This document shows positions 1-64,000 of a DNA stretch of 64,000 nucleotides, piece after piece. A program made the translations under genes and the position numbers. Location: the NCBI RefSeq assembly GCF_003044565.1, contig NZ_POXG01000001.1, positions 744,001 to 808,000 on the forward strand, written 5' to 3'. The notes beneath the pieces are model-generated. The model had not been told where the DNA came from. It was given only the letters and a program-made list of their open reading frames with translations, and did no database searches. This stretch comes from Neisseria sicca. GTDB taxonomy: Bacteria; Pseudomonadota; Gammaproteobacteria; Burkholderiales; Neisseriaceae. Position 1 is the stretch's first letter. Every line of letters begins with the position of its first letter.

Positions 1-88
1 AGCCCACGTCAGTAAACCTAGCATTTTCAATCAAATATGCTGTATTGAATCATAACCTGACCGAAATGGCGTTGCCATATTTTTCCTT

Positions 89-877
89 TTACCCCACCAA
101 CAGCGAAGTCATACTGAGCGAACCGGCGACAAGATTATCGTTGAAAAACGTAATGGAATCATCCGGTTCACGTAATGCCATAATGCAAAGAAAAGGCAGA
201 TAGTGATCCGGCGTCGGCACGGAGAGCATCGCCTTTTCACCCATCCGTTCGTAATGAATCAACGTATTGTCATCCCGTTCGGCAATCGCCTGATTGACCG
301 CTTCGCGGAAAGCAAACGCCCAATCATAGCCCGCGCCGATTTGATTGATATGCGCCCTGCTCATCACGCCCAGATTATGGATAATATTGCCGCTGCCGAC
401 AATCAACACACCCTGTTCGCGCAAAGCGGATAATTTTTTCGCCAAATTGAAATGCCATTCCGTCGATTGCAAGCGATTGAGACTGAGCTGCACCACAGGA
501 ATATCGGCATCAGGATAGAGAAACTTCAACACCGCCCAAGTGCCATGATCAAAACCGCGCGTCGGGTTCAGCTCGACATTCTCCGGCCGCAATAACGACC
601 GCACTTGTTCCGCCAACTCAGGCGAACCAGGCGCCGGATATTGCACCTGACTGAGTTCTTCAGGAAATCCGTAAAAATCATAAATCATTTCAGGCTGTTC
701 GCCCGATGAGACCTGCAAACCGCTGCTGTACCAATGCGCCGAAATCATCAAAATGGCTTTCGGTTTGGCAAATTTTTGCGTAATCAGGCTGAGATTCTGG
801 TTGAAAGGATTTTCCTTATCCAACACATTCATCGGACTACCATGCCCGACAAACAATACAGGCATTTTTTTCATCAC
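89..877 (-). CDS. ygiD: 4,5-DOPA dioxygenase extradiol-like protein (LigB family)
   Basis: The 262-residue protein belongs to the class III extradiol dioxygenase (LigB) superfamily, YgiD/DODA branch. These cytoplasmic metal enzymes open the ring of catechols such as DOPA. Visible family features are GHGSPMN near residue 11, SAHWY near 46, FDHGTWAVLKFLYP near 110 and GSGNIIHNLG near 162, supplying the usual metal and active-site histidines. It starts with a double Met (877 or 874); GGAGG-like sequence precedes both. It stands alone. The family call is firm; the natural substrate in this organism is not known. Confidence 0.88.
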   Translation of the reverse strand: MMKKMPVLFVGHGSPMNVLDKENPFNQNLSLITQKFAKPKAILMISAHWYSSGLQVSSGEQPEMIYDFYGFPEELSQVQYPAPGSPELAEQVRSLLRPENVELNPTRGFDHGTWAVLKFLYPDADIPVVQLSLNRLQSTEWHFNLAKKLSALREQGVLIVGSGNIIHNLGVMSRAHINQIGAGYDWAFAFREAVNQAIAERDDNTLIHYERMGEKAMLSVPTPDHYLPFLCIMALREPDDSITFFNDNLVAGSLSMTSLLVG

Positions 878-1068
878 TGCCTCCTTATATCTGATGAGGC
901 GGATTGTACGGATAAATGATTAAGCAATAAATCTCAATTTATGAACAACATATTTTCCCAGTAGTAAACAATGAAATACTCTTTGGCTTTGTTAAAAAAT
1001 TCAAAAATAGGTCGTCTGAAAAGTTTAGAGAAAAAGTAAGGTGTGCCGGAGCACACCTTGTTTAACGG

Positions 1069-1938
<870 letters not shown>

Positions 1939-2005
1939 TCATGAAAGTGTAGCCATTTTAGCCCGTGTTTTTATTGAGATAAATTAGGTTTGGTTTTATG
2001 ATGTC

Positions 2006-2020
2006 GTGAATTAAATTCAC
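2006..2020. promoter_or_regulatory. Perfect palindrome, candidate LysR operator
   Basis: The sequence GTGAATTAAATTCAC is a perfect 15-bp palindrome (7-bp arms around one A). It sits in the 128-bp gap between the divergent aldo/keto reductase and LysR genes, 26 bp before the LysR start. LysR-type proteins bind interrupted dyads in just such gaps and usually repress themselves while activating the neighbour. The binding protein is inferred from position. Confidence 0.55.
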
Positions 2021-2045
2021 TAATCACCTAAAACGGGGTAGGAAA

Positions 2046-2936
2046 ATGCAGAACTTTAACGAGCTGAATTATTTTTTGACACTCGCGCAAACTCAGAGTT
2101 TTGTGAAGGCAGGACAGCTTTTGGGGATTTCTTCTTCGGCGTTGAGCCACAGCATGAAAAATTTAGAAACGCGGCTAAATTTGCGCCTGTTCAACCGCAC
2201 TACGCGCAATGTGTCGCTGACCGAAGCCGGACAGCAGCTTTTCGACCAACTTTCCCCACTTTATCAAGCTATTAACCACGAAGTCGATGCGTTAAATAAC
2301 TTTTTGAATACACCATCGGGGCTGATTCGTATCAATGCCCCGACGCTGGCGGCGGAAGCGGTGTTATACCCGAAATTAAAGCCGATTTTGAACCAATACC
2401 CGAAAATCCGCTTGGAAATCGTGGTGGACGACCGTTGGGCCGACATTGTGAAAGAGGGATTTGATATGGGCGTGCGGCTGGGCAACGATGTGGCAAAAGA
2501 GATGGTTGCGGTGCCGATTTCCGCACCGCTCAAAATGGCGTTGGTCGCCTCGCCCGATTATTTAGCGCAACACGGTTCGCCGAAAAATATTGACGATTTG
2601 CAGCAGCACCGCCTCATCGGCACGAAGCTCTCCGCCGAACACGGCGCGGAAATGCAGTGGGAATTCAAATACAAAAAAGAGCTGATTACATTCATGCCCA
2701 AATCACAATTTTCCATCAACAATCATCTGCGCCTGCAAGCCGCTTCAGACGACCTCGGCATCACTTGGCTACCACATATTATCGCCGCAGACGCACTCCA
2801 TTCTGGGCAGTTGGTCGAGCTGTTGCCTGAATACGCCATAACCTACGAACCGCTTTACCTCTATTACCCCAGCCGCCGCGGGCATTCGAATGTGTTTAAG
2901 TTGATTGTGGATGCGCTGCGGGTGGAGGTCGTCTGA
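2046..2936 (+). CDS. LysR-family transcriptional regulator
   Basis: The 296-residue protein has the N-terminal winged helix-turn-helix of LysR regulators (about residues 5-62; TQSFVKAGQLLGISSSALSH then LETRLNLRLFNRTTRNVSLTEAG) and a C-terminal effector-binding domain (about 90-290). It resembles the AaeR/DsdC-like group often paired with oxidoreductases. The ATG is preceded by GGGGTAGGAAA, a good ribosome site. It is divergent from the aldo/keto reductase gene with a perfect palindrome between them, so it probably controls that gene and itself. The effector is unknown. Confidence 0.9.
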   Translation: MQNFNELNYFLTLAQTQSFVKAGQLLGISSSALSHSMKNLETRLNLRLFNRTTRNVSLTEAGQQLFDQLSPLYQAINHEVDALNNFLNTPSGLIRINAPTLAAEAVLYPKLKPILNQYPKIRLEIVVDDRWADIVKEGFDMGVRLGNDVAKEMVAVPISAPLKMALVASPDYLAQHGSPKNIDDLQQHRLIGTKLSAEHGAEMQWEFKYKKELITFMPKSQFSINNHLRLQAASDDLGITWLPHIIAADALHSGQLVELLPEYAITYEPLYLYYPSRRGHSNVFKLIVDALRVEVV

Positions 2937-3000
2937 AATTTGACGCCACTCTGCCCAAGTGTTATTAATAATTCCTATTCACAAACAAACAGGAACAGAC

Positions 3001-3969
3001 ATGAAAAAAGTTGGTAACAAAGTGGTCGTTGTGGGCTTGGGCGCGGTCGGTGTCAGCTATGCCTATTCCATGCTCAACCAAGCCTTGTGCGACGATATGG
3101 TTTTAATCGACATCAACCGCACGCGCGCGGAAGGCGAAGCGCGCGACTTCCGCCACGGAATGCCTTATGCCGCTTCGCCCGCGCGTATTTACGTCGGCGA
3201 TTACGATGATTGCTCGGATGCAGACATCGTGTGTATTTGTGCGGGCGCGGCGCAGGCTCCCGGCGAAACCCGTTTGGACTTAATCGACAAAAACCTGCGT
3301 ATCTTCCGCGACATCGTTTCGAAAGTCATGGCTTCGGGCTTTGATGGTATCTTCTTGGTCGCCTCCAATCCCGTGGACGTACTGTCTTATGCCGTCCTGC
3401 GCTTTTCAGGGCTGCCCAAAGAGCGCGTTATCGGCTCAGGCACCATCCTTGACTCCGCCCGTTTCCGCGTCTGTCTGGGCAACGAATTCGACGTCGCGCC
3501 TTGGAGCGTCGATGCCATGATGATCGGCGAACACGGCGACAGCATCATTGCGCTTTGGAGTACCGCCAACATCGCGGGTATGTCTGTTCAGAAGATGTTG
3601 GAACAATCAGAAGACGGGCAGGCGCGTATGGACAAAATCTATAACACCGTGCGCAATGCCGCCTACGAAGTCATCGCCGCCAAAGGCTCGACCAGCCACG
3701 GCATCGGCATGGGCTTGAGCCGCATCTCCAACGCCATCCTGCACAATCAAGGCGTAGTGCTGCCCGTTTCCACCTTGCTTGAAGGCGAGTTCGGACAAAA
3801 CGGTGTGTATATCGGCGTACCGACCGTCGTCAACCGCCAAGGCGCAGTCCGCATCATCGACCTGCAACTTTCAGACGATGAAGCCGAACGCTTTGCCCGC
3901 TCGGCGGAGCTGTTGAAAAGCTATCAACGCAAAGTCGATGAAATGGTGGGTAAAGAGAATCGCCTTTAA
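3001..3969 (+). CDS. ldh: L-lactate dehydrogenase, NAD-dependent
   Basis: The protein (322 residues) is a member of the LDH/MDH family that interconverts pyruvate and L-lactate in the cytoplasm. The Rossmann motif GLGAVGVSYAYSML lies near residue 10. The substrate loop reads AAQAPGETRLDL: Gln at the position where malate dehydrogenases carry Arg marks it as lactate-specific, and the Arg of ETR binds substrate. The catalytic His is in GEHGDS near residue 179. The start at 3001 follows AACAGGAACAG; an in-frame TTG/other upstream start at 2959 has no ribosome site. It lies 64 bp after the LysR gene. This fermentative type is not usual for pathogenic Neisseria as far as I recall, so transfer is possible. 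Confidence 0.9.
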   Translation: MKKVGNKVVVVGLGAVGVSYAYSMLNQALCDDMVLIDINRTRAEGEARDFRHGMPYAASPARIYVGDYDDCSDADIVCICAGAAQAPGETRLDLIDKNLRIFRDIVSKVMASGFDGIFLVASNPVDVLSYAVLRFSGLPKERVIGSGTILDSARFRVCLGNEFDVAPWSVDAMMIGEHGDSIIALWSTANIAGMSVQKMLEQSEDGQARMDKIYNTVRNAAYEVIAAKGSTSHGIGMGLSRISNAILHNQGVVLPVSTLLEGEFGQNGVYIGVPTVVNRQGAVRIIDLQLSDDEAERFARSAELLKSYQRKVDEMVGKENRL

Positions 3970-3971
3970 GT

Positions 3972-4017
3972 AAAACGTCGTCTGAAAACCAAATTGCCAG
4001 TTTTCAGACGACGTTTT
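3972..4017. terminator. DUS-pair hairpin, bidirectional terminator
   Basis: AAAACGTCGTCTGAAAAC and its reverse complement form a perfect 18-bp stem between the convergent ldh and rlmB genes. Inverted DUS pairs commonly act as terminators in Neisseria. The A and T runs at both ends suit both directions. Confidence 0.8.
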
Positions 4018-4036
4018 CTGTTCACAAACCTAAGCG

Positions 4037-4786
4037 TTATTTCTCTGCTTTCGACACCCGCTGACGGCGCGTTTCGCTCAACACCATGCCCGCGCTGACG
4101 GAGACGTTCATGCTTTCGACTGTGCCGAACATGGGTATCGACACCAGCATGTCGCAATGCTCGCGCGTCAGGCGGCGCATACCTTCGCCTTCGTTGCCCA
4201 TTACCCATGCCGCGCTGTCGGGCAGGTCGCAATGGTAGAGGTCGGAATCGCCGCCCATGTCGGTTCCGATGATCCAGATGCCGTATTCTTTCAACTCGCG
4301 CAGGGTGCGGGCAAGGTTGGTTACGGTGATGTAGGGTACGGTTTCCGCCGCGCCGCAGGCGACTTTGCTGACGGTGGCGTTCAGTCCCGCGCTTTTGTCT
4401 TTCGGCGCGATGACGGCGTGTACGCCCATTGCGTCGGCGGTACGCAGGCACGCGCCGAGGTTGTGCGGGTCGGTGATGCCGTCGAGTATCAGCAAGAGCG
4501 GCGGTTCGCTGAGGTTTTCCAATACGTCTTCGAGGTGGACGTGGTTTTTGGAAGCGTCGATAAACCCGACCACGCCCTGATGCCGCGCGCCTTTGCTGAT
4601 GGCGTTGAGGCGGTCGGCGTCGGCGAAGTGTACGCGCACGTTTTCGTTTGCCGCTTTTTCCAACACGTCGCGCGTGCGGGCATCGTTTTTGCCTTCTTGG
4701 ACGTAGAGCTCGGTAATCGATTTCGGGTTTTGCCACAGGCGGGCGTTGACGGCGTGGAAGCCGTAGATGAGTCTTTGGTTTGCCAT
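4037..4786 (-). CDS. rlmB: 23S rRNA (guanosine(2251)-2'-O)-methyltransferase RlmB
   Basis: This 249-residue SpoU/TrmD (SPOUT) enzyme methylates the ribose of G2251 in the peptidyl-transferase P loop of 23S rRNA. The N-terminal RNA-binding substrate domain spans about residues 1-80 ([16 protein letters not shown]). The knotted catalytic domain shows the three SpoU motifs: [18 protein letters not shown] (about 107), [11 protein letters not shown] (about 196) and [19 protein letters not shown] (about 212-231). Length matches E. coli RlmB. An imperfect DUS pair lies just upstream (about 4806-4843). The call is firm. Confidence 0.95.
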
Positions 4787-4916
4787 GATTTTGCTTTATA
4801 AAAAATTTCAGACGACATTATAACAAGATAAGGTCGTCTGAAAGGGAAAGGTCGTCCCGTCAGGAGGCTGCGCACTCTGAAAACAAGTGTAACCGGTTTC
4901 ACTCAAACGCAGCCGC

Positions 4917-5225
4917 CTACCGCATCAAATACCCCAACAGCCCGGAACTACCCACACCGATCAACACAGTAACCAACATAGAAAACCTACTGGCTGCAAG
5001 CACGGTCAGCGCAATGGCAATCAACTCGTGCGGCTTGTCGGACACAAAATAAGGCGCGATGACGGAAATCAACACGCAACCCGGCGCGGCTTCCATCACA
5101 ATTTGTGCACGGCGGCTTAAAGTGCGATTGCGCAAGGCGAAAAAACCGATAAGGCGGGTGGAATACGTTACCGCCAGCATGCTGGCAAACAACAGGAACG
5201 ACTGCCAAGACAGCAAATCCTTCAT
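4917..5225 (-). CDS. azlD: AzlD family branched-chain amino acid exporter subunit
   Basis: This is a 102-residue integral membrane protein with about three hydrophobic helices, the size and pattern of AzlD. AzlD works with AzlC as a two-part exporter of branched-chain amino acids. The start at 5225 overlaps the azlC stop by four bases (ATGA), which decides it over longer readings of the frame and indicates translational coupling. The motifs TYSTRLIGFFALRN and MEAAPGCVLISVIAPYF fit the family. Substrate is inferred from the family. Confidence 0.88.
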   Translation of the reverse strand: MKDLLSWQSFLLFASMLAVTYSTRLIGFFALRNRTLSRRAQIVMEAAPGCVLISVIAPYFVSDKPHELIAIALTVLAASRFSMLVTVLIGVGSSGLLGYLMR

Positions 5226-5932
5226 TCCTTCTCTCCCCAAAGATAGGCGGCAAGCAGGCCGGAAATCGCGCCCATCGGCACATACCAATGCCCGTCCACC
5301 GACAAATAAGTCCCGCACGCCACAATCAGGCTGACAAACCAAGGGCGTGCCGCCTTAAAGCTTTTCCACATTCCGCGCAGCAGCGCCAAAAACACGGCGG
5401 GAAACGCCATGCCAAAGCCCCATGCCGCAACATCGCCGAACATCGGACCAACCGCCGCGCCAAACGCTGCAAAACCCGTCCAAGTGGTGTACAGAATAAA
5501 GCACACGCCCGCATAAAACGGCATATTGAACGCCGGCAGCCCCATCGCCTTGCGTTTTTGGATTTCCGCAAACGCCATCGCCCAACTTTCGTCGCACATA
5601 AAAAACAACGCAGGTATGGCTTTTCTCAACGGCATATCGCGCATATAGGGCGCAATTGCCGCCCCCATCAGAATATGGCGCGAATTAATCATGAAGGTAA
5701 CGGTGGCAATGAGCAGAATCGGCAACGGGTTTGCCCACAGGTTGACCGCCGCAAATTCCGAGCCTCCGGCAAAGTTCATGCCCGTCATCATCAGTATTTC
5801 CAGCCAGCTCATACCCTTCTGACCGCCCTGCATACCCAATATCAACGCCCACGGCAAAAGACCGATAAGCATAGGCGAGGTTTCTTTGATGCCACGTAGA
5901 AATTCGGATTGCGGGGAATTGGGGTTTGTCAT
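5222..5932 (-). CDS. azlC: AzlC family branched-chain amino acid exporter
   Basis: The 236-residue inner-membrane protein carries the AzlC domain, with several hydrophobic helices starting near residue 20 and the family segments FAGGSEFAAVNLW and INSRHILMGAAIAPY followed by ALFFMCDESWAMAF. With AzlD it should export valine, leucine or isoleucine (known from Bacillus AzlCD and E. coli YgaZH). I chose the ATG at 5932; the frame is open to 6028 but the extra 32 residues look unlike the family. No strong ribosome site is seen, so the start is less sure than the family. Confidence 0.88.
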   Translation of the reverse strand: MTNPNSPQSEFLRGIKETSPMLIGLLPWALILGMQGGQKGMSWLEILMMTGMNFAGGSEFAAVNLWANPLPILLIATVTFMINSRHILMGAAIAPYMRDMPLRKAIPALFFMCDESWAMAFAEIQKRKAMGLPAFNMPFYAGVCFILYTTWTGFAAFGAAVGPMFGDVAAWGFGMAFPAVFLALLRGMWKSFKAARPWFVSLIVACGTYLSVDGHWYVPMGAISGLLAAYLWGEKE

Positions 5933-6057
5933 TTTATTGGGGAGCTTAAAGAGGGGGGAAGATGGAAAATGAGGGAAGGTATTATAAGTGAAATCGTCAA
6001 CAATCAGGAGGGCAAGACGAAATCGCAAACGAGGAAACGCTGTATCCGTTTCAGTTT

Positions 6058-6164
6058 TATAGTGGATTAAATTTAAACCAGTACGGCGTTGCCTCGCCTT
6101 GCCGTACTATTTGTACTGTCTGCAGCTTCGTCGCCTTGTCCTGATTTAAATTTAATCCACTATA
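6058..6164. mobile_element. Correia element, short (internally deleted) form
   Basis: This 107-bp element has TATAGTGGATTAAATTTAAA at one end and its inverted counterpart ending CCACTATA at the other, with a TA at each edge. The interior (CCAGTACGGCGTTGCCTCG, then CCGTACTATTTGTACTG) matches the Neisseria Correia repeat-enclosed element. Full elements are about 155 bp; this one has the usual central deletion. Some Correia termini create promoters or are RNase III targets. It lies between azlC and htpX and is nearly identical to the copy at 9947-10053. Confidence 0.92.
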
Positions 6165-6203
6165 TTTGTAAGACTGCCCCAAAAATACGGCTTGAAATGA
6201 AAA

Positions 6204-6236
6204 CAGCCGGATTCTGCTATATTACAGAATCCGGCT
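6204..6236 (-). terminator. Hairpin, likely htpX terminator
   Basis: CAGCCGGATTCTG and its exact complement make a 13-bp stem with a 7-base loop. Read on the minus strand the stem is followed by TTTTCATTTC, and it lies 109 bp beyond the htpX stop. It fits a factor-independent terminator for htpX with a weak U run. Confidence 0.6.
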
Positions 6237-6344
6237 GAGATAAACCGACTAAACAAGTTGTCATGAATATCCGAAGTTTATTCGACGATTCAAATTTTCA
6301 GACGACCTTCAATCATCTTTCTATTATTTGAATCTCTGCCCTGA

Positions 6345-7184
6345 TTATAAAGCTTTAAGACGGGCAATCCGGTTTTCCAAAGAGGGGTGGGTGCTGAGCA
6401 AAGAATCTTTGGCATCGCTGGCGATACCCATCGCATTCATTTGCTGCGGCAAATCGCTCGGGTTGCCTTTCAAGCGTTGCAACGCGGCAATCATTTTAGG
6501 CGCGCCGACCAGTTTGGCGGCTCCCGCATCCGCACGGTATTCGCGCTGACGGCTGAACCACATCACGATGATGCTTGCCAAAAAGCCGAACACGACCTGC
6601 AATACCATGCTGACTAAAAAATATGTGCCTTGCGAAGTGCTGCCGTCGTTATTGCGGGCAACCATGCCGGAAACGATGCGGGCAAGGAAAACCACAAAGG
6701 TATTGACCACACCTTGTATCAGCGTCAACGTTACCATGTCGCCGTTGCCGACGTGCGCCATTTCGTGCGCCAAAACGGCTTCGACTTCGTCCCGCGTCAT
6801 GCGCTCTAGCAAACCCGTACTCACCGCAATCAGCGAACTGTTGCGCGTGGCACCGGTTGCGAAAGCATTGGGTTCGGGGGAATGGTAGATCGCCACTTCC
6901 GGCGTTTTCAGGCTCCACTGCCTCGCTTGTGCTTCCACAGTCGCCAACAACCACGCTTCCACTTGATTGCGCGGCTGTACGATGACTTCCGCACCGACAG
7001 AGTTTTTCGCGATGGATTTGGACATCAATAATGAAATGATCGAACCGGCAAAGCCGACGACGGCCGAGTACACCAGCAGGCTGCCGACCTGATCCGTACT
7101 GTGTATGCCAAGTACGGCCAAAACAACGCGGATGACGACCAAAACGGCAATATTGGTTGCGAGAAACAAGAAGATTCGTTTCAC
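6345..7184 (-). CDS. htpX: Protease HtpX, M48 zinc metallopeptidase
   Basis: This 279-residue inner-membrane zinc protease takes part in quality control of membrane proteins together with FtsH. It has two N-terminal helices (about 4-24 and 35-55), the zinc motif HEMAH near residue 140, a second pair of hydrophobic segments (about 155-175 and 195-215) and the downstream zinc ligand in [14 protein letters not shown]. The start is GTG at 7184, supported by AAAAAAGGAAT eight bases upstream and by the usual 279-residue length in Neisseria; a longer reading to 7247 lacks support. Confidence 0.94.
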
Positions 7185-7374
7185 CGGGGAGATTCCTTTT
7201 TTGGGTATGGTTGGTTTATGTTTTTGATTGATATAAAAGAACAACAAAATTAAACAATATCGGAATATTGAAGTTTACTTTGCACGCTACGCTTTATATC
7301 GAAACCGGTTGGAATTCAAATTATCGGTTTGCCCTAAAATTTTCGAGCGAATTCACAATCAGGTTGTAAGACTT

Positions 7375-7406
7375 ATACCGCATTACTGCTAATGCTGCGG
7401 TATTTT
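7375..7406 (+). terminator. Orphan terminator-like hairpin in the htpX upstream gap
   Basis: ATACCGCA pairs with TGCGGTAT, with GCATTA/TAATGC as an alternative inner stem, followed by TTTTCTC. No coding gene on the plus strand ends before it; the gap 7185-7643 holds only the htpX promoter region on the other strand. It may end a small RNA or be a read-through block before the DUF1287 gene. Apart from this hairpin I see nothing clear in the 459-bp gap. Confidence 0.45.
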
Positions 7407-7643
7407 CTCAAAAAGAGGCGGATTCTAAAATGCCGTACTTGGAAAAGGTATGCAAAACCAAAGTATCATTTTGACTAAACAGGAGATTTAGCGTTAACAA
7501 AATGCCATTTCCCCCTCAAAAACGTATTGATTACCCGTCCGAATATACCTAATAAAGACCGTTACTCCTCTTTTGATTGCCACCCCACCCCGAAATCTGA
7601 TAAATAACGCATATAACATTTACATTAAATCCGTGCGCAAATC

Positions 7644-8303
7644 ATGAAACGCAAAACCTCCCTCAATCTCGTTCTTGCCAGCATTGCGGTTGCCATTGCC
7701 TTGATTACGGCTGCGGCTTTTTGGTTTTATCACAGCCCTTACGGTCCGACCATCCCACTTATCCGTACCGGCTCTTCACAATCCATTACCCAACCCGACC
7801 GACCATCCCCGAAAATCGTTCAATCTGCGCGCAACCAAATCGGCAAGACCCTGCGTTATGACTCTGCCTACACCAAACTCAAATATCCGATGGGTGACGT
7901 ACCGATGAAAAAAGGTGTATGCACCGACGTCATCATCCGCGCCCTGCGCGACCAAAATATGGATTTGCAAGAACTTGTCCATCAAGACATGAGCCGGAAC
8001 TTCTCCGCCTACCCCAACCGTTGGGGCTTGAAACAACCCGATGCCAACATCGACCACCGCCGGGTGCCCAACCTCATGACTTATTTCACACGCCAAGGCT
8101 GGGCGGTACAGGATACGAATTATCAGGCAGGCGACATTGTGACTTGGGAGCTTAAAGGCAACCGCCCCCACATCGGCATCGTCTCCGACCGCAAAATCGG
8201 AGACAGACCCTTGATTATCCACAATATCGGTTTGGGAACCCGTGAAGACGACATCCTCTACCGCTATACCATTACCGGACATTTCAGGCTTCCCGTTCAG
8301 TAA
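7644..8303 (+). CDS. DUF1287 domain-containing protein
   Basis: A 219-residue protein with an N-terminal membrane anchor or signal sequence (about 8-30, LVLASIAVAIALITAAAFWF) and a DUF1287 domain (about 58-218; COG3738, YijF-like). Visible blocks are SARNQIGKTLRYDSAYTKL, KGVCTDVIIRALRDQ, GDIVTWEL and HIGIVSDRK. The Cys of GVCTDV and the His of PHIGIV resemble the catalytic pair of NlpC/P60-like amidase folds, so a cell-wall hydrolase role is conceivable but unproven. It stands alone, followed by a DUS at about 8338. Confidence 0.85.
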   Translation: MKRKTSLNLVLASIAVAIALITAAAFWFYHSPYGPTIPLIRTGSSQSITQPDRPSPKIVQSARNQIGKTLRYDSAYTKLKYPMGDVPMKKGVCTDVIIRALRDQNMDLQELVHQDMSRNFSAYPNRWGLKQPDANIDHRRVPNLMTYFTRQGWAVQDTNYQAGDIVTWELKGNRPHIGIVSDRKIGDRPLIIHNIGLGTREDDILYRYTITGHFRLPVQ

Positions 8304-8486
8304 ATTTTCCATCGTGTTACAAACAACCATCCCAAAAGGTCGTCTGAAATCCCGATATGCTTTGCGAAGGCATCCCGACAAGCGTCCGGATGCCTAAATT
8401 TTCTTACGCAGGCAAGACAGTCTTGCCATAGCCCTTTCACAACGTTTTTACTATAATCCCCCATTTCCTCCCCTGCCCCGTGCATC

Positions 8487-8927
8487 ATGCCCAAAGCCAC
8501 TTTCTACACCCACGCCGCCGACCCTGCCGCCTTCGCCTGCCGCCTGATTGCGCGCGCCATACGCGACGGCGGGCAGATATTGGTGTGGTCGGATTCCGAT
8601 GAAACCATCCGCCGCCTCGACCGCGACCTTTGGCAGCAAATTCCCGAAAGCTTCATTCCGCATGAAATTTGGCAACCCGACCAATCCATGTCGTCTGAAA
8701 CACCCGTATGGCTCGCGTTCGGTGACACCCTGCCCGCCGTCCCTGAAAACGCTACCGTCCTCAACCTCTCGCCCGACTTTTGGAACGAAGCCCCCATCGT
8801 CCCCGCCCGCGTGCTTGAAATTGTAGGCAGCAGCTTGGAAGAACTCGCCGACGCCCGCGAACGCTTCAGCGCATACAGAAAAAACGGCTTTACTATCGAA
8901 CACCACGATATGACGGGCAAAGCCTAA
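8487..8927 (+). CDS. holC: DNA polymerase III subunit chi
   Basis: HolC (146 residues) is the chi subunit of the clamp loader; with psi it links the loader to single-strand binding protein at the replication fork. The sequence shows the family features ATFYTHA at the start, ACRLIARAIRDGGQILVWSDSDE (about 18-40), DRDLWQQIPESFIPHEIW and a closing NLSPDFWNE ... VLEIVGSS. Length is typical. A TATAAT at 8452-8457 lies 30 bp upstream and probably serves as its -10 box. In many proteobacteria holC follows pepA; here pepA lies 11 kb away. Confidence 0.9.
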   Translation: MPKATFYTHAADPAAFACRLIARAIRDGGQILVWSDSDETIRRLDRDLWQQIPESFIPHEIWQPDQSMSSETPVWLAFGDTLPAVPENATVLNLSPDFWNEAPIVPARVLEIVGSSLEELADARERFSAYRKNGFTIEHHDMTGKA

Positions 8928-9008
8928 AATCGAAGGTCGTCTGAAAACGGCTTTACACGATAAGCCGAAAATTTAAACAGCCTTGATTCCTTTTGATTCA
9001 AACTGGGC

Positions 9009-9014
9009 TATAAT
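9009..9014 (+). promoter_or_regulatory. Candidate -10 box of the FKBP gene
   Basis: A perfect TATAAT lies 43 bp before the start codon of the FKBP-type lipoprotein gene. TTGATT at 8983 is 20 bp away, longer than ideal for a -35 box, so only the -10 is claimed. Confidence 0.5.
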
Positions 9015-9057
9015 CCCGACTTTCTTTTACTGACCCCTTTTAAAAGACGAAAACATC

Positions 9058-9891
9058 ATGAACAAAACTTTCAAATTCAGCGCATTGGCAATCGCCGCCG
9101 CATTGGCACTGACCGCCTGCGACAAAAAAGACGCCAATACACCTGCTTCAGCCTCTGCGCCCGCATCGGCATCCGCAGCTTCCGGCGCATCTGCCGCAAA
9201 AGACGCATCCTCTATCGGCACACCGGTCCAACAAGCCAGCTACGCAATGGGTATGGACATCGGCAGCTCCCTGAAACAAATGAAGGATCAGGGCGCGGAA
9301 ATCGACATGAAAGTCTTCATCGAAGCCTTGCAAGCCTCTTATGACGGCAAAGAAAGCAAAATGACTGAAGTCCAAGCACAAGAAGTCATGATGAAATTCC
9401 TGAAAGAACAACAAGCCAAAGCGGCGGAAAAACTTCAGGCTGACGCCAAAGCCAACTTGGAAAAAGGCGAAGCGTTCCTCAAAGAAAACGCCACTAAAGA
9501 AGGCGTGAAAACCACTGCTTCCGGCCTGCAATACAAAATCACCAAAGAAGGTGACGGCAAACAGCCTAAAAAAGACGACATCGTCGTTGTCGAATACGAA
9601 GGCCGCCTGATTGACGGTACCGTCTTCGACAGCAGCAAAGCCGGCGGTCCTGTCACCTTCCCCGTCAGCCAAGTTATCCCCGGCTGGGCCGAAGGCATCC
9701 AACTCTTGAAAGAAGGCAGCGAAGCCACCTTCTACATCCCATCCAAACTCGCTTACCGCGACCAAGTCATGCCGGGCGGAAAAATCGGTCCGAATTCCAC
9801 TTTAGTATTTGACGTGAAGCTGGTTAAAATCGGCAAACCCGAAGATTTCCAACCCGCTCCCGGTCAAGTTGACATTCAAAAAGTCCAATAA
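9058..9891 (+). CDS. FKBP-type peptidyl-prolyl cis-trans isomerase, Mip/FkpA-like lipoprotein
   Basis: This 277-residue protein begins with a lipoprotein signal (LALTAC, Cys 20) and an Ala/Ser-rich tether (about 28-50). A helical dimerisation domain follows (about 55-150; SYAMGMDIGSSLKQM and a long charged helix) and then the FKBP isomerase domain (about 155-262) with VEYEGRLIDGTVFDSS, VIPGWAEGIQLLKEGSEATFYIP in two parts and the closing NSTLVFDVKLV. The layout matches Mip/FkpA proteins; the gonococcal and meningococcal homologue is the surface macrophage infectivity potentiator. It assists folding of exported proteins and may be surface exposed. Confidence 0.93.
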   Translation: MNKTFKFSALAIAAALALTACDKKDANTPASASAPASASAASGASAAKDASSIGTPVQQASYAMGMDIGSSLKQMKDQGAEIDMKVFIEALQASYDGKESKMTEVQAQEVMMKFLKEQQAKAAEKLQADAKANLEKGEAFLKENATKEGVKTTASGLQYKITKEGDGKQPKKDDIVVVEYEGRLIDGTVFDSSKAGGPVTFPVSQVIPGWAEGIQLLKEGSEATFYIPSKLAYRDQVMPGGKIGPNSTLVFDVKLVKIGKPEDFQPAPGQVDIQKVQ

Positions 9892-9908
9892 GCCTGCGCT
9901 TTAACCCG

Positions 9909-9940
9909 ATGCCCGAACCGAATTCGTTTCGGGCATTTCT
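9909..9940 (+). terminator. Terminator of the FKBP gene
   Basis: ATGCCCGAA pairs with TTCGGGCAT around a short loop and is followed by TTCTG, 18 bp after the stop codon. A typical factor-independent terminator. Confidence 0.75.
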
Positions 9941-9946
9941 GTTCTG

Positions 9947-10053
9947 TATGGTGGATTAACTTTAAACCAGTACGGCGTTGCCTCGTCTTGCCGTACTATC
10001 TGTACTGTCTGCGGCTTCGTCGCCTTGTCCTGATTTAAATTTAATCCACTATA
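9947..10053. mobile_element. Correia element, second short copy
   Basis: A 107-bp copy of the same internally deleted Correia element as at 6058-6164, with ends TATGGTGGATTAACTTTAAA and the inverted CCACTATA. A few substitutions separate the two copies, mostly in the left terminal repeat. It lies between the FKBP gene and purN, so it is positioned to affect purN transcription. Confidence 0.92.
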
Positions 10054-10185
10054 TATTCGCAAAACATGGTTTACCCCGTTTCAGACGACCTCCTATCCCA
10101 TCAAACCCCCAATAAACCCGCGCCATAGCATTCCGATTTTGTTTTGCTATACAATAAAACGTACCAACCTAATACAACCGACCCC

Positions 10186-10812
10186 ATGAAAAACATCGTT
10201 ATCCTTATCTCCGGCCGCGGCAGCAATATGCAGGCCATCGTCAATGCCGCCATTCCCGACGCCCGCATCGCCGCCGTCCTCAGCAACAGCGAAACCGCTG
10301 CCGGTCTGGCTTGGGCAGCCGAGCGCGGCATCGTTACCGACAGCCTCAACCACAAAGACTTCCCCAGCCGCCTTGCTTTCGACCAAGCCATGATGGAGAA
10401 AATCGATGCCTATCAACCTGATTTGGTCGTCCTCGCAGGCTTTATGCGCATCCTCACGCCCGAATTCTGCGCCCATTACCAAAACCGCCTGATCAACATC
10501 CACCCGTCCATCCTCCCCGCCTTCACCGGCCTGCATACCCACGAACGCGCCCTTGAAGCCGGCTGCCGCGTCGCAGGCTGCACCATCCACTTCGTGACCC
10601 CCGAGCTGGACTGCGGTCCGGTTATCTCGCAAGGCATCGTGCCGATACTTGATGGCGACACGCCCGACGACGTTGCCGCCCGCGTCCTTAAAGTCGAACA
10701 CCGCCTATTCCCGCAAGCCGTTGCCGATTTCGTTGCAGGTCGTCTGAAAATCGAAGGCAACCGCGTATTCAATTCAGAACGCAACGCCGAAGGACAAACC
10801 CTGCTCGCGTAA
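10186..10812 (+). CDS. purN: Phosphoribosylglycinamide formyltransferase
   Basis: PurN (208 residues) transfers a formyl group from 10-formyl-tetrahydrofolate to glycinamide ribonucleotide, step three of purine synthesis, in the cytoplasm. Visible motifs are the phosphate loop ISGRGSNMQAIV (about 8), VLAGFMRILTPEF (about 84), the catalytic Asn and His in INIHPSILPAF (about 104), and the Asp in TPELDCGPVISQ (about 140). I chose ATG 10186 because the family begins with KNIVILISGRGSN; the reading from 10144 overlaps a likely -10 (TATACAAT). PurL of the same pathway is at 30590. Confidence 0.95.
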   Translation: MKNIVILISGRGSNMQAIVNAAIPDARIAAVLSNSETAAGLAWAAERGIVTDSLNHKDFPSRLAFDQAMMEKIDAYQPDLVVLAGFMRILTPEFCAHYQNRLINIHPSILPAFTGLHTHERALEAGCRVAGCTIHFVTPELDCGPVISQGIVPILDGDTPDDVAARVLKVEHRLFPQAVADFVAGRLKIEGNRVFNSERNAEGQTLLA

Positions 10813-10849
10813 TCCCCGCCTAAGCAGCAGTACCACATAAGGAAAAACC

Positions 10850-11887
10850 ATGAGCCAAAACCAGTTGACCCTTTTGGATATCATTTCCGAATCCGACTAC
10901 CGTCAACGCCAAAGCAAAGCCATCGATTTATTCAACCAAAGCCTCAAAAACAACCCTGAAACAACGTTGGCATTGTGCAATTTTGTTGTCGGCGACGTAC
11001 TCAGCAACCATTCCTTTTCACCCGGTTTCAAGCTGCACTGCCTAAACTGGCTGATCGACCATCACTTGGACCGCTGTGACGAAAGCTACGAGCAGCATCC
11101 TGAAGACGACGGCTTTCCCGAAGGCTTCTACGATTTAATCGATTGCCAGTGGAAATTCAAATGGATCATTCCCACTCTTGCCCGCGACCTCTTTATCGAC
11201 AAAAAGGAAATCGAGGAAGCGAACGAAACAATGCGCTACCACTATGAAAACATGCGGTTCAGTCTTTCATCATTTTATAAAACCCTGATGCTGCAAAACA
11301 TCCTGACCGGAGACCACACCGCCGCCAAAGAAAATTTCCAAAAATGGCAGCAAACCGCGACAGACGAATTTTCCGACTGTCCCGCGTGCGAACAGACCGA
11401 ACAAGTCAACTTCTACCATTTCATCGGACAGTATCAAAAAGCCATCGACACCGCCCAACCCATCTTAACGGGCGAAATGACCTGCGCCGAAGTGCCGCAT
11501 ATTACCTACCATCCCGCCATCGACAGCATGATACGGCTGGGCAAATATCCCGAAGCAGAGCGTCTTTTGGATGAAGCCATAGATAAAATCAACGCCGAAG
11601 AAGACGAAATTTTCGTCCGTCTTATTCCCCTCTTCTCCCAACTGGCTTACAAACTCGGACAGTCGCAACGCGCCCTCGACTTGATGAACCGGCACGGCGA
11701 CGCCATTATTCAACATGCCCAAAACGACAATATGCTCTATTTGGACTACCTCATCGCACTCTACCCCTTTGACGAAGATGCGGCGAAACATGCCCACGAG
11801 CTTGCCGCCGACTTCGACAAACGCAACGGCAACAGCCATTACCAAAGCCAGATAGAATTTATGTTCGGTTCGGGCAATCTCCAATAA
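10850..11887 (+). CDS. Helical-repeat (TPR-like) protein of unknown function
   Basis: The 345-residue cytoplasmic-looking protein has no signal peptide and is almost wholly helical. Degenerate tetratricopeptide-like pairs are visible: NFYHFIGQYQKAIDTAQPIL (about 184-203), IDSMIRLGKYPEAERLLDEA (about 224-243) and LFSQLAYKLGQSQRALDLMN (about 261-280). A region rich in Cys (CPACEQ, about 177) precedes them. It follows purN by 37 bp with ATAAGGAAAAACC before the start, so it may share the purN transcript. TPR folds bind proteins; a partner cannot be named. The function is unknown to me. Confidence 0.7.
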   Translation: MSQNQLTLLDIISESDYRQRQSKAIDLFNQSLKNNPETTLALCNFVVGDVLSNHSFSPGFKLHCLNWLIDHHLDRCDESYEQHPEDDGFPEGFYDLIDCQWKFKWIIPTLARDLFIDKKEIEEANETMRYHYENMRFSLSSFYKTLMLQNILTGDHTAAKENFQKWQQTATDEFSDCPACEQTEQVNFYHFIGQYQKAIDTAQPILTGEMTCAEVPHITYHPAIDSMIRLGKYPEAERLLDEAIDKINAEEDEIFVRLIPLFSQLAYKLGQSQRALDLMNRHGDAIIQHAQNDNMLYLDYLIALYPFDEDAAKHAHELAADFDKRNGNSHYQSQIEFMFGSGNLQ

Positions 11888-11938
11888 ACCAAGCTCGTCT
11901 GAAACCCTTTCAGACGACCCAAAACAGGAGGAAATATC

Positions 11939-12607
11939 ATGAAAACACCAGCCTTGCTTATCGCCGCCGGTCTCGTCCTGAGCGCCACAAGCGTCTATGC
12001 CGCAGAGCTGCCCAAATCAGCCACCCTGAAATATTCCGGCAGCTACGGCATCCCCGCCACCATGACCTTCACCCGCAGCGGCAACCAATACACCATCGTT
12101 TCCAGAATCAAAGTCCCGATGTACAGCATCCGCTTCGAATCCGGCGGCACCATCAGCGGCAACACCCTCCGTCCCAAATACTATAAAGACGTCCGCGGTG
12201 GCAAACTCTATGCCGAAGCCAAATTCAGCGGCAACAGCATCACATACGGCAAAGCCGGCTCGAGCGAAACCGCTAAATCAAGCGGCACGACACTCGACCT
12301 CTTTACACTGGCTTGGCAGCTTGCCGCCAACGATGCCCACCTGCCGTCCGGTCTGAACATTACCAACGGCAAAAAACTCTACCCCGTCAGCGGCATGACC
12401 AAAGTCGGCAGCGAAAACTACAAAATCGGCGGCGGCACCACCACAGTCAACAAATACCGTGTCAAGCGCGGCGACGACACCGTCACCTATTCGTTCGCCC
12501 CCGCCTTCAACAACATCCCTGCCGAAATCAAATACACCGACGACGGCAAAACTTACGACCTCAAACTCACATCCGTCACCATCGACGGCAAAGCCGTCAA
12601 ACCATAA
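11939..12607 (+). CDS. DUF3108 domain-containing exported protein
   Basis: A 222-residue protein with a clear Sec signal peptide (cleavage likely at VYA-AEL, residue 22). The mature part is a beta-rich DUF3108 domain: LKYSGSYGIPATMTFTRSG, IKVPMYSIRFESGG, then LDLFTLAWQLA and a C-terminal block with VKRGDDTVTYSFAPAFNNIPAEIKY split by strands. It is expected in the periplasm. AGGAGG precedes the start. It follows the TPR-like gene by 51 bp after an internal DUS pair, so cotranscription with purN is possible but not certain. DUF3108 has no defined function. Confidence 0.82.
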   Translation: MKTPALLIAAGLVLSATSVYAAELPKSATLKYSGSYGIPATMTFTRSGNQYTIVSRIKVPMYSIRFESGGTISGNTLRPKYYKDVRGGKLYAEAKFSGNSITYGKAGSSETAKSSGTTLDLFTLAWQLAANDAHLPSGLNITNGKKLYPVSGMTKVGSENYKIGGGTTTVNKYRVKRGDDTVTYSFAPAFNNIPAEIKYTDDGKTYDLKLTSVTIDGKAVKP

Positions 12608-12662
12608 CGGCGACACACCATCCCAAATGACCGACCGTTTCCCAAAGGTCGTCTGAAAACTG

Positions 12663-12718
12663 AACTGCACCTAAAAAGTTGGATATTCCTTCCAACCCGT
12701 TAAGGTGCAGTTTTTTAT
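12663..12718 (+). repeat. Inverted repeat AACTGCACC...GGTGCAGTT, terminator-like
   Basis: AACTGCACCT with inner GTTGGA pairs with TCCAAC and AGGTGCAGTT, followed by TTTTTT. It directly follows a DUS and lies after the DUF3108 gene, so it can act as its terminator. A related copy lies at 16019-16070; the ends resemble terminal repeats of IS3-type elements, suggesting an element remnant. Together with the next hairpin it accounts for the first part of the gap 12608-13047. Confidence 0.65.
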
Positions 12719-12745
12719 TGCCGCACACATGACTTTTCAACCCTC

Positions 12746-12778
12746 ACGCCATAGCGATTCGCCTATGGCGTATTTTTC
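12746..12778 (+). terminator. Second terminator-like hairpin before the alanine symporter
   Basis: ACGCCATAG pairs with CTATGGCGT and is followed by ATTTTTCTC. It comes only 30 bp after the preceding hairpin. Its tail TATTTTTCTCAAAAAG nearly repeats the tail of the hairpin at 7375-7406. The remaining 270 bp to the symporter gene hold AT-rich sequence that should contain its promoter, but I cannot place it. Confidence 0.45.
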
Positions 12779-13047
12779 TCAAAAAGCGACCGCCATTTTT
12801 CAGACAACCTGCGATTTTTTAGTTGAAAGATATGCGTTTACAGACTGGCAGGCTTAAGCTGTATTCACATTATTTTTCAGATTGTAAACAATATGTTCTA
12901 CCTGATTTAGCCGCCGTTTAAGGTATGACATCGAAAATCTTTTCAAAAAGAGAGATATTGTATTCTTGAACATTCTGTGCTGAAATTACATGACACTACA
13001 AAAAATAGTAGTGCGTAAAAAATATAAAACAGACAAAGGAGAAACTC

Positions 13048-14439
13048 ATGCAATGGTTTTTAGACAATCTCAAAGCCTTTTTTGAAACCATCAGCGGCTG
13101 GGTCTGGGGGCCTGTCATGCTGGTGCTGCTGGTCGGCACGGGCATTTTGCTGACCGTCATGCTGAAAGGCTTGCAATTCACCATGTTGGGCTATGCGCTG
13201 AAGCAGGCTTTCGTTCCGTCAAAGAAGCATGAAGACGGCGAAGACCACGAAGGCGATATTTCCCATTTCGCCGCTTTGATGACCGCCCTGTCCGCCACCA
13301 TCGGTACGGGTAATATTGCCGGTGTGGCGACTGCCGTAGTAACTGGCGGTCCGGGCGCGGTATTTTGGATGTGGATGACCGCCATTTTCGGCATGGCAAC
13401 CAAATACGGTGAGGGCGTATTGGCGGTGAAATACCGCGTGACCAACTCCAAAGGCGAAATGTCCGGCGGACCTATGTATTACATCGAAAACGGTTTGGGT
13501 AAAAACTGGAAATGGATGGCGTTGGCGTTCGCTTTATTCGGCACATTCGCTTCGTTCGGCATCGGCAGCTCCGTACAGTCCAACTCGGTCGCTCAAGCGG
13601 TTCAGACGAGCTTTGGTATTAATCCTGTCTATACCGGCATTACGTTGACGGTTCTGACTGCCATCGTCGTTTTGGGCGGAATTAAAGGCATCGCCAAAGC
13701 CGCTTCTTTCATCGTACCCGCTATGGCGGTGTTTTATGTGGTGGGCGGTATTTCCATTATCGTCATCAATTCCGATGCGCTGGTGCCTGCCGTCAAGCTG
13801 ATTTTCTCCGATGCGTTCAGCGCGCAGGCAGTGGCGGGCGGCGCTATCGGCACGGTAATCCGCTACGGCGTGGCGCGCGGCGTGTTCTCCAACGAAGCAG
13901 GCATGGGTTCTGCACCGATTGCCGCCGCAGCCGCCAAAACCGACCATCCCGTCCGTCAAGCCTTGGTTTCCATGACCGGCACGTTTTTGGACACCATCGT
14001 CGTTTGCTCGATTACCGGCATCATTTTGGTGATGGGTCTGCTCGGCGCGGGCGGCGAGTTTGTCAAACCTGAATTGAGCGGCGCGGCACTGACGACTGTG
14101 ACCTTCCAAAAAATGCTGCCCGGCATCGGCGGCTGGATTGTCACCATCGGTCTGATTTTCTTCGCTTACTCAACCATTCTGGGCTGGTGCTACTACGGCG
14201 AGAAATGCGCGGTTTATGTATTCGGCGAGAGGTTTGCCGGTTTGTACCGCGTCGGTTATGTCTCTTCCGTCATGCTGGGTACAGTCTTGAGCCTTGATTT
14301 GGTATGGCTGGCTTCGGATACGTTCAACGGTCTGATGGCGTTGCCCAACCTGATCGCACTCCTTTTGATGATTAAAGTCATCGTCAACGAAACGCGTGAT
14401 TTCAAACAAAAAGTCAGAAACGGAGAGTTGCCGCATTGA
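13048..14439 (+). CDS. Sodium:alanine symporter family protein (AGCS)
   Basis: This 463-residue inner-membrane transporter has about 10-11 hydrophobic helices and the AGCS family blocks: [21 protein letters not shown] (first helix region), [18 protein letters not shown] (about 78-95), [20 protein letters not shown] (about 110) and [18 protein letters not shown] (about 277-294). It takes up alanine, possibly also glycine or D-alanine, with sodium. ACAAAGGAGAAACTC precedes the start. It is followed 80 bp later by dadA, so uptake and oxidation of alanine are linked; a short DUS hairpin sits between them. Confidence 0.93.
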
Positions 14440-14448
14440 TGCCTGCCG

Positions 14449-14480
14449 AGGTCGTCTGAAAATGTGTTTCAGACGACCTC
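14449..14480. terminator. DUS-pair hairpin between the symporter and dadA
   Basis: GAGGTCGTCTGAAA and its reverse complement are separated by only four bases. No U run follows, so it may be a weak or attenuating terminator rather than a full stop, leaving dadA partly cotranscribed. Confidence 0.55.
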
Positions 14481-14518
14481 ATATCTGTATTTTTGAAAAA
14501 AGTCAGAGGAGGAACAAA

Positions 14519-15784
14519 ATGAAAGTGCTTGTTTTAGGTGCCGGTGTTGCCGGTGTATCCTGCGCGTGGTATTTGGCGGAAGCCGGACATGAGGTAACCG
14601 TAATCGACCGTGCCGAAGGCGTGGCAATGGAAACCAGTTTCGCCAATGCCGGACAGCTCTCTTACGGCTATACCACGCCTTGGGCGGCACCCGGTATTCC
14701 GACCAAAGCACTGAAATGGCTGTTTAAAAGCCATCCTCCCCTGTTGTTCCGCCCCGACGGCAGCCTGTATCAAATCGAATGGCTGTGGCAAATGCTGCAA
14801 AACTGCAACGCCTCCCGCTATCAAACCAACAAAGAGCGCATGGTCAGGATTTCCGAATACAGCCGCGAGATGTTCCGCCGTTTTGAAGCGCAAACCGGCA
14901 TGAATTTTGAAGGACGCAAAAAAGGCACTTTGCAGATTTTCCGCCAAGCCGAAGAAGTCGAAGCGGCAGAACAAGACATTAACGTTTTGGAACGATACGG
15001 CGTGCCGTACCGTCGTCTGAAACCTGAAGAATGTGCAGAATTCGAGCCTGCGCTTGCACGCGTTACCGCCAAAATTGCCGGCGGACTGCACCTGCCTGCA
15101 GATGCGACCGGCGACTGCCACCTCTTCACCCAAAACCTGTACCAACTCTGTCTGGAAAAAGGCGTACAGTTCCATTTCAACCAAACCATACGCCGCATCG
15201 AACACAACGGCCAGCGCATCAGCGCAGTCGAAACCGAAAAAGAACGCTTTGAAGCAGATGTCTTCGTCTGCGCGCTCGGCTGCTTCAGTAGAACGGTTTT
15301 GGCGCAGTTGGATCTCAATCTGCCCATTTACCCCGTCAAAGGCTATTCCTTGACCCTGCCCGTCACAAACTCAGACGGCGCGCCGGTTTCTACCGTTTTG
15401 GACGAAAGCTACAAAGTCGCCATCACACGATTCGACAACAGAATCCGCGTCGGCGGCATGGCGGAATTGTCCGGCTACGAAATCAAACTGTCCGAAAAAC
15501 GCCGCGAAACGCTGGCTTTGGTCGTCAACGATTTGTTCCCCGAAGGCGGCGACTTGAATCAGGCATTGTTCTGGAGCGGCCTCAGACCGATGACGCCCGA
15601 CAGCACGCCACTAATCGGCCGCACCCGCTTTGACAACCTGTTCCTGAACACAGGTCACGGCACTTTGGGCTGGACCATGTCGTTAGGCTCGGCAAAATTG
15701 ACCGCCGATATCGTGTGCGGCAAAGACACCGAGATCCGCAGCGACGACTTGAGCCTGTCACGCTATCTGAGACCTTTGCAATAA
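14519..15784 (+). CDS. dadA: D-amino acid dehydrogenase small subunit
   Basis: DadA (421 residues) is an FAD enzyme at the inner membrane face that oxidises D-alanine and other D-amino acids to oxo acids, feeding electrons to quinone. The N-terminal dinucleotide fold reads [21 protein letters not shown] (first 12 residues onward), followed by [14 protein letters not shown] near 42. The C-terminal block [16 protein letters not shown] and [18 protein letters not shown] (about 360-400) is the classical DadA end. The ATG at 14519 follows GAGGAGGAAC; the longer frame back to 14396 overlaps the symporter gene and is not supported. Confidence 0.95.
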
Positions 15785-16018
15785 CATGGGTTACTAAAAT
15801 TTTATGCTCAATCTCATTTTCAAAATTCAAAACCTTTCTGATTTTTCCTACTTTTTGCTCAATATTAAGAAGGTTTTAGTCAATTGAAAATTTTTTGGCG
15901 CATTTTTATGCGTCAAATTTCGTTAACAGACTATTTTTGCAAAGGTCTCTATCCGTCTTGAACTTTCAACCGACAAGGTTTGAGCGGCACCACAAACTCA
16001 AAGGTCGTCTGAAAACGT
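15785..16018. other. AT-rich gap after dadA
   Basis: These 234 bases contain no convincing gene. A single DUS (AAGGTCGTCTGAAAAC) ends the stretch directly before the inverted repeat at 16019. Nothing else is recognised. Confidence 0.5.
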
Positions 16019-16070
16019 AAACTGCACCCTAAAGTTGGCTATTTTGCCAAGCTGAGGGTGCAGTTTTTTT
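16019..16070 (+). repeat. Second AACTGCACC...GGTGCAGTT inverted repeat
   Basis: AAACTGCACCCT pairs with AGGGTGCAGTTT, with an inner TTGGC/GCCAA stem, and is followed by TTTTT. It is a diverged copy of the repeat at 12663-12718; each copy follows a DUS, and the two bracket the alanine symporter and dadA. It probably terminates dadA. Confidence 0.65.
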
Positions 16071-16138
16071 ATAGCTCAATATTTTATTAGAGAGGCTTCG
16101 ACGTTAGGCAGATGAACAAATAATGGCTTACTCATAAT

Positions 16139-16627
16139 TTATTCATTAGAAAAAATGATCATTTTCCCTTTTGGATAATCGCCTTGCCAGCCACAAGGAA
16201 GACCGTTGTGCTGATAAACATATAAAATATCTTTCCAAATCTCTGGAACAAAATTGTTGGCATAACAATTTAATAAAATCTCCATATCTCGAAAAAATAT
16301 TTCGTGTATCAGGTTAGTTACATTTTGGTAAGTTAATTTTTCATCAGCACCATGGAAATTTTTATCAAGAGCGCCTAAGCAATTACTATCAATTAATTTA
16401 GAGCCAAATAAATAGTGCCATTCAAACGAATCATCAAATGGTTGCTCAATTATCTCCTCCCAGCTATCCCATTGTTTCCCAATAATCCCAAATATCTCTT
16501 CTGAATCAGTCAGCACTTCAAATTTTTCGGTTTCCCCATTATATGGAGTAGAAAAAAAATCGGGAGACGATAAAAAATCAACAATGGACTTGGCTAGCTT
16601 AAGGGCTTCATTCCAAGTATTCTTCAA
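16139..16627 (-). CDS. Hypothetical AT-rich small protein, possible orphan immunity gene
   Basis: The frame encodes 162 acidic residues with no signal or membrane segment (EEIIEQPFDDSFEWHYLFG, LLNCYANNFVPEIWKDIL, GLPCGWQGDYPKG). I do not recognise the family. Base composition is much more AT-rich than the flanking genes, and small acidic proteins like this are typical of toxin-immunity genes, but no toxin is adjacent. The frame has only a TTG start (16627), with AGAGG nine bases upstream. An ATG a little further upstream starts a different frame (MLEVAGIEEYLE) that runs into it, so a frameshift at the 5' end is possible. Confidence 0.55.
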   Translation of the reverse strand: MKNTWNEALKLAKSIVDFLSSPDFFSTPYNGETEKFEVLTDSEEIFGIIGKQWDSWEEIIEQPFDDSFEWHYLFGSKLIDSNCLGALDKNFHGADEKLTYQNVTNLIHEIFFRDMEILLNCYANNFVPEIWKDILYVYQHNGLPCGWQGDYPKGKMIIFSNE

Positions 16628-16859
16628 TGCCGGCTACCTCTAACATATTCATGACATAACAGTATTTCCATCAATCTTAACACCTATTACGCCATAGAAA
16701 TATAGTTCCTGAACAGAATTTTATAAATATTCAAGATTTAGGAAGCAAGTGATTTTTCAGACGACCTTTCTCACATTTCCGCGAAACCCGACATCCCCAA
16801 AAGCAAACCTAACGGCTGCCTCTGAACACATTTAAGGTTTCGCCAGAAATCCGTCACGT

Positions 16860-19148
16860 TTAAAACTTAAAGTTCACGCCGCCGGTGAAGCTGCGTCCCA
16901 TTTGCGGGGTGTCGGACAGGAAGCTGCTGTGGGCGTAAACGGATTGGTTGAACAGGTTGTCTGCTTTGACGTACCAATTCCACTCGCCGTAGCCGGTGCG
17001 GCGGCGGTAGTTTGCGCCGAGGTTGAGCATATGGTGTCCGGGCGTGCGCGTTTCGTAGCGGGCGAGTTTGTTTTGGGCAAACACGCGGTAGTAGTCGAGA
17101 TGGGCATCGATGTGGTCGGTCAGCGCGGCATTCAGGTGGAAGCCGAGACGTGCGGCAGGCACGCGCGGGGCGTTTTGGTCGGCTTGGGCAATGAGTGGGC
17201 GGTTGCCGTAGGCGTCTTCCCTACCGGGCAGCGACGGAAGGTTTTTCAGACGACCTCTGACGTAGTCGCCGGAAAGTCCGATGCGGTAACGCGGTGTGGG
17301 TTTGAAGAAGATTTCGCCTTCCGCGCCGTAGAAGTCGGCGCCGGATTGGTTGTAGCGCACGAGCTTCATTTCGCTGTCGTCTTCGATGGATTTGGGGCCG
17401 CGTCCGTCGTTTAAGGTTTGGGCGTAGATGTAGTTGCCGAAGCGGTTGCGGTAGAGTGCCAGATTGTATTGCCAGCGGTCGCCTTCGTAGCCCAGCGCGA
17501 GTTCGATGTTGTTGGAACGCTCTTTGTTGAGGTGTTTGTTGCCGACTTCAAAGGTGTTGGTGGCAACGTGTTTGCCGTGTGCGTACAGTTCTTGCGTTGA
17601 CGGCAGGCGTTCCTGATGGGAGGCGGTCAGGCTGAGTTTGTGTTGTGGCGTGAAATACCAGTTGCCGGAAAGCGCGAACGAGCGGGCGGTTTGGCGGTGC
17701 GCGCCGAGGTCGGGCAAGGGTTGGTTGTAGTAGTTTTCCCGATCAATCAGGGCTTTGTCGTACTGGATAGATGCTTTTTGTTTTTCCACGCGCACGCCGC
17801 CTTCAAGCGAGAAGTTGTCCCAATTTGCCTGTTCTACGCCGAAAAAGCTGTAATGATGCACATCGTTGTCGATCAGCATCGGCTGTTGGACAGTTTCGGG
17901 AATGGCGGAAAGCGCGCTGGATTTTTGGGTCAGGTATTGCACGCCCCAACTGCCTTTCAGACGACCTATGGGCAGGTGGCGCAATTCGATGCGGGCATTT
18001 TGCGTTTTGTTTTTAAAGAAGTTTTCCACTGCATCGCCCGCTTTTTCGTCGTGGCGGTAGTCGTTGCGGTTCAAATGCACGCGCAGGGCTTCGAAACCGG
18101 GGAGCGGCTGCTTCCATTCGGCGCGGATTTCGTAGCGTTTGTTGCGCAGGTCTATCCACGGTCTGCCGCTGTGGGTATGCGCGTGTGCATTATCGTCGTC
18201 GTGGAAGCCGCAGCTTAAGCCCGGATTGTCGTAATCGATGTCTTCTTCGGTCAGCAGGTGCGGATAAAGCTGCAAATAGCGTTTGTTAATCAAACTCTTC
18301 TGCCAGATGATGTCGGCGTGGCAATCATCGTATTCGTGGCTGTGGGCAGGCAGGCCGTATTGGTCGCGACGGTCGCTGTACGCCGCGCCGATAAAGCCTT
18401 TTTCGCCTACCCAAGACAGCCCGATGCTGCCAGTTTGCGAATCGGCATGGCTGTCGGGCAGGCGTTTCAGACGACCCTCTTCTTTGCGGTAACGCGGTAC
18501 GGCATAGTCGCCTGATTTGCGGTACAGCCCTTCCGTGTGCAACACGAAGTTTTTGCCCAGTCCGACGTTGATGCCGCCGGACGTGAGTTTTTCCAAATTG
18601 CCGCTGCTCAAACGCAGCCCCAGTTCGCCCGATACGCCGTTTTCAGGCATTTTTTCGGGGATTTTTCCGTCGGCAACATCCACCAAACCCGCCACATTGC
18701 CCGAGCTGTACAACAGCGTTACCGGCCCGCGCAGGATTTCGACTTGTTGCGACAAGGCGGTGTCCACCATCAGGGCATGGTCGGGCGAGAAATCCGCCAT
18801 GTCGCCCGTTTCGCCGTGATGGTTCAACACTTTAATCCGTCTGCCCGTCTGCCCGCGTATCACAGGCGCAGACGCGCCGCCGCCGTATTGCGAAGCATGG
18901 ACGCCCGGCACGCCGTTCAATGCGTCGCCGAGATTGACGGCTTTTTGCCGCAAAGTATCGCCGGCGATGATTTTGTCGGAGGCAGTCGAAGTGTGCAGCA
19001 GCCCCGAAGTGGCGCGCGGATGGCTTTTACCGACGACGTTGACCGTTTCCAAGTCCACCGTCTGCTCGGTTTCATGCGCTTGGGCGAGAATGGGGGAACT
19101 GATTAAAAGAATAGATAAAACAATAGGTTTAAGCGTGGCTTGTGTCAT
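16860..19148 (-). CDS. znuD: Zinc-regulated TonB-dependent outer membrane receptor ZnuD
   Basis: This 762-residue receptor imports zinc (and reportedly haem) across the outer membrane with TonB energy. A signal peptide ends near AQA-HETEQ (residue 24). The plug domain (about 30-160) has VSGLLHTSTASDKI-like and GGGASAPVIRGQTGRRIKVL segments, followed by a 22-strand barrel ending in the outer membrane signature ...GVNFKF. External loops carry zinc-binding candidates: HSHEYDDCHAD and CGFHDDDNAHAHTHSG. From memory it is very close to meningococcal ZnuD. Start chosen at MTQATLKP (19148). A perfect Zur box lies 31 bp upstream. Confidence 0.96.
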   Translation of the reverse strand: MTQATLKPIVLSILLISSPILAQAHETEQTVDLETVNVVGKSHPRATSGLLHTSTASDKIIAGDTLRQKAVNLGDALNGVPGVHASQYGGGASAPVIRGQTGRRIKVLNHHGETGDMADFSPDHALMVDTALSQQVEILRGPVTLLYSSGNVAGLVDVADGKIPEKMPENGVSGELGLRLSSGNLEKLTSGGINVGLGKNFVLHTEGLYRKSGDYAVPRYRKEEGRLKRLPDSHADSQTGSIGLSWVGEKGFIGAAYSDRRDQYGLPAHSHEYDDCHADIIWQKSLINKRYLQLYPHLLTEEDIDYDNPGLSCGFHDDDNAHAHTHSGRPWIDLRNKRYEIRAEWKQPLPGFEALRVHLNRNDYRHDEKAGDAVENFFKNKTQNARIELRHLPIGRLKGSWGVQYLTQKSSALSAIPETVQQPMLIDNDVHHYSFFGVEQANWDNFSLEGGVRVEKQKASIQYDKALIDRENYYNQPLPDLGAHRQTARSFALSGNWYFTPQHKLSLTASHQERLPSTQELYAHGKHVATNTFEVGNKHLNKERSNNIELALGYEGDRWQYNLALYRNRFGNYIYAQTLNDGRGPKSIEDDSEMKLVRYNQSGADFYGAEGEIFFKPTPRYRIGLSGDYVRGRLKNLPSLPGREDAYGNRPLIAQADQNAPRVPAARLGFHLNAALTDHIDAHLDYYRVFAQNKLARYETRTPGHHMLNLGANYRRRTGYGEWNWYVKADNLFNQSVYAHSSFLSDTPQMGRSFTGGVNFKF

Positions 19149-19178
19149 TTTAGGTTTCCCGTCATATTTCAAATAGAT

Positions 19179-19193
19179 TGTTATTATATAACA
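19179..19193. promoter_or_regulatory. Zur box upstream of znuD
   Basis: TGTTATTATATAACA is an exact match to the Neisseria Zur consensus TGTTATDNHATAACA and a perfect palindrome (6-bp arms). Zur with zinc binds it and represses znuD; low zinc lifts repression. The rest of the 303-bp gap 19149-19451 holds two or three DUS. Confidence 0.9.
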
Positions 19194-19395
19194 TCACATC
19201 ATTAATATGACAAGAATTCAAGAAGCGAATCGCATTTGGTGCGGCAAAACAGCCAAACCAAAACCCATACAAACAGCAAAAAACCAAAGGTCGTCTGAAA
19301 CCCAATATCTTGAAAATGATAAAAAAGACGGAAACAGCGGCAGCGTGCCATCCCCCCGTTTGCTTGGAACGAATCATGTTGCCTAAACAACAAAA

Positions 19396-19435
19396 AAGGT
19401 CGTCTGAAAACGCAATACGATTTTCAGACGACCTT
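19396..19435. terminator. DUS-pair hairpin after the cupin gene
   Basis: AAGGTCGTCTGAAAA and TTTTCAGACGACCTT form a 15-bp stem just beyond the cupin stop codon, with A/T runs on both sides. Likely terminator of the minus-strand cupin gene. Confidence 0.75.
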
Positions 19436-19451
19436 GTCGGTTTGATGACTG

Positions 19452-19928
19452 CTATTTGGCAGCTTGGGCAGCGGCGGTTTCAGCAATCAGGTCAAGGAAG
19501 ACCAGCGGCTCTTTGCCGATGTTCTTCAATGCATGGGACTGACCGGGGCGGGCGATGGTGATGTCGCCGGCGCCGACTGGGGTCTGTTTGCCCGTGCTGT
19601 CGGTAAACACGCCTTTGCCCGATACGATGATGTAAACGTCTTCGTTGTCGGTGTGTTTGTGTTCGCCGATGGATGCGCCCGGCGGCAGGGTCAGCCAGCC
19701 GATTTCCCTGAACGCGTCTTGGGCGGCGGTCTGGTGGCGGTTGAAGGCGAAGCGGCCGAGCAGCGGGCCTTTGCCTCCGGCTGCGTTTTCGCGGTTCCAC
19801 TCCGCCAAATCGGCTTTTTTGTACACTTGGACGCTGCGGTCGGTAGGTTTGGCCTGTTCCGCGGCGTGGATACTGACGCTCGTGCCGAGCAGAAAGGCGA
19901 CGGACAATGCGGTAAATAGCGGTTTCAT
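19452..19928 (-). CDS. Exported cupin-domain protein
   Basis: A 158-residue protein with a Sec signal peptide (cleavage likely IHA-AEQ, residue 22) and a single cupin barrel. Cupin motif 1 is PPGASIGEHKHTDNEDVYIIVSG in parts (G-X5-H-X-H-X4-E, about 92-108), giving the metal ligands His, His and Glu; motif 2 is PVGAGDITIARPGQSHALKN with the last His. It is predicted in the periplasm; the substrate is unknown. A double ATG (19931/19928) is preceded by GGAG; spacing favours the second. Confidence 0.82.
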   Translation of the reverse strand: MKPLFTALSVAFLLGTSVSIHAAEQAKPTDRSVQVYKKADLAEWNRENAAGGKGPLLGRFAFNRHQTAAQDAFREIGWLTLPPGASIGEHKHTDNEDVYIIVSGKGVFTDSTGKQTPVGAGDITIARPGQSHALKNIGKEPLVFLDLIAETAAAQAAK

Positions 19929-20024
19929 CATGGTTCTCCGTTTGTTGGGTTGTGTCAGAAGATGATGCGTTCCGTTTTCAGACGACCTGCGGGGTCGGTT
20001 GCTTTGCCCCGCAGGCGTCAAGGC

Positions 20025-21578
<1,554 letters not shown>

Positions 21579-21601
21579 CTACCGCTCCTAGCCGCGATTC
21601 T

Positions 21602-22717
21602 ATGATTTATCAAAGAAACTTCATCAAAGAACTCTCTTTTACCGCCGTCGGCATTTTCGTCGTCCTCTTGGCGGTGTTGGTCTCCACGCAGGCAATCAAC
21701 CTGCTCGGACGTGCCGCCGACGGGCGCGTCGCCATTGATGCCGTGTTGGCATTGGTCGGCTTCTGGGTCATCGGCATGACGCCGCTTTTGCTGGTGTTGA
21801 CCGCTTTCATCAGTACGCTGACCGTGTTGACCCGCTACTGGCGCGACAGCGAAATGTCAGTCTGGCTCTCCTGCGGATTGGCGTTGAAACAATGGATACG
21901 CCCCGTCATGCAGTTTGCCGTGCCCTTTGCCATCCTGATTGCCGTCATGCAGCTTTGGGTGATGCCGTGGGCGGAACTGCGCAGCCGCGAATACGCCGAA
22001 ATCCTCAAGCAGAAACAAGAATTGTCCATGGTGGAAGCGGGCGAGTTCAACAGCCTAGGCAAGCGCAACGGCAGGGTTTACTTCGTCGAAACCTTCGACA
22101 CCGAATCGGGCATCATGAAAAACCTGTTCCTGCGCGAACAGGATAAAAACGGCAACGACAACATTATCTTCGCCAAAGAAGGCAATTTCTCGCTGAACGA
22201 CAACAAGCGCACGCTCGACCTGCGCAACGGCTACCGTTACAGCGGCACGCCCGGCAAAGCCAACTACAACCGCGTTTCCTTCCAAAACCTCAGCCTGATT
22301 ATCAGCACCACACCCAAACTCATCGACCCCGTTTCCCACCGCCGCACCATCCCGACATCGCAGCTCATCGGCAGCAGCAACCCGCAACATCAGGCGGAAT
22401 TGATGTGGCGTATCTCGCTGACCGTCAGCGTCCTCCTGCTCTGCCTGCTTGCCGTGCCGCTTTCCTATTTCAACCCGCGCAGCGGCCACACCTACAACAT
22501 CCTCGTCGCCATCGGGCTTTTCCTGATTTACCAAAACGGACTGACCTTCCTGCGCAATGCCGTGGAAGACGGCAAAATCCATTTCTGGCTCGGACTGCTG
22601 CCCATGCACATCATCATGTTCGCCATCGCCGTCGTACTCCTGCGCGTCCGCAGTATGCCTAGCCAGCCCTTCTGGCAGGCGGTTGGCAAAAGTCTGACAT
22701 TGAAAGGCGGAAAATGA
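21602..22717 (+). CDS. lptF: Lipopolysaccharide export permease LptF
   Basis: LptF (371 residues) forms with LptG the membrane part of the LptB2FG ABC transporter that extracts LPS/LOS from the inner membrane and passes it to LptC-LptA. It has three N-terminal helices (about 10-30, 55-75, 98-118), a large periplasmic beta-jellyroll region (about 125-265) and three C-terminal helices. Signature segments are TRYWRDSEMSVWLSCG and LAVPLSYFNPRSGHTYN. It overlaps lptG by four bases (ATGA), so the two are translationally coupled. Confidence 0.95.
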   Translation: MIYQRNFIKELSFTAVGIFVVLLAVLVSTQAINLLGRAADGRVAIDAVLALVGFWVIGMTPLLLVLTAFISTLTVLTRYWRDSEMSVWLSCGLALKQWIRPVMQFAVPFAILIAVMQLWVMPWAELRSREYAEILKQKQELSMVEAGEFNSLGKRNGRVYFVETFDTESGIMKNLFLREQDKNGNDNIIFAKEGNFSLNDNKRTLDLRNGYRYSGTPGKANYNRVSFQNLSLIISTTPKLIDPVSHRRTIPTSQLIGSSNPQHQAELMWRISLTVSVLLLCLLAVPLSYFNPRSGHTYNILVAIGLFLIYQNGLTFLRNAVEDGKIHFWLGLLPMHIIMFAIAVVLLRVRSMPSQPFWQAVGKSLTLKGGK

Positions 22718-23784
22718 ACCTGATTTCACGTTACATCATCCGCCAAATGGCGGTTATGGCGGTTTACGCCCTCCTTGCCTTCCTTGCCCTGTACAGCTTT
22801 TTTGAAATCATCAACGAAGTCGGCGACTTAGGCAAAGGCAGTTATAACGGCGCAACCATGGCTCAATACGTCCTCATGCAGATGCCCGCGCGCGCCTACG
22901 AACTCATGCCCCTCGCCGTCCTCATCGGCGGACTCGTCTCCCTCAGCCAACTTGCCGCCGGCAGCGAACTGACCGTTATCAAAGCAAGCGGCATGAGCAC
23001 CAAAAAACTGCTGCTGATCCTGTCGCAGTTCGGACTGATTTTCGCCATCGCCACCGCCGCGCTCGGCGAATGGATTGCCCCCACCCTCAGCCAAAAAGCC
23101 GAAAACATCAAATCCGCCGCCATCAACGGCAAAATCAGCACCGGCAATACCGGGCTTTGGCTCAAAGAAAAAAACAGCATCATCAACGTGCGCGAAATGC
23201 TGCCCGACTATACCCTGCTGGGCATTAAAATTTGGGTGCGCAACGACAAAAACGAGCTGACGCAGGCAACGGAAGCCGAGTCCGCCGTTTTAAACAACGA
23301 CGGCAGTTGGCAGTTGAAAAACATCCGCCGCAGCACACTTGGCGAAGACAAAGTCGAAGTCTCCACCGCCGCCGAAGAAAACTGGCCGATTGCCGTCAAG
23401 CGCAACCTGATGGACGTATTACTCGTCAAACCCGACCAAATGTCCGTCGGCGAACTGACCACCTACATCAGCCACCTCGAAAACAACAACCAAAACACCC
23501 AAATCTACGCCATCGCATGGTGGCGCAAATTGGTTTACCCCGTCGCCGCCTGGGTGATGGCGCTCGTCGCCTTCGCCTTCACCCCGCAAACCACCCGCCA
23601 CGGCAATATGGGCTTGAAACTCTTCGGCGGCATCTGCCTCGGCTTGCTGTTCCACTTCGCCGGACGGCTCTTCGGCTTTACCAGCCAACTCTACGGCGTC
23701 CCGCCCTTCCTCGCCGGCGCACTGCCCACCATAGCCTTCGCCCTGCTCGCTGTGTGGCTGATACGCAGGCAGGAGCGGCGTTAA
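22714..23784 (+). CDS. lptG: Lipopolysaccharide export permease LptG
   Basis: LptG (356 residues) is the partner of LptF in the LPS exporter. It shows the YjgP/YjgQ layout: N-terminal helices with YALLAFLALYSFFEIINEV, the coupling-helix region GSELTVIKASGMSTKKL (about 90-106), a periplasmic domain from about 130 to 260 and C-terminal helices with FAFTPQTTRHGNMGLKLFGG. Length is typical. The start codon overlaps the lptF stop. A strong hairpin terminator follows at 23850. Confidence 0.95.
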   Translation: MNLISRYIIRQMAVMAVYALLAFLALYSFFEIINEVGDLGKGSYNGATMAQYVLMQMPARAYELMPLAVLIGGLVSLSQLAAGSELTVIKASGMSTKKLLLILSQFGLIFAIATAALGEWIAPTLSQKAENIKSAAINGKISTGNTGLWLKEKNSIINVREMLPDYTLLGIKIWVRNDKNELTQATEAESAVLNNDGSWQLKNIRRSTLGEDKVEVSTAAEENWPIAVKRNLMDVLLVKPDQMSVGELTTYISHLENNNQNTQIYAIAWWRKLVYPVAAWVMALVAFAFTPQTTRHGNMGLKLFGGICLGLLFHFAGRLFGFTSQLYGVPPFLAGALPTIAFALLAVWLIRRQERR

Positions 23785-23849
23785 GCCCAAGAATACGAGG
23801 AAAGTTTGCAAATTTAAGCTTCCAATTCGACACCAGAATCAATCAGACC

Positions 23850-23887
23850 AATCCGCCTAAAAAGCATTATTTTTAGGCGGATTTTTT
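23850..23887 (+). terminator. Terminator of lptFG
   Basis: AATCCGCCTAAAAA pairs with TTTTTAGGCGGATT and is followed by TTTTTCC, 66 bp after the lptG stop. A strong factor-independent terminator. Confidence 0.85.
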
Positions 23888-23986
23888 CCAAACTGTCGGC
23901 ATTGAGATTGCAGAATATTGTCGACTCAAACCGTATCGTTTCATGCGCCCTCTTCCACCCAAAAGAGAATAACGGCGGTTTAAAAC

Positions 23987-24022
23987 AAAAAAACAGAACA
24001 GCGAAAACTGTTCTGTTTTTTT
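23987..24022. terminator. Bidirectional terminator, acnB side
   Basis: AAAAACAGAACAG and CTGTTCTGTTTTT form a 15-bp stem with A and T runs on either side. It lies 65 bp beyond the acnB stop on the minus strand and also backs up the lptFG terminator. The rest of the 302-bp gap holds a DUS and nothing else clear. Confidence 0.8.
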
Positions 24023-24086
24023 GTTTTCAGACGACCTCATGGGTTTAGCCTCTAAAGGGGTCGTCTAAAACTGCTTTACCTACTTG

Positions 24087-26672
24087 TTAAACATTCACGG
24101 TCTCGGCTACTTCGTTGTAGCTGTCAATTTCGTTGAAGTTCATGTAGCGGTAGATTTGGTCGCCCTGTTCGTTGATGATGCCGATGTTGGCTTGGTATTC
24201 TTCAACGGTCGGGATTTTACCCAGTTTGGAGCAAATCGCCGCCAACTCTGCCGAGCCGAGGTAAACGAAGGTGTTTTTACCCAAGCGGTTCGGGAAGTTG
24301 CGGGTAGAGGTGGACATGACGGTCGCGCCTTCGTGTACTTGGGCTTGGTTACCCATACACAGCGAACAGCCCGGCATTTCCATACGCGCGCCGGCGCGGC
24401 CGAGTACACCGTAGTGGCCTTCGTCAGACAACTCTTTCGCATCCATTTTGGTTGGCGGCGCCATCCACAGGCGGACGGGGATGTCGGACTTGCCTTCCAA
24501 GAGTTTGGAGGCGGCGCGAAAGTGGCCGATGTTGGTCATGCACGAACCGATGAACACTTCGTCGATTTTGGTGCCGGAACGTTCGGACATGAAGCATACG
24601 TCGTCCGGGTCGTTCGGGCAGGCGATGATCGGCTCTTTAATGTCGTCCATGTTGATTTCAATCACAGCGGCGTATTCGGCATCTTTATCTGCTTCGAGCA
24701 GCTCTGGATTCGCCAGCCATTTTTCCATGGCTTTGATGCGGCGTTCCAAAGTGCGCGGGTCTTGATAGCCGTCGGCAATCATGTTTTTCATCAACACGAC
24801 GTTGGATTTCATGTACTCGATAATCGGCTCTTTGTTGAGCTTCACGGTACAGCCGGCGGCGGAGCGTTCGGCGGATGCGTCGGTCAATTCAAAGGCTTGT
24901 TCCACTTTCAAATCAGGCAGACCTTCGATTTCGAGGATGCGGCCGGAGAAGATGTTTTTCTTACCGGCTTTGGCCACGGTCAGCAAACCTTGTTTAATCG
25001 CGTAAAGCGGAATGGCGTTTACCAAATCGCGCAGGGTTACGCCCGGTTGCAGCTTGCCGCTGAAACGTACCAGTACGGACTCAGGCATATCGAGCGGCAT
25101 GACGCCGGTCGCTGCTGCGAAAGCAACCAAGCCGGAGCCGGCGGGGAAGGAAATACCGATAGGGAAACGGGTGTGGCTGTCGCCGCCGGTACCGACGGTA
25201 TCAGGCAGCAGCAGGCGGTTGAGCCATGAGTGGATCACGCCGTCGCCCGGGCGCAGAGCCACGCCGCCACGGGTAGAAATAAAGGCGGGCAGTTCTTTAT
25301 GGGTTCTGACATCGACAGGTTTCGGATAAGCGGCGGTATGGCAGAAAGACTGCATCACCATATCGGCGGAGAAGCCCAAACAAGCCAAGTCTTTTAACTC
25401 GTCGCGGGTCATCGGGCCAGTAGTGTCTTGCGAGCCGACCGTCGTCATGCGCGGTTCGCAATAAGTACCCGGGCGTACGCCTTGTCCTTCGGGCAGACCG
25501 CAGGCGCGACCGACCATTTTTTGTGCCAACGTGAAACCGGCTTTGCTTTCGGCAGGCGCTTGAGGCAGACGGAATTCGGTGGAAGCAGGCAGTTTCAGGG
25601 CTTCGCGCGCTTTGGCAGTCAAACCGCGGCCGATAATCAGGTTGATACGGCCGCCGGCTTGCACTTCGTCCAACAATACTTGGGATTTCAGGCTGAACTC
25701 GGCAACGGTTTCGCCGTTTTTCACGATTTTGCCTTCATAAGGCAGAATATCGACGACATCACCCATTTTCAGCGCGGAAACATCGACTTCAATCGGCAAC
25801 GCGCCGGAGTCTTCTTGAGTATTGAAGAAAATCGGCGCGATTTTGCCGCCCAAGCATACGCCGCCGAAACGTTTGTTCGGTACGAACGGGATGTCTTCGC
25901 CGGTATGCCAAATCACGGAGTTGGTCGCGGATTTGCGTGAAGAGCCGGTGCCGACCACGTCGCCGACATAGGCAACGGGATGACCTTTGGCTTTGAGTTC
26001 TTCCAATAATTTAATCGGACCGACTTCACCCGGTTTGTCGGGATTGATGCCGTCGCGCGGGTTTTTCAGCATCGCCAGCGCGTGCAGTGGAATATCGGGA
26101 CGGCTCCATGCGTCGGGCGCGGGGGAGAGGTCGTCCGTATTGGTTTCGCCGTCAACTTTAAAGACGGTAACGGTGATTTTTTCGGGAACTTTGGCACGCG
26201 AGGTGAACCATTCGGCATCCGCCCAAGATTGCAAAACCTCCTGCGCGTATTTATTGCCTTTTTCGGCTTTTTCCTGAACGTCGTGGAAAGAATCGAACAT
26301 CAGAAGCGTATGTTTCAAACCTTTGGCGGCGATGGGCGCGAGTTTGTCGTTGTCCAAGAGTTCGATTAAGGCATGAATGTTGTAACCGCCGAGCATCGTA
26401 CCTAAAAGTTCGGTCGCATATTCGGGGGAAATCAGCGGGCTGGATGCGCTGCCTTCGGCAACGGCAGCCAAGAATGAGGCTTTGACTTTGGCGGCATCGT
26501 CCACACCGGGCGGAACACGGTGGGCAAGCAGTTCGACCAAGAATTCACCTTCGCCTGCGGGCGGGTTTTTCAGCAGCTCGACCAAATCGGCGGTTTGCTG
26601 CGCGTTCAAAGGGAGGGGCGGGATACCGAGGGCAGCACGCTCGGCGGCGGCTTTGCGATAGGCTTCTAACAT
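24087..26672 (-). CDS. acnB: Aconitate hydratase B
   Basis: AcnB (861 residues) interconverts citrate and isocitrate in the TCA cycle; as apo-protein it can bind mRNA. The N-terminal HEAT-like domain 5 covers about residues 1-160 ([25 protein letters not shown]), then the swivel domain (about 165-380; [19 protein letters not shown]) and the catalytic domains. The 4Fe-4S ligands are visible in [12 protein letters not shown] (about 707) and [10 protein letters not shown] (about 765). Length matches E. coli AcnB (865). It appears monocistronic. The call is firm. Confidence 0.97.
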
Positions 26673-26843
26673 CTCTTTGTTCCTTTTTTCTGTTTTTCTT
26701 CTATCCGTTGCAAATGATTTGCAATCAAAGAATTGTAAACAATCCTTTTAGGTATCATAGACCAGTTTGGCAAAAATTGGAATATTTATGTTATCGGATG
26801 TAATAGGTGTTTGCTATTGAAACGAATTATCTTGAAAAATACG

Positions 26844-26881
26844 AAAAGGTCGTCTGAAAACAGGGTTTCAGACGACCTTTT
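26844..26881. terminator. DUS-pair terminator after clpX
   Basis: AAAAGGTCGTCTGAAA and its exact complement form a 16-bp stem, 31 bp beyond the clpX stop codon on the minus strand. Confidence 0.8.
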
Positions 26882-26911
26882 ATGTTTTATCGGAATGACC
26901 GGTTCATTCTT

Positions 26912-28180
26912 TTACCGGGCGTTTGCCTGATATTCGCTTCCGTCTTCACGCAGGAGCTTGGGCTGTTCGCCTTTCTCAATGACGTTTTTACCGATGACAA
27001 CTTTGGTCACGCCTTTCAAATCAGGCAGTTGATACATGGTATCCAAGAGGCAGCGTTCAACGATGGAGCGCAGACCGCGCGCGCCGGTTTTGCGTTCCAT
27101 TGCCTGACGGGCGATGCTGCGTAAGGCTTCTTCTTCAAATTCCAATTCGACATTTTCCATGCCGAACAGGGTTTGATATTGTTTCACCAAGGCATTTTTC
27201 GGCTCGGTCAAGATGTTGACCAATGCGTCTTCGTCCAATTCCGCCAGTGTAGCGATGACGGGTAGACGACCGATTAACTCGGGAATCAGACCGAATTTAA
27301 TCAAGTCTTCAGGCTCAACGATTTCAAACAATCCGGTAATGTCGGCATTTTCGTCCTTACTGTGAACGGACGCACCGAAACCGATACCGCCTTTTTCAGT
27401 ACGCTGACGGATGACTTTTTCCAAGCCTGCAAACGCGCCGCCGCAGATAAACAGGATGTTCGTCGTATCGACGTTGATAAATTCCTGATTCGGATGTTTG
27501 CGGCCACCTTGGGGTGGAACGCTGGCAACCGTACCTTCAATCAGTTTCAGCAAGGCTTGTTGCACGCCTTCGCCAGATACGTCGCGGGTAATCGACGGGT
27601 TGTCGCTTTTGCGGGAGATTTTGTCGATTTCATCAATATAGACGATACCGCGTTGGGCTTTTTCGACATCGAAATCGCATTTACCCAAAAGTTTGGTAAT
27701 GATTTGCTCGACGTCTTCACCGACATAACCCGCCTCGGTCAGCGTGGTCGCGTCCGCCATGACGAACGGTACGTCCAGTTTGCGCGCTAAAGACTGCGCC
27801 AACAGCGTTTTACCCGAACCGGTCGGACCGATAAGCAGGATGTTGGATTTCGACAATTCGACGTTGCCGTTGGCTTTGGGATGGCGCAGGCGTTTGTAAT
27901 GGTTGTACACCGACACCGCCAAGGCTTTCTTGGCTTGTTCCTGACCGATAACGTGATCGTTGAGGTTGGCGACGATTTCGGCAGGCGTGGGCAGCTTGTT
28001 GTTCGGATGGGACGCATCCGTTGCAGATTTGTCTGCGGAGAGGTCGTCTGAACTTTGCAGCATCACGCCGCAAGTTTCTACACATTCGTTACAGATAAAA
28101 GCGTTTTCGCCTTCAATCAGGTTTTTGACTTCATGCTCGGATTTTCCGCAAAACGAGCAGGAGCGTTTTTCTTCAGTCAT
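26912..28180 (-). CDS. clpX: ATP-dependent Clp protease ATP-binding subunit ClpX
   Basis: ClpX (422 residues) is the hexameric AAA+ unfoldase that feeds tagged proteins to ClpP. The N-terminal zinc-binding domain has four cysteines in [10 protein letters not shown] and CNECVETC (about 8-37). The AAA+ module shows Walker [13 protein letters not shown] (about 118), Walker B YIDEIDK (about 182), pore loop GYVGED (about 152) and the C-terminal small domain. The ClpP-docking loop IGF appears as GIGFG near residue 270. Here clpX is alone; no clpP or lon is adjacent. Confidence 0.97.
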
Positions 28181-28500
28181 AATTTATCTTCTGTTTTCAA
28201 GCAATATCGGCAAACCGTCATCCGAATGTTGCGGGAACGGTTTTCGGCAAAGTCGGTAAGTATAATCAGTATCTTAAGGTTTATCAAATACCGTATGGCA
28301 AGCTGTTTGGCGTAAGGTTTTCAGACGACCCTCCGACGCGTGGCAACACGCCACAATTTCCCATCCTTAAGATTGTTTCCAATTTGGGAAAAAGATGCAA
28401 ACAAACGCAAAAAAGCCATATTAAACTTTACATTTTGTTGTATTTTAAGCAAAATATCCCCTTTAATAATTCAATTGTCTTAAATTCTACTGGTTGAAGT
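28181..28500. other. Gap between clpX and the PBP7-like gene
   Basis: These 320 bases separate divergent genes and should hold both promoters. A single DUS lies at about 28320 and a weak GTGGC/GCCAC hairpin near 28339. The last 130 bases are AT-rich. No further feature is supported. Confidence 0.5.
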
Positions 28501-29442
28501 ATGTCGGTTATGAAATTTTATAAAACACTGAGTGCCGCCTGTTTGGGTATGGCGTTGACTGTCGCCGCCGCCCCTGCCGCTGCAGACGATATGGACGTTT
28601 TGGGTCAATTTTTGGAACAAAATTTTCCAACCCAAAATGACCCGATGGAAGCTTTCGCATTAAGCCACGCACAAAAAATCGAGGCTCAGGCGATGATGGC
28701 GGGGCCACTTTTGACATCGCAGTCCGCCCTGATTTTTAACAACAAAACAGGCGAAATCCTGTATCAGAAAAACGCAGACCGCGTGATGCCGATCGCGTCC
28801 ATTTCCAAACTGATGAGTGCGATGGTCGTTTTGGACGCGCGTTTGGATATGAACGAGCGCATTACCATTACCTCCGACGAAATCGACCGCCTGAAAGGTA
28901 CAGGCAGCCGCCTTGCCGTCGGCACAACGCTGACGCGCGGCGAATTGCTGCACCTGAGCCTGATGAGCAGCGAAAACCGCGCAACACACGCGCTGGGCCG
29001 CACCTATCCGGGCGGTATGTCGGCGTTTGTTGCTGCCATGAATGCCAAAGCGCAAAGCTTGGGCATGCACAACAGCCGTTTCTACGAACCTACCGGTCTG
29101 AATTTCCAAAACGTATCAACCGCCAACGATTTGAACCGAATGGTCGCCGCGGCAAGCAAATATCCGCTTATCCGCAAAAACTCGACCTCCAACTACGGCT
29201 CGGTTTGGACGGCAAACGGTCGCCAAAACTATAAAAACTCCAACGCCCTCGTGCGCGAAGGCAGCTGGAACATCGAGCTTCAGAAAACCGGTTATATCCG
29301 CGAAGCAGGACGTTCGATGGTGGTTAAGGCAAATGTTCAAAACCAACCGATTACCATCGTATTGCTGAACTCGCCAACTTCGACAACACGCGTAAACGAC
29401 GCGCGTAAGATCGAGTCTTGGATGTCGCAGCGCCGCTCTTAA
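28501..29442 (+). CDS. pbpG: D-alanyl-D-alanine endopeptidase, PBP7/PbpG-like
   Basis: A 313-residue serine peptidase (S11/low-molecular-mass penicillin-binding protein) with a signal peptide (about 1-28, ending AAAPAAA). The active-site triad is visible: SxxK as ASISKLM (about 99), SxN as MSSENRA (about 158) and KTG as LQKTGYI (about 262). It cleaves D-Ala crosslinks of peptidoglycan in the periplasm. It may start at 28501 or at the second Met, 28510; spacing from GAAG does not decide. Whether its preference is endo- or carboxypeptidase cannot be told from sequence alone. Confidence 0.9.
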   Translation: MSVMKFYKTLSAACLGMALTVAAAPAAADDMDVLGQFLEQNFPTQNDPMEAFALSHAQKIEAQAMMAGPLLTSQSALIFNNKTGEILYQKNADRVMPIASISKLMSAMVVLDARLDMNERITITSDEIDRLKGTGSRLAVGTTLTRGELLHLSLMSSENRATHALGRTYPGGMSAFVAAMNAKAQSLGMHNSRFYEPTGLNFQNVSTANDLNRMVAAASKYPLIRKNSTSNYGSVWTANGRQNYKNSNALVREGSWNIELQKTGYIREAGRSMVVKANVQNQPITIVLLNSPTSTTRVNDARKIESWMSQRRS

Positions 29443-29452
29443 AAACACTTAT

Positions 29453-29484
29453 TATGCCGTCTGAAAATCAGGCGGCATTTTTTA
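29453..29484 (+). terminator. Terminator containing an ATGCCGTCTGAA DUS
   Basis: AATGCCG-like sequence (TATGCCGTCTGA) pairs with TCAGGCGGCAT and is followed by TTTTTTA, just after the PBP7-like gene. The left arm is an exact 12-mer of the meningococcal DUS dialect (29454-29465), unlike nearly all others in this window; the right arm is not a DUS. Confidence 0.75.
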
Positions 29485-29554
29485 TATGATAAGCAGAAAA
29501 ACTTCATGCAATCCGGTTGAAAAATCTTGATTTTAACAATATTAGGAGATGCAA

Positions 29555-30331
29555 ATGCCGAACAAAAAACAATACAAAAAACCGTTTATACAGCTGGGTA
29601 TTATTTTGGCTTTGACCGGCTGTACTTCCGTTGCCGATATGGTGGGATACGATACAGCATCGCTCAACGAGGCCGCAGCAAAAAACTACTCGCAAGTAGT
29701 ACAACAAGCGCAATCGCAACGCGTTTTGGACAACACTTCCCAGACTTCGCGCCGTATCAAAACCGTATTTGAGCGTCTGAAACCCCATGCCAATCAAGCC
29801 AACCAAACCGGCGTACCTTTCAACTGGCAGATGAATGTTTTCCGTGGCAATGAATTGAACGCTTGGGCAATGCCGGGCGGCAAAATGGCGATGTATACCG
29901 GCATGGTCGATCGTTTGAAATTGACGGATGACGAAATCGCCGCCGTTATCGGCCACGAAATGACCCATGCCCTGCTTGAGCATGGCAAAAAAGCCATCGG
30001 CGGCCAAGTATTGACCGGATTGGGCGGTTCTATTTTGGCGGGCGCGTCCGGAGTTGATGCCAATATTGTCGGCTTGGGTACGGATTTACTTGCTTCCAAA
30101 CCATTTTCGCGCCATCAGGAGAGCGAAGCGGACGCAGGCGGCGTACGTTTGATGGCTCAAGCAGGTTACAATCCCGAAGCAGCCATCAGCGTTTGGGAAA
30201 AGATGAGCAAACTCGAAGGCAGCTCGTCCATCGCGATTTTGTCCACCCATCCGACCAATCAGACACGCATCAATGCCATTCGCAGAATGCTGCCTGAACT
30301 CATGCCGATTTATCAAAAGAATAAACGATAA
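29555..30331 (+). CDS. M48 family metalloprotease, lipoprotein
   Basis: The 258-residue protein has a lipoprotein signal (LALTGC, Cys about 22) and a soluble M48 zinc peptidase domain. The zinc motif is HEMTH within VIGHEMTHALLEHGKK (about 129), with the third ligand Glu in QESEADAGGVRLMAQAGYNPEAA in parts (about 190). This is the LoiP/YcaL-like group of periplasmic or outer membrane proteases, related to quality control of envelope proteins. ATG 29555 is favoured over 29549: AGGAG lies six bases before the former and touches the latter. Confidence 0.9.
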   Translation: MPNKKQYKKPFIQLGIILALTGCTSVADMVGYDTASLNEAAAKNYSQVVQQAQSQRVLDNTSQTSRRIKTVFERLKPHANQANQTGVPFNWQMNVFRGNELNAWAMPGGKMAMYTGMVDRLKLTDDEIAAVIGHEMTHALLEHGKKAIGGQVLTGLGGSILAGASGVDANIVGLGTDLLASKPFSRHQESEADAGGVRLMAQAGYNPEAAISVWEKMSKLEGSSSIAILSTHPTNQTRINAIRRMLPELMPIYQKNKR

Positions 30332-30589
30332 ATTTTTTGGAGAAACTTTCCGTAAACCAATATCGGAATTTTCCAAACCAAGCTGCAATTCCTTGCTTTA
30401 AATTCACTTTAAATTAATTTAAATCAAATTATTGCACAAACTTCAATCAAAATTTTTCAGACGACCCTTCCTCCCCTCGTGACAAAGGTCGTCTGAAAAA
30501 TTGTCAACATTTTAACCCAAATTACCAAGCAACCCAGACCCATTCGGCGTATAATACAGCCTTTCCCAACCGCATTTGTGAGCTGAATC

Positions 30590-33500
30590 ATGTCTGTTGT
30601 TTTGCCCTTGCGCGGCGTTACCGCCCTTTCCGATTTCCGTGTTGAAAAACTCTTGCAAAAAGCGGCCGCACTCGGCCTGCCCGAAGTGAAACTGAAAAGT
30701 GAATTTTGGTATTTTGTCGGCAGCGAGAAAGCACTGGATGCCGCGACTGTCGAAAAACTGCAAGCCTTGTTGGCGGCGCAAAGCGTTAAAGAAACGCCCG
30801 AAGCGCGCGAGGGCTTGCATTTATTTTTGGTAACGCCCCGTTTGGGTACGATTTCGCCGTGGGCTTCCAAAGCGACCAATATCGCGGAAAACTGCGGTTT
30901 GGAAGGAATAGAGCGCATCGAACGCGGCATGGCGGTGTGGCTGGAAGGTCGTCTGAATGATGAACAGAAACAGCAATGGGCGGCGTTGCTGCACGATCGC
31001 ATGACCGAATCCGTGCTGCCCGATTTTCAGACGGCCTCCAAATTATTCCACCATCTCGAATCCGAAACCTTCTCCACCGTCGATGTTTTGGGCGGCGGTA
31101 AAGAGGCTTTGGTCAAAGCCAATACCGAAATGGGTTTGGCACTCTCCGCCGACGAAATCGATTATCTGGTTGAAAACTATCAGGCTTTGCAGCGCAATCC
31201 GTCCGACGTTGAACTGATGATGTTCGCGCAGGCAAACAGCGAACACTGCCGCCACAAAATCTTCAACGCCGATTTCATCCTCAATGGCGAAAAACAACCG
31301 AAATCCCTCTTCGGCATGATACGCGATACGCACAACGCGCATCCCGAAGGCACGGTCGTCGCCTATAAAGACAATTCGTCCGTGATTGAAGGCGCGAAAA
31401 TCGAGCGTTTCTATCCGAATGCGGCGGAAAACCAAGGTTACCGTTTCCACGAGGAAGACACGCACATCATCATGAAAGTGGAAACGCACAACCACCCGAC
31501 CGCCATCGCGCCGTTTGCGGGCGCGGCGACGGGTGCGGGCGGCGAAATCCGCGACGAAGGCGCAACGGGCAAAGGTTCGCGCCCGAAAGCGGGCTTGACC
31601 GGCTTTACCGTCTCCAACCTCAACATCCCCGACCTCAAACAGCCGTGGGAACAAGATTACGGCAAGCCGGAACACATTTCCTCGCCGCTGGACATCATGA
31701 TTGAAGGTCCCATTGGCGGCGCGGCGTTCAACAACGAATTCGGCCGCCCGAACCTCTTGGGCTACTTCCGCACTTTTGAAGAGAAGTTCGACGGTCAGGT
31801 TCGCGGCTACCACAAACCGATTATGATTGCCGGCGGCTTGGGCAGCATTCAGGCGCAGCAGACGCATAAAGACGCAATCCCCGAAGGCGCGTTGCTGATC
31901 CAACTGGGCGGCCCGGGTATGCTTATCGGCTTGGGCGGCGGTGCAGCTTCTTCAATGAACACCGGCACGAACGACGCGTCTTTGGACTTCAACTCCGTAC
32001 AACGCGGCAACCCCGAAATCGAACGCCGCGCGCAGGAAGTGATCGACCGTTGCTGGCAGCTTGGCGACCAAAACCCGATTATTTCCATCCACGACGTCGG
32101 CGCGGGCGGCCTGTCCAACGCCTTCCCCGAACTCGTTAACGATGCCGGACGCGGCGCGGTATTCAAGCTGCGCGAAGTGCCGCTGGAAGAACACGGACTC
32201 AACCCGCTGCAAATCTGGTGCAACGAATCGCAAGAGCGTTATGTGTTGTCGATTTTAGAAAAAGATTTGGACACCTTCCGCGCCATCTGCGAACGCGAAC
32301 GCTGCCCGTTTGCCGTGGTCGGCACGGCGACTGACGACGGCCATTTGAAAGTGCGCGACGATTTGTTCTCCAACAATCCCGTCGATTTGCCGCTGAACGT
32401 CTTGCTCGGCAAACCGCCCAAAACCACACGCAGCGACCAAACCGTGAGGTCGTCTGAAAAACCGTTTAACGCCGGCGATATCGACATTACCGAAGCCGCC
32501 TACCGCGTTTTGCGCCTGCCTACCGTAGCCGCCAAAAACTTCCTGATTACCATCGGCGACCGCAGCGTCGGCGGCATGACCCACCGCGACCAAATGGTCG
32601 GCAAATACCAAACCCCCGTAGCCGACTGCGCCGTTACCATGATGGGCTTCAACACCTATCGCGGCGAAGCGATGAGCATGGGCGAAAAACCGACCGTAGC
32701 CCTGTTTGACGCGCCCGCCTCGGGCAGAATGTGCGTCGGCGAAGCCATCACCAACATCGCGGCGGTCAACATCGGCGACATCGGCAACATCAAACTTTCC
32801 GCCAACTGGATGGCGGCGTGCGGCAATGAAGGCGAAGACGAAAAACTCTACCGCACCGTCGAAGCCGTCTCCAAAGCCTGTCAAGCATTGGATTTGAGCA
32901 TTCCCGTGGGCAAAGACAGCCTGTCGATGAAAACCGTTTGGCAGGACGGCGAAGAGAAAAAATCCGTGGTTTCGCCGTTGAGCCTGATTATCTCCGCGTT
33001 CGCGCCAGTTCAAGACGTACGCAAAACCGTTACGCCCGAATTGAAAAACGTCGAAGACAGCGTATTGCTGTTTGTCGATTTAGGCTTCGGCAAAGCGCGT
33101 ATGGGCGGCTCCGCGTTCGGTCAGGTGTACAACAACATGAGCGGCGACGCGCCCGATTTGGACGATACAGGTCGTCTGAAAGCGTTTTACAGCGTGATTC
33201 AGCAGCTTGTCGCCGAAGACAAACTCTTGGCGTATCACGACCGCAGCGACGGCGGCTTGTTTGCGACGCTGGTGGAGATGGCGTTTGCGGGGCGTTGCGG
33301 CTTGAATGTGGATTTGACTTCACTGGTTGCCAACCAAGCCGACGTCAACGAAGCCAGCATCCGCGCATTGTTCAATGAAGAACTGGGCGCAGTGATTCAA
33401 ATCGCCAAACAAGATGTCGCGGCAGCAGAAGCCTTGTTCAAAGCGGCAGCGCTGCCCTTGCATACCGTTGCCACCATCGGTTCTGACGAAAAAATCGTTA

Positions 33501-34486
33501 TCCGCAATCAGGCAAGCATCGTGTTGGAACAAAACCGTGCCGACTTGCAACGCGCATGGCAGGAAACCAGCCACGCCATCCAACGCCTGCGCGACAACCC
33601 CGCCTGCGCCGACAGCGAGTTCGCACTGATTGGCGACAACGAACGCAGCGCATTGTTTGCCGACCTGAAATTCGACGTGAACGAAGACATCGCCGCGCCG
33701 TTTATCAACAGCGGCGCGAAACCTAAAATCGCCATCCTGCGCGAACAGGGCGTGAACGGGCAAATCGAAATGGCTGCCGCCTTCACCCGCGCCGGATTCG
33801 ATGCCTACGACGTGCATATGTCCGACCTGATGGCAGGCCGCGTCCACCTTGCTGACTTCAAAATGCTGGCGGCGTGCGGCGGCTTCAGCTACGGCGACGT
33901 ACTCGGCGCAGGTGAAGGCTGGGCGAAATCCATCCTGTTCCACCCCGCCTTGCGCGACCAGTTCGCCGCCTTCTTCGCCGACCCAAACACGCTGACATTG
34001 GGCGTGTGCAACGGCTGCCAAATGGTCAGCAACCTCGCCGAAATCATCCCCGGTACGGTAGGCTGGCCGAAGTTCAAGCGCAACCTGAGTGAACAGTTCG
34101 AAGCACGCCTAAGCATGGTTCACGTCCCCAAATCAGCCTCCCTGATTCTGAACGAAATGCAAGGCTCCAGCCTGCCCGTCGTCGTCAGCCACGGCGAAGG
34201 CCGCGCCGACTTCGCGCTTCACGGCGGCAAAATTTCAGACGGCCTCGGCATCGCGCTGCAATACGTCGACGGACAAAACCAAGTTACCCAAACCTACCCG
34301 CTCAACCCGAACGGCTCGCCGCAAGGCATCGCCGGCGTTACCAACGCCGACGGCCGCGTTACCATCATGATGCCCCACCCCGAACGCGTGTACCGCGCCG
34401 CACAAATGAGCTGGAAACCGGAAGACTGGACCGAACTGTCCGGCTGGTACCGCCTCTTTGCCGGAGCAAGGAAGGCGTTGGGTTAA
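30590..34486 (+). CDS. purL: Phosphoribosylformylglycinamidine synthase
   Basis: PurL (1298 residues, large single-chain type) makes FGAM from FGAR, ATP and glutamine, step four of purine synthesis. The N-terminal domain (1-170), the two AIRS-like ATP domains with [15 protein letters not shown] (about 215), [11 protein letters not shown] (about 297) and [14 protein letters not shown] (about 660), and the C-terminal glutaminase are all present. The glutaminase nucleophile is Cys 1140 in [11 protein letters not shown]; its His/Glu are in [16 protein letters not shown] at 30550 is a likely -10. Several DUS lie inside the gene, two of them in the AGGCCGTCTGAA dialect (31026, 34234). Confidence 0.97.
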
Positions 34487-34518
34487 CCGGCAGGCTGATT
34501 TGATTCGGCTTTAAAGAG

Positions 34519-34715
34519 AAAGGTCGTCTGAAAACGATTTAGCGGATTCTGCTATATCTGTTTTCAGACGACCTTTATATGTTCTTTTGCGTATAATACC
34601 GAACCAACCGCCGTCATTCCCGCGCAGGCGGGAATCCAGACCTCTATATTTCAGAAATATTTAAAGATTACTGTAAATCCCAACTTCCGGATTCCCGCCT
34701 ACGCGAGAATGACGG
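34519..34715. repeat. Left copy of a DUS-hairpin plus dRS3 repeat unit
   Basis: The unit starts with an inverted DUS pair (34519-34576, purL terminator; loop CGATTTAGCGGATTCTGCTA) and continues through GTTCTTTTGCGTA into a 105-bp block, 34611-34715. That block begins CCGTCATTCCCGCGCAGGCG and ends GAGAATGACGG, with a perfect dRS3 at 34616-34635 and a degenerate one at 34691-34710. The same unit recurs in direct orientation at 35621-35816. The remaining 70 bp of the gap to the HNH gene are AT-rich. Confidence 0.88.
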
Positions 34716-34788
34716 ATTAGATTTTTTTGTCCCGAACCCATATACAAATACACTTAATTAAATTTATAGAAAAGATTTGGAGAAGCTT

Positions 34789-35595
34789 ATGTCTGACATA
34801 GTAATTTTTAAAAACATGCCGAATGATGATGAATTTATTGAATGGATTGATGAAAACCCAAAGGGATTTGTATTAAATATACATCGACGTCAAGACCCTT
34901 CTAATATTCATGAAAGTCATCCTCGGATACATTTTGCTAATTGTAGCCAACTGAATAAAAAGCCGGGAAGCAGTACAACTGGAGACTATTTCAAAGTTTG
35001 CTCAAACTCAATTGAAGAACTTGAACAATGGAGCTGGGTCAAATATCAAAAAGGGCTAAATCCATGCAGAATCTGTAAGGAAAAAGGATTACCGGTAGAA
35101 CAGCTCACAGGAATACAAAATTTTCAGGTAACTTCTGCCCTATCCTTAAAATCTGATATATACAAACTCGAAAAACGTTTAGCCTCCGAGACCAATTCAA
35201 ACAAGCGAACCGAAATTGAAACTTTGATCAAAGCCCGTTTAGGGCAAGGCAGATTCCGGCAAAAACTACTCGAACTGTATCCGAACTGCCCGCTAACAGG
35301 TCTAGATGTTCAGTCTTTACTTATTGCCAGCCATATTAAACCTTGGAGCAAGTGCAACAATGAAGAGCGTCTAGACCCCTCCAATGGACTGATGCTCGCA
35401 CCCAATATTGACGCATTATTCGATAGCGGACTGATTACGTTTGATGCCGACGGTACGATAAAAATCAGTCCGAAAATCGATCTGGAAAATCAAAAGCGGC
35501 TTGGAATTTCTCCCGATATGAAATTAAAAATCGAACCTGAAAGCCAAAAATATTTCGAGTATCACCGCAACCACGTTTTCCAAAAAGAAGAATAG
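34789..35595 (+). CDS. HNH endonuclease domain protein (HNH_2-like)
   Basis: The 268-residue protein ends in an HNH nuclease domain (about 165-240): YPNCPLTGLD, LLIASHIKPWSKCNNEERLD, SNGLMLAPNIDALFD and SGLITFDADGTIKIS. The His-Ile-Lys-Pro-Trp and Asn-Gly-Leu signatures match HNH_2 nucleases found in solitary restriction-like enzymes. The N-terminal half is unrecognised and has CRICKEKG (about 101). ATG 34789 follows GGAG by six bases. Base composition is AT-rich and no methylase adjoins. It is bounded by direct repeats, so it looks like an inserted defence or selfish cassette. Confidence 0.8.
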   Translation: MSDIVIFKNMPNDDEFIEWIDENPKGFVLNIHRRQDPSNIHESHPRIHFANCSQLNKKPGSSTTGDYFKVCSNSIEELEQWSWVKYQKGLNPCRICKEKGLPVEQLTGIQNFQVTSALSLKSDIYKLEKRLASETNSNKRTEIETLIKARLGQGRFRQKLLELYPNCPLTGLDVQSLLIASHIKPWSKCNNEERLDPSNGLMLAPNIDALFDSGLITFDADGTIKISPKIDLENQKRLGISPDMKLKIEPESQKYFEYHRNHVFQKEE

Positions 35596-35620
35596 ATAGT
35601 GTTGAACAGCCCGTTGATTT

Positions 35621-35816
35621 AAGGTCGTCTGAAAACGATTTAGCGAACCACGCTATATTTGTTTTCAGACGACCTTTTTGCGTTCTTTTGCGTACAAATA
35701 CTAACCAATTACCGTCATTCCCGCGCAGGCGGGAATCCAGACCTCTTCATTTCAGAAATATTTAAAGATTACTGTAAATCCAAACTTCTGGATTCCCGCC
35801 TGCGCGGGAATGACGG
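35621..35816. repeat. Right copy of the DUS-hairpin plus dRS3 repeat unit
   Basis: Direct repeat of 34519-34715: inverted DUS pair 35621-35679 (loop CGATTTAGCGAACCACGCTA), spacer with CGTTCTTTTGCGTA, then the 105-bp block 35712-35816. Here both dRS3 are intact (ATTCCCGCGCAGGCGGGAAT and ATTCCCGCCTGCGCGGGAAT). The copies differ at only a few positions. The first part also ends the HNH transcript. The remaining 135 bp to the next gene hold a TATAAT-like box and an AGGCCGTCTGAA-type DUS at 35929-35940. Confidence 0.88.
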
Positions 35817-35951
35817 CGGCGAAGTGTTTTTTGGATTCCTGCTATCGGCATTCTATCGGCGTATTCTGCAAGCAGAAGCATCATTCCGTATAATCCCCCT
35901 TAGCTCCCCATCAACTATAATCGGCACATTCAGACGGCCTCTCCCGATACT

Positions 35952-37049
35952 ATGACCCGACAAGCCTTTATCCTCAGTGATTGCGAATTTTCCGAATGCG
36001 GCGAAAAGCCTTATGCGCTGTTGACGGCGAATCCGACCAAGGAACACCACTATATCGCCCAGACCGAGCAGCGGCAGCATGCGCATAATCCGCAGGTCAG
36101 CCCGCAGAATCAGAATGTTTACAAACTGTCTTTGTCCATGTTCCGCGAACCGGCTGCCGCTCGACGCTCCCGCTCCGGCGACAAGGTTCGCGGCGGGAAT
36201 GAAAATCGCGGTGCGGCGGCGAGTGTCAACATCATCGGCAATTTGGCGGCGAAAAACCTCTACACGCTGACTTTCGTCGAAAACACCGCCAACCAGTACA
36301 ATTTGGAAAGCTGGTTCAACCGCCACGAAAGCGGCTACGAAGAAGCCTGCAACCACTTGCGCACGTTGCCCGAATGCCGTCTGAAAACGGGCGAAACCGA
36401 TACGGTCAAAGTTCCCGAAGCATTGTGGCGGATATTGCGGCTGAAATTCCTCGGCATCCTGCGCAATCCGCACAACCATAAAAACCTGTTTGCCCACCGT
36501 CTGCATGAGGCGGTTCGGGCGCGGCTGCCGGAGGTCGGATTTGAGTTTGTGCGCCTGATCAGCAAGCGCGATCCGAGCCGCATCGAAGCCATTATGCAAA
36601 ACTACCGTTTTTCGTTTCTCGGCTATGTCGATTGGCTGGCGGGGCTTTACGGCATGTTGAGCGAAGGCGTGGCACAGCCGTCGCTGTTTGAGCGGCTGTT
36701 TTGCACCATATTCGCCGAACCCGATGCGGTGAAAATCGAGCTGTTCCGCTATGCCGAAAACGAGGGGCTGTGCCTCTTTGGCGACAGCAGTTTCTGCCTT
36801 CAGGCTTCGACGAAACTCATCAGCGTCGGCGTGAATATTTCGCACGATATGTTTGCCGTCGTCCACCTGCAAACCGACCGCTGGCTTGCGTTTAAAAACA
36901 CTTTTCACCACGACGCGCCGAAATTGGAAGGCAGGGTAAGAATTATCGACGGCGACCAAACCCAGCGGCTGATGTTCAACCGGCTGACCATCAGTCAGGC
37001 GTATGAAGCCGTGTTCGGCAGAAGCCCGAATATCGATGACTATCTTTAA
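35952..37049 (+). CDS. Unknown protein with foreign-dialect DUS
   Basis: A 365-residue protein without signal or membrane segments. I do not recognise the family. Visible blocks: HHYIAQTEQRQHAHNPQVS (about 32-50) and NVYKLSL, an Asn/Gly/Arg-rich stretch (about 72-90), a helical middle (WRILRLKFLGILRNPHNHKN, about 158) and a C-terminal region with CLFGDSSFC and ISHDMFAVVHLQ. The start HHY...NP...Y pattern recalls proteins such as DUF4238, but I do not claim it. It contains the meningococcal DUS ATGCCGTCTGAA at 36374-36385 and an AGGCCGTCTGAA type just upstream, suggesting import from another Neisseria. Confidence 0.6.
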   Translation: MTRQAFILSDCEFSECGEKPYALLTANPTKEHHYIAQTEQRQHAHNPQVSPQNQNVYKLSLSMFREPAAARRSRSGDKVRGGNENRGAAASVNIIGNLAAKNLYTLTFVENTANQYNLESWFNRHESGYEEACNHLRTLPECRLKTGETDTVKVPEALWRILRLKFLGILRNPHNHKNLFAHRLHEAVRARLPEVGFEFVRLISKRDPSRIEAIMQNYRFSFLGYVDWLAGLYGMLSEGVAQPSLFERLFCTIFAEPDAVKIELFRYAENEGLCLFGDSSFCLQASTKLISVGVNISHDMFAVVHLQTDRWLAFKNTFHHDAPKLEGRVRIIDGDQTQRLMFNRLTISQAYEAVFGRSPNIDDYL

Positions 37050-37102
37050 CGCTTGGATGAGGTAAACGCGTTTCCAGTGTAAAACGTATCAATGCTAAAC
37101 AA

Positions 37103-37157
37103 AAGGTCGTCTGAAAACGATTTGGCGAACCCGCTACTTTCGTTTTCAGACGACCTT
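37103..37157. terminator. DUS-pair hairpin between convergent genes
   Basis: AAGGTCGTCTGAAAACG and its complement form a 17-bp stem. The loop (ATTTGGCGAACCCGCTACTTT) is a relative of the loops in the two repeat units at 34519 and 35621. It probably terminates both the unknown gene and the DUF4230 gene. Confidence 0.75.
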
Positions 37158-37195
37158 GTTTGTACTCGGCTCTTAAGCCTTGTTTTGCGCTGCCG

Positions 37196-37798
37196 CTATT
37201 TGCATTGCCCCACAGCCGCCGGATAAACCGATACCTGCGTCTGCGTCAGGGCAAACAGGTTTTCAAGCTGCGTTTGCGCTTGGCGGTTGGCATGATCCAA
37301 AATCTGGGCTTTGCACGCGCTGGCGAGGACTTGCTTTTTGGCTTCTTCCTGCACGGTTTTGAACACCGCCTTATCCACCGGCAAAAGGTTGAACGAACCG
37401 GTTTGGATGTCGTACACCTCGATATTTTCCAAATCGACGCTGAGGATTTCTACAGGCGGCAGGCTGATGAGGACTTTTCCATCCACGATATTGACGTTGT
37501 CGGCATGAAGTTTGTCCAAATCCAAGCCCGCCAACACTTTGCCGCGCACGATAAACAGACCGCTTTGCGCGTCCTGCCACAATCTGCGCCAGTCGCCTTT
37601 TTTCTCGGTGCGGATGATGGTGTCGATGTAAAAAGCCGTGCTTTCCAAGCGGTTCATCTGCTTAATCTGCATCAAAACGCCTTCGCGCGAAATCGCTTCA
37701 TGGGCGTTGTCATTGCGGTGCTGGGCATAGAACCAACCGCCCGCCGCTGCGACTGCACAAAAAATAGATATTAAAATCAGTCGGTAAACCATTTTCAT
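37196..37798 (-). CDS. DUF4230 domain-containing membrane-anchored protein
   Basis: This 200-residue protein has one N-terminal transmembrane or signal helix (about 5-24, RLILISIFCAVAAAGGWFY) and a DUF4230 domain (about 40-195) with ESTAFYIDTIIRTEK, GKVLAGLDLDKL and VLISLPPVEILSVDLENIEVYD in parts. It should face the periplasm. The function of DUF4230 is not established. It may start at 37798 (MKMVY) or at the second Met. It is divergent from the ribBX fusion gene. Confidence 0.82.
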   Translation of the reverse strand: MKMVYRLILISIFCAVAAAGGWFYAQHRNDNAHEAISREGVLMQIKQMNRLESTAFYIDTIIRTEKKGDWRRLWQDAQSGLFIVRGKVLAGLDLDKLHADNVNIVDGKVLISLPPVEILSVDLENIEVYDIQTGSFNLLPVDKAVFKTVQEEAKKQVLASACKAQILDHANRQAQTQLENLFALTQTQVSVYPAAVGQCK

Positions 37799-37866
37799 CA
37801 GCTTAAACCCTTTTCGGTTGCGTTGAACTTAACGCCCATATTCTTTCAAATGTTCAGATTTCAAGC

Positions 37867-37910
37867 AAAAGTCGTCTGAAAACGCAATTTTTGTTTTTCA
37901 GACGACCTTC
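37867..37910. repeat. DUS pair in a divergent promoter region
   Basis: AAAAGTCGTCTGAAAA and TTTTCAGACGACCTT face each other across 13 bases. Unlike most such pairs in this window it lies upstream of both neighbouring genes, so it is not placed to terminate either; it may insulate the two promoters. Confidence 0.7.
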
Positions 37911-37920
37911 TGTCGAAACA

Positions 37921-37987
37921 TTACCAAAAAGTAATAAAAAACCACCATCACACATAGTTTGCCTTTTGGTAAAGACAAGACTACAAT
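37921..37987 (+). promoter_or_regulatory. Promoter of the HTH-RibBX gene with a flanking dyad
   Basis: TTGCCT (37959-37964) and TACAAT (37982-37987) are spaced by 17 bp, a good sigma-70 promoter; transcription would start near 37994, just before the ATG at 38019. TTACCAAAA (37921-37929) and its exact inverted partner TTTTGGTAA (37964-37972) lie 34 bp apart, the second one inside the promoter spacer. This is a likely operator; the binding protein is not known, but the HTH domain encoded by the gene itself is a candidate. Confidence 0.6.
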
Positions 37988-38018
37988 CGCCTACATTCTT
38001 TCAGCCACACAACACATC

Positions 38019-39356
38019 ATGAACACCACCGACCTGCGCCGCCGCAACCTGCGGCAATGGATAGCGGACAAATACGGCGGCCAGCAAACCCGTTTTGCCG
38101 CAGCCATCGCCATCAACCAAGGCGAATTGTCCGCCCTTCTGAAAAATAAATCCTTCGGCGAGAAAAAAGCCCGAAAAATCGAACAGGCGGCGCAAATGCC
38201 CGCCATGTGGCTGGATCAAGAACACGCCTCAGCCCAACCCGACCATCAAGAAAGACGCACCATGCCCCACATTTCCTCCATCCCTGAAATCCTCGCCGAC
38301 ATCAAAGCCGGCAAAATGGTCATCATCACCGACGCGGAAGACCGCGAAAACGAAGGCGATTTGCTGATGGCGGCGCAGTTCGTTACCCCCGAAGCCATCA
38401 ACTTCATGATCAAACATGCGCGCGGACTGGTTTGCCTGCCGATGGAAGGCAGCATGGTCGAGCGTCTCGGCCTACCCATGATGACCCAGAAAAACGGTGC
38501 ACAATACGGCACCAACTTCACCGTTTCCATCGAAGCGGCGCAAGGCATCACCACCGGCATCTCCGCCGCCGACCGCGCCCTGACCATCCAAACCGCCGTA
38601 TCCCCGACCGCCAAACCCGAAGACATCGTCCAACCCGGCCACATCTTCCCCCTGCGCGCACAAAAAGGCGGCGTCTTGGTACGCGCCGGACACACCGAAG
38701 CCGGCGTCGATTTGGCACAAATGAACGGACTCATCCCCGCCGCCGTCATCTGCGAAATCATCAACGACGACGGCACCATGGCGCGTATGCCCGAACTAAT
38801 GAAGTTCGCCGAAGAACACGACCTCAAAATCGGTACGATTACCGACCTCATCGAATACCGCAGCCGCACCGAAAGCCTGCTCGAAGAAATGGGCGACTCG
38901 CCCGTACAAACCCCGTGGGGCGAGTTCCAGCAACACGTTTACGTCGACAAGCTCTCCGGCGAAACCCACCTTGCCCTTGTCAAAGGCAAACCCTCCGCCG
39001 ACACCGAAACCCTCGTCCGCGTACACGAACCCTTCAGCGTCATGGATTTCATCCAAGCCAACCCGCGCCATTCCTGGTCGCTGCCCAAAGCCCTTGAGCG
39101 CATCCAGCAAGCCGAAAGCGGCGTCGTCATCCTCCTGCACCGCACCGAAGACGGCGCCACCCTACTCGACCGCACCCTGCCCAAAGGCGCAAACCAAGCC
39201 TACAAATGGGACAGCAAAAGCTACGGCATCGGCGCGCAAATCCTTGCCGGTCTCAACGTCGGCAAACTGCGCGTGTTAGGACAACCTTCCGCCTTCACCG
39301 GCCTGACCGGCTTCGGCTTGGAAGTCGTCGGTTTTGAAGAAGCAGAAAACAAATAA
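38019..39356 (+). CDS. ribB: XRE-type HTH domain fused to RibBX (3,4-dihydroxy-2-butanone-4-phosphate synthase)
   Basis: One uninterrupted frame of 445 residues. Residues 1-70 look like a Cro/XRE DNA-binding domain (NLRQWIADKYGGQQTRFAAA, then INQGELSALLKNKSFGEKKA and an ending MWLDQ). From about residue 82 it is RibB: DAEDRENEGDLLMAAQ, HARGLVCLPM, RAGHTEAGVDLA. RibB makes dihydroxybutanone phosphate from ribulose 5-phosphate for riboflavin. The C-terminal third resembles GTP cyclohydrolase II but lacks its zinc cysteines (LVRVHEPFSVMDF instead of a Cys-containing motif), the RibX type. The promoter lies before the HTH codons, so they are transcribed. An internal ATG at 38262 (MPHISSIPEI) equals the start of ordinary neisserial RibB and might be a second start. 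Confidence 0.85.
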   Translation: MNTTDLRRRNLRQWIADKYGGQQTRFAAAIAINQGELSALLKNKSFGEKKARKIEQAAQMPAMWLDQEHASAQPDHQERRTMPHISSIPEILADIKAGKMVIITDAEDRENEGDLLMAAQFVTPEAINFMIKHARGLVCLPMEGSMVERLGLPMMTQKNGAQYGTNFTVSIEAAQGITTGISAADRALTIQTAVSPTAKPEDIVQPGHIFPLRAQKGGVLVRAGHTEAGVDLAQMNGLIPAAVICEIINDDGTMARMPELMKFAEEHDLKIGTITDLIEYRSRTESLLEEMGDSPVQTPWGEFQQHVYVDKLSGETHLALVKGKPSADTETLVRVHEPFSVMDFIQANPRHSWSLPKALERIQQAESGVVILLHRTEDGATLLDRTLPKGANQAYKWDSKSYGIGAQILAGLNVGKLRVLGQPSAFTGLTGFGLEVVGFEEAENK

Positions 39357-39371
39357 ACCGCCCGTCTGATC

Positions 39372-39416
39372 AAAAGGTCGTCTGAAATCCCGATTCCGGT
39401 TTTCAGACGACCTTTT
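39372..39416. terminator. DUS-pair terminator after ribBX
   Basis: AAAAGGTCGTCTGAAA and its complement, 16-bp stem with a 13-base loop, 15 bp after the ribBX stop. It abuts the mutL promoter. Confidence 0.8.
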
Positions 39417-39424
39417 GCTATAAT
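39416..39424 (+). promoter_or_regulatory. Extended -10 promoter of mutL
   Basis: TGCTATAAT is a perfect extended -10 element, 29 bp before the mutL start. It begins on the last base of the DUS hairpin, so terminator and promoter are joined. Confidence 0.65.
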
Positions 39425-39453
39425 ACCCGCCAGTTTGAAAACGGAAGAAACCC

Positions 39454-41448
39454 ATGTCCCGAATCGCCGCCCTGCCCGACCACCTCGTCAACCAAATCGC
39501 CGCCGGCGAAGTGGTCGAACGCCCCGCCAACGCCCTGAAAGAAATCGTCGAAAACAGCATAGACGCAGGCGCGACGGCGATTGAAGTCGAGCTGGCAGGC
39601 GGCGGCATCCGCCTCATCCGCGTCAGCGACAACGGTGGCGGCATCCACCCCGACGACATCGAACTCGCGCTCCACCGCCACGCCACCAGCAAAATCAAAA
39701 CCTTAAACGACTTGGAACACGTCGCCAGCATGGGCTTTCGCGGCGAAGGCTTGGCAAGCATCGCCTCCGTCAGCCGCCTGACCCTGACCAGCCGCCAAGA
39801 CGGCAGCGCGCACGCAACCCAAGTCAAAGCTGAAGACGGCAAACTCAGCAGCCCCACTGCTGCCGCCCATCCCGTCGGTACCACCATCGAAGCCGCCGAA
39901 CTCTTCTTCAACACCCCCGCGCGGCGTAAGTTCCTCAAATCCGAAAACACCGAATACGCCCACTGCGCCACCATGCTCGAACGCCTCGCGCTGGCGCATC
40001 CGCACATCGCCTTCTCGCTCAAACGCGACGGCAAACAAGTGTTCAAACTCCCCGCACAAAGCCTGCACGAACGCATAGCCGCCATCGTCGGCGAAGACTT
40101 TCAGGCGGCATCCCTAGAAATCGACAGCGGCAACGGCGCGCTGCGGCTCTACGGCGCCATCGCCAAACCCACCTTCGCCAAAGGCAAAACCGACAAACAA
40201 TACTGCTTCGTCAACCACCGCTTCGTGCGCGACAAAGTCATGCTCCACGCCGTCAAACAGGCATACCGCGACGTATTGCACAACGCCCTCACCCCCGCCT
40301 TCGTCCTCTTCCTCGACCTGCCGCCCGAAGCCGTGGACGTCAACGTCCACCCCACCAAAACCGAAATCCGCTTCCGCGACAGCCAGCAGGTACACCAACT
40401 CGTGTTCCACACCCTCAACAAAGCCCTCGCCGACACGCGCGCCGACTTGACCGAAAGCGTCGGCAACGCAGGCGAAGTGTTGCACGAAATCACAGGTATC
40501 CGTCCCGCGGCAACGTCGTCTGAAAACGAGCCTAACGGGTTCCACCCAAACCCGACCACGTCGTCTGAAAACATCTTCGCCGCCGCACCAAGCGCACACG
40601 TTTCCGAACCGCGCAGCGCCTTCGGTTCCGATAAAACCGCCCCCATGCCCTATCAGGCAGCACGCGCGCCGCAACAGCGCAGCCTGTCCCTGCGCGAAAG
40701 CCGCGCCGCCCTCAACACCTACGCCGAACTCTTCAAAAACACCGCAGCCGATGAAGCCGATATCGAACTGGCACAATTCGAACAAGCCCGCTTCGGCAGC
40801 ACGTCCGCCACGTCGTCTGAAACCCCTGCCCACACCTTTTCAGACGACCCCAAACCCGAACTGCCGCCGCTAGGCTTCGCCATCGCCCAACTATTAGGCA
40901 TCTACATCCTCGCCCAAGCCGAAGACAGCCTGCTGCTCATCGACATGCACGCCGCCGCCGAACGCGTCAACTACGAAAAAATGAAACGCCAGCGGCAGGA
41001 AAACGGCAACCTGCAAAGCCAACGCCTGCTCATCCCCGTTACCTTCCCCGCGTCCCACGAAGAATGCGCCGCCCTCGCCGACCACGCCGACACACTGGCA
41101 GGCTTCGGACTGGAACTGTCCGACATGGGCGGCAACACCCTCGCCGTCCGCGCCGTCCCCGCCATGCTCGGCAAAGCCGACGTCGTCTCGCTCGCCAAAG
41201 ACGTATTGAGCGAACTCGCCCAAGTCGGCAGCAGCCAAACCATCGAAGAACACGAAAACCACATCCTCGCCACCATGTCCTGCCACGGCTCCGTCCGCGC
41301 CGGCCGCCAGCTTACCCTGCCCGAAATGAACGCCCTCCTACGCGACATGGAAAACACCCCGCGCAGCAACCAATGCAACCACGGCCGCCCGACCTGGGTG
41401 AAACTGACGCTGAAAGAATTGGACGCACTGTTTTTACGCGGACAATAA
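39454..41448 (+). CDS. mutL: DNA mismatch repair protein MutL
   Basis: MutL (664 residues) couples mismatch recognition by MutS to strand nicking. The GHKL ATPase is at the N-terminus: EIVENSIDAGATAIEV (about 30), DNGGGI (about 60), GFRGEGLASIASVS (about 95). A disordered linker (about 345-465) joins the C-terminal dimer domain, which carries DMHAAAERVNYE, the DQHA(X)2E(X)4E metal site of nicking-type MutL, and CNHGRP. Neisseria has no MutH, which agrees with an endonuclease MutL. The linker contains four DUS cores as coding sequence (40515, 40560, 40812, 40839). Confidence 0.96.
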   Translation: MSRIAALPDHLVNQIAAGEVVERPANALKEIVENSIDAGATAIEVELAGGGIRLIRVSDNGGGIHPDDIELALHRHATSKIKTLNDLEHVASMGFRGEGLASIASVSRLTLTSRQDGSAHATQVKAEDGKLSSPTAAAHPVGTTIEAAELFFNTPARRKFLKSENTEYAHCATMLERLALAHPHIAFSLKRDGKQVFKLPAQSLHERIAAIVGEDFQAASLEIDSGNGALRLYGAIAKPTFAKGKTDKQYCFVNHRFVRDKVMLHAVKQAYRDVLHNALTPAFVLFLDLPPEAVDVNVHPTKTEIRFRDSQQVHQLVFHTLNKALADTRADLTESVGNAGEVLHEITGIRPAATSSENEPNGFHPNPTTSSENIFAAAPSAHVSEPRSAFGSDKTAPMPYQAARAPQQRSLSLRESRAALNTYAELFKNTAADEADIELAQFEQARFGSTSATSSETPAHTFSDDPKPELPPLGFAIAQLLGIYILAQAEDSLLLIDMHAAAERVNYEKMKRQRQENGNLQSQRLLIPVTFPASHEECAALADHADTLAGFGLELSDMGGNTLAVRAVPAMLGKADVVSLAKDVLSELAQVGSSQTIEEHENHILATMSCHGSVRAGRQLTLPEMNALLRDMENTPRSNQCNHGRPTWVKLTLKELDALFLRGQ

Positions 41449-41451
41449 AAC

Positions 41452-41495
41452 AAAAGGTCGTCTGAAAACGGATTTAAGCTTTCAGACGACCTTTT
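41452..41495. terminator. DUS-pair terminator after mutL
   Basis: AAAAGGTCGTCTGAAA and its complement around a 12-base loop, directly after the mutL stop codon. Confidence 0.8.
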
Positions 41496-41639
41496 AAGTA
41501 AACTAGGTTACAAAACCCAACAACATTTTGGAAAATTTGGCAGCAAGCGTAGGTTGATTCAAGACCCAACAAAGGCTCTGATCTTTCTGTAATGTTCAAT
41601 TTTCAATCTAGCCTACTACCAACAATGGGAATATTTTAA

Positions 41640-42005
41640 ATGAATTGTTTAGATTTATTGGCATATGTCGAAAAAAGACCATTTATGTATTTAAGCGAAA
41701 AAAATATAAAGCTTTTAGAAAGTTTTATAACAGGATATTATTTATGTGAAGGACTAAATAATATGCCTAGTCAAAAAGATGATATTTTTAGAGAAAAATT
41801 TTATTACTGGCTAATTGAGCAGTTTAATTTTCTTCAAACCACCCATACATGGCGTGGTCTGATTGAACAGATTGCCAAATTTGAAAATCGGGATGAGTTT
41901 GACTGTTTCTTTCATTATTTGAGACTGTTCAAAGAAAATCATGGGATTGAGTCTGCAGAACCTGAACAAAACGTAAATTATATTAAGCCCCAGCAAAATC
42001 CTTGA
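41640..42005 (+). CDS. Small AT-rich protein, immunity-like
   Basis: A 121-residue cytoplasmic protein beginning LLAYVEKRPFMYLSEKNIKL, with FYYWLIEQFNF and a helical second half. The opening RPxMYL motif recalls a family of 110-120-residue proteins seen among toxin-immunity genes, from memory and not checked. Codon use and base composition are far more AT-rich than mutL and the copper ATPase on either side. It is the first of three such genes. The function is unknown; immunity to a contact-dependent or secreted toxin is inferred from context. Confidence 0.6.
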   Translation: MNCLDLLAYVEKRPFMYLSEKNIKLLESFITGYYLCEGLNNMPSQKDDIFREKFYYWLIEQFNFLQTTHTWRGLIEQIAKFENRDEFDCFFHYLRLFKENHGIESAEPEQNVNYIKPQQNP

Positions 42006-42081
42006 ATATTCTACAATATTTAATTTTCAACTCTACATATCGCTCAAAAATCACCTTCATCATTAATTTATATAATTTCAT

Positions 42082-42387
42082 TCAAAAATTCAATATAACT
42101 TGTTTCTTATACTGAGTTTTTTGCCAATATTCTTGATACATAACAAGGCAGTCATATATTATTTTGTATAAAGATTCATTTTTTCTTTTCAGCCTTTCTA
42201 TAAATTTGAAATTTATAATTATTTTTTCTTCGGGCAACCAACTTAAATCCTGCATACATTCATCTAGTGCATCGTAATTAAATCCAAAATAATCTGGAAA
42301 ATATAACTTCTCACTCATAATTTTTAAAAAACTGTTTGATGTTTTTAAACTTCCCAAATTAATATCGACAACAAGAGTATTATTCAT
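42082..42387 (-). CDS. Barstar family protein (ribonuclease inhibitor)
   Basis: A 101-residue acidic protein of the barstar family. The defining region is YFPDYFGFNYDALDECMQDL (about 29-48), matching the barstar helix pair that inserts into the active site of barnase-type ribonucleases, followed by the strand KIIINFKFIERL. GAGGTG lies ten bases before the start. No barnase-like toxin gene is adjacent, so this is an orphan inhibitor. It is AT-rich like its neighbours and probably belongs to an array of acquired immunity genes. Confidence 0.8.
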   Translation of the reverse strand: MNNTLVVDINLGSLKTSNSFLKIMSEKLYFPDYFGFNYDALDECMQDLSWLPEEKIIINFKFIERLKRKNESLYKIIYDCLVMYQEYWQKTQYKKQVILNF

Positions 42388-42586
42388 TGCAATATTACAC
42401 CTCTATCAATGCTTCATAATGATCTGTTGTTTAGCGAGCAACTGGATTAAGGCTCAACAAAAACTATTGAATAATCTTTGGCATCTTATCTTCAATCTGA
42501 CCTGCTGCAATATCAAAAGGTTTCAGACGACCTTTTCTCCTGAATTCAATCAACAGTAAAATGGTCTCATTGGGTTAAAACCCGAC

Positions 42587-43024
42587 CTACTGCTGCTTAT
42601 TAAATAAATTCCAGCATTCGGGAGCATCATTTTCAAAGAAAATAAAATTATTTAATTCTTCATTATTTATATTTTTTAAAAATACCCCAGTATAAAAAAT
42701 TTCCAGTATTTCTTTATGGGTAATACTATTACTAGGCATCAAAAAAACTGACCCACTATAATAATTTAAAATATTTTCCAATTTTATTTCATCATAATTT
42801 TCGATACAATATAACATGCTTATTCGTATTTTCTCTTGATTTTCTATGGAAAAATTAAGCATATCTGGTTTTAATAATTCATTAATAATAACCTTCTGCC
42901 CTTTTTCTGTGGATATGTCTAAACCGACATATTTGGATATATCTACATGTGTACTTTCAAGAATTTCACCATCAATAATACTCAATAAATTAAGCACGTA
43001 AAATGTATTGATTTCTTTCTTCAT
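42587..43024 (-). CDS. Hypothetical AT-rich protein, immunity-like
   Basis: A 145-residue soluble acidic protein (FYVLNLLSIIDGEILEST, LMPSNSITHKEILEIFYTG, FFENDAPECWNLF near the end). I do not recognise the family. AGGATG precedes the start by seven bases. It shares AT-rich composition and the minus strand with the barstar gene 200 bp away; a single DUS lies between them at about 42521. A toxin-immunity role is inferred only from company and size. Confidence 0.6.
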   Translation of the reverse strand: MKKEINTFYVLNLLSIIDGEILESTHVDISKYVGLDISTEKGQKVIINELLKPDMLNFSIENQEKIRISMLYCIENYDEIKLENILNYYSGSVFLMPSNSITHKEILEIFYTGVFLKNINNEELNNFIFFENDAPECWNLFNKQQ

Positions 43025-43112
43025 TTTTACATCCTAGGAGTTAATTTACTTTAGCGTGGGCTTTGCCCACGAAAAACCACCACCCAATCTATCTTTCAAA
43101 AAACCAAATAAA

Positions 43113-43156
43113 AACGTCGTCTGCCCCCCCAAATCCGGCTTTTCAGACGACGTTTT
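43113..43156. terminator. DUS-type terminator after the copper ATPase
   Basis: AAAACGTCGTCTG pairs with CAGACGACGTTTT. The left arm is a damaged DUS whose AA is replaced by seven Cs. It lies 15 bp beyond the minus-strand ATPase stop. Confidence 0.7.
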
Positions 43157-43170
43157 CCTCCCCAAACCAC

Positions 43171-45642
43171 CTACTTCCTCTTCTTCAACAGCCTCAACGC
43201 GTTGCCCACTACGAACAGCGAGCTGAGGCTCATGCCCAATGCGGCGATCCAGGGTTTGACGTAGCCTAAGACGGCGAGCGGGACGGCGATGATGTTGTAT
43301 GCGCTTGCCCAGGCGAGGTTTTGGCGGATGATTTGGCGTGTGCGGCGGGCTTGGGCGATGGTGGCGGGCAGGATGTTCAAGTCGTCGTTGAGCAAGACCA
43401 AATCGGCGCCGTCGCGGGCGACATCGGCGCCTGCTGCGACGGCGGCGGATACGTCGGCTTGGGCGAGGACGGGGGCGTCGTTGATGCCGTCGCCGACCAT
43501 CAAGACTTTTCTGCCTTGTTTCTGCAATTCTTCAACGTAGGCAAGCTTGTCTTCGGGTGCGGCTTCAGCGCGGTAGGTGTCCAAACGGAGTGCCTGCGCG
43601 ACTTGTGCAACGGCATTTGTGCGGTCGCCGCTGAGCAGGTGGGTGCGGATGCCCTGTTGTTTGAGGATGTTGAGCATGGCGGCGGCGCTGTCTTTGATTT
43701 GGTCTTCGAGCAGGAAGACGGCTTGGAAACCGCTTTGGTTGCCGAGAAACACCATGCTGCCTGCGTGTTCGATGTCGGCGGCTTCGTCAGACAGCACGCC
43801 GGCTATTCCGGCGACTAAATCGGCGCGTCCCAATGCCCAAACTTGGGTTTCGTCTTTATAAGTCATTTGCGCGCTGACGCCTTGTCCGATGCGGTTGACG
43901 CGTTGGGAGACTGCGTATTCGGGCGCGTGGTTGGGGTCGTCTGAAAGCGTGTGGTTCAAGATGGCGCGAGCAATGGGGTGTTCGGATTGATATTCTAGGG
44001 CTTGTGCGGCGGCGAGTGCTTCTTCTGTTTTTAGACGACCTAAGGGGATGATTCGGCTGACGGAAAGTTGTCCTTTGGTCAGCGTGCCGGTTTTGTCGAA
44101 CACAACATCGTCGATTTGGGCGAGTGTTTCGAGGCTTTGTTTGCCGCTGATTAACACGCCTTCGTCGGCAAGCGCGCCTGTGGAGGCGGCAAGCGCGGTC
44201 GGCGTGGCAAGAGAAAGTGCGCAAGGGCAAGTGATAACGAGCAGCGCGACGGTAATCCACAATGCGGTTTGCGCGTCGGCATACCATGTCCAGCCGATGA
44301 AGACGGGGATAGCAAGCAGCAATTCGCCGAACACGAAGCTGGAGGCGTATTTCTCAGCAAGCTCGGCGGCGCGCGGTTTTTGGGCGAGCGCGCGGTCGAG
44401 CAGTTTGACGATGTGCGACAGGCGCGTGTTGTTGCCGGTGCGGTCGGTTCGGATAACAAGCGGGCTGCCCGTATTGAGCGTGCCTGCGGTAACGTTTTCA
44501 GACGACCTTTTAACCACGGGCAGGCTCTCGCCCGTCAACATGGCTTCGTCCACTTCGCTCTCGCCGGACAACACCGTGCCGTCCACAGGAATGACCTCGC
44601 CCGGTTTGACGACGATCACGTCGCCCGCCTGAAGCTGTACAACCGCCGCTTCCTCGATTTCCTCGCTGTCGGGATAAGACGGAAGACGGTGGCAGAACGC
44701 GGGAACGAGTTTCACCAGCCGCTCCGCCGCATCCCCTGCCCTGCGCCTTGCGATTTGCTCCATAAACCGCCCACCCAACAGGAAAAACAGTAACATAGCG
44801 ATGGACTCGAAATACATCCCCTGCCCCGCATTGACGGCAAGGCTGTAAATACCTGCGACAAAGGTCATCACGACGGCAATCGCAATCGGCGTATCCATGC
44901 CGACGCGGCGGTTTTTCCAATCGCGCCACGCGCCGCGGTAAAACGGCAACGCGCTGTAAAACACGACGGGCAGCACCATCAAAAAGCCGCCCCAGTGCAG
45001 GATTTCCAAAAACAGCGGCTCGATGTCGCCGCCGTAAAGATAAGTCGGCACGGCAAACATCATCGTCTGCATCATTCCCAAACCCGCCACCGCCAGCCTG
45101 ACGATAAACTGTTTGCGCTCTTTCTGCGCCTGCGCCTCGACTTTTTGCGCATCGTAAGGCGCGGCGGTATAACCTGTTTTGCGGATTTTCAAAAGAATGT
45201 CCGACAGCGCGATTTTGCCCTCGTCCCAGACCACGCGGCAGCGGTGCGTACTGTAATTCAAATCCACGCGCACCACGCCCGCCGTCCGCAAAAGCTGTTG
45301 CTCAATCAGCCATACACACGCCGCGCAGGTAATGCCGCCCAGCATCAACACCGCCTCGCGTTCCTCCCCTTCCCCGACCTCGACAAAATCCGCCTGCACT
45401 TCGGGCAAATCGTACAATTTCAGTTGCGACAACACTTCCGGCGGCGGTAATTCGGATTTTTCCGCGTCGGCGGTACGTTGTTTGTAATAATTGCCCAAAC
45501 CTGCATCAATAATGCTCTGCGCCACCGCCTGACAACCCGCGCAACAGGTTTCATGGTCTTCATTTTCGTAGCGGACGGTCAAATGGAGGTGTTCGGGGAC
45601 TTCCAGACCGCAATGGAAACAGGTTCTTTCCGTTTGATTCAT
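43171..45642 (-). CDS. Copper-translocating P1B-type ATPase, FixI/CcoI-like
   Basis: This 823-residue inner-membrane pump has a Cys-rich N-terminal region [11 protein letters not shown] ... [10 protein letters not shown] (about 9-41), as in FixI/CcoI ATPases that load copper for cbb3 oxidase assembly. A heavy-metal domain follows with [14 protein letters not shown] (about 103), then eight helices. P-type motifs: TGES (about 375), the channel motif CPCAL (about 484), DKTGTLTKG (about 529) and [10 protein letters not shown] (about 722). An export role like CopA is the alternative; the N-terminus favours CcoI. copZ is 6 kb away. Confidence 0.9.
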
Positions 45643-45938
45643 AATATGTGCCTGATGGTGTGCCGGCAGGTGGTTTGCCGTTTGAAACTTGGATTTGAAA
45701 TGTTTAAAAATGTAAACTTTATTAAAGTGTCGCTTTTTAGCAGATTTTTAAAAATATTTTACAAAACGTTTATTTTAAAACAATTTGCATATTTTTATTA
45801 CTTTTATTTATATTTTTCAATAATATATCCGCTTATCAATAGACGAACGGTTGCGTTCTGATACCGCATATCGGTCGAATTTACCGATTATTTTAATGTA
45901 AAAACGGAACTTTTTTAAAAAAACGCACTACATTTTTG
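45643..45938. other. AT-rich gap upstream of the copper ATPase
   Basis: About 300 strongly AT-rich bases with long T and A runs. They should include the ATPase promoter on the minus strand. I see no gene, DUS or clear operator. Confidence 0.45.
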
Positions 45939-45967
45939 TTGACCTACTCGACTGGAAGTTGCATACT
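45939..45967 (+). promoter_or_regulatory. Promoter of the small membrane protein gene
   Basis: TTGACC (45939-45944) and CATACT (45962-45967) are spaced by 17 bp; TACTAT two bases later is an alternative -10. The predicted transcript would have a leader of about 90 bases. Confidence 0.5.
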
Positions 45968-46061
45968 ATGCGCATATTCCGTACAAACAGTGCGACAAAA
46001 AATACAAAACATTACGCTTTTACACAAAAATTTCCATTAACTACTTACTCGGGAAAACATC

Positions 46062-46187
46062 ATGATTGACCGCCTGCTACCTATTTTTGCCGTTATCGGC
46101 ATCCTGTCCAGCGTCGCCTACCTGAGCTTGGCGGCATGGATGATTTACGAAAACGTTATGAAAAAACGCCGCCTCCTCCCTTTCTAA
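46062..46187 (+). CDS. 41-residue single-pass membrane protein
   Basis: A short open frame starting MIDRLLPIF and ending MKKRRLLPF. Residues about 7-29 form one hydrophobic helix, and the positive tail KKRR predicts a cytoplasmic C-terminus. CGGGAAAAC lies upstream as a weak ribosome site. It has its own promoter and a very strong terminator, so it looks like a real single-gene unit. It faces the FixI/CcoI-type ATPase, and oxidase assembly loci often have a small CcoS protein, but the sequence lacks the acidic CcoS tail, so I do not name it. Confidence 0.6.
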   Translation: MIDRLLPIFAVIGILSSVAYLSLAAWMIYENVMKKRRLLPF

Positions 46188-46205
46188 GCGGTGAACCCTT
46201 TAAAC

Positions 46206-46270
46206 GGCCGTTTGGAAATAAAGATAAACCCTCCCTGATTTATCTTTGTTTTCCAAACGGCCTTTATTTT
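46206..46270 (+). terminator. Long hairpin terminator of the 41-residue gene
   Basis: GGCCGTTTGGAAA pairs with TTTCCAAACGGCC and the stem continues inward through AAAGATAAA/TTTATCTTT, followed by TTTATTTTT. This is one of the strongest hairpins in the window, 18 bp after the stop codon. Confidence 0.88.
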
Positions 46271-46374
46271 TCAGACGACCTTTTGAAACACGCGGCAGCA
46301 AACGATAATCGAAATCGAAATTTGACCCGCCGCCCTGTCCATTGAGAAACAACGGCAGTCAAAACATCCTGTTT

Positions 46375-47565
46375 TTATTCGGATTCGCAGTTTTCAGACG
46401 ACCTCTTGCCGCTGTTTTCCAACGCCCGTTCAATCATCGCCTCGCGCAAAGCGTCCAAGCCCAGACTTTTCGTCACCGAAATATTCACGCCGACGGCGCG
46501 TCCCGAATTATCCCGCAACACGCCCGCCTCGCGCACGCCTTCCGGTAGCAGGTCGATTTTGTTGTAAACGACAAGCTGCGGCACTTCATGCGCGCCGATT
46601 TCTTCCAAAACCACATTCACATCGTCCATCTGCCGCTCGAAATCGGGATTGGACGCATCAACGACGTGCAGCAACACGTCCGCCAAAGCCGTTTCCTCCA
46701 GTGTCGCCGAAAACGCCGACACCAGCTTGTGCGGCAAATCACGGACGAAACCGACCGTATCCGTCAGAATCACACCCGCCTCGTGCGACAAAAACAAACG
46801 CCGCGCCGTCGTATCCAGCGTGGCGAAAAGCTGATCTTTCGCCAACACGTCCGCCTTGGTCAGACGGTTGAACAGGCTGGATTTGCCCGCATTGGTATAA
46901 CCGACGATGGCAAAGGTTTTCAGACGACCTTCCATCCGCGATTTTCGGCGCGTGGCACGTTGTTTTTTCACTTGCGCCAACTGCTTTTTCAACGCCGTGA
47001 TTTTCTGCCCGATTAAGCGGCGGTCGGTTTCCAACTGCGTCTCGCCCGGCCCTTTCAGGCCGATACCGCCCTTCTGACTCTGCAAATGTCCGTAGCCGCG
47101 CACCAGCCGCCCGCTCAAATGGTTCAGCTGCGCCAACTCCACCTGCAATTTACCCTCTTGAGATTGGGCGCGTTTGGCAAAAATCGCCAAAATCAGACCC
47201 ACGCGGTCGAGAACGCGGCATTGCAGGATTTTTTCCAAATTGCGCTCCTGCGTCGGCGTCAATTCATGGTTGAACACCGCCAAGCCGATGTCGTGCAGCT
47301 TCACCGCCGCCGCCAACTCTTCCGCCTTGCCCGTACCGACGAAATAAGCCGTATGCGCCTTGTCGCGCTTGGCGGTTTCCCGCAACACCAGCTCGCCGCC
47401 CGCCGCCGCAACCAATTCCGCCGCCTCGTCCAAGGTCGTCTGAAAAGTCCGCTCGCGCACTTCGTTCGCGCCCGAATAATCCGCGCTCAACATCACCCCG
47501 ACCAGCATCACGCGCTCGGGTTGCTCCAAAGATTTGTCGACGGGGAAAATGTTGCGTTTGGACAA
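46375..47565 (-). CDS. hflX: GTPase HflX
   Basis: HflX (396 residues from the chosen start) is a ribosome-associated GTPase that splits stalled or stressed ribosomes. The N-terminal domain has ELVAAAGGELVLRETAKRD and the family block ELTPTQERNLEK; the G domain shows GYTNAGKSSLFNRLT (G1, about 203), DTVGFVRDLP (G3, about 250) and NKIDLLP (G4, about 318). I chose TTG 47565 because AAAGGA lies six bases upstream; an ATG at 47604 in the same frame has no ribosome site but cannot be excluded. No hfq is adjacent. Confidence 0.92.
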   Translation of the reverse strand: MSKRNIFPVDKSLEQPERVMLVGVMLSADYSGANEVRERTFQTTLDEAAELVAAAGGELVLRETAKRDKAHTAYFVGTGKAEELAAAVKLHDIGLAVFNHELTPTQERNLEKILQCRVLDRVGLILAIFAKRAQSQEGKLQVELAQLNHLSGRLVRGYGHLQSQKGGIGLKGPGETQLETDRRLIGQKITALKKQLAQVKKQRATRRKSRMEGRLKTFAIVGYTNAGKSSLFNRLTKADVLAKDQLFATLDTTARRLFLSHEAGVILTDTVGFVRDLPHKLVSAFSATLEETALADVLLHVVDASNPDFERQMDDVNVVLEEIGAHEVPQLVVYNKIDLLPEGVREAGVLRDNSGRAVGVNISVTKSLGLDALREAMIERALENSGKRSSENCESE

Positions 47566-47739
47566 GGAAAATCCTTTCGTTTTAGAAAAACTGAAAAGCG
47601 GCATCCATCAATCTGATGACTCGGCCGCTCTCTGCGCTGTCTTATTCGGCGTGCCGCACGCTCCGTTGGAGGCGTTTGTTGACGCGATTGCGTGCTGCGT
47701 CAGCATCTTACACCATCCGACCGTGAAAGCATAATCAAG

Positions 47740-47783
47740 AAAGGTCGTCTGAAAACCGGATTTGGGTTTTCAGACGACCTTTT
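47740..47783. terminator. DUS-pair terminator after cysG
   Basis: AAAGGTCGTCTGAAAACC and its complement form an 18-bp stem with TTTT following, 29 bp beyond the minus-strand cysG stop. Confidence 0.8.
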
Positions 47784-47811
47784 GTTTATTTAAACAATTT
47801 GGAACAACGCT

Positions 47812-49227
47812 TCAGGCGGCTTGTTCGTGCATCGTGTGAAGGCGGCTTTGCGCGGGATTTTCTTGAAACCATTTCAATTCATCGCGCAAGGAAACGACTT
47901 CGCCGATGACAATCAGCGCGGGACGCGGGGCGTTTTCTGCCAGCTCGGACAGGTTTTTCAGACGACCTGTCACGACGCTTTGGTGCGGAAGCGTGCCGTT
48001 GGAGACGATGGCGACGGGTGTGTCGCCGCTGCGTCCGTGTGCCATCAGTTTTTCGGCGGTTTCGGCGGCTTTGAGCGTGCCCATATAGACGATTAGGGTT
48101 TGGTTGCTCAGGGCGAGCGTGCGCCAGTCGGGTTGGTGTCCGTCGTGTTTGCTGTGTCCGGTCACGAAGAGCGCGCTTTGGGCGCAGTCGCGGTGTGTCA
48201 GGGGGATGCCTGCGTAGGCGGTCGCGCCCAGTGCGGCGGTGATGCCGGGGATGATGCGGTAGGGGATGTTTGCCTGCCGCAAGGCTTGGGCTTCTTCGCC
48301 GCCACGCCCGAAAACGAAAGGGTCGCCGCCTTTGAGCCGGACGACGCGCAAACCTTGGCGGGCGTATTCGACCAGGAGACGGTTGGTTTCTTCTTGTTGG
48401 ACGTGGTGCGAGCCTGCGCGTTTGCCGACGCTGATTTTGTCCGCGTCTTTGCGCACCATGCTTAAGACGTCGTCTGAAACTAAGGCATCGTGGAACACGA
48501 CATCTGCCGTCTGTATCGCCTGCAAAGCGTGCAAGGTGAGCAGCCCTGCATCGCCGGGACCTGCGCCGACCAGGACGACTTCGCCTTTTGCCGCGCCGAA
48601 GCCGTCAAGCTGCGCGGCAAGTTCTGCTTCGGCGGCATCGAAGTTGCCCTGTGCGGCAAGCGCGTTAAAACGGCTGTCGAACAGGTTTTCCCAAAAGCGG
48701 CGGCGGTTTGCCGTGCCTTTGATTTTGGCTTTGACCGCGTTGCGCCATTTGCCTGCGAGCGCCGCCATTTGACCGGTGTGCAGCGGAATGAGCGTTTCGA
48801 TGATCTGCCGCCACTTGCGCGCCAAAACGGGGGCGGTCGCGCCGCTGGAGACGGCGATTTTAAGCGGGCTGCGGTCGATGACGGCGGGGACGGTGAAGGA
48901 ACACAAATCCGCGGTATCGACGGTGTTGCAGAGTTTCGCCCGCTGCTCCGCCGCTTGGAAAATACGGCGGTTGAAGGCGTAATCGTCGGTGGCGGCGACA
49001 GCGAAAAACACGCCGTCCAAATCGTCGTCGTGAAATTCGCTGCCCAGCCATTCGATTTTGCCTTCGTCCGCCCATTTTTGGAAAACAGGATTGAGTTCGC
49101 GGGCGACAACCCTGACCGCAGCTCCTGCCTGCAACAGGCTTTCGGCTTTGCGTTCCGCCACTTTGCCCGCACCCGCCAGCAGGACGGGGCGGCCGTTCAA
49201 ATCGGCAAACAGGGGATAATGGTTCAT
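47812..49227 (-). CDS. cysG: Siroheme synthase CysG (multifunctional)
   Basis: CysG (471 residues) makes siroheme, the cofactor of sulfite and nitrite reductases, from uroporphyrinogen III. The N-terminal dehydrogenase/ferrochelatase half has ADLNGRPVLLAGAGKVAERK (about 8-27) and a central dimer domain; the C-terminal SAM-dependent methyltransferase half (about 215-460) shows VGAGPGDAGLLTLHAL, VRLKGGDPFVFGRGGEE and GITAALGATAYAGIPLTHR. It is complete and divergent from cysD, in keeping with sulfate assimilation. Confidence 0.96.
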   Translation of the reverse strand: MNHYPLFADLNGRPVLLAGAGKVAERKAESLLQAGAAVRVVARELNPVFQKWADEGKIEWLGSEFHDDDLDGVFFAVAATDDYAFNRRIFQAAEQRAKLCNTVDTADLCSFTVPAVIDRSPLKIAVSSGATAPVLARKWRQIIETLIPLHTGQMAALAGKWRNAVKAKIKGTANRRRFWENLFDSRFNALAAQGNFDAAEAELAAQLDGFGAAKGEVVLVGAGPGDAGLLTLHALQAIQTADVVFHDALVSDDVLSMVRKDADKISVGKRAGSHHVQQEETNRLLVEYARQGLRVVRLKGGDPFVFGRGGEEAQALRQANIPYRIIPGITAALGATAYAGIPLTHRDCAQSALFVTGHSKHDGHQPDWRTLALSNQTLIVYMGTLKAAETAEKLMAHGRSGDTPVAIVSNGTLPHQSVVTGRLKNLSELAENAPRPALIVIGEVVSLRDELKWFQENPAQSRLHTMHEQAA

Positions 49228-49344
49228 GGCGTGTTCTCTTATTAAGCTATCGTGCCGCCCATCTTAAAATCCCACTGGCTTCGGCGGAAAGAATGGTTTT
49301 TGCTTATCTTATCGAGTTTGGTTATATATGCCGTTGCCGCGCAG

Positions 49345-49386
49345 CAAAAAGGTCGTCTGAAAACGGCAATCCCTTTTCAGACGACC
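49345..49386. repeat. DUS pair in the cysG-cysD divergent region
   Basis: AAAAAGGTCGTCTGAAAACG faces CTTTTCAGACGACC across a few bases, and a third DUS follows at 49437-49450. All lie upstream of both genes, so they do not terminate either one. Confidence 0.7.
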
Positions 49387-49492
49387 CTGCCAATATAACG
49401 AAATCATCTTTGCTTCAAACAAACCATTCTTTCCGTTTTTCAGACGACCTCTTTAGAGTACCGCCTATCCGAGTTTTGCTAAAGAGAACAAT

Positions 49493-50407
49493 ATGTCTAT
49501 TCAAAACCACCACTTAGACTGGCTCGAAGCCGAATCCATCTACATCATCCGCGAAGTCGTCGCCGAAGCGAAAAATCCCGCGCTGCTGTTTTCCGGCGGC
49601 AAAGATTCCGTCGTTTTGCTGGCGTTGGCGGTTAAAGCGTTCAAACTCGAAGGCCGCCCGCTCAAGCTGCCGTTCAAGCTGCTGCACGTCGATACAGGAC
49701 ACAATTACCCCGAAGTGATTCAGTTCCGCGATGAAACCGTGGCGCGCACAGGCGTGCAACTGGTGGTCGGCAGCGTCGAAGATTCCATCAAAAAAGGCAC
49801 GGTTGTCCTGCGCCGCGAAACCGATTCGCGCAACGCCGCGCAGGCGGTTACATTGGTGGAAACCATTGAAGAACAAGGCTTTGACGCGCTGATGGGCGGC
49901 GCGCGGCGCGATGAGGAAAAAGCGCGGGCGAAGGAGCGGATTTTTTCGTTCCGCGACGAATTCGGACAATGGGACCCGAAAAGCCAGCGTCCCGAACTGT
50001 GGTCGCTCTACAATACGCGGCTCTTTAGCGGCGAAAACATGCGCGTGTTCCCCATTTCAAACTGGACGGAACTCGACATCTGGCAATACATCGCCCGCGA
50101 AAACCTCGCGCTGCCGCCGATTTATTACAGCCACAAACGCGAAGTCGTCGAGCGCGGCGGACTGCTCGTCCCCGTTACCCCATTGACGCCGAAACGCGAA
50201 GGCGAAGTTAGCCAAATCCGCGACGTGCGCTTCCGTACCGTCGGCGACATTTCCTGCACCTGCCCCGTAGCCAGCACCGCCGCCACGCCCGAAGACATCA
50301 TCGCCGAAACCGCAGCGGCCACCATTTCCGAACGCAGCGCCACGCGCATGGACGACCTCGTGTCCGAAGCGGCGATGGAAGAGCGCAAAAAGGCGGGGTA
50401 TTTTTGA
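49493..50407 (+). CDS. cysD: Sulfate adenylyltransferase subunit 2
   Basis: CysD (304 residues) is the ATP-pyrophosphatase subunit that, with the GTPase CysN, converts sulfate and ATP into adenylyl sulfate. The PP-loop SGGKDSVVLL lies near residue 34; LLHVDTGHNYPEVIQFRDE (about 64), LMGGARRDEEKARAKERIFSFRD in parts (about 130) and ISNWTELDIWQYI (about 185) are family blocks. Length is normal. The gene that usually follows, cysN, is absent: the next 350 bp are non-coding and an unrelated hydrolase comes next. Confidence 0.95.
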   Translation: MSIQNHHLDWLEAESIYIIREVVAEAKNPALLFSGGKDSVVLLALAVKAFKLEGRPLKLPFKLLHVDTGHNYPEVIQFRDETVARTGVQLVVGSVEDSIKKGTVVLRRETDSRNAAQAVTLVETIEEQGFDALMGGARRDEEKARAKERIFSFRDEFGQWDPKSQRPELWSLYNTRLFSGENMRVFPISNWTELDIWQYIARENLALPPIYYSHKREVVERGGLLVPVTPLTPKREGEVSQIRDVRFRTVGDISCTCPVASTAATPEDIIAETAAATISERSATRMDDLVSEAAMEERKKAGYF

Positions 50408-50464
50408 GCGGAGCAATCCGACCCCACCGCGGCATTCACAATATTTACATCTGAATGTTTCCTT

Positions 50465-50502
50465 AAAAAAGGTCGTCTGAAACTGATTTCAGACGCCTTT
50501 TT
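50465..50502 (+). terminator. DUS-pair terminator after cysD
   Basis: AAAAAGGTCGTCTGAAA pairs with TTTCAGACGCCTTTTT (one mismatch), 58 bp after the cysD stop. The rest of the gap up to 50700 holds no gene and no cysN remnant that I can see. Confidence 0.78.
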
Positions 50503-50703
50503 ATTGATACAAATCTAAAAAAACTATTTGCATCACACATGAACTTTAACCAAACAACGCCCCGCACCCAAGCCCAAAGCGAGCGCTTGATTCCGACGCC
50601 GAAGCCGCGCCATCCCCCTTTTTGCCTTCGGTTTTACCGCCCGTCCCGATTCCCGTTTGCCCGCCGCACGCAGGATAACGATAAAACTGAAACAAACAAT
50701 GAG

Positions 50704-50712
50704 TGTTATAAT
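50704..50712 (+). promoter_or_regulatory. Extended -10 promoter of the small hydrolase gene
   Basis: TGTTATAAT matches the extended -10 consensus, 48 bp before the start codon. A DUS runs directly into the ribosome site AAAAGGAG. Confidence 0.6.
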
Positions 50713-50759
50713 AAGTAAACCGACACACCCGACAGGTCGTCTGAAAAGGAGTAATCGAC

Positions 50760-51329
50760 ATGCCCCGACGCGTCTTTATCGTACACGGTTTTGAAGGCAA
50801 TCCGCACGGCAACTGGTTTGACTGGCTCTCTGCACAAGTCCGCGCCACAGGCTTCCAAGCCGACTCGCTGGCGATGCCCAATCCCGAACGGCCGACGGTT
50901 TCCTCGTGGCAGTTCGCCCTCGACCAAGTCATCGGCAAGCCCGACGAAAACACCTTTTTAGTCGGACACAGCCTAGGCTGCATCACCCTTCTGCACTTCC
51001 TCAGCCGTCAGCAGCCCGAAAAAATCGGCGGCTTGGTACTGGCTGCGGGATTCGCCGAACCCCTGCCCCCGCTGCCCACCCTCGACGGCTACATCAAAGG
51101 CGCCGCGCCCGAATTCGACCTCCTGCGCAAAATCCAAATGCCCAAACACTGCATCGTCTCCGACGACGACACACATGTCCCGCCCGAACTGACCCTGAAC
51201 ATGGCGGACAAACTCAAAAGCCCCGTCACCCACATCGCCCAAGGCGGACACCTGATGGCATCCGACGGCTTTACAGAACTGCCGCAGGCTTGGGAAGCCT
51301 TAAAACCGATGCTGGAAGCCAAAGCCTGA
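50760..51329 (+). CDS. Alpha/beta hydrolase, RBBP9/YdeN family serine hydrolase
   Basis: This 189-residue protein is a compact alpha/beta hydrolase of the RBBP9/YdeN (DUF1234-like, UPF0227-type size) group. The nucleophile is Ser in VGHSLGCITLL (about 70), the acid Asp is in VSDDDTHVPPE (about 140) and the His in QGGHLMASDGF (about 163). An N-terminal VHGFEGNPHGNWFDWL supplies the oxyanion hole. It is cytoplasmic; the substrate is unknown. AGGAG precedes the start by eight bases. Confidence 0.88.
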   Translation: MPRRVFIVHGFEGNPHGNWFDWLSAQVRATGFQADSLAMPNPERPTVSSWQFALDQVIGKPDENTFLVGHSLGCITLLHFLSRQQPEKIGGLVLAAGFAEPLPPLPTLDGYIKGAAPEFDLLRKIQMPKHCIVSDDDTHVPPELTLNMADKLKSPVTHIAQGGHLMASDGFTELPQAWEALKPMLEAKA

Positions 51330-51645
51330 CCTCAAACAAAACAACCCGTCCGTACAAATCACGCATACTTGCTCCCAAACACAAACCCAATAAAATCAAA
51401 CCCATAAAACCAAATACAATCCATCTCCCGATTCAAATAGCAAACGACTTTTTTCAGACGACCCGCTTGACTTTGCCTCTTGAGGGTTTACAGTACGGTC
51501 TTGGATATTTTCTACAATCTAGGATGAAATCCTGCAAGCATTTAGGTTTCGACATTTGGGCACATCGTTTGCGTTGAACGCTGCCGCGCAGGTGTTGCGG
51601 CGGTTTGTCGGATTTCACGATATTTGCTCACAGAAAGGAAACCCT
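51330..51645. other. Gap before copZ
   Basis: This 316-bp stretch has one DUS near 51451 and a possible promoter: TTGACT (51467-51472) with TACAGT (51489-51494). The region between contains the dyad CCTCTTGAGG, which recalls metal-sensing MerR-type operators but is weak. No gene is supported. Confidence 0.4.
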
Positions 51646-51855
51646 ATGGAAACCCTCACGCTTCATATCGACGGGATGACTTGCGGCGGTTGCGTCAAAA
51701 GTGTTACCCGCATTTTGACCGGCATCGACGGCGTAGCCAAAGCCGAAGTCAGTTTGGAAAACAAAAATGCCGTTATTGAATTCGATCCGGCGAAAACTAA
51801 TGCGTCGGTGTTGATTGATGCTTTGGAAGACGGCGGATACGACGCGGCTTTGTGA
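51646..51855 (+). CDS. copZ: Heavy-metal-associated domain protein, copper chaperone CopZ-like
   Basis: A 69-residue single HMA domain with the metal motif MTCGGC (GMTCGGCVKSV, about 10-20) and a ferredoxin-like fold pattern ending DALEDGGYDA. It binds Cu(I) and hands it to copper ATPases or regulators in the cytoplasm. The ATG 51646 is set by AGAAAGGAAACCCT; a reading from 51556 lacks support. It stands alone between a hydrolase and sbp; the likely partner ATPase is at 43171-45642. Confidence 0.9.
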   Translation: METLTLHIDGMTCGGCVKSVTRILTGIDGVAKAEVSLENKNAVIEFDPAKTNASVLIDALEDGGYDAAL

Positions 51856-51864
51856 TCGTTGGTG

Positions 51865-51931
51865 AAAAGGTCGTCTGAAAACGGGCGGTCCGGTTCTAGC
51901 TGAACTGGAATCCGTTTTCAGACGACCTTTT
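51865..51931 (+). terminator. DUS-pair terminator after copZ
   Basis: AAAAGGTCGTCTGAAAACGG and its complement form a 20-bp stem followed by TTTTTT, ten bases after the copZ stop. Confidence 0.82.
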
Positions 51932-51974
51932 TTACGTTTGCGCCGGATCAGCCAAGCAAGACTACGCTTGGTCA

Positions 51975-52016
51975 AAGAGGTCGTCTGAACATGAAATTTG
52001 CTTTTCAGACGACCTT
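51975..52016. repeat. Second DUS pair before sbp
   Basis: GAGGTCGTCTGAA faces CTTTTCAGACGACCTT. It lies 60 bp after the copZ terminator and 160 bp before sbp. It may insulate sbp from upstream transcription. The rest of the gap (to 52175) is AT-rich and should contain the sbp promoter. Confidence 0.65.
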
Positions 52017-52175
52017 ATAACCAAAACTGATATCTGCCGAAGCAAACATTATTTCCGCTTTTTATTCTTTCGATATAAAGTGTTTTTCAATCGCTGCCCG
52101 TTTATGTTTTGTGTTTCGCGTCCTTATCGGCAATGAATCGGGCAAATTGTCTTCCGAATTTTTCAGGAGTATCGA

Positions 52176-53219
52176 ATGAATATCCGCATAGTGTCGCTGG
52201 CTGCCGCCATTGCGCTTTCCGCCTGCTCGCCCAAGTCCGAACAGGCTGCCGACAAGGTGGCTGCGCCGGCGGCAAACGGCAAAGGCATTACGCTTTTAAA
52301 TGTGTCTTATGATGTGGCGCGGGATTTTTATAAAGAATATAACCCGTTATTTATTAAAGAATATCAAGCAAAACATCATGGCGAATCTATTGAAATCCAG
52401 CAGTCTCACGGCGGCTCCAGCAAGCAGGCTTTATCTGTGGCGAACGGTTTGGCGGCGGACGTGGTCACCATGAATCAGACTTCCGACATCGAGCTGCTCG
52501 AACAAAAAGGCTTGGTCAAATCCGACTGGGCAAAACGCCTGCCCGACCAAGCCGTACCTTACACCAGCACGACGGTTTTCCTCGTCCGCAAAGGCAATCC
52601 GAAACAAATCAAGGATTGGAACGATTTGACCAAAGACGGGGTAAAAATCGTACTCGCCAACCCGAAAACCACGGGCAACGGCCGCTATGCCTTTTTAGGC
52701 GCATACGGCTACGGTTTGAAGGCGTTTGGCGGAGATGAAGGCAAAACCAAGGAATTTGTCGCTGCCCTGCTGAAAAATACGCCGGTCTTTGAAAGCGGCG
52801 GCAGGGCGGCAACGACGACGTTCAGCCAGCGCAATATCGGCGATGTTTTGATTACTTTTGAAAACGAGGCAAACCATGTCAGCAAAAAACTGACTCAGGA
52901 TCAATTTGAGATTGTTTACCCGAGCTATACGATTTTGTCGGAAACGCCTGTTGCCGTCGTGGACAGTGTGACGGATAAAAAAGGCACGCAGCAGGCGGCG
53001 CAGGAATATCTGTCCTACCTCTGGAGCAAACCTGCCCAAGAGCTTGCCGCCAAGCTGTATCTGCGTCCGCGCGACAGCGAAGTCCTCGCCGCACACAAAG
53101 CTGATTTTCCGGATATCGAAACTTTCAATCTGAATGAAAAATTCGGCACATGGCCTGAAATCATGAAGAAATATTTTGCCGACGGCGGCTTGGTGGATCA
53201 GCTCTCGCCCAAACGCTAA
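52176..53219 (+). CDS. sbp: Sulfate ABC transporter substrate-binding lipoprotein
   Basis: The 347-residue protein binds sulfate (or thiosulfate) in the periplasm for the CysTWA importer. It has a lipoprotein signal (ALSAC, Cys 17) instead of the cleaved signal of E. coli Sbp. Family blocks: LLNVSYDVARDFYKEYNPLF (about 40), QSHGGSSKQALSVANGLAAD (about 73; Ser-Ser contact sulfate), VVTMNQTSDIELL and NPKTTGNGRYAFLGAYGYG (about 168). The permease and ATPase genes are not in the window. Fits the cysD/cysG context 2-3 kb away. Confidence 0.94.
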   Translation: MNIRIVSLAAAIALSACSPKSEQAADKVAAPAANGKGITLLNVSYDVARDFYKEYNPLFIKEYQAKHHGESIEIQQSHGGSSKQALSVANGLAADVVTMNQTSDIELLEQKGLVKSDWAKRLPDQAVPYTSTTVFLVRKGNPKQIKDWNDLTKDGVKIVLANPKTTGNGRYAFLGAYGYGLKAFGGDEGKTKEFVAALLKNTPVFESGGRAATTTFSQRNIGDVLITFENEANHVSKKLTQDQFEIVYPSYTILSETPVAVVDSVTDKKGTQQAAQEYLSYLWSKPAQELAAKLYLRPRDSEVLAAHKADFPDIETFNLNEKFGTWPEIMKKYFADGGLVDQLSPKR

Positions 53220-53267
53220 AAAACACCTTGCGCCCTGCCCCGCTTCGGCTTGCCAATCAGGCGCAAA

Positions 53268-53313
53268 CAGCCCGAAACCTTTTGTCAATCAGGTTTCGGG
53301 CTGTTTTATTTTT
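53268..53313 (+). terminator. Terminator of sbp
   Basis: CAGCCCGAAACCT pairs with AGGTTTCGGGCTG and is followed by TTTTATTTTT, 48 bp after the sbp stop. Confidence 0.85.
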
Positions 53314-53494
53314 GAATGGGCAGCATCTTTTCAGACGACCTTGTCCATATCGCACATATCCTACTAGAAAATTTCATGCAGACTATGGTTTTCGAAAATA
53401 CCCTGTTAGATCATATATTTCAGCTGTTATAAATTTATTTCTATTCTATATAGTTTCAAGTTTGGTGAGATACGACTTAACTAATGAGCTAACA

Positions 53495-53731
53495 TCAACG
53501 AATAGAAGGAACTTCTCTATTTTTAGAAACAAATATAGGCCAATTTCCAATAATAGATTTGTTTATATCCATTGTTTCTAAATATTCTTTTGACTGATAT
53601 GGGAAAAACCACCCATCATCATTTTCTCGTATATGAGATTCAACTATTAATAATGACATTCCTATTTCTTGCTCTATTTGACTTAAAAAAGATACTGCAA
53701 TTTTCTTTGCTTCTTGATAAGTAATTATCAT
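53495..53731 (-). CDS. YrhB/Imm35-like immunity protein, probably frameshifted near its end
   Basis: A 78-residue protein with the Imm35/YrhB pattern: an opening helix (YQEAKKIAVSFLSQIEQEIG), IVESHIRENDDGWFFPYQSKEY split by strands, and GNWPIFVSKNREV. Imm35 proteins are immunity factors of polymorphic toxins. GGAGTATTTCC precedes the ATG. Family members normally continue after this point; in the next frame the DNA encodes DVSSLVKSYLTKLETI before a stop at about 53446, so a one-base shift near 53500 may have cut the end. No toxin gene is adjacent. It is AT-rich. Confidence 0.65.
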   Translation of the reverse strand: MIITYQEAKKIAVSFLSQIEQEIGMSLLIVESHIRENDDGWFFPYQSKEYLETMDINKSIIGNWPIFVSKNREVPSIR

Positions 53732-53757
53732 GGAAATACTCCATCAAACTTGGCGCA

Positions 53758-54324
53758 TCATTTCACACACGGATTGTCCAAAACGACCGAGACATTGCGA
53801 TCGGCTTTGTTCATATAAGTCATGCGGACTTTTTTGCCTTTGAATTCTGCCTTGACGACGGATTCCAGCGTGGCGACATCTTGGATGAAGCCGAACTTTT
53901 TGTCTTTTGCGGAAATGAATTTGACCGGTTTTTCATGGAACAGCGAGTAGAAAGACACGCCTTTATTATCTGCAGTCACGGCACATTGCGTTTTGCTGTC
54001 GGTGGCGATGACGGAGGAAAGCGTATGGGGCTTGTGGGTACGGTCGGCGAAGGTGGTGTAGGAATCATATGACCCGAAGCTGGTTCTTAATGCGAAGGTA
54101 TTGCCAAGCCATTCATAGCTTGTCCTGTCTTCGGGAAGATTTTTTTCGATGGTTTTTTTGCCTGCAAAGAAAGAGCACTCTTGGGTTTTATGGTTGCAGA
54201 CTTTTCTGATGCTGAACTGTTTGTCCGGAGAAGTGATGACGGTTTCGGCGGCAAGGCTGTTTGCGCTTGCTGCGGCGAGCATACAGCTTAAAAGAAGTGA
54301 GCGGATGGGGAGGGACGGTTTCAT
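53758..54324 (-). CDS. Exported hypothetical protein
   Basis: A 188-residue protein with a clear Sec signal peptide (cleavage likely SLA-AET, residue 25). The mature part is beta-rich with SPDKQFSIRKVCNHKTQECSFF (Cys pair about 43 and 50), ATDSKTQCAVTADN and a final VVLDNPCVK, giving four cysteines that could form two disulfides in the periplasm. I do not recognise the family. It ends 27 bp before the Imm35-like gene starts, on the same strand. Confidence 0.7.
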   Translation of the reverse strand: MKPSLPIRSLLLSCMLAAASANSLAAETVITSPDKQFSIRKVCNHKTQECSFFAGKKTIEKNLPEDRTSYEWLGNTFALRTSFGSYDSYTTFADRTHKPHTLSSVIATDSKTQCAVTADNKGVSFYSLFHEKPVKFISAKDKKFGFIQDVATLESVVKAEFKGKKVRMTYMNKADRNVSVVLDNPCVK

Positions 54325-54436
54325 TTTGTTTGGTGTGTTGGTTGGTTTTTAATATTGATTGAGCGGGTTTGAATGCAATGACGCACTCAATATGCCTGCC
54401 GGTTTGTTTATTTCAATCCGCCCAACCAATAATCCG

Positions 54437-54478
54437 AAGGTCGTCTGAAACTGTTTTTTAGCGTTTCAGACGACCTTT
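54437..54478. terminator. DUS-pair terminator after ybaB
   Basis: AAGGTCGTCTGAAAC and GTTTCAGACGACCTT form a 15-bp stem, 21 bp beyond the minus-strand ybaB stop. Confidence 0.8.
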
Positions 54479-54498
54479 ATTTGCTTTGCGGCGCGGGT

Positions 54499-54834
54499 TT
54501 AGCGGAAGAAATCGCCCATGCCTGCGGGCAGACCTTGGGTGAATGCGCCCATGGTTTTATTGGTGGTTTCTTCGGCTTTTTCAGAAGCAGCGTTGATGGC
54601 GGCAAGCACCAAATCTTCCAGCATTTCTTTGTCGTCTGCGACTTCTTGAATCAGGTCGGGGCTGATTTCGAGTTTGCGGACGACGTGGGAACAGGTCATC
54701 ACGACTTTAACCAAGCCGTTGCCTGCTTCGCCTTCTACTTCGGTCTCGGCAAGTTTCGCTTGTGCTTTTTTCATGTTTTCCTGCATTTGCTGCGCCTGTT
54801 TCATCAGGCCGCCTAATCCGGCTTTTCCGAACAT
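54499..54834 (-). CDS. ybaB: YbaB/EbfC family nucleoid-associated protein
   Basis: This 111-residue DNA-binding protein of the YbaB/EbfC family forms homodimers like tweezers around DNA. Visible: long N-terminal helix [25 protein letters not shown], the strand region [25 protein letters not shown] and the closing helix. AGGAG lies upstream. It follows dnaX (142 bp away, with a DUS hairpin between), the standard dnaX-ybaB order; recR is not seen here. Confidence 0.93.
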
Positions 54835-54891
54835 ATTTAAAACTCCTGTGGTTGAATCGTTAAGGTGATGGGTTTATAGCGTTTGGTGTGA

Positions 54892-54931
54892 AGGGTCGTC
54901 TGAAAGCGGTTTGATGGTTTTCAGACGACCT
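54892..54931. terminator. DUS-pair hairpin between dnaX and ybaB
   Basis: AGGGTCGTCTGAAA faces TTTTCAGACGACCT across 12 bases, 45 bp after the dnaX stop. Likely terminates or attenuates dnaX transcription before ybaB. Confidence 0.7.
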
Positions 54932-54975
54932 GAATGTTTATGTATCCGAAGAGAAACGGAAATTATCGATTGCCG

Positions 54976-57171
54976 TTATTCCGCCTGCTCCGCCAATTCC
55001 AAAGAATCGGGCTGCCATTGGGCTTCGAAAACTTTTAAAACCTGACGCGCGGTTTCGTCGGCTTCGAGCAAATCCTGTGCCTGCTGTCTGCCTTCAAGTT
55101 GGAGGCGTTGGCGGCGCACGGTCGGGGTTTCCCAGCCGGCATCGTCGCGCCACGGTTCGGTTTGCAATTTCAACGGCAGGCCGTAGGCTTCGGCGAGCGT
55201 GTTTTTGATTTTGTCGAGCCGCTCTTTATTCGCGGTCGCGCAGGCTTCGTCGGTCATCGACAGCATCATCAGATGGCTGCCTGCATCGTAGTGCGTCCAT
55301 GCGGCGTGTTGCGCCAGCATTTGCGCGGCACCGAGCTTGCGGGCGAAGTGTCGGACGATTGCCGCCCAGTTTTCAGTGGAAAACTCGGGCAACGGGGCGA
55401 ACTGCGTGCCGTCTTCGTCGTCGCTGTCTTCTTCGGCTTCCGATTCTGCTTCTGCCGTATCGGCAGGAACGGCGTGTTCCCAATCCGGCGGCGGGGGCTT
55501 TTCCGCGCTGTCTGCTACGGGGTAGTCATGCTCGGGCGAACCGTAATCGTAGAAAGACTCTGCGGTATCGTCATGCGGAAACGCTTCTGCTTCTACGGCT
55601 TCAGCGATTGGGGTCGTCTGAATTGGGTCTGTGTTTTCAGGGTTTTCAGACGACGTATCATTCAAGGAAACATCGGTTTCGCTGTTTACTGCTTCGTTAT
55701 CGGAAACTTGATTTTCAGATGACGTTTCGGCTTGAGGGGTCGTCTGAAACGGCGTTTCTGCTTCGTTTGCGGACGGGAGGTTTGTCGCTGCTGCTTCAGA
55801 GGTCGTCTGAACGCTCTCCGCCACCGCTTGCGCAGGCGTGTTCGATACAGTTTCCACATCGCTCGGCGCATCTTCCCAAGGCGGTACGTCGTTGTTTTCT
55901 TGAGTCGGAACCGGTTCGGCAACCTTGTTTTCAGACGACGTTGCAGGCGCAGGGGTCGTCTGAACGGGCGGTTTGGCGGCTTCCGCCTTAGGAAGTTGCA
56001 AGGGCTTTTTTGCGGTATGGACACCCGTTTCGGCAGAATGCAGCTCGGTATTTTCGATATTTCCGCCAACATCGTGCGCATCCGCCGCCAACGGCGCAAA
56101 TGCAAGCATACGCAGCAGGGTCATGACGAAGCCGGCGTATTCGTCAGGTGCAAGGCTCAAATCCTGTTTGCCGTGGATCGCGCATTGATAATAAAGCTGG
56201 ATTTGTTCGCCGCTAAGTGCTTGGCTCAGTTGCAACAGGGTTTCGCGCTCAGGGTCGTCGTTCGCCAAAGCGGAAGGAACTGCCTGTATCAAGGCGAGGC
56301 GTTGCAACAGCATGGCAAGTTCGCTCAACGCGCTGTCAAAGCCGATGGCGCGTGCCGCCATTTCCTGCGCTTTCGCCAGCAGGGCTTCGCCGTCTTGGTT
56401 GACGATACCCGCCAGCAGTTCGTACAGATATTGCTTGTCCACCGCACCTATCATTTGGCGGACGTCTTGTTCGGCAACGCTGCCCGAACCCATGGCGATG
56501 GCTTGGTCGAGCAGGCTCAGGGCATCGCGCATCGAGCCTGCGGCGGCACGGCCCAAGAGTTGCAGGGCGGCAGGTTCGTAGGCGATGTTTTCGTTGTTTA
56601 AAACATGGGCAAGGTGGTCGGCAACCTGTTGCGAAGTCATGTTGCGCAAGACAAATTGCAGGCAGCGGCTCAAAACGGTAATGGGGACTTTGTGCGGATC
56701 GGTGGTCGCGAGAATGAATTTGACGTGTTCGGGCGGCTCTTCCAGCGTTTTCAGCATGGCGTTGAACGCGCTTTTGGAGAGCATATGTACTTCGTCGATG
56801 ATATAGACTTTGTATTTGCCGGCGGTTGGCGCGTATTGGGCGTTTTCCAATACTTCGCGGATGTTGTCGATGCCGGTGTTGGAGGCGGCGTCGATTTCCA
56901 GCAGGTCAACGTAGCGTCCGGTGTCGATTTGCGTACAGCTTTGGCACACGCCGCAAGGCTCGCCGTGTTGCGCGTTTTCGCAGTTGAGGCTTTTCGCCAG
57001 AATACGGGCGATGGTGGTTTTCCCGACCCCGCGCGTACCGGTCAGCAGGTAGGCATGGTGCAGGCGGCCTTCGTCCAGCGCGTTGCGCAAGGCTTTGACG
57101 ACGTGTTCCTGACCGACTAAATCGGCAAAGGTTTTCGGACGCCATTTGCGGGCAAGAACTTGATAAGCCAT
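54976..57171 (-). CDS. dnaX: DNA polymerase III subunits tau and (probably) gamma
   Basis: Tau (731 residues) holds the clamp loader, core polymerases and helicase together. The AAA+ module has TGTRGVGKTTIARIL (Walker A, about 44), a zinc module CENAQHGEPCGVCQSC (about 63-78), IDEVHMLS (Walker B, about 125) and the sensor SRCLQF (about 168). The collar domain ends near 365. A long disordered linker (about 380-590) is built largely from translated DUS (VQTTP, TSSEN), and the C-terminal polymerase-binding domain follows. Codons 387-389 read GCA AAA AAG, as at the E. coli frameshift site; slipping by -1 gives five more residues and a stop, a gamma-like 394-residue product. Confidence 0.95.
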   Translation of the reverse strand: MAYQVLARKWRPKTFADLVGQEHVVKALRNALDEGRLHHAYLLTGTRGVGKTTIARILAKSLNCENAQHGEPCGVCQSCTQIDTGRYVDLLEIDAASNTGIDNIREVLENAQYAPTAGKYKVYIIDEVHMLSKSAFNAMLKTLEEPPEHVKFILATTDPHKVPITVLSRCLQFVLRNMTSQQVADHLAHVLNNENIAYEPAALQLLGRAAAGSMRDALSLLDQAIAMGSGSVAEQDVRQMIGAVDKQYLYELLAGIVNQDGEALLAKAQEMAARAIGFDSALSELAMLLQRLALIQAVPSALANDDPERETLLQLSQALSGEQIQLYYQCAIHGKQDLSLAPDEYAGFVMTLLRMLAFAPLAADAHDVGGNIENTELHSAETGVHTAKKPLQLPKAEAAKPPVQTTPAPATSSENKVAEPVPTQENNDVPPWEDAPSDVETVSNTPAQAVAESVQTTSEAAATNLPSANEAETPFQTTPQAETSSENQVSDNEAVNSETDVSLNDTSSENPENTDPIQTTPIAEAVEAEAFPHDDTAESFYDYGSPEHDYPVADSAEKPPPPDWEHAVPADTAEAESEAEEDSDDEDGTQFAPLPEFSTENWAAIVRHFARKLGAAQMLAQHAAWTHYDAGSHLMMLSMTDEACATANKERLDKIKNTLAEAYGLPLKLQTEPWRDDAGWETPTVRRQRLQLEGRQQAQDLLEADETARQVLKVFEAQWQPDSLELAEQAE
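55975..56013 (-). other. Candidate programmed -1 frameshift site in dnaX
   Basis: On the minus strand the heptamer A AAA AAG occupies 56011-56005 in the correct phase (zero frame GCA AAA AAG). In the -1 frame the next codons are GCC CTT GCA ACT TCC TAA, stopping at 55988. A GGCGG/CCGCC hairpin with a three-base loop follows at 55987-55975, 17 bases after the heptamer. E. coli dnaX uses the same heptamer to make gamma. No clear upstream Shine-Dalgarno enhancer is visible. Confidence 0.6.
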
Positions 57172-57199
57172 AAGGTTTTCTCTGCTGGAAATAAATCGG

Positions 57200-57241
57200 A
57201 AGGTCGTCTGAAAAGTGGTTGAACGCCTTTCAGACGACCTT
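57200..57241. repeat. DUS pair upstream of dnaX
   Basis: AAGGTCGTCTGAAAAG faces CTTTCAGACGACCTT across 11 bases in the divergent gap between dnaX and the mutarotase gene. Being upstream of both, it is not placed as a terminator. Confidence 0.7.
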
Positions 57242-57369
57242 GGAAGATGATGGGTATTTTAGCATTTTTTTGATTTTTATTAAGGATTTTCTGTCTGCAT
57301 ATCGGGAAACGCGCGTGTATAATCGTTATAATATTACAAAATCTAAAATATCTTGAAGAACAAATCACT

Positions 57370-58083
57370 ATGTCTGAAATCATCTTACGCAATCATTCCG
57401 CATCCATGCAGATAAACACCTTGGGCGCATATGTGGACAATTTGGTTTTATACGGTCGGGAAGTGTTATTTCCAAAAACCACCGTCCAAGTCGGTACTGA
57501 CACAAAATTACGCGGCGGGATGCACGTCTGCCTGCCGCAGTTCGGACCGGACAGTAAAAACCATTTGGCGCAACACGGCTTCGGCAGAACCTCCACTTGG
57601 GAAATCCGTTATCAAAACGAATCGGATGTCGGCTTGAGATTGATCAGTACGGCAAAAGGCTACGAAAACGTCGAATGGCTGCTGGATTACAGCCTGCCGA
57701 ACGAAAACGAAGCGGTCGCTACATTGACCGTCTGCAATTACGGCGACGCACCCGTGCGCACTTCGCCCGGTTTCCATCCCTATTTCCCCGCCGTCGGCAC
57801 CCAATTCGATTTCAACGGCGCGCCCTACGATGCCGACTATATCGCACATACGGAATTTGTCGCCTCGCCGTCGGACACACATGTTGCGTTTGACGGACTG
57901 AAACTCGACATCCGAACGCAAAACCTGCCCGTTTATGCGCTTTGGAGCGACCGCAACGGACAATACACCTGCGCCGAGCCTACCGCCGAAGGCAACGCAT
58001 TTTTATCGCCCGCGCGCGGCGGACAGTTTGTTTCCGGACATGGCAAAAAGCATTACGGTATGAAAATCCGTTTGATTGCTTGA
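57370..58083 (+). CDS. Aldose 1-epimerase family protein (hexose mutarotase-like)
   Basis: A 237-residue beta-sandwich enzyme of the galactose mutarotase-like fold. Visible: LRGGMHVCLPQFG (about 48), HLAQHGFGRTSTWEI (about 65-79) with the conserved HGF(A/G)R, and TSPGFHPYFP (about 133-142) with the catalytic His-Pro. This resembles the YeaD group acting on glucose 6-phosphate anomers, but it is shorter than YeaD. It is cytoplasmic. TATGTC is the start, with GAAGAA upstream. The exact sugar is uncertain. Confidence 0.85.
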   Translation: MSEIILRNHSASMQINTLGAYVDNLVLYGREVLFPKTTVQVGTDTKLRGGMHVCLPQFGPDSKNHLAQHGFGRTSTWEIRYQNESDVGLRLISTAKGYENVEWLLDYSLPNENEAVATLTVCNYGDAPVRTSPGFHPYFPAVGTQFDFNGAPYDADYIAHTEFVASPSDTHVAFDGLKLDIRTQNLPVYALWSDRNGQYTCAEPTAEGNAFLSPARGGQFVSGHGKKHYGMKIRLIA

Positions 58084-58115
58084 GTTTGGAGTGAATTGAT
58101 TTCAAACTCTCAAAT

Positions 58116-58144
58116 AAAAAACCACCTTGGAGAAGGTGGTTTTT
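58116..58144. terminator. Bidirectional terminator between convergent genes
   Basis: AAAAACCACCTT pairs with AAGGTGGTTTTT around a five-base loop between the mutarotase and mltB genes. It serves both directions. Confidence 0.88.
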
Positions 58145-58149
58145 GAATA

Positions 58150-59232
58150 TTACAAACCGTTGTTGTTGATTGCATTGGCAATATCACGCACGGCGGTAAC
58201 ATACATCCGGCTGTTGTTATACTGCCAAACTGTATAGAAATTATTCAGACCGAGATAATATTCAAATACGCTCGGACTGGTTTCCAAGCTGAACAAAACA
58301 GCTTTCTCATTGTCTGCAACCGCTTTTTGCGGAACCACGCCCATCGCTTTGAAATCGGCAACGGTACGGTTCAAAGCCGTTTTCTCGTCAATGATGGCTT
58401 TCAAGTCAGGCGTAATCGTCAGATTGACGGGAACAATCATTTTACCGCCTGTTTTCCAGCCGTGCTGCTTCATATAATTGGCAACAGAGGCGGCAACGTC
58501 ACCGATATTGTTCCAAATGTCGCGGTGTCCGTCGCCATCATAATCGACCGCCCATTTGCGATAGCTCGAAGGCATGAATTGCGGCATACCCATCGCGCCC
58601 GCATAACTGCCTTTGAAGTCAAAAACGTTCTCTTTTTCTTCTTTCGCCATCAGCAAAAGCTCAATCAGCTCGTTTTGGAAAAACTCAGCTCGGCGCGGAT
58701 AATCAAAACCCAAGGTACTCAAAGCATCGGCAACACGGAAGCTGCCGGTATTTTTGCCGTAGTTGGTTTCAATACCGATAATCGCCACAATCAGCTCGGC
58801 AGGTACGCCATATTTGCGTGCCACATCATCGATAACGGCACGGTTGGCAGCGTAAAACTGTTTGCCGCCGTTGAATTTTGACGCACCAGAGTTGCCTGTA
58901 CGGAATTCATACCAAGGGCGAGAAGTGGACGGGCGGTACATGATATTGATGATATTGCCCTTGTAAACCACGCCATTGAAGAAGTTTTGCAACTCAGCTT
59001 CCGTAAACTGCTTTTTCGCCGCCTCGTAACGGATAAACTGGCGGACATTGGTATTAGCATTAAAGCCGCTGCTGGCAACCGATTCCGCAGCAGAATCAAA
59101 AGCAGGACGCTGGTTTTTGCTTTGATTAATCGGCTCAACCGTTTTACCGGACTCAACGTTTGTTTTGGTTGTATTGCAAGCAACAAGCAGCAACGCAGTT
59201 GATATCACAAGAGAAGGAAGAAGTTTTTTCAT
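58150..59232 (-). CDS. mltB: Membrane-bound lytic murein transglycosylase B
   Basis: A 360-residue lipoprotein (LLVAC, Cys 19) that cleaves the glycan strands of peptidoglycan to 1,6-anhydromuramic ends. The SLT/MltB domain shows IIGIETNYGKNTGSFRV (about 133-150) with the catalytic Glu, ALSTLGFDYPRRAEFF, and GSYAGAMGMPQFMPSSYRKWAVDYDGDG in parts (about 205). The start at 59232 gives a proper lipoprotein signal; the open frame to 59313 is mostly translated DUS. Confidence 0.94.
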   Translation of the reverse strand: MKKLLPSLVISTALLLVACNTTKTNVESGKTVEPINQSKNQRPAFDSAAESVASSGFNANTNVRQFIRYEAAKKQFTEAELQNFFNGVVYKGNIINIMYRPSTSRPWYEFRTGNSGASKFNGGKQFYAANRAVIDDVARKYGVPAELIVAIIGIETNYGKNTGSFRVADALSTLGFDYPRRAEFFQNELIELLLMAKEEKENVFDFKGSYAGAMGMPQFMPSSYRKWAVDYDGDGHRDIWNNIGDVAASVANYMKQHGWKTGGKMIVPVNLTITPDLKAIIDEKTALNRTVADFKAMGVVPQKAVADNEKAVLFSLETSPSVFEYYLGLNNFYTVWQYNNSRMYVTAVRDIANAINNNGL

Positions 59233-59274
59233 ATCTGGATTTATAGTCACTAAGGAAGCAGTCTTAATTATGCA

Positions 59275-59333
59275 AAAAGGTCGTCTGAAAGACGGCAGGA
59301 ATATACATTCCATTCCCTTTCAGACGACCTTTT
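59275..59333. terminator. DUS-pair terminator of the rpsF-rplI operon
   Basis: AAAAGGTCGTCTGAAAG and CTTTCAGACGACCTTTT form a 17-bp stem, 11 bp beyond the rplI stop on the minus strand. Confidence 0.82.
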
Positions 59334-59344
59334 AAGACTGTCTA

Positions 59345-59797
59345 TTACTCGGCAGCCGCAACAACAGCAACAGTAATCGCAGCAACAGCGTCAGTGTGCA
59401 GAGCCACTTCAACTTCGTACTCGCCTACGGCTTTCAGAGGGCCGTTAGGCAGGCGGACGTTGGATTTTGCAGCTTCAACACCTGAAGCAACAATCGCAGC
59501 AGCGATGTCGGCATTGGTAACGGAACCAAACAGACGACCGTCCACACCGGCTTTTTGAGCGATAGTGATGGTTTGACCGTCCAGTTTTTCTTGACGTGCT
59601 TTAGCATCGGCCAAGATTTCGGCTTGTTTGGCTTCCAATTCGGCACGGCGTGCTTCGAATTCTTTCATGTTGGCTTCAGTAGCGCGTTTGGCTTTGCCGG
59701 CAGGAATCAGGAAGTTACGGGCATAACCGTTTTTCACGGTAACGATATCACCCAAGTTGCCCAAACCGCCGATTTTCTCTAACAGAATAATTTGCAT
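59345..59797 (-). CDS. rplI: 50S ribosomal protein L9
   Basis: L9 (150 residues) binds 23S rRNA domain V and spans the large subunit surface. The N-terminal domain has [19 protein letters not shown] and [19 protein letters not shown] (the L9 signature), a long central helix (about 40-75) and the C-terminal domain with [16 protein letters not shown]. It is the last gene of rpsF-priB-rpsR-rplI, 16 bp after rpsR. Confidence 0.98.
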
Positions 59798-59813
59798 GAT
59801 TTAAACTCCAAAA

Positions 59814-60044
59814 TTATTTGTGTTGATCGGTGTAAGGCAACAGAGCCAGGAAGCGTGCGCGTTTGACTGCAGTAGCCAATTGGCGTTGGTAATGCGCTTT
59901 GGTGCCGGTGATGCGGGCAGGGATAATTTTGCCGTTTTCAGAAATGAAGTCTTTCAGCAGATCAACTTGTTTGTAATCGACTTCTTGGATTTTTTCAGCC
60001 GTAAAGCGGCAGAATTTTCTACGTTTGAATGATTGACGAGCCAT
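59814..60044 (-). CDS. rpsR: 30S ribosomal protein S18
   Basis: S18 (76 residues) sits on the platform of the small subunit with S6. Signature: [23 protein letters not shown] and [30 protein letters not shown] in parts. Third gene of the operon, six bases after priB. Confidence 0.98.
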
Positions 60045-60050
60045 TGTCGT

Positions 60051-60347
60051 TTAACCTTTATATTCTTTAATGTTCTGTATGCGGAGTATCGGTCTTGGGA
60101 AGCGTTTGCTGCGCTGTGCGAGAAAGCCTTCTGCTTCAACCATCATTTCTTGCCGATACTGCCATTCTTCAGCCTGCTTACCTAAAATACGCGCGGGAAT
60201 TTCAAAACTGACCAGGCATTTTTGCCCGTTTTCTTCCTGCCAAGATTCATGTTTTAACATAATATCCAAAACAGGAATTCCTGCCGGCGTATATCTCAAG
60301 GATTCAACCTTGTAAATCAGGGCGGTAAGCTTTGTAAGATTATCCAA
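60051..60347 (-). CDS. priB: Primosomal replication protein N
   Basis: PriB (98 residues) is a dimeric single-strand DNA-binding OB-fold protein of the PriA restart primosome. The sequence starts [20 protein letters not shown] and shows [17 protein letters not shown] and [17 protein letters not shown]. It lies between rpsF (two-base gap) and rpsR, the classical arrangement. In Neisseria PriB is known to bind DNA weakly and stimulate PriA. Confidence 0.95.
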
Positions 60348-60349
60348 TC

Positions 60350-60721
60350 TTATTCGGCTGCTGCAACTTCTTCAGCTGCACCGTTCAGCAAGTTTTTTGC
60401 TTTTTCGCCGCCCAGCATAGGAGAAGCTTCGGTTACAGCATGTTTTGTTTTGATGGTCAGATGGCGCAGTACGGCATCGTTAAAGCGGAAAGCGGTTTCC
60501 AGCTCTTCAACTACTTCAGGAGTAGTTTCGATGTTCATCAAAACATAGTGTGCTTTGTGGATTTTGTTAATCGGGTAAGCCAGTTGACGGCGACCCCAGT
60601 CTTCCAAGCGGTGGATTTTGCCGCCGGCTTCGGCAATCATGGTTTTGTAACGTTCAACCATAGCAGGCACTTGCTCGCTTTGATCAGGATGAACGATAAA
60701 CACGATCTCATAATGACGCAT
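60350..60721 (-). CDS. rpsF: 30S ribosomal protein S6
   Basis: S6 (123 residues) pairs with S18 on the small subunit. [21 protein letters not shown], the signature [18 protein letters not shown] (about 36-53) and [18 protein letters not shown] are family features. It is the first gene of the operon; GGAGATAAC precedes its start. The tail is Ala/Glu-rich rather than the Glu tail modified by RimK in E. coli. Confidence 0.98.
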
Positions 60722-60854
60722 GTTATCTCCTTATGGATGATTAAATACAGCCTTTTGCCATGCGAAAGCAAAAGGCAAGGTTGAAAGCGTCGGATTATAA
60801 CTGAAATCCAATTCTGCTACAAGCACACAATGCTTTCTGAAAAATATTCCATTT

Positions 60855-61469
60855 TCAGACGACCTCGATCTTCCCCCAATCATCCTTACCTATATCGCCA
60901 TAACATTGCAGATGCAGTTCAACATTACTCCCCTGCCAAACACAGGTAACAGCGCATCCATTAGACAACAGAGCCGTCACCCCATGCCAATCCGAGCATC
61001 CGCATACCTGTATTTCCTTTTTTCCATCTATCTCAAATCGATAGCCAACCTTGCGCATATCCTCAGGAAAATTTAAATTTGCCGCCTTCAACAGCGCTTC
61101 TTTAATGCACCATAGCCGATAAAATTCTTCCCCATCCCAATCGACGGATGCCAAGTATTCCTGCTCCCTCTCGGTGCATACCCACTCTGCCAACGCCTGA
61201 AAATCTCGGGGACGGATTTTCTCAACGTCCACACCGGCGGACAGATTATTCGGCGTACACAACACCGCAGCAATGCCGTAACTATGACTGAGCGAAACGA
61301 TTGGATGCTTTGCTTTTTGTTTTAGGGCGCGACTGACTTTCCAATCTATTCGTTCCGACAATCGTGGTGATTGGGCTATTCTCTGCCTATCATGCCGGCT
61401 TAAAGCGTCATCACAATAAGTTTCGGCAAGTAGCTCATCTCCAAGCAGGCAATACAGATGCTTCTTCAT
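60855..61469 (-). CDS. 4'-phosphopantetheinyl transferase superfamily protein
   Basis: A 204-residue Sfp-type enzyme that moves phosphopantetheine from CoA to a carrier protein. Motifs are HPIVSLSHSYGIAAVL (about 74-90), AGVDVEKIRPRD (about 99; Mg2+-binding Asp and Glu) and FYRLWCIKEALLKAANLNFP in part (about 137-150). Domain size fits the two-lobe Sfp/AcpT group rather than the short AcpS. I chose ATG 61469 over a TTG 15 bp upstream. The carrier is unknown; no biosynthetic cluster adjoins. Confidence 0.88.
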   Translation of the reverse strand: MKKHLYCLLGDELLAETYCDDALSRHDRQRIAQSPRLSERIDWKVSRALKQKAKHPIVSLSHSYGIAAVLCTPNNLSAGVDVEKIRPRDFQALAEWVCTEREQEYLASVDWDGEEFYRLWCIKEALLKAANLNFPEDMRKVGYRFEIDGKKEIQVCGCSDWHGVTALLSNGCAVTCVWQGSNVELHLQCYGDIGKDDWGKIEVV

Positions 61470-61497
61470 CAAACACCCAAACAAAATTTTCTAAAAC

Positions 61498-61530
61498 CAA
61501 AACGAGCCGGCAGCATATACCCACCGGCTC
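61498..61530 (-). terminator. Terminator of the 61623-62141 gene
   Basis: GAGCCGG pairs with CCGGCTC around a 13-base loop; on the minus strand it is followed by GTTTTGGTTTT. It lies 93 bp after the stop codon of the lipoprotein gene. Confidence 0.7.
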
Positions 61531-61622
61531 ATTTCAACACATTGCAAGCATTAAGTTGCCATTCAAATATAGACAGTTAGACCAAATTACAGCCAAACCA
61601 TAATTTGGTCCTCACCTATTTT

Positions 61623-62141
61623 TTAATGCAAGCTTCCTTTCAAAACCACTCGACTGTTCCAAGTGGCAACATGGCACTCATACTCATCGCCGCCAACGGT
61701 TTTTTTGTCAAAGTAGCTGACTAAGTGTACTGATTTTGCGTTTTTTTCCAACGCCGTGCTTTGGAAACGCTTAACAGTGCTCAAGAAAGCACGTTGGCAG
61801 GACTCTTCCGGACTTTTACCGACCATATTGGCGATTTGACGGGATACCAAAGTTTTTTTACCTGTGCTGCCGTAAGAAACTTTAATATTAGGATTCAGAA
61901 CAGATTTGGCTTCAGCGGAATTCAATGCAACACTTGCTTTACACATATAAATATCATTTTTTCCTTTGCCATTCACTTTACGCCCTTCACCTGCGCTACG
62001 GCATGCTCCTGACGCTTTAGCATGTTGCTCATGAGACGAAGCAGAGCCTGAAGCTCCGGCAGAAGATTGTGATTGGTTATTGGCACATGCAGAAATGGCC
62101 AATACTGAAGACAAGGCAATTAGATAAGAAAAACGGCGCAT
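61623..62141 (-). CDS. Putative lipoprotein of unknown function
   Basis: A 172-residue protein with a lipoprotein signal (LAISAC, Cys 19), a Ser/Ala/Gly tether (about 22-45) and a globular region with two Cys-containing strands (GACRSAGEGRKVNGKGKNDIY split, YMCKASVALN, SPEESCQRAFLSTV, YECHVATW). The paired cysteines suggest disulfides in the periplasm. I do not recognise the family; similar proteins are sometimes mislabelled as excinuclease. It is followed by its own terminator. Confidence 0.7.
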   Translation of the reverse strand: MRRFSYLIALSSVLAISACANNQSQSSAGASGSASSHEQHAKASGACRSAGEGRKVNGKGKNDIYMCKASVALNSAEAKSVLNPNIKVSYGSTGKKTLVSRQIANMVGKSPEESCQRAFLSTVKRFQSTALEKNAKSVHLVSYFDKKTVGGDEYECHVATWNSRVVLKGSLH

Positions 62142-62404
62142 TTCAATTACTCCCGAAATTAGTTTGTAAACAAAGATTACGATTTGTTATTGTAATGCAT
62201 TGCTGATTTTCTGATAAGAGATAAATCATCCCTCTTTTACAAAAAAACATCCATGTTACGCCACTTCAAATTTCACAAAGCAAGTTGCATAAAATTCCTC
62301 TTTCAGACGACCCCATAATCCTCAATACATATAAAATCATCTGAAAAATAGACAAACTTTATCTTCAGCCGTTAGACTTCCCAGATTATGTCACGGATGC
62401 ACTT

Positions 62405-63166
62405 ATGAATATCTTAATCTCTAACGATGACGGCTACTTGGCGCCCGGCATTGCCATTTTGGCACGCGTTGCAGCAGAATTTGCCAATGTCCGCGTAGTC
62501 GCACCCGAACGCGACCGCAGCGGAGTCAGCAATTCTTTAACGCTTGACCGTCCGCTGCAAATAAAAGAAGCCTCAAACGGCTTTTACTATGTCAGCGGAA
62601 CGCCAACCGACTGTATCCATGTTGGACAACACGCCCTGCCCGATTTCAAACCCGATTTGGTCTTATCCGGAATAAACAATGGCGCCAACATGGGCGATGA
62701 CACGCTCTACTCAGGTACAGTCGCCGCCGCAACCGAAGCCTACCTGATGGGCATTCCCGCCATCGCTTTTTCATTAAATGATTCACGGGGTCGTTATTGG
62801 GAAACTGCTGAAAAATCTGTTTGGATGTTATTAGAGTATTTGTTAAAAAACCCTCCTAAAGAACCTATTCTGTGGAATATCAACATCCCCGCAGTCATGC
62901 CTGAAGACATACAAGGCATTAAAATCACACGACTGGGTAGAAGACACCACGAACAAAGTATTGTCCCCATGCACAATCCGCGCGGAGAGCCGATTTATTG
63001 GATAGGACCGGTCGGAAACATTTCCGATCAGGAAGAAGGCACAGACTTTGGAGAATGCGAAGCAGGATTCATCACCATCACTCCCCTGCAAATCGACCTG
63101 ACCGCCTACAACCAACTCCAAAGCGTCAACGAGTTTTGGCAAGGCATAAAAGCCCCAAATACATAA
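62405..63166 (+). CDS. surE: 5'/3'-nucleotidase SurE
   Basis: SurE (253 residues) is a metal-dependent nucleoside monophosphate phosphatase linked to stationary-phase survival. [16 protein letters not shown] carries the metal-binding Asp pair (about 8-9); [19 protein letters not shown] (about 88-106) and GIPAIAFSL are family blocks. It is followed by nlpD 226 bp downstream, keeping the surE-nlpD association of many proteobacteria, although pcm is missing between them. Confidence 0.96.
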
Positions 63167-63170
63167 ACCA

Positions 63171-63208
63171 TTTCAGACGACCTGCCAGACAAAACAGGTC
63201 GTCTGAAA
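63171..63208. terminator. DUS pair after surE
   Basis: TTTCAGACGACCTG faces CAGGTCGTCTGAAA across ten bases, the opposite order from most pairs here, four bases after the surE stop. It can fold into a 14-bp stem but has no U run, so terminator strength is uncertain. Confidence 0.65.
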
Positions 63209-63392
63209 TTAAACCTTACATAAAGAAGATAAAACAGTTCATACCTATTATCTGCAAGATTTTTAAACAGGCAAACCGGTCAAAATCAGGCACTTTAACA
63301 GTTGCTAACGGCTGCAATACTTGAGAACAGGGCGTATTTTTATTATGATATGTCCCAATAAAACAACAACCCGATATAAAGGTCATCCAATT

Positions 63393-64000
63393 ATGTTGAA
63401 AAAAACCGCATTTTACGCAGGCTCGGCAGCCCTCGCACTCATCCTCAGCGCATGTGCCAGCCAACAACCTGCACCCGTCGTCGTAGGCAATTCCGGCAGC
63501 CATTCCAGCTCCGCAAATACAGCCTCCAACAATCCATATGGTGCAGCGCCTTACGAAAATAATGCGGTCAACAACGACGCCCCTTACACTCCTCCTGCTG
63601 CCAGCAGCTACCCTTCCGGTTCTACCGGCGGCTCTTACACGCCCTCTTACGCACCGGTAGACATCAATGCTGCAACGCACACCGTAGTCCGAGGCGATAC
63701 CGTTTATAACATCTCCAAACGTTACCAAATTACGCAAGACAACCTCCGCGCATGGAATGGCTTGGCAGACAACACCATCAGCGTCGGACAAACCCTGCGC
63801 GTCAAACCAAACGGATACAGCGCTCCGACTGCAACCGCATCCGTTCCGACACCTCCTCCGACACAAACCGCCTCACCCAAACCGACTCCTGCACCGCTTA
63901 ACACTCCGACCGTCTCCACAGGCGGCACCCGCACCGTCAGCGGCATCACATGGCAGCGTCCGACCGTCGGCAATGTTATCGGCAACTTCGGCGGCAGCAA
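63393..64000 (+). CDS. nlpD: NlpD-like LysM/M23 lipoprotein, cut by the window end
   Basis: The frame opens at 63393 (MLKKTAFYAGSAAL) and is still open at the window end, about 202 codons. It has a lipoprotein signal (LILSAC, Cys 21), a Ser/Asn/Pro-rich tether (about 25-95), a LysM domain (about 99-143; HTVVRGDTVYNISKRYQI, AWNGLADNTISVGQTLRV) and a second Pro/Thr-rich linker. The last residues (ITWQRPTVGNVIGNFGG) begin the M23 peptidase-like domain of NlpD/EnvC proteins, which activate cell-separation amidases. The rest lies beyond the window. Confidence 0.9.
   Translation, partial: MLKKTAFYAGSAALALILSACASQQPAPVVVGNSGSHSSSANTASNNPYGAAPYENNAVNNDAPYTPPAASSYPSGSTGGSYTPSYAPVDINAATHTVVRGDTVYNISKRYQITQDNLRAWNGLADNTISVGQTLRVKPNGYSAPTATASVPTPPPTQTASPKPTPAPLNTPTVSTGGTRTVSGITWQRPTVGNVIGNFGGS

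What the first reader, a model, noticed from the sequence alone, without database searches (positions are those of the whole stretch)
55975..56013. dnaX carries an E. coli-type A AAA AAG slippery site followed by an immediate -1 stop
The heptamer lies at codons 387-389 in exactly the phase needed (GCA AAA AAG). A -1 slip gives five residues (ALATS) and TAA, producing a 394-residue product that contains the whole AAA+ and collar region, just like gamma. A small GC hairpin follows. The site lies at the border of the DUS-rich linker, so the linker would be tau-specific.
Basis: partly seen in the sequence, partly recalled or inferred. Interest (0 to 1): 0.72.

Follow-up and report, generated by a model that had tools for sequence, protein, structure and literature searches.

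The report
Conserved dnaX frameshift signal in Neisseria
The DNA polymerase clamp-loader gene dnaX of this Neisseria carries a conserved slippery sequence that very probably lets ribosomes make a second, shorter protein; such a signal is already catalogued for Neisseria, but in a related genus the arrangement appears turned round so that the long protein needs the slip.

Summary
In one genome this is chance-level: 11 in-phase copies in 369 ORFs, 9.5 expected. Relatives decide it: 40 of 45 dnaX genes of the genus keep all seven bases in a variable linker; the codon before varies among five amino acids yet always ends in A; the -1 stop is 1-13 codons on. A Shine-Dalgarno-like stretch is enriched upstream. 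Five genomes, N. elongata included, lack the site. Recode-2 already lists Neisseria dnaX (PMC3711429), so the finding is sound but the kind is known. Not found in print in my searches: in a related genus (g8) 6 of 6 dnaX genes stop after gamma and encode tau in the -1 frame behind C_CCA_AAA and a hairpin. Other relatives carry A9, A11 or C_CCA_AAG there. No protein evidence was available.

The parts
54976..57171 (-). dnaX, tau reading frame, 731 aa (AAA+ domain, lid, domain III, linker, domain V)
   Evidence: ORF; Pfam DNA_pol3_delta2, DNAX_ATPase_lid, DNA_pol3_gamma3, and DNA_pol3_tau_5 just below its cut-off (27.4 against 28.8 bits)
56005..56011 (-). slippery heptamer A_AAA_AAG (last base of codon 387, codons 388-389)
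   Evidence: present in 40 of 45 dnaX genes of the genus
55988..55990 (-). first -1 frame stop (TAA), five codons after the slip; ends a 394-aa gamma-like product
   Evidence: a -1 stop within 1-13 codons in 40 of 40 site-bearing genes
56016..56031 (-). upstream 16 nt scored for internal Shine-Dalgarno pairing; moderate here (-3.8 kcal/mol, rank 0.15), enriched across the genus
   Evidence: G at -11 in 39 of 40, G at -12 in 30 of 40
55975..55987 (-). small hairpin GGCGG-AAG-CCGCC, 17 nt after the heptamer; probably not a stimulator
   Evidence: 5' arm changed in G026 and G007
55613..55964 (.). part of the tau-specific linker with six DUS cores GTCGTCTGAA
54499..54834 (-). downstream ORF, 111 aa, resembling YbaB/EbfC (name recalled, not tested); co-transcription is a guess
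   Evidence: translation

Best explanation
Programmed -1 ribosomal frameshifting. Ribosomes translating dnaX mRNA reach A_AAA_AAG with tRNA-Lys(UUU) on both lysine codons; a fraction slip back one base, because that tRNA pairs better with AAA than with AAG, helped in many species by an internal Shine-Dalgarno-like stretch about 10 nt upstream. Slipped ribosomes stop a few codons later and release gamma (394 residues here: AAA+ domain, lid and domain III). The rest read through to tau (731 residues), which alone carries the DUS-rich linker and the polymerase-binding domain V. Shown: sequence, phase, near stop, nucleotide-level conservation, SD enrichment over the genus, tRNA-Lys(UUU) as the only lysine tRNA type found in this genome. 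Inferred: that slipping happens, how often, and that gamma enters the clamp loader. In this species the frequency may be lower than in E. coli, since neither stimulator looks strong.
For: 40 of 45 dnaX genes keep A_AAA_AAG. All seven columns are 40 of 40; of 60 flanking columns 52 have a commonest base in 30-75%. Codon before: GCA 24, GAA 8, CCA 5, GTA 2, CTA 1; an A-ending codon was expected on average 0.29 of the time, and the codon changes at least 12 times on the tree. AAA AAG in 40 of 40 at the site, 4 of 17 other Lys-Lys pairs in these genes. -1 stop: median 5 codons, mean 6.0 against 20.5 at random linker positions, 0 of 5000 draws as low. Anti-SD pairing upstream: mean -5.9 against -1.8 kcal/mol; 26 of 40 rank 0.10 or better, mean rank 0.085; E. 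coli dnaX as control -7.2, rank 0.02. In the window's genome the two full-length tRNA-Lys matches are UUU; 8 of 11 matches were examined and none is CUU; a CUU pattern is absent from all 46 genomes of the genus. A_AAA_AAG is one of the three most efficient heptamers in E. coli with stimulators (PMC4066793 section 17).
Against: No protein, ribosome-profiling or reporter data for any Neisseria were found. 5 of 45 genes lack the site, so gamma by this route is dispensable in some. The heptamer alone is chance-level in this genome. A -1 stop within 13 codons is common in the linker anyway: 59% of positions. Downstream folding is not generally strong: mean rank 0.37, 11 of 40 at 0.10 or better; but the test is blunt, since E. 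coli's proven stem-loop ranks only 0.25. The base after the heptamer is also fixed (C in 40 of 40) and Pro follows in 38 of 40, so part of the constraint could act on a Lys-Lys-Pro peptide. Genomes are related; the 0-of-5000 test does not correct for that.
Confidence: 0.9

Rival explanations
1. Chance heptamer in a conserved Lys-Lys-Pro peptide: the protein motif is what is kept, and any slipping is noise.
For: In-phase A_AAA_AAG is at chance level in this genome (11 in 369 ORFs, 9.5 expected); Pro follows in 38 of the 40 site-bearing genes and C follows the heptamer in 40 of 40.
Against: The base before Lys-Lys is A in 40 of 40 although five amino acids occur there and A-ending codons average 0.29; AAG is fixed as second lysine although it is 14.5% of lysine codons in these genes. 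The upstream SD enrichment is not explained by the peptide.
Confidence: 0.06
2. RNA polymerase slippage (as in Thermus) makes the short form.
For: Relatives in g9/g12 (2 of 3 genomes) and g6 (2 of 2) carry A9 and A11 at the same place, with stops soon after in both shifted frames; dnaX is known to use either route (PMC5009743 section 21).
Against: The run here is six A then G, in all 40; slippage sites are described as often eight or more identical bases (PMC3711429 section 9), although the same paper argues for slippage in one dnaX with seven A (section 23). Fixed phase and SD enrichment fit ribosomes.
Confidence: 0.03
3. Gamma arises by proteolysis of tau, or is not made, in this family; the slip only trims tau output.
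For: Caulobacter makes gamma by proteolysis (PMC5009743 section 21); many family members have no recognisable site.
Against: Does not explain nucleotide-level conservation, nor the reversed genes of g8, where tau lies in the -1 frame.
Confidence: 0.05

Closest known systems
E. coli dnaX -1 frameshift (gamma/tau)
   Same: Same heptamer in the same phase, early -1 stop, upstream SD-like stretch (genus-wide), cut after domain III; E. coli fetched as control gives gamma 431 and tau 643 residues.
   Different: Site about 40 codons nearer the start (codon 388 against 429); stop 1-13 codons on instead of one; a strong fold follows in only some species, not in the window. None of 40 loci from other families of the order has A_AAA_AAG in the stretch scanned, so convergence with E. 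coli is likely, not shown.
Neisseria dnaX entry of Recode-2 and logo of Antonov et al. 2013 (PMC3711429)
   Same: Genus and heptamer already listed as programmed frameshift (passages, section 9 part 1 and section 23 read).
   Different: The parts read give no genus-wide conservation, losses, SD statistics or relatives outside the genus; supplements could not be opened.
Reversed dnaX genes (tau by frameshift) of Antonov et al. 2013, noted in PMC5009743
   Same: g8 genes stop after gamma and hold tau in the -1 frame.
   Different: Of the 17 described, 12 carry A runs and are read as transcriptional slippage; g8 has no A run but C_CCA_AAA plus a hairpin. Whether the other 5 resemble g8, or any is of this family, was not seen.
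Thermus thermophilus dnaX transcriptional slippage at nine A
   Same: A9 in G065 and G082, A11 in G055 and G056, with early stops in both shifted frames.
   Different: Not the window's own site; mechanism untested.

Membership tests
E. coli-type dnaX -1 programmed frameshift | in-phase A_AAA_AAG after domain III of dnaX | tested here: met
E. coli-type dnaX -1 programmed frameshift | -1 stop shortly after the heptamer | tested here: met
   five codons on, TAA 55988-55990
E. coli-type dnaX -1 programmed frameshift | internal Shine-Dalgarno-like stimulator about 10 nt upstream | tested here: inconclusive
   genus-wide enrichment (26 of 40 rank 0.10 or better); window itself moderate, -3.8 kcal/mol, rank 0.15
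E. coli-type dnaX -1 programmed frameshift | stable stem-loop a few nt after the heptamer | tested here: not met
   window: only a 5-bp stem 17 nt away, -8.5 against -19.1 kcal/mol for E. coli; strong folds in 11 of 40, e.g. G035, G024, G037, G036, G042, G029
E. coli-type dnaX -1 programmed frameshift | evolutionary conservation of the heptamer | tested here: met
   40 of 45
E. coli-type dnaX -1 programmed frameshift | only tRNA-Lys(UUU) to read both lysine codons | tested here: met
   two identical UUU genes, no CUU among 8 of 11 matches examined in G000, no CUU pattern match; a divergent CUU gene would be missed
E. coli-type dnaX -1 programmed frameshift | two DnaX proteins made in cells | not testable with these tools
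   no proteome or reporter data
Reversed dnaX (relatives in g8, not the window) | 0-frame stop after gamma and tau C-terminus in the -1 frame at a slippery site | tested here: met
   6 of 6 g8 dnaX genes

The most novel reading that the evidence does not exclude
Within one bacterial family the same gamma/tau decision point has been rebuilt several ways: A_AAA_AAG in Neisseria, A9 in g9/g12, A11 in g6, C_CCA_AAG in G081 and G048, and in g8 a reversed gene in which the tau subunit itself depends on -1 frameshifting at C_CCA_AAA with a hairpin. The arrival of a second lysine tRNA, tRNA-Lys(CUU), in the g6/g8 lineage may have made AAG a poor slip codon and forced the change.
Probability: 0.35. Interest if true: 0.65.

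Novelty: new member of a known kind. Interest (0 to 1): 0.45.

Why it matters
It gives firm comparative support that most Neisseria make gamma as E. coli does, probably by an independent origin, and it marks species that do not. The family offers a natural experiment: near relatives that appear to have gained, lost, replaced or reversed a frameshift in a core replication gene, with a candidate cause (a second lysine tRNA) that can be tested in E. coli.

Tried and rejected
Hairpin as the main stimulator in the window: set aside on distance and non-conservation. The energy tests alone could not have settled it, since E. coli's proven stem-loop passes neither (rank 0.25; z +0.11). DUS as the source of the -1 stop: true in 7 of 40 genes only, and a forward DUS core followed by a reverse one within 80 nt in 3 (G001, G042, G043); a curiosity, not the rule. 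Shared ancestry with the E. coli signal: 0 of 40 loci fetched from other families of the order have A_AAA_AAG in the stretch scanned, one (G214) has A9. The 40 were picked from the 292 genomes with a hit (9 of those in this family); 29 of them come from the six families listed first by similarity, and one, L228, is cut short by its contig end. tRNA-Lys(CUU) as sole cause of the switch: CUU genes in 7 of 83 genomes (G048, G055, G056, G058, G059, G061, G063), none of the 46 Neisseria; but G062 (80% complete) and G064 (99%), also reversed, gave no CUU gene among the matches examined (one weak match in each was not), G048 has CUU and yet a C_CCA_AAG cassette, and g6 and g8 fall together on the tree (support 98, unresolved inside, with a long g6 branch), so this may be a single event. 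Transcriptional slippage for the window: rejected on run length. A separate C-terminal protein in g8 from an internal start: no start codon in the -1 frame is common to the six near its beginning, and G062 has none in its first 119 codons; not excluded. The tree is a quick one with 33 of 80 inner branches weak; gain and loss were not told apart, and G081 and G048 were scored 'none' on it although they carry C_CCA_AAG. The heptamer scan looked only for AAAAAAN, XXXAAAN and XXXTTTN. G076 (g10) has its frame broken near the end of domain III; taken for an assembly or sequencing error, not followed.

Full report
What is there. dnaX lies on the minus strand at 54976-57171 and encodes 731 residues; Pfam finds the AAA+ domain, lid and domain III up to residue 362 and a match to tau domain V at 600-723 just below its cut-off. 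A_AAA_AAG sits at 56005-56011 in phase; a -1 slip gives ALATS and TAA at 55988-55990, so 394 residues. The DUS form of the window, GTCGTCTGAA, fits the AG-mucDUS dialect, reported as most prevalent in N. mucosa ATCC25996, N. sicca and N. macacae (PMC3630211, passages seen; the letters of the dialect are recalled).

Is it more than chance? From one genome, no. AAAAAAG occurs 31 times in the window, 32 expected. In 369 ORFs of at least 120 codons (overlaps under 60 nt allowed) from 400 kb of the same genome plus the window, in-phase A_AAA_AAG occurs 11 times, dnaX included, against 9.5 (sd 2.5) after synonymous shuffling; 6 of the 11 have a -1 stop within 13 codons.

From relatives, yes. Of 46 genomes of the genus, 45 gave dnaX (G019 gave none). 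40 of 45 have in-phase A_AAA_AAG at codons 382-396. Over the 40, all seven bases are invariant; of 30 columns on either side, 52 of 60 have a commonest base in 30-75%, eight are higher, among them the C just after the heptamer (40 of 40). The preceding codon is GCA 24, GAA 8, CCA 5, GTA 2, CTA 1; from codon usage of the same genes an A-ending codon was expected on average 0.29 of the time, and the codon changes at least 12 times on the tree. AAG is 14.5% of lysine codons in these genes but is fixed as the second lysine; of 17 other Lys-Lys pairs 4 are AAA AAG. The -1 stop is 1-13 codons away, median 5; random linker positions average 20.5 (median of medians 11), 59% of them lie within 13 codons of a -1 stop, and 0 of 5000 draws were as low as the observed mean of 6.0. 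These counts do not correct for relatedness.

Stimulators. Pairing of the 16 nt at -20 to -5 with the 16S rRNA tail averages -5.9 kcal/mol at the site and -1.8 elsewhere in the linker; 26 of 40 genes rank 0.10 or better, mean rank 0.085; E. coli as control -7.2, rank 0.02. G at -11 is found in 39 of 40 and G at -12 in 30 of 40. The window is moderate: -3.8, rank 0.15. Downstream folding has no general signal (mean rank 0.37; 11 of 40 at 0.10 or better), though it is marked in some, such as G035, G024, G037 and G036 (-19.9 to -22.3, rank 0-0.04; their near relative G014 -13.4, rank 0.21). The test is blunt: the proven E. coli stem-loop ranks 0.25 and is no better than its shuffles (z +0.11). 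The window's own hairpin (z +0.83) starts 17 nt after the heptamer and its 5' arm is changed in G026 and G007, which keep the heptamer; on distance and non-conservation I set it aside. In 7 of 40 genes the -1 stop is the TGA inside a DUS core, and in 3 a forward and a reverse DUS core follow within 80 nt.

Losses. G044, G028, G013, G004 and G031 lack the heptamer, and none of them has a Lys-Lys pair at residues 365-420; so these are not synonymous changes of it. G013 is N. elongata ATCC 25295 by identity of 3 kb with a named record.

Lysine tRNA. The window's genome has two identical tRNA-Lys(UUU) genes; of 11 tRNA-Lys-like matches 8 were examined and none is CUU. A CUU anticodon-arm pattern is absent from all 46 genomes of the genus and present in 7 of 83 of the family, where ARAGORN confirms tRNA-Lys(CUU). 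This fits the view in PMC5009743 section 21 (read) that a sole tRNA-Lys makes AAG slippery.

Beyond the genus. 79 of 83 genomes of the family gave dnaX. In g8 (7 genomes, 6 with dnaX) the 0 frame ends at residue 377-381 with GAC CCA AAA TAA (G063: GAC CCA AAA TCA TAA), and the -1 frame is open for 211-381 codons. Its product resembles the window's C-terminus at 20-25% identity (blastp without composition correction, E 7e-13 to 2e-18) and matches tau domain V below Pfam's cut-off in the two tested of six. C_CCA_AAA is invariant in 6 of 6, and a predicted stem-loop follows in all (-14.5 to -25.1 kcal/mol, main stem 4-6 nt after the heptamer, rank 0.07-0.18); for G058 no shuffle of 200 is as stable (z -4.0). 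A T-A pair in some is C-G in G062 by eye. No start codon in the -1 frame is shared by the six near its beginning. Tau thus appears to need the shift. Two of three genomes in g9 and g12 (G065, G082; not G066) have A9, and both g6 genomes A11, with stops 3-12 codons after the run begins in both shifted frames. G081 (g11) and G048 (g3) have C_CCA_AAG with a strong fold after it (rank 0.04 and 0) and -1 stops after 1 and 10 residues, each a single genome. C_CC.A_AA.G gave the highest value in E. coli, 54% with a strong stimulator (PMC4066793, section 17 read). The other members (g2, g4, g5, g7, g10, G049, G066) showed no conserved site among the heptamers scanned; unshared ones occur, as in G050 and G079. 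In 80 named loci of other bacteria, A_AAA_AAG occurs in phase after codon 330 in six (L044, L078, L081, L084, L086, L098), none betaproteobacterial by title.

Comparison with print. Antonov et al. 2013 (PMC3711429; passages, section 9 part 1 and section 23 read) state that Recode-2 holds Neisseria dnaX and include Neisseria in the dnaX logo. They describe 17 reversed dnaX genes from 12 genera; whether any is of this family could not be checked. PMC5009743 section 21 mentions reversal as rarer. In the listings of searches for dnaX with Neisseria, Kingella, 'reversed' and programmed frameshifting I saw no title or abstract reporting Neisseria gamma protein or reversal in this family; the listed papers were mostly not opened, and the library is open-access only.

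Verdict. The finding is right and well supported, and the kind is known. The family-wide variety, above all the reversed g8 gene, is the part worth following.

Noticed in passing
L183-L188 (G062, G064, G058, G059, G063, G061; genus g8): Reversed dnaX: 0 frame stops after gamma, tau in the -1 frame behind invariant C_CCA_AAA plus a predicted stem-loop, 6 of 6 dnaX genes.
   Followed up: yes
L157, L159 (g9 G065, g12 G082), L189, L190 (g6): A9 and A11 runs at the same place in dnaX, with early stops in both shifted frames, as described for Thermus.
   Followed up: partly
L164 (G081), L161 (G048): C_CCA_AAG followed by a strong predicted fold and a -1 stop after 1 or 10 residues; single genomes.
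   Followed up: partly
L269, L270, L293-L299: A second lysine tRNA with CUU anticodon in g6 (2 of 2), 4 of 7 g8 genomes and G048; absent from 46 Neisseria by pattern.
   Followed up: partly
L168 (G076): dnaX frame broken near the end of domain III, the rest in the -1 frame; perhaps an assembly or sequencing error.
   Followed up: no
L078 and L084 (Bartonella), L044 (Aggregatibacter segnis), L048: In-phase A_AAA_AAG at codon 375 in two Bartonella (-1 stop 11 and 1 codons on); ten A then G in Aggregatibacter; A9 and A10 runs in an alphaproteobacterium.
   Followed up: no
L185, L186, L188 linkers: The tau linker of several g8 genes holds repeated segments and DUS-like words (FSGSLK, HCEPEQS) and differs much in length between species.
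   Followed up: no
G019: A single-contig genome of the genus without any dnaX match at the level of its relatives; perhaps a withheld stretch.
   Followed up: no
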